Shown piece after piece: positions 1 to 10,027 of a DNA stretch of 10,027 bases; the stretch's first letter is position 1; every line of letters starts with the position of its first letter. The DNA comes from Eubacterium sp. (GTDB taxonomy: Bacteria > Bacillota > Clostridia > Peptostreptococcales > Anaerovoracaceae): assembly GCA_017419895.1 (NCBI GenBank), contig JAFOKI010000167.1, positions 1-10,027 on the forward strand, given 5' to 3'. The translations under genes were made by a program, and so were the position numbers. Below the pieces are notes generated by a model that was given only the letters and a program-made list of their open reading frames with translations, did no database searches and was not told the DNA's origin.

Positions 1-74
1 ACCAGTTCCAGAAGCGCCGCCGTCAGCATGTCTCCCGCAGCCCCCATGCCGCAGTCTATGTATAGTGTCTTCAC
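1..74 (-). CDS. larC: LarC, nickel-pincer cofactor biosynthesis protein (5' end only)
   Basis: Only the first 24 codons are inside the window. Reading minus from a GTG at 74-72 gives VKTLYIDCGMGAAGDMLTAA followed by LLEL, which I recognise as the N-terminus of LarC (DUF111). LarC inserts nickel by CTP-dependent cyclometallation into the pincer nucleotide used by LarA-type 2-hydroxyacid racemases and epimerases. The start is well fixed: GGAGAG at 85-80 lies 5 bases upstream, and an in-frame TAA at 92-90 excludes a longer N-terminus. The gene has its own promoter (118-146) and follows the terminator of the TRAP operon, so it is probably a separate transcription unit. Where the pincer substrate genes (larA, larB, larE) lie cannot be seen. 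The family call is firm for so short a piece because the signature is highly conserved, but the intactness of the rest is unknown. Confidence 0.85.
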   Translation of the reverse strand, partial: MKTLYIDCGMGAAGDMLTAALLEL

Positions 75-117
75 TATCTCTCTCCGTTCTTATCCCAATA
101 AAATCAGTGTAAATATC

Positions 118-146
118 ATTATACCGCAGCGCGCCTTTGTTGTCAC
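118..146 (-). promoter_or_regulatory. Sigma-A promoter of larC
   Basis: On the minus strand, GTGACA (146-141, five of six matches to the -35 consensus) is followed by 17 bases and a perfect TATAAT (123-118). The predicted start is near 111, leaving a leader of about 37 bases before the GTG of larC. It sits just downstream of the terminator of the preceding operon, as expected for an independent unit. Confidence 0.75.
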
Positions 147-185
147 GCATGTAAAACCATCATGTTCCGATACACTTTTCAACCA

Positions 186-217
186 ATACAAAAGAGGCAC
201 CGGAAAACCGGTGCCTC
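186..217 (-). terminator. Rho-independent terminator of the transketolase-TRAP operon
   Basis: There is a perfect 10-bp stem (194-203 with 208-217) and a 4-base loop. On the minus strand it is followed by TTTTGTATT. It lies about 120 bases after the dctM stop and before the larC promoter, so it most likely ends the dctM transcript. The plus-strand flank is also T-rich (CTTGTTTTT, 217-225), so the structure could work in both directions, but no plus-strand gene enters it here. Confidence 0.85.
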
Positions 218-280
218 CTTGTTTTTCATCGATCCAATACCCCTATACGGCGTCCCGTAACTAGCAGTTGTATTGATCTT

Positions 281-324
281 TTTACTGATCACTCAGTAAA
301 TCCCGTCAGGCACAAAGTCCTGAC
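281..324 (-). other. Two inverted repeats in the 3' untranslated region of dctM
   Basis: A perfect 8-bp stem with a 4-base loop (281-288 with 293-300) is followed on the plus coordinate by a 6-bp stem (305-310 with 319-324). Both lie between the dctM stop at 338 and the terminator at 194-217. Neither has a T-run on the minus strand, so they are not terminators by themselves. They may protect the 3' end of the transporter mRNA from exonucleases, which is inference. Confidence 0.4.
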
Positions 325-337
325 ATCACATCCGGTC

Positions 338-1618
338 TTATGCTCCGAGAGCGTTCGGCAGGAATGTGACGATTCCAGGTACATACGTGAGAAGCAGCAG
401 TACCAGTATCTCGATGCAGAGATACGGCAGAATCTTCTTGGAGATCTGACCCATTGTAGACTTGGTGATACCGGAAGCTACGAACAGGTTTACAGCCATC
501 GGCGGTGTGATCATTCCGATGGATGTGTTGATGATCATGATGATACCAAGAGCGATCGGCGAAAGTCCGATAGCGTTTGCCAGCGGCAGGAAGATCGGTG
601 TCATCAGGAGGATGATCGACTGTGTCTCCAGGAACATTCCGAGGAACAGCAGGATTACGTTCATGACGAGCAGCAGAGCGAACTTGTTGCTGAACAGGCC
701 GATCATGCTTGTAGCAACGGTAGCTGGGATATTGCTGTATGTCATGTACCAAGCGAACGGTGAGGACAGGGATACTACGAGGAGTACGATAGACGAGCTG
801 ACTACCGTGTCTCTGAAGCATTCAAACAGTCCCTTGAGGCTGAGCTCTCTGTATACAAGTCCACCAATGATGAGCGCGTATACGCAAGCAACAGCAGCAG
901 CTTCGGTCGGTGTGAATACGCCGCCGTAGATACCGCCGAGGATGATCAGCGGCATGATGAGGGCGAGCAGAGCACCGAGGAAGGATTTTCCGAGCGCGCC
1001 GGGCTCTCTCGGTGTCGTATCAGCAGCATCGAACTTGCTGTTCTTGATGCCGTTCAGGATTACGAGTACAAGAGCGAGCAGGAGGCCCGGGATGATTCCA
1101 GCCATGAACATTGTTCCGACGGATACGGATGCCGTTACAGCATATGTTACCATCGGGATCGACGGCGGGATAACTACTCCGAGAGTACCGGCAGATGCCG
1201 CGATGGCACCGGCTTCAGCTTTCGGATAGCCTTTTTCGATCATTCTCGGAGCAAGGATACCACCGATAGCCGCTACTGTGGCCGGGTTGGATCCGGAGAT
1301 AGCTCCGAAGAAAGCAGATGCGATTACGCATACAGCAGCAAGTCTCGCGGGGAGGCGTCTTCCGAGGATCTCGATGAAGGAGATAAGTCTCTTGGAAATA
1401 CCACCCTTGAGCATCAGGTTACCCGCAAGGATGAACAGCGGAATAGCCATGAGTGTGAAGTTGTCGACCTGCGTGAACATTCTCTGAGCGATTACCGGGA
1501 GCAGATGAGGGTCGCCGGTAATGATCATTGTGAATGCAGCGCCGAGTCCCAAGCAGAGTCCGATAGGAACGCCGAGGAACAGCAGCAAGAAAAGAATACC
1601 AAATAGTAAACCTGCCAT
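338..1618 (-). CDS. dctM: TRAP transporter large permease subunit DctM
   Basis: Large membrane subunit of a tripartite ATP-independent periplasmic transporter. It carries the substrate across the membrane using a sodium or proton gradient. The 426-residue length is typical of DctM. The protein is almost wholly hydrophobic, with about 12 predicted membrane segments. Family motifs are visible: MAIPLFILAGNLM near residues 58-70, GSNPATVAAIGG at 109-120, GVVIPPSIPM at 147-156, and the second-repeat counterpart ITPPMAVN in the C-terminal third. The ATG overlaps the dctQ stop by one base (TAATG at 1620-1616), so translation is coupled to dctQ. It is the last gene of the operon. The substrate cannot be read from this subunit; the neighbouring oxidoreductase and transketolase suggest a sugar acid. 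Confidence 0.96.
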   Translation of the reverse strand: MAGLLFGILFLLLFLGVPIGLCLGLGAAFTMIITGDPHLLPVIAQRMFTQVDNFTLMAIPLFILAGNLMLKGGISKRLISFIEILGRRLPARLAAVCVIASAFFGAISGSNPATVAAIGGILAPRMIEKGYPKAEAGAIAASAGTLGVVIPPSIPMVTYAVTASVSVGTMFMAGIIPGLLLALVLVILNGIKNSKFDAADTTPREPGALGKSFLGALLALIMPLIILGGIYGGVFTPTEAAAVACVYALIIGGLVYRELSLKGLFECFRDTVVSSSIVLLVVSLSSPFAWYMTYSNIPATVATSMIGLFSNKFALLLVMNVILLFLGMFLETQSIILLMTPIFLPLANAIGLSPIALGIIMIINTSIGMITPPMAVNLFVASGITKSTMGQISKKILPYLCIEILVLLLLTYVPGIVTFLPNALGA

Positions 1619-2169
1619 TATTTCTCGCCTCCTTCCTCAACTTCTGCTTCGAGTGCCTGAGCTTCCATAGCGGCTTCAGTAGCCTCGTCCAGGTCAACAG
1701 CGAGTCCAGCGTTAACTTCATAAGTGTGATAGCAGAATGTGATAGCCATCAGTACGATACCGATAGGAATAGCGGTGTACATCAGCCACATCGGCCACTG
1801 CAGGGACGGAGTTTTCTGTCCGGCAGCGATCTGCCATGCGATTACGTCTTTGCCGTACCATACGCAGATGACTGCGAATACTACTACGAGGATAGCAACG
1901 ATTATACGGAAGACTTTCATGCCTTTTTCAGGAACGAACATCGGCAGGATATCCGCCGAGAAGTGCGAACCCTTGGCTGCGCCGACACCGATGCCGAGGA
2001 ACGTTGCCGCGATCATGCAATATCTGGCAAACTCTTCAGCCCAGCTGAACGTGATCGTTCCGGTGTAACGGCCAAACGTGTTGATAAAGATTATAACCAA
2101 CATCGCCGCGATCAGAAGGACCGCGATGATTGATTCGATCTTTACGATGATATCAATTACTTTTTTCAT
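1618..2169 (-). CDS. dctQ: TRAP transporter small permease subunit DctQ
   Basis: Small membrane subunit that binds DctM and completes the TRAP translocator. The 183-residue protein shows four hydrophobic segments, roughly residues 12-33, 46-66, 86-106 and 128-148. It has the family motif around the first loop (F-S-W-A-E-E-F-A-R-Y, 41-50). After the last membrane helix comes an unusually acidic, Ala/Glu-rich tail (about residues 158-183), probably cytoplasmic. AGGAGAGGG lies upstream of the ATG (about 2184-2176). The gap after dctP is 15 bases and the stop overlaps the dctM start by one base. DctQ proteins diverge quickly, so the call rests on topology, motif and position between dctP and dctM. 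Confidence 0.94.
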   Translation of the reverse strand: MKKVIDIIVKIESIIAVLLIAAMLVIIFINTFGRYTGTITFSWAEEFARYCMIAATFLGIGVGAAKGSHFSADILPMFVPEKGMKVFRIIVAILVVVFAVICVWYGKDVIAWQIAAGQKTPSLQWPMWLMYTAIPIGIVLMAITFCYHTYEVNAGLAVDLDEATEAAMEAQALEAEVEEGGEK

Positions 2170-2184
2170 GTGATCCCTCTCCTA

Positions 2185-3252
2185 TCAATGTGATGCTCTG
2201 TATTTTTCGAGCTCTGCCTGGAGTTTAGCGAGGAGCTCAACCGAGTCGGCACTGATATAGTTTCCGGCGTTTTCGTACATCGGCTGAACAGCAGCACGCC
2301 ATTCTTCGATGTCAACTTCGTTAACTTCAATACCAGCGTTTCTCATCTCTTCTACGCCTTCAGCACTGGATTTCTGAGAGTAAGCTCTCTCCCAATCCTT
2401 TGCTTCTTTGGCAGCTCTTTCGACCGCGTCTTTCAGCTCCTGAGTCGGAAGATCGTTGAAGGACTTCTTACTGTAGAGCAGGATCGAAGGCGAATAGAAC
2501 AGATGTGTGATCGACAGATATGTCTGTGCTTCGTACAGTTTGTCTGTCGCTATGATTACCGGCGGGTTCTCCTGTCCGTCGATAGTCTTCTGGTTCAGAG
2601 CGGTGAATACTTCTCCGTAAGCCATCGGTGTAGCCGTAGCTCCGAGGAGGTTGTATGTTCCCATGTGAACCTGGTTTTCCATTGTTCTGATCTTGAGACC
2701 TTTCAGGTCATCCGGATGAACGATGGGGCGTTTACTGTTTGTGGTATCACGGAATCCGTTCTCCCAGAAACCGGAACCGACGATGTTCAGGTCGTCGAAC
2801 TGTGCGAGCAGGAACTGTCCGATTTCACCGTCGAGCATAGCATATGCTTCTTCTGCCGTACCGAAAATATACGGGAAGTCTGTAATAGCTACGTTCGGGA
2901 TGAAGTTAGGTACAGGACCTGTAGCGCAGACAAGTCCGTCCAGAATACCCATTCCGCACATCTCGATCATGTCACGCTCGCCGCCGATTGTCGACTGCGG
3001 ATAGATGTCTATCGTCATCTGTCCGTTTGTGTACTCCTCAACGAGTCTCTGGAACTCAACAAGACCGGATACATAGTGTCCCGGCGGAGGAGCAGTCGAC
3101 GTACCGAATCTCCAACGGATCGTCGCATCTGCGGAACCCATGAGGGATTTCGCTTTTACTTTAGAAACGTCGATCGTGTTGTCGCCGCTGCAGGCGGTCA
3201 TTGAGAGCAACATGACGACTGCAAGTAATGCTACTAACAGTTTTTTCATCAT
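2185..3252 (-). CDS. dctP: TRAP transporter solute receptor DctP, lipoprotein
   Basis: Extracytoplasmic solute-binding protein of the TRAP system, 355 residues. The N-terminus is a lipoprotein signal: two Lys, a hydrophobic run, then S-M-T-A-C with the lipidated Cys at residue 21, so it is tethered to the outer face of a Gram-positive-type membrane. DctP-family marks are ENGFR (164-168), GLKIRTMEN with the conserved carboxylate-binding Arg at 189, and DGQENP (225-230). The Arg indicates a ligand with a carboxylate. I start at the ATG at 3252 because AGGAGAG (3265-3259) is 6 bases upstream; the adjacent ATG at 3249 is equally possible. A longer reading frame to 3342 would add about 30 charged residues before the signal peptide and is rejected. 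The leader upstream holds two hairpins. Confidence 0.95.
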   Translation of the reverse strand: MMKKLLVALLAVVMLLSMTACSGDNTIDVSKVKAKSLMGSADATIRWRFGTSTAPPPGHYVSGLVEFQRLVEEYTNGQMTIDIYPQSTIGGERDMIEMCGMGILDGLVCATGPVPNFIPNVAITDFPYIFGTAEEAYAMLDGEIGQFLLAQFDDLNIVGSGFWENGFRDTTNSKRPIVHPDDLKGLKIRTMENQVHMGTYNLLGATATPMAYGEVFTALNQKTIDGQENPPVIIATDKLYEAQTYLSITHLFYSPSILLYSKKSFNDLPTQELKDAVERAAKEAKDWERAYSQKSSAEGVEEMRNAGIEVNEVDIEEWRAAVQPMYENAGNYISADSVELLAKLQAELEKYRASH

Positions 3253-3297
3253 AAAATTCTCTCCTACAAAATTAACAATGCAATAATTGCTATTTGA

Positions 3298-3386
3298 CCG
3301 GTCCGGAAGATGACGCGTCCGCCCTCTGCCGGACCGGAACAAAACTAAGTTGTCTGATGCGAGGCGAAGCGATGATCCTTCACCTC
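3298..3386 (-). other. Intercistronic hairpins upstream of dctP
   Basis: The 146-base gap between the dehydrogenase and dctP carries two inverted repeats. The nearer is a perfect 9-bp stem (3298-3306 with 3329-3337) around a 22-base loop. The other pairs 3361-3368 with 3379-3386 (8 bp including one G-U pair in the minus-strand RNA, 10-base loop). Neither has a following T-run. I see no promoter in the gap. Likely roles are mRNA processing or stabilisation that raises receptor expression over the upstream enzymes; this is inference from similar positions in other binding-protein operons. Confidence 0.5.
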
Positions 3387-3398
3387 AGTTCAATCTTC

Positions 3399-4259
3399 TC
3401 AGATTTTCGGATTCTCGGGATGGAGCATTGTGTCGATTACTCTGTAGAGTACATCGTCATCCCAAATCTTCTTCCAGTCGTCTCTGAGAACGAGCTTGTT
3501 GCCAAGACCGATAGCTACTTTGCAAGCATCCGATACAGGCGGTTTGCCCGGGATGTATCCGAGGAAGTTGCATGTGAGGTTGTAGATGTGTCCTGTCAGG
3601 AAGGAAACAGCAGCTTCTCTGTCGATGCCGCGTCTCTCAGCTTCATCTACTGTCTCAGCCATAGCGTAGAGGCATGTTGCTCCGAGGATCTCAACGAGTG
3701 TGGGCTCGAGGAAAGCGATCTGCTCAGAAGTCATTACGTATGCATTGTCTGCACCGTACATGATCTTAGCTACTGCTCTCATCTCTTCAAATACGTCGTC
3801 ATCGCCCTGGATCTTGCTCATTACGCAGTCCTGATGTCCGCCTTCTCCACCGAAACGGTCCATACGGGCTTCATAAGTATCCTGGTCTTTCAGGAACGAC
3901 GGATGGCACGGATGTGCTACGCCGAATGTGCAGTCGTCTCTGAGAGCGACTTCTTTAGCTACTGCAGCAGCCGGGTCAAGGATCAGGAATCCCGCGCCGG
4001 GCTTCAGCATCGGAACGTATTCCGCACTCAGTTTTCCGATCAGGGAATCCGGAAGCGCGAAGATAACGATGTCCGCTTTTGCGAGAGCTTCTTCAGCCGG
4101 AGTAACCTTCTGGCCTCTTGCTTCGATTCTCTCAACTGCCGGCGGGAATGATTCTACGAGAAGAACATCATACTTATCGGGATATGTAGCAAGCTTTGTG
4201 CTTGTTCTTGTTCCCATCTTGCCGCCTGCTCCCATTACCGTTACTGTCAATTTGCCCAT
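3399..4259 (-). CDS. NAD-dependent dehydrogenase, phosphogluconate-dehydrogenase-C / D-apionate oxidoisomerase (ApnO)-like
   Basis: A 286-residue two-domain dehydrogenase. The Rossmann half has GAGGKMG at 10-16 and an acidic residue, Glu36, after the second strand, which favours NAD over NADP. The C-terminal half resembles the PGDH_C group (PF16896), with HPCHP at 116-120, FGG at 136-138 and FLEP at 183-186. From memory this order of motifs matches ApnO proteins, which oxidise D-apionate and rearrange it to 3-oxo-isoapionate; exact substrate is not proven here. The start is the ATG at 4259, with AAGGAGG (4274-4268) 8 bases upstream; an alternative GTG at 4280 would put that site inside the gene. 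It lies between the transketolase subunits and a TRAP importer, so it probably acts on the imported acid. Other possibilities are a ketol-acid oxidoisomerase for erythronate, hamamelonate or another branched or short sugar acid. Confidence 0.7.
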   Translation of the reverse strand: MGKLTVTVMGAGGKMGTRTSTKLATYPDKYDVLLVESFPPAVERIEARGQKVTPAEEALAKADIVIFALPDSLIGKLSAEYVPMLKPGAGFLILDPAAAVAKEVALRDDCTFGVAHPCHPSFLKDQDTYEARMDRFGGEGGHQDCVMSKIQGDDDVFEEMRAVAKIMYGADNAYVMTSEQIAFLEPTLVEILGATCLYAMAETVDEAERRGIDREAAVSFLTGHIYNLTCNFLGYIPGKPPVSDACKVAIGLGNKLVLRDDWKKIWDDDVLYRVIDTMLHPENPKI

Positions 4260-4283
4260 TTCAAAAACCTCCTTACGCACCTT

Positions 4284-4392
4284 GCCGCAACCCTTGCGGC
4301 ATGGAGTATTATCTTCTCAGTCTCCGGCAGAGACTCGCCGGAAGACGATCAAACACTTTATTACGCACCCGCGGCTTTCCTAACAAAGCCGC
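4284..4392 (-). repeat. Hairpin-rich intercistronic element inside the transketolase operon
   Basis: The 148-base gap between the transketolase C subunit and the dehydrogenase is filled by three hairpins: a perfect 8-bp stem (4371-4378 with 4385-4392), a perfect 6-bp stem (4323-4328 with 4337-4342) and a perfect 7-bp stem with a 3-base loop (4284-4290 with 4294-4300). A 9-base direct repeat, TTACGCACC, occurs at 4273-4281 and 4361-4369, each time next to a GC-rich hairpin. None has a T-run, so it does not look like a terminator. Part of it (4382-4398) recurs near 9665, which suggests a dispersed intergenic repeat rather than a gene-specific leader. Confidence 0.55.
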
Positions 4393-4407
4393 CTCCGGCG
4401 CCGCACA

Positions 4408-5346
4408 CTACTTGCCGAGTTTCTCCTTGACCTTAGCAGCAATAGCCTCCGGCGAGAAGCCGTAAGCATCAGCCAGTTCCTTAGCCGGTCCGGATTCACC
4501 GTAAGTCGTAAGAGCGATCCTCGTTACGAATGCAGGTTTGCATTCGGTTGCCAGACGGCTGATGTACGAACCGAGTCCGCCGTTGATGTTATGGTCTTCA
4601 ATAGCGAACAGCTGATCCGATTTAGCCATTACTTTCAGGATTTCCGACGGATCTTTTCCGTAAAGGATATTGATGTCGGCCACAGTTACGTTGACTCCGT
4701 CCTCTTTCAGGAGTTCAGCAGCAGCGAGAACTCTGTCGAGAACGAATCCGTTCGAGAACAGAACCGCGTCGTCACCGTATTCTTTCCATACGGTTATGCC
4801 GCTTGCAGCGAACGGAGCGCCTTTTTCATAGACATCAACTTCTCTTCCGGAACCGCCGCGGATGTAAACAGGACCTTCCACGTCATAAGCCGCTTTTACT
4901 GCCTCGTACATCTGCTCGGGGTCTGCTGGTGTGAAAATCGTGTAGTTCGGGAATGCCGATACGATCGCCAGATCCTCATAGAACTGGTGCGTTACGCCTT
5001 CTCTTTCTCCTCCGAGAAGTCCGGCGTTGACGCCCACGAATTTAACGTTCATCTTGGTGTATCCGACGAAAGTTCTCATCTGCTCCGCAGCTCTCATCGT
5101 CAGGAATCCGCAGTATGTTCCGACATACGGAACGAGTCCCGCGCTGGCGATTCCGGCAGCCGCGTCAACAGCTCCCTGCTCAGCGATACCGCATTCGAGA
5201 TAACGATCGGGGTATTTGTCCGCGAACGGTACTGCTCTCATAGCTTTTACCGAGTCGGACGAGACCATGACTATGTCTTTCTTTTCTTCAGCCATGTCCA
5301 GAAGCGCTGCGGCGAACGCTTCGCGTGTTCCTTTATATTCTGTCAT
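4408..5346 (-). CDS. Split transketolase, C-terminal (pyrimidine-binding) subunit
   Basis: A 312-residue subunit with the pyrimidine-binding and C-terminal domains of transketolase. It pairs with the N-terminal subunit encoded just upstream to build thiamine-diphosphate sites that move a two-carbon ketol unit between sugars. Glu56 in E-C-G-I-A-E-Q is the conserved cofactor-activating glutamate, and GVTHQ (117-121) matches the GPTHQ region of full-length enzymes. The position usually occupied by an active-site His in the THDS/SHAG segment is Asn107 (VNAGL), with one extra residue before the THQ motif. The ATG at 5346 follows the upstream stop by 5 bases, and GGGGAGGGG (5364-5356) lies within the end of the upstream gene. 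A longer frame to 5418 is only overlap with that gene. Candidate relatives are the apulose-4-phosphate transketolase AptB or a housekeeping-type split transketolase; the operon favours a catabolic one. Confidence 0.9.
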   Translation of the reverse strand: MTEYKGTREAFAAALLDMAEEKKDIVMVSSDSVKAMRAVPFADKYPDRYLECGIAEQGAVDAAAGIASAGLVPYVGTYCGFLTMRAAEQMRTFVGYTKMNVKFVGVNAGLLGGEREGVTHQFYEDLAIVSAFPNYTIFTPADPEQMYEAVKAAYDVEGPVYIRGGSGREVDVYEKGAPFAASGITVWKEYGDDAVLFSNGFVLDRVLAAAELLKEDGVNVTVADINILYGKDPSEILKVMAKSDQLFAIEDHNINGGLGSYISRLATECKPAFVTRIALTTYGESGPAKELADAYGFSPEAIAAKVKEKLGK

Positions 5347-5351
5347 AACGC

Positions 5352-6170
5352 TCAGCCCCTCCCCAGCTCTTTCTTCGCGATCTCGTACTGCTCGTCTGTC
5401 GGTACGCCTTTGTGCCAATTGTTGTTGTTTTCCATGTAGCTGATGCCTTTGCCCTTGATGTCGTCACATACTATGCAGGACGGCGCGCCTTTTGTCGCCT
5501 TAGCTTCTGCCACAGCCGCTTTTATTGCTTCCACATCATGACCGCAGATTTCCTGTGTGTGCCATCCGAAAGCGCGGAAGCGGTCCGCGATGTTGTTGTA
5601 CTTGACCGTGTATTCAACACTCTTGTAGCTCTGCCAGCCGTTCTTGTCGACGAATACCACCAGGTTGTCCAGCTCGCGTCCGGTCGCCATGTTGACGCCT
5701 TCCCATGCTACGCCTTCCTGGAGCTCACCGTCACCGGTAATTACATATGTGAAGTAATCTTTTCCAAGTACTTTAGCTGCAAATGCCATACCTGCTCCGA
5801 TCGCTATGCCGTTTCCGAGCGAACCGGACGTCATATCGAGTCCTTCGGTGCTTCTCATTGACGGATGTCCCTGGAACTTGCTTCCAAGCTGTCTGAGATT
5901 AAAATGCTCTACCTTAGGCTGATAATAGCCACGCTCATTGAGTGCCGCATAAAGTATCGGGCACGAATGACCTTTTGAAAGGACAAGTCTGTCACGGTCT
6001 TCCCAGGCGGGCTCTTCCGGTCTGATGTTCATAACATCAAAATAGAGCGTTGCAATGATATCCGCTATTGAAAGAGCCGGACCGGGATGCCCGTCCTTGC
6101 CTTCATATACCATGCGGACTGCCTCAAAGCGCAGCTCGTTCGCCATCGCCTGGATCTGTTCATTGTTCAA
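5352..6170 (-). CDS. Split transketolase, N-terminal (thiamine-diphosphate-binding) subunit
   Basis: A 272-residue subunit corresponding to the first domain of transketolase. It carries the diphosphate and metal site, GDG at 146-148 through Asn177 in VDKNG, plus the substrate-channel histidines in KDGHPGPALS (His28), LSKGHS (His68) and GHPSM (His102). It is the first gene of the operon and is translated just before the C-terminal subunit, which is 5 bases away. The start needs care. AGGAGG (6184-6179) overlaps the GTG at 6179, so that codon cannot be used with it; a TTG at 6170 sits 8 bases downstream and is the best start. An ATG nine codons into the protein is too far away. AptA-type apulose-4-phosphate transketolase is the closest named function that fits the context, but substrate is not readable. 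Confidence 0.92.
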   Translation of the reverse strand: MNNEQIQAMANELRFEAVRMVYEGKDGHPGPALSIADIIATLYFDVMNIRPEEPAWEDRDRLVLSKGHSCPILYAALNERGYYQPKVEHFNLRQLGSKFQGHPSMRSTEGLDMTSGSLGNGIAIGAGMAFAAKVLGKDYFTYVITGDGELQEGVAWEGVNMATGRELDNLVVFVDKNGWQSYKSVEYTVKYNNIADRFRAFGWHTQEICGHDVEAIKAAVAEAKATKGAPSCIVCDDIKGKGISYMENNNNWHKGVPTDEQYEIAKKELGRG

Positions 6171-6178
6171 ATGAAACA

Positions 6179-6184
6179 CCTCCT
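6179..6184 (-). promoter_or_regulatory. Ribosome binding site that selects a TTG start for the transketolase N subunit
   Basis: A perfect AGGAGG whose last G is also the first base of the GTG at 6179-6177. The only well-placed start is the TTG at 6170-6168, 8 bases away. A TTG start with a perfect binding site may limit expression of the first subunit relative to later genes. Confidence 0.65.
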
Positions 6185-6287
6185 CGCTTGATTTTTAACT
6201 TGTGATATCGTTCACGCCCAACAGCCGTGCGCAGGACATCGCAAAAGCCATTTGAACATAGTGAATCGATGTTAGTACGCTATTTTC

Positions 6288-6315
6288 ATTTTAACATTTT
6301 TTGAGGTGATGTCAA
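6288..6315 (-). promoter_or_regulatory. Sigma-A promoter of the transketolase-TRAP operon
   Basis: On the minus strand, a perfect TTGACA (6315-6310) is followed by 16 bases and TAAAAT (6293-6288), five of six matches. Transcription should start near 6281, leaving a leader of about 110 bases before the TTG start at 6170. I find no known riboswitch or T-box motif in that leader. Confidence 0.75.
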
Positions 6316-6370
6316 TAAACGCTGAAAATCGAGCGCAATCAACCGCTTCAGGCGGCCTCACTAAGAATCA

Positions 6371-6382
6371 TTGAAATTTCAA
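6371..6382. promoter_or_regulatory. Perfect 12-bp palindrome upstream of the transketolase promoter
   Basis: TTGAAATTTCAA is fully symmetric and lies about 56 bases upstream of the -35 box, within the otherwise empty stretch between the promoter and the terminator of the previous operon. It could bind an activator. The sequence is AT-rich and short, so chance is a real alternative. Confidence 0.3.
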
Positions 6383-6481
6383 CAAAAAAGAGCTGCGAGC
6401 GCTCAATCCCACCATCTGTCCAGCAAAATTTGTACGCATTTTTGTGCAAAAAGAATGCCTTAAAAACTGCATATTACCAAT

Positions 6482-6530
6482 AAAAAACGGCATTCCCTGA
6501 AGCCGATCGGTTTCGGCGCGGAGAATACCG
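6482..6530 (-). terminator. Rho-independent terminator of the serine acetyltransferase-glycerate kinase operon
   Basis: On the minus strand, a 10-bp stem with two G-U pairs (6530-6521 with 6497-6488) encloses a smaller inner hairpin and is followed by six T residues (6487-6482) then ATT. It lies about 35 bases after the glycerate kinase stop, separating this operon from the transketolase promoter. Confidence 0.85.
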
Positions 6531-6566
6531 CTTTGTTTCAAATACTTAAACTATAGACTTCAAATA

Positions 6567-7703
6567 CTATTTCATAGCGTAAAGTCTGAACACCTGCTCC
6601 GCAGTGTCAGTCATATTTTTCAGGGCGTTTTCCGTCGCCATCGCCTCGTCGAGAGTTACGACCGTGCGGAGTATCGGGAAGAATGCGTCAATCCCGTGCT
6701 CGTTGCAGTATCTCGCGTCATCCGTCACGCTGCCCGAAAATGCAATGACCGGGATCCCGTATTTCTTGGCGAGTCCTGCAACTCCCGCGGGAGCCTTTCC
6801 CATTACAGTCTGCTTGTCGAGACGGCCTTCCCCGGTGATCACTACGTCTGCTTCTTTGACAAAGTCTTCAAGCCTCGTCACTTCCAGCACGATATCGATA
6901 CCAGGCTCAAGCGTCGCTCCGAGATAGGATCTCAGTCCGAAACCGAGTCCTCCTGCCGCGCCGCTTCCCGGGAGAAGCGGATCCGCGCCGGGACAGACTT
7001 TCGCTGTAAGTTCCGCATAATTCGCGAGCCATCCGTCGAGTACTTTTACCATTTCCGGAGTTGCGCCTTTCTGAGGTCCGTAGATCGCGCTCGCCCCGTT
7101 GTCACCGCAAAGCGGGTTGTTGACGTCGCATATCGTCCTGAACTTGCACTCGTCGAGTTCCGGCATACGCGTGGTCACATCTATTTCAGCGAGATCCGCA
7201 AGTCCGGCCGCGCCTTTGGCTATCTCATTTCCGTCTTTGTCGAGCAGCTTGTAACCAAGCGCCTGGAGCATCCCCGCGCCGCCGTCGTTAGTCGCGCTTC
7301 CACCGATTCCGACGTAGAAATTCCTGCAGCCGCGCTCGATCGCGTCGCGTATCACTTCCCCGACTCCGTAAGTCGTCGCTTTATATGGGTCTAATTCTTC
7401 CCTCGGCGCAAGCGTGATCCCGGCAGCCGCAGACATCTCGATCACCGCGGTTCCGGATTCGGGAGCGATACCGTAAGCACATTCTACCGGTTTTCCGAAC
7501 GGTCCCGTAACCGTTACGCTCGTCATCTCGGCACCGGTCGCGAATACGATCGCGTCTACCGTTCCCTCGCCTCCGTCCGCCATCGGACGCACTTCCGTAA
7601 CTGCATCCGGAATGGCTCTTCTGATACCTTCCGCAGCCGCGTTTCCGGCTTCGAGAGAGGTCATGCTTCCTTTGAACGAATCGATCGCTATTACTGCTTT
7701 CAT
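6567..7703 (-). CDS. glxK: Glycerate 2-kinase (GlxK/GarK family)
   Basis: Transfers phosphate from ATP to D-glycerate, giving 2-phosphoglycerate for lower glycolysis, in the cytoplasm. The 378 residues match the usual family length (PF02595, type II). Signature segments are DSFKGS (8-13), MADGGEGT (41-48), GGSATNDGGAGM (134-145), GSGAAGGLG (246-254) and ITGEGRLDKQT (289-299). The ATG at 7703 overlaps the stop of the upstream HAD gene by four bases (ATGA), and its binding site AGGAGGA lies within that gene's last codons, so the two are coupled. It is the last gene of the operon. Glycerate could come from hydroxypyruvate or tartronate semialdehyde; neither a reductase nor glyoxylate carboligase is in the window. 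The neighbouring transketolase operon may supply hydroxypyruvate, which is inference. Confidence 0.95.
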   Translation of the reverse strand: MKAVIAIDSFKGSMTSLEAGNAAAEGIRRAIPDAVTEVRPMADGGEGTVDAIVFATGAEMTSVTVTGPFGKPVECAYGIAPESGTAVIEMSAAAGITLAPREELDPYKATTYGVGEVIRDAIERGCRNFYVGIGGSATNDGGAGMLQALGYKLLDKDGNEIAKGAAGLADLAEIDVTTRMPELDECKFRTICDVNNPLCGDNGASAIYGPQKGATPEMVKVLDGWLANYAELTAKVCPGADPLLPGSGAAGGLGFGLRSYLGATLEPGIDIVLEVTRLEDFVKEADVVITGEGRLDKQTVMGKAPAGVAGLAKKYGIPVIAFSGSVTDDARYCNEHGIDAFFPILRTVVTLDEAMATENALKNMTDTAEQVFRLYAMK

Positions 7704-8443
7704 TGTGCTCCTCCTAATATCAGATTTTTAAGTTCTTCCGTTGTATCAACAAAAATCTCTGCGCCGGCTTCTTTCAGCTGCGCCAAAGACCTGAAGCCCC
7801 ATGTCACGGCTGCGCACGGCAGCCCCGCATTCTTCGACGTTTCAACGTCGACCTCCGAATCGCCTATAAATAACACTTTCGCATCCGGATCATCCGTGAG
7901 CGCTTCTATCGCGAGCTTAACCATGTCAGGCGCGGGTTTCCTTTTGATGCCTTCCTTCTCGCCCGTAACAAAGTCGAATTTGCCCGGAAAATGCCTTTCG
8001 ATAAGATTGTGGACCGCGAAATCGCCTTTGTTGGATACAAGCGCTGTTCTGACGCCTGCCTTCCTCAGATCGTCCAGCATCCCGTTTATGCCCGGATATG
8101 GGGCGGTATGGTCGTCCATGTGGATTTTATAGTACGCGAGAAATGTCTCAAGCACCTGCGGCTCGATGTGCTCAGCGCGCATCTCCGCGATCCTGTTGGT
8201 CACACAGGTTGCCTCCAGGCACCGCCCCGGCTGCGGCATCAGTCCTGACATATCAGGATCCGGCATGCTCCTGTGGATCAGATTCTTCATTCCGTTTCCA
8301 AGAAAGCTCCGCACTTCTTCCTGCCTGCGCACCGGAAGGCCGAACTCAGTAAGCGCGTAGTTTACAGAAAGCGCGAGATCCTCGAGCGTGTCGAGCACCG
8401 TGCCGTCGAGATCGAATATCGCGATGTCAAAGCCTTGCGCCAT
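7700..8443 (-). CDS. HAD-family hydrolase, phosphoglycolate phosphatase-like
   Basis: A 247-residue haloacid-dehalogenase-type phosphatase of the Gph/PgmB group. The four HAD motifs are present: nucleophile region FDLDGT (10-15, Asp11 and Asp13), S-N-K (137-139), the lysine in KRKPAP (167-172) and GDSEVD (194-199). The helical cap follows motif I. It is longer than usual, with an extra stretch around residues 61-92 that has no counterpart in typical Gph caps and includes two Cys and several Met. I start at the ATG at 8443, which overlaps the upstream stop (TGATG) and has GGGGAAGAG 9 bases upstream; a GTG at 8452 is possible but sits too close to that site. Its substrate may be phosphoglycolate, a phosphorylated three-carbon acid, or something else; HAD specificity cannot be read from motifs. 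Confidence 0.88.
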   Translation of the reverse strand: MAQGFDIAIFDLDGTVLDTLEDLALSVNYALTEFGLPVRRQEEVRSFLGNGMKNLIHRSMPDPDMSGLMPQPGRCLEATCVTNRIAEMRAEHIEPQVLETFLAYYKIHMDDHTAPYPGINGMLDDLRKAGVRTALVSNKGDFAVHNLIERHFPGKFDFVTGEKEGIKRKPAPDMVKLAIEALTDDPDAKVLFIGDSEVDVETSKNAGLPCAAVTWGFRSLAQLKEAGAEIFVDTTEELKNLILGGAQ

Positions 8444-9453
8444 CAGATCCACTCTTCCCCACCGGCTTCATCATCGCCGTCATTCTCAAAACGCATCTCC
8501 TGGGTCGCGACACTGACTCTGGTGTGCGGCGCGACCGACTTTGTAACAAAGGCGTTTCCGCCTATCACGCAGCCTTCGCCGATCACCGTATTACCGCCGA
8601 GCACTGTCGCTCCGGAATAAAGCGTTACATTGTCCTCGATCGTCGGATGTCTCTTGACACCGTGGAGCGCATGTCCCGCGCTTGTCGAAAGCGCGCCGAT
8701 CGTAACGCCCTGGTAGACCTTTACGTGCTCTCCGATTATCGAAGTCGATCCGATAACGATACCTGTCGCATGGTCAATAAAGAAATACTTGCCGATCTCC
8801 GCCGCCGGATGGATATCCACACCGGTCTCCCTGTGTGCGTATTCAGACATCATTCGCGGGATCATCGGTATGCCCAGAAGCACCAGTTCATGCGCAAGTC
8901 TGTATACCGCCGTCGCGAGCAGACCCGGGTACGAAAGTACGATCTCATCCTTGTTGTTCGCCGCCGGATCGCCGTCAAAAGTCGCCTGAAGGTCTGTATC
9001 AAGATACTCTCTGATCTTGGGGATCCTGCGGAAATACTCGATCGTAAATTCCTTGGCGCAGCGTTTGCGTTCTTCCTTTCCCACATTCGAGAAATTCGGG
9101 ATATAGACCATCACGATCTCAATCTGCTTCCGAAGCCTGTACATGACGTCTTCTATGACGACATTCATCTTGGCGACCTCGTTCCTGGTCCTGTAGATGC
9201 TGTCGCGGTAATATCCCGGGAAAAGCACTATCAGGAGACTCCTGACAATATCGATCACCGCGTCCTGGTCCGGCTGCTCGAACGCCTTCATGCTGTCGAT
9301 GTCGCGGCCTTTTCCGTAATCCGCGATTATACTGTCAACCACCTCATCCGCGATCTCGTTCAGTTTCTTTTCAACGATATCGACATCTCTCTTGATACTG
9401 GAAAGATCCGCGAACTCTCTCTCATTCGTAATTTCATTCTGTATTTCAGCCAT
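8443..9453 (-). CDS. Serine O-acetyltransferase, long form (EpsC/CysE type)
   Basis: Transfers acetyl from acetyl-CoA to L-serine to make O-acetylserine, the direct precursor of cysteine. The 336-residue protein has a helical N-terminal half (about 1-200) and a left-handed beta-helix of hexapeptide repeats. Key segments are YAHRETGVDIHPAAEIG (205-221) and the catalytic FIDHATGIVIG (225-235, His228), followed by HPTIEDNV and IGEGCVIGGNA. The long N-terminus and acidic C-terminal tail (D/E-rich, ending EEWI) are typical of the long bacterial form. I prefer the ATG at 9453, which has GGTGA 5 bases upstream; the in-frame ATG at 9465 adds four residues but has no binding site. First gene of the operon with the HAD hydrolase and glycerate kinase, overlapping the former by one base. 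Confidence 0.93.
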   Translation of the reverse strand: MAEIQNEITNEREFADLSSIKRDVDIVEKKLNEIADEVVDSIIADYGKGRDIDSMKAFEQPDQDAVIDIVRSLLIVLFPGYYRDSIYRTRNEVAKMNVVIEDVMYRLRKQIEIVMVYIPNFSNVGKEERKRCAKEFTIEYFRRIPKIREYLDTDLQATFDGDPAANNKDEIVLSYPGLLATAVYRLAHELVLLGIPMIPRMMSEYAHRETGVDIHPAAEIGKYFFIDHATGIVIGSTSIIGEHVKVYQGVTIGALSTSAGHALHGVKRHPTIEDNVTLYSGATVLGGNTVIGEGCVIGGNAFVTKSVAPHTRVSVATQEMRFENDGDDEAGGEEWI

Positions 9454-9502
9454 GCTATTCACCATTTTATGAAGGAATATTTCTCAGTTTTTTGTACCCA
9501 TT

Positions 9503-9591
9503 CCGACTGCGTCCCAAACTGCCGGACGCTTCGGGCTCATTTGATTCAGGCCGTCCATCCGAGCCGCGCTCCAAACTGCCGGACGCTTCGG
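9503..9591 (-). repeat. Tandem pair of hairpin-forming repeats in the serine acetyltransferase leader
   Basis: An identical 21-base sequence occurs at 9514-9534 and 9571-9591. Extended to 9503-9534 and 9559-9591, both copies can fold the same way: CCGA pairs with TCGG at the base, then a GCGTCC-type arm pairs with GGACGC, around a loop containing AAACTGCC. The second copy has a bulged C in its arm but keeps the pairing. Units are 56 bases apart. Both lie between the likely promoter (9615-9643) and the start at 9453, so they should be transcribed in the leader. They could be a dispersed palindromic repeat or a cis-acting RNA. Confidence 0.65.
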
Positions 9592-9614
9592 ATCCGGGCA
9601 TTCCTGATAGTTGA

Positions 9615-9643
9615 ATCGTAACACATTAAGGACCGCGGGGCAA
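9615..9643 (-). promoter_or_regulatory. Possible promoter of the serine acetyltransferase operon
   Basis: On the minus strand, TTGCCC (9643-9638) and TACGAT (9620-9615) are 17 bases apart, each with four of six consensus matches. This would start transcription near 9608 and give a leader of about 155 bases that contains both hairpin repeats. No better candidate is evident between here and the gene. Confidence 0.4.
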
Positions 9644-9703
9644 GATTGATGTGGGCGGGCCGCCCCGGAGGGGGCTTTGTTGGCTCGACCAGGCTGTCTG
9701 GTC
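9636..9703. other. GC-rich inverted repeats between the divergent operons
   Basis: GCCCC and GGGGC (9662-9666 with 9671-9675) form a short hairpin with a 4-base loop, and CGGGGC at 9636-9641 could alternatively pair with 9662-9667. A further perfect 6-bp stem lies at 9687-9692 with 9698-9703. The segment 9665-9681 nearly matches 4398-4382 on the other strand. The rest of the 9704-9796 stretch shows nothing recognisable. I see no supported gene in the 9466-9944 interval. Confidence 0.4.
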
Positions 9704-9796
9704 AGTATGTTCAGCCTGCCGGAACTGTTTTCACCCTGTAACTCATACACATTATTCCATTTTCTCTGAAATCTGCCGCCAAATCATAAATAACTG

Positions 9797-9825
9797 TTGA
9801 CACGCTGCCGGGCCGGTGCTATATT
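9797..9825 (+). promoter_or_regulatory. Sigma-A promoter of the GntR/YtrA regulator
   Basis: A perfect TTGACA (9797-9802), a 17-base spacer and TATATT (9820-9825), five of six matches. Transcription should start around 9832, immediately beside the inverted repeat at 9836-9862, and run about 110 bases to the regulator start codon. Confidence 0.8.
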
Positions 9826-9835
9826 GACCTTGAAA

Positions 9836-9862
9836 AGGTGTACTACTTGAAATAGTACACCT
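9836..9862 (+). promoter_or_regulatory. Probable YtrA-type operator
   Basis: A perfect 10-bp inverted repeat, AGGTGTACTA and TAGTACACCT, separated by 7 bases. The GTGTACTA/TAGTACAC arms resemble known operators of YtrA-subfamily GntR repressors. It sits at or just past the predicted transcription start of the regulator gene, the right place for autorepression. Identity of the bound protein is inferred from adjacency. Confidence 0.75.
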
Positions 9863-9874
9863 AACACGCACTTG

Positions 9875-9915
9875 GGAACGGCGGGACTTTTGATGATATG
9901 ATACCGCCCGTTTCC
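9875..9915 (+). other. Stem-loop in the leader of the GntR regulator
   Basis: GGAACGGCGG (9875-9884) can pair with CCGCCCGTTTCC (9904-9915) through 10 base pairs with two single-base bulges around a 19-base loop. It lies between the operator and the ribosome binding site. It has no T-run, so it is not a terminator, and its role is unknown. Confidence 0.3.
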
Positions 9916-9944
9916 GACATTAACTACAGTAACAGGAGGCAATT

Positions 9945-10027
9945 ATGTTCCAGCTCGACATGAAAAGCCACAGATCGATCTATGAGCAGATCATCGACAA
10001 TGTGAAAGAGCTGATACTGCGCGGCGT
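9945..10027 (+). CDS. GntR-family transcriptional regulator, YtrA subfamily (5' end only)
   Basis: Only 27 complete codons are present, reading MFQLDMKSHRSIYEQIIDNV then KELILRG. The opening with x-I-Y-E-Q-I followed by an amphipathic helix and L-I-L-R-G is the standard N-terminus of the YtrA subfamily, just before its winged helix-turn-helix. AGGAGG (9934-9939) lies 5 bases before the ATG. YtrA proteins are short repressors that usually control an ABC transporter encoded directly downstream, so such genes are expected beyond the window edge. The palindrome at its own promoter supports autoregulation. It transcribes away from the serine acetyltransferase operon and there is no sign that it controls the transketolase operon. 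Confidence 0.85.
   Translation, partial: MFQLDMKSHRSIYEQIIDNVKELILRG

Follow-up and report, generated by a model that had tools for sequence, protein, structure and literature searches.

The minus-strand gene cassette of the window, by which we mean the whole 10,027-nucleotide stretch analysed, probably encodes a transketolase branch of D-apionate catabolism, with a predicted substrate and predicted products. Somewhat less firmly, we favour the view that it represents a fourth way of splitting 3-oxo-isoapionate, one that conserves carbon and is redox-neutral, carried out by a dedicated split transketolase (TK) whose Arg-containing GEREG loop would bind the carboxylated branched ketol donor. 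It would then be one use of a wider sugar-acid TK subfamily, a second cluster of which (with racemase, TIM barrel and transaldolase) would degrade another acid. None of the papers accessible to our literature search joined apionate with transketolase. Each cassette gene lies on the minus strand in an open frame, and the genes considered here are the following:

338–1618, minus strand: DctM, TRAP large permease (PF06808, 368.3 bits)
1618–2169, minus strand: DctQ, TRAP small permease (PF04290, 112.7 bits)
2185–3252, minus strand: DctP, TRAP solute receptor, proposed sugar-acid receptor
3399–4259, minus strand: PGDH_C dehydrogenase, 286 aa, proposed D-apionate oxidoisomerase (ApnO-like; PF16896, 171 bits, cut-off 25)
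4408–5346, minus strand: TK C-terminal subunit, 312 aa, donor site remodelled (PF02779 and PF02780)
5352–6179, minus strand: TK N-terminal (ThDP-binding) subunit, 275 aa (PF00456, 208.5 bits)
6567–7703, minus strand: glycerate kinase, proposed last step from D-glycerate (PF02595, 496.3 bits; TIGR00045 above cut-off)
7700–8452, minus strand: HAD phosphatase, phosphoglycolate-phosphatase-like (PF13419; TIGR01449, 131 bits, below the cut-off of 180)

The split TK, the PGDH_C dehydrogenase, the DctPQM importer and the nearby glycerate kinase are thus all present in the window as the earlier note had described them. The range that it gave, 338..6170, takes in the cassette genes, but the first of them begins at 6179, nine bases beyond 6170. 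Gene starts are our choice among in-frame starts; for the TK C-terminal subunit a longer reading frame, from an upstream TTG and reaching 5418, is possible. The glycerate kinase gene lies 388 bp upstream of the cassette, beyond 338..6170, and overlaps the HAD phosphatase gene, and is therefore perhaps transcribed separately; we are unsure whether the phosphatase belongs to the pathway. The linkage of PGDH_C and TK is not due to chance, since the TK pair accompanies PGDH_C in 28 of 30 related loci. In GC content (0.517) and tetranucleotide composition the window matches three other contigs of the metagenome-assembled genome (MAG; correlation 0.80–0.88), a weak test in that L020, from another genome, also gives 0.87.

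The dehydrogenase is a member of PF16896, to which we take ApnO to belong as well; in agreement, the homologue P0080, 75% identical, carries the source label D-apionate oxidoisomerase. From this label, the gene context and the fold, we propose the same name for the window enzyme. It has the motif GAGGKMG and all of the 41 residues that 30 TK-linked PGDH_C sequences share with 22 others, the latter mostly linked to OiaC or to RuBisCO-like proteins (RLP); the partial gene of L058 was left out of both the tree and these counts. In the tree, the TK-linked sequences form one group (100/99). Just outside it, inside one 100/100 clade, fall L027 and L025, the latter being 62% identical and adjoining an OiaC-like gene. 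No NCBIfam model matches, and thus none names, the window enzyme, the L025 PGDH_C or its OiaC-like neighbour. The nearest solved chains are 5t57 and 3c24, and the best matches of the PGDH_C model, after two members of its own family, are BurG and ketol-acid reductoisomerases, at 11–18% identity and with some other dehydrogenases scoring nearly as high. An acidic residue, of the kind that marks NAD(H)-type enzymes, follows the Gly motif here, as it does in the D-2-hydroxyacid dehydrogenase discussed below. NAD-dependent conversion of D-apionate into 3-oxo-isoapionate is predicted from the P0080 label and the reductoisomerase-like model; unlike IlvC (ketol-acid reductoisomerase) and BurG, the enzyme would work in the reverse redox direction and on a different substrate. 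The family is rare, being found in 1 of 398 genomes across a sample of the phylum (the window's own) and in 1 of 22 across a sample of the order around G109 (G109 itself); PGDH_C is absent from the one other genome of the same genus in the sample. The cassette is carried by gut-dwelling and other bacteria, among them Blautia hansenii, Faecalicatena faecalis, Clostridium sporosphaeroides and Faecalispora jeddahensis.

The same chemistry might instead serve another branched sugar acid (L-apionate, or another 2,3,4-trihydroxy-3-hydroxymethyl acid or lactone), in which case D-apionate would not be the physiological substrate. We regard this as unlikely. It would fit the low identity (only 35–40%) between the window PGDH_C and the 40 plasmid homologues listed, of which those whose context was read adjoin OiaC or RLP/DUF1537 genes, as well as the LarA-like epimerase (NF052515) in the L028 cassette and the Lar_N protein in L006. 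Importers also vary among the TK loci, with a DctM-type TRAP system in 14/30 and ABC sugar ATPase matches in 7/30, the one in L028 (80 bits) being doubtful. Yet the 41 shared residues and the position of L025 speak against it, as do the genes for regulator, importer and lactonase-like protein, which match in kind those of OiaC loci: L054 has an ABC sugar importer, an Amidohydro_2 lactonase-like protein and a GntR/FCD regulator next to TK, and L055 has the same kinds of gene next to OiaC. As to the receptor, R168 and R189 are invariant in the 14/14 DctP sequences aligned, and are presumably the equivalents of SiaP R127 and R147; the ligands of PDB 4pdd, 4pdh and 4pak are D-erythronate and pantoate.

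The way in which the partner of PGDH_C changes between loci supports assigning the cassette to D-apionate. Carter and colleagues are said to have described, in 2018, D-apionate pathways in which ApnO works with OiaC, OiaK/OiaX or OiaK/OiaT. Among 53 loci with PGDH_C, the partner is a TK pair in 30, an OiaC-like TIM barrel in six (L025, L055–L057, L059 and L073), RLP and/or DUF1537 in 14, and none was seen in three. The gene company expected for ApnO (OiaC, or OiaK/OiaX/OiaT alongside) is found with its relatives and in 0/30 TK loci. The earlier note had held that the genes of known apionate routes are missing, and indeed the window yielded no gene of the RuBisCO-like, DUF1537 or OiaC-like kinds; its own grounds for abandoning the idea, Oia genes conserved in the same locus, did not materialise, OiaC, RLP and DUF1537 occurring in none of the 30 TK loci over the stretches examined.

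The TK pair is of the split type, with adjacent N- and C-terminal subunits and the catalytic His/Glu residues in place. The best solved relatives are 6yak, a split transketolase N-terminal component, and, by pairwise alignment, 6yaj for the C-terminal subunit. In E. coli TktA numbering, H26, H66, H100 and H261 are kept in 28/28 cassette N-subunits aligned, and E411 and H473 in 29/29 cassette C-subunits. The donor site, however, is remodelled: aligned pairwise with 6yaj and with human TK, the window TK shows R-A-Y-N-S where the canonical pentose-phosphate motif is R-S-F-H-R, a difference at four of five positions, and there is an inserted Arg in a GEREGVTHQ loop. Ala replaces S385 in all 29 cassette C-subunits, while Asn and Ser stand at the positions of H461 and R520, as assigned by motif; for these two, pairwise alignments and motifs were used, since MAFFT alignment with TktA misplaced them through gaps. 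Compared with canonical paralogues, the equivalents of S385, H461 and R520 are lost and the Arg gained in 29 of 33 C-subunits from the loci, a division into 29 cassette and 4 canonical subunits that uses the GEREG motif itself and with which tblastn labels agree. A search of plasmids with the C-subunit gave no match at 1e-45.

Could the TK pair be ordinary pentose-phosphate machinery that happens to sit beside PGDH_C, with an unlinked enzyme handling 3-oxo-isoapionate? Canonical TK pairs do adjoin the cassette in L007 and L019, lie further away in L021 and, as a weak point for the proposed route, are the only TK beside PGDH_C in L017. The MAG moreover carries, unlinked to the cassette, two DUF1537 genes (C263 and C38) and one RuBisCO-like gene (C243). 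We nevertheless consider this explanation improbable. The cassette TK forms a subfamily of its own, with the donor site remodelled in 29 of 33 C-subunits of these loci, and seven TK genomes each carry another 1–7 C-subunit or DXS matches of lower similarity. An OiaC profile that scores 408–439 bits in the 4/4 genomes whose OiaC sequences built it gave, at E<=1e-10, no match in eight of nine TK genomes and a single 65-bit match in the ninth; the window MAG had none at that threshold. The C243 protein, considered for a RuBisCO-like route in this MAG, is nearest the MtnW models (266.6 bits, below their cut-off of 409), scores 134 bits for OiaX against a cut-off of 700 and is encoded next to a xylulokinase-like gene, not next to PGDH_C; it was rejected as the partner. 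The reductase described next would also be left without explanation.

Genes accompanying TK in other loci, out of sight of the earlier note, agree with its prediction that hydroxypyruvate goes to glycerate and on to a glycerate kinase, although substrate, acceptor and product remain predictions. Of the TK loci, 18/30 hold a D-2-hydroxyacid dehydrogenase that resembles hydroxypyruvate reductases, versus 0/23 other PGDH_C loci; it lies between TK and PGDH_C in L020 and occurs also in the distant Desulfuromonadaceae locus L024. It matches PF00389 and PF02826 and keeps the catalytic R, E and H and the Asp after the Gly motif in ten sequences, with scores below all NCBIfam equivalog cut-offs. None was seen in 12/30 TK loci, the window included, which is a weak point for the route; the nearest homologue in the window MAG is unlinked, at C122. 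Glycerate kinase occurs in 8/30 TK loci (PF02595 in seven, DUF4147/MOFRL in L005) versus 1/23 others (MOFRL in the RLP locus L064), so that two unrelated families serve the TK loci; the PF02595 gene follows the reductase in L002, L004, L006, L008, L009 and L012. In a further reading, PGDH_C makes some other ketol acid, a linear sugar acid is cut by TK so that glyoxylate or tartronate semialdehyde remains, and the dehydrogenase is a glyoxylate or semialdehyde reductase; this we think very improbable. The dehydrogenase does match glyoxylate reductase models below cut-off, and a linear tetronate is the ligand of 4pdd and 4pdh, which are relatives of DctP, but two glycerate kinase families follow the dehydrogenase in TK loci, TK at the place of OiaC or OiaX/OiaK would stay unexplained, and the reductoisomerase-like PGDH_C model is what one would expect if the enzyme shifts a carbon branch.

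The proposed D-apionate route would thus run as follows. The sugar acid would be imported by DctPQM, and PGDH_C, whose family, context and fold are established and whose activity is predicted, would act like a ketol-acid reductoisomerase in the oxidising direction to give 3-oxo-isoapionate and NADH. The split TK would then break the bond that joins the ketone to the tertiary carbinol, transferring HOCH2-CO to glyceraldehyde 3-phosphate to form xylulose 5-phosphate and leaving hydroxypyruvate, a step suggested by the partner replacement, the donor-site changes and the downstream genes. The D-2-hydroxyacid dehydrogenase, conserved in relatives, would use the NADH from the oxidoisomerase step to reduce hydroxypyruvate to D-glycerate, and glycerate kinase would yield phosphoglycerate. 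The net conversion would be apionate, glyceraldehyde 3-phosphate and ATP to xylulose 5-phosphate and phosphoglycerate; it would neither lose CO2 nor yield net NADH. Against this stands, as a weak point, the presence of the cassette TK subfamily without PGDH_C in three genomes.

AptAB, the apulose-4-phosphate transketolase of D-apiose catabolism, is likewise split and acts next to a tertiary carbinol, with a donor that carries phosphate, not carboxylate. The analogy with AptAB drawn in the earlier note holds in part at the residue level: both have Asn at the H461 position and have lost D469, but AptB is without R358 and the GEREG loop, and has Thr at the S385 position. Unlike the cassettes, the cluster of E. 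coli SE15 includes an FGGY kinase, and no PGDH_C is annotated in it; a seed search for FGGY kinase gave no match in the 30 TK loci, with matches only in L055 and L057. The SE15 genes are ECSF_RS02710/02715, named aptA/aptB in PMC13001218.

SqwGH, the 6-deoxy-6-sulfofructose transketolase, offers a second comparison (PMC11659671). Like the cassette pair, it is a two-subunit TK whose donor is anionic but not phosphorylated and whose ketol unit passes to glyceraldehyde 3-phosphate, with Ser replaced by Ala in the phosphate-orienting motif. Unlike it, the sulfo-sugar enzymes have RAFDR for RSFHR, so that the R-A-Y-N-S of the cassette, compared by motif, is not the SqwGH signature; their donor is linear and sulfonated, and the sulfonate product is excreted or oxidised.

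With the known D-apionate pathways, which rely on a decarboxylase or on RuBisCO-like enzymes, the TK loci share a PGDH_C family enzyme, a GntR/FCD regulator, a TRAP or ABC sugar importer and, in some, a lactonase-like gene. They differ in that no OiaC, OiaK, OiaX or OiaT was found in them, a split TK, often with the reductase-like gene, taking their place, and in that the proposed route releases no CO2. The work of Carter et al. (2018) on these pathways is cited in PMC6302742, and ApnO, 3-oxoisoapionate kinase and the decarboxylase are named in PMC11747546.

If true, the proposed route would extend the range of known transketolase donors to a carboxylated tertiary ketol and provide a sequence motif for finding further sugar-acid transketolases. 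Transketolases serve synthesis, and the way this donor site would accommodate a branched acid would thus be of interest for biocatalysis. D-apiose is a sugar of plant cell walls and flavonoids, which makes apionate a plausible nutrient for gut and rumen bacteria. A route with neither CO2 loss nor net NADH would suit fermenting anaerobes, and would explain how they could use apionate without losing CO2 or accumulating surplus NADH.

Genes on the minus strand of the window follow one another in the order CysE/EpsC-like gene, HAD phosphatase and glycerate kinase and then, after a 388-bp gap, the two subunits of a split transketolase (TK), a PGDH_C (PF16896) dehydrogenase proposed to be an ApnO-like D-apionate oxidoisomerase, and the importer genes DctP, DctQ and DctM. 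Among solved structures, the best relatives of the two TK subunits are 6yak and 6yaj, the chains of the split transketolase from C. hydrogenoformans. Since only 337 bases remain between the end of DctM and the end of the window, any counterparts of the genes that follow DctM in related loci would fall outside it; the window is itself one contig (G000:C198:1-10027) of an assembly that consists of 303 contigs totaling 1.70 Mb, with a completeness of 83.6%. In the first block (7700-9465), the HAD gene is phosphoglycolate-phosphatase-like, shares 4 bp with the glycerate kinase gene and has a serine O-acetyltransferase-like gene upstream. This set may be part of serine and glycerate metabolism.

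Searching genome contigs with the PGDH_C protein of the window gave 30 related loci (L-numbers); 28 of them hold a TK pair together with PGDH_C: the window's own TK subfamily in 27, and a canonical pair only in one (L017). As for the two without a TK pair, L025 (Accumulibacter) has an AP_endonuc_2 TIM barrel (OiaC-like) downstream of PGDH_C, and no partner was found in L027, whose contig stops 0.4 kb downstream. The comparison was widened to 53 loci, window included, by a draw of 391 genomes across the class (PGDH_C matches in 6, the window's genome among them; five new regions added), a draw of 274 genomes in the class of the L025 genome (3 matching including that of L025; two regions added) and plasmids (15 of 251 matching records added). 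The partners fall out as follows.

Partner of PGDH_C in the 53 loci
TK pair: 30 loci
RuBisCO-like and/or DUF1537 kinase: 14 loci
OiaC-like: 6 loci (L025, L055, L056, L057, L059, L073)
None seen: 3 loci (L027 and L058, both at contig ends; L080)

The last of these, L080, is almost a duplicate of L062, a locus with OiaX. L073, besides its OiaC-type genes, has a separate full-length tkt close by. Within the locus stretches examined, none of the 30 TK loci contains an OiaC, RuBisCO-like or DUF1537 gene. The accessory genes are common to both kinds of locus: a GntR/FCD regulator is found in 16/30 TK loci versus 16/23 other PGDH_C loci, a lactonase-like Amidohydro_2 gene in 5/30 versus 2/23, and ABC or TRAP importers in both. 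The clearest pair is L054 and L055, which have the same kinds of ABC importer, lactonase-like gene and regulator, with TK in the former and OiaC in the latter. A profile built from six OiaC rows scored 408-439 bits in the four genomes contributing rows to it and found three further matches (133-258 bits) in the L025 genome; in nine TK genomes (E ≤ 1e-10), it returned one 65-bit match and no others. Thus, the TK pair stands in for OiaC or OiaK/OiaX as the step after the same family of enzymes.

Downstream of its PGDH_C, OiaC-like and TRAP genes, L025 also has an L-threonate set (L025:8628-11611), consisting of a threonate dehydrogenase and a 3-oxo-tetronate kinase, plus an aldolase-like frame recognized by eye. 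The DUF1537 match in this locus is a 3-oxo-tetronate kinase rather than OiaK.

In 27 of the 30 TK loci, the TK pair precedes PGDH_C by <400 bp; in the other three, a reductase (L020) or importer genes (L024, L028) intervene. At L017:6120-8867 (Quinella 1Q7), PGDH_C adjoins the canonical pair only; L007 and L019 have both TK pairs and a PGDH_C near-identical to that of L017. The single pair at L017 reflects either assembly collapse or loss.

What the TK pathway produces is suggested by two further kinds of gene. A D-2-hydroxyacid dehydrogenase, likened to hydroxypyruvate reductases, occurs in 18/30 TK loci and 0/23 others (Fisher p 1.4e-6, the loci being related to each other), including the Desulfuromonadaceae locus L024, which is distant from the Firmicutes loci. 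Its closest models are PRK06487/PRK08410, with scores below the equivalog cut-offs. The ten reductases read all keep the R, E and H, which by residue rules we take to be catalytic, and have an Asp that presumably points to NADH. PF02595 glycerate kinase is present in 7/30 TK loci versus 0/23 others; L005 has a DUF4147/MOFRL glycerate kinase instead, as does the RuBisCO-like locus L064, bringing both families together to 8/30 versus 1/23. That two unrelated glycerate kinases have been recruited beside the reductase points to the formation of glycerate. Such an outcome is predicted if 3-oxo-isoapionate, HOOC-C(OH)(CH2OH)-CO-CH2OH, is cut between its ketone and tertiary carbon: the ketol would be removed and hydroxypyruvate left. 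The nearest reductase in the window's genome is on an unlinked contig (C122) and is 62% identical to that of L002.

Directly after the reductase, L010 (9895-12543), L014 and L018 carry a GH78 alpha-L-rhamnosidase-like gene and an ABC importer, a context that suggests a glycoside source of the sugar. In addition, the cassette of L028 includes a LarA-like nickel-pincer isomerase (L028:3737-4978; 482 bits for NF052515 group 22, against a cut-off of 400), and a Lar_N protein is encoded in L006 (L006:13473-14792); both would fit additional use of an epimer of the sugar acid. Elsewhere in the window's genome (L041, on G000:C243), a xylulokinase-like FGGY kinase and, at the contig end, a partial frame for a 2-hydroxyacid dehydrogenase adjoin a RuBisCO-like protein for which MtnW models are the closest match.

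The donor site of the cassette TK is altered. Among 33 C-subunits of the TK loci, 29 have a GEREG loop where canonical enzymes have GPDG, and have S385, H461 and R520 replaced by Ala, Asn and Ser, respectively; the remaining four, from L007, L017, L019 and L021, are canonical paralogues. The inserted Arg of the loop would bind the donor carboxylate. AptB of E. coli SE15 resembles the cassette TK in having Asn at H461 and lacking D469, but is without the Arg insertion. By pairwise alignment, the window TK reads R-A-Y-N-S at the phosphate-orienting motif, the Tyr being found in canonical paralogues too. PMC11659671 gives this motif as R-S-F-H-R for the transketolases of S. stipitis and C. hydrogenoformans, and as R-A-F-D-R for sulfo-sugar TK. 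A phosphorylated acceptor might seem unlikely given the lost phosphate site, but sulfo-sugar TK, with its own altered site, is described there as using glyceraldehyde 3-phosphate (PMC11659671).

Cassette-like C-subunits were also searched for (E ≤ 1e-65) in the 391 genomes of the PGDH_C draw, and were found with PGDH_C in G000 (the window's own genome) and G179 and without it in G149, G322 and G383. The clusters of the latter three encode an Asp/Glu racemase-like protein, an AP_endonuc_2 protein and a transaldolase, plus glycosidases or a TRAP importer. Since these three fall within the cassette group of the C-subunit tree, the TK motif, judged from sequence, is a putative mark of a donor class wider than the PGDH_C cassette. 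GEREG TKs in PGDH_C-free clusters are seen at L087:6411-11650, L088:6300-11522 and L089:3707-11913, each beside an Asp/Glu racemase-like protein, an AP_endonuc_2 TIM barrel, a GntR/FCD-like regulator and a transaldolase, with glycosidases nearby in L087 and L088 and a TRAP importer in L089; possibly, these represent another sugar-acid transketolase/transaldolase pathway.

Carter et al. (2018) is reportedly the source of the known fates of 3-oxo-isoapionate. RuBisCO-like proteins that act on the 4-phosphate by decarboxylation and transcarboxylation/hydrolysis are cited in PMC6302742, and a gene set of ApnO, kinase and decarboxylase in PMC11747546. Among the papers searched, apionate and transketolase are joined nowhere, apionate by itself matches three, and apulose matches none. 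Within the scope of these searches, the proposed transketolase branch, with its predicted enzyme activities, is thus an undescribed variant of apionate catabolism.
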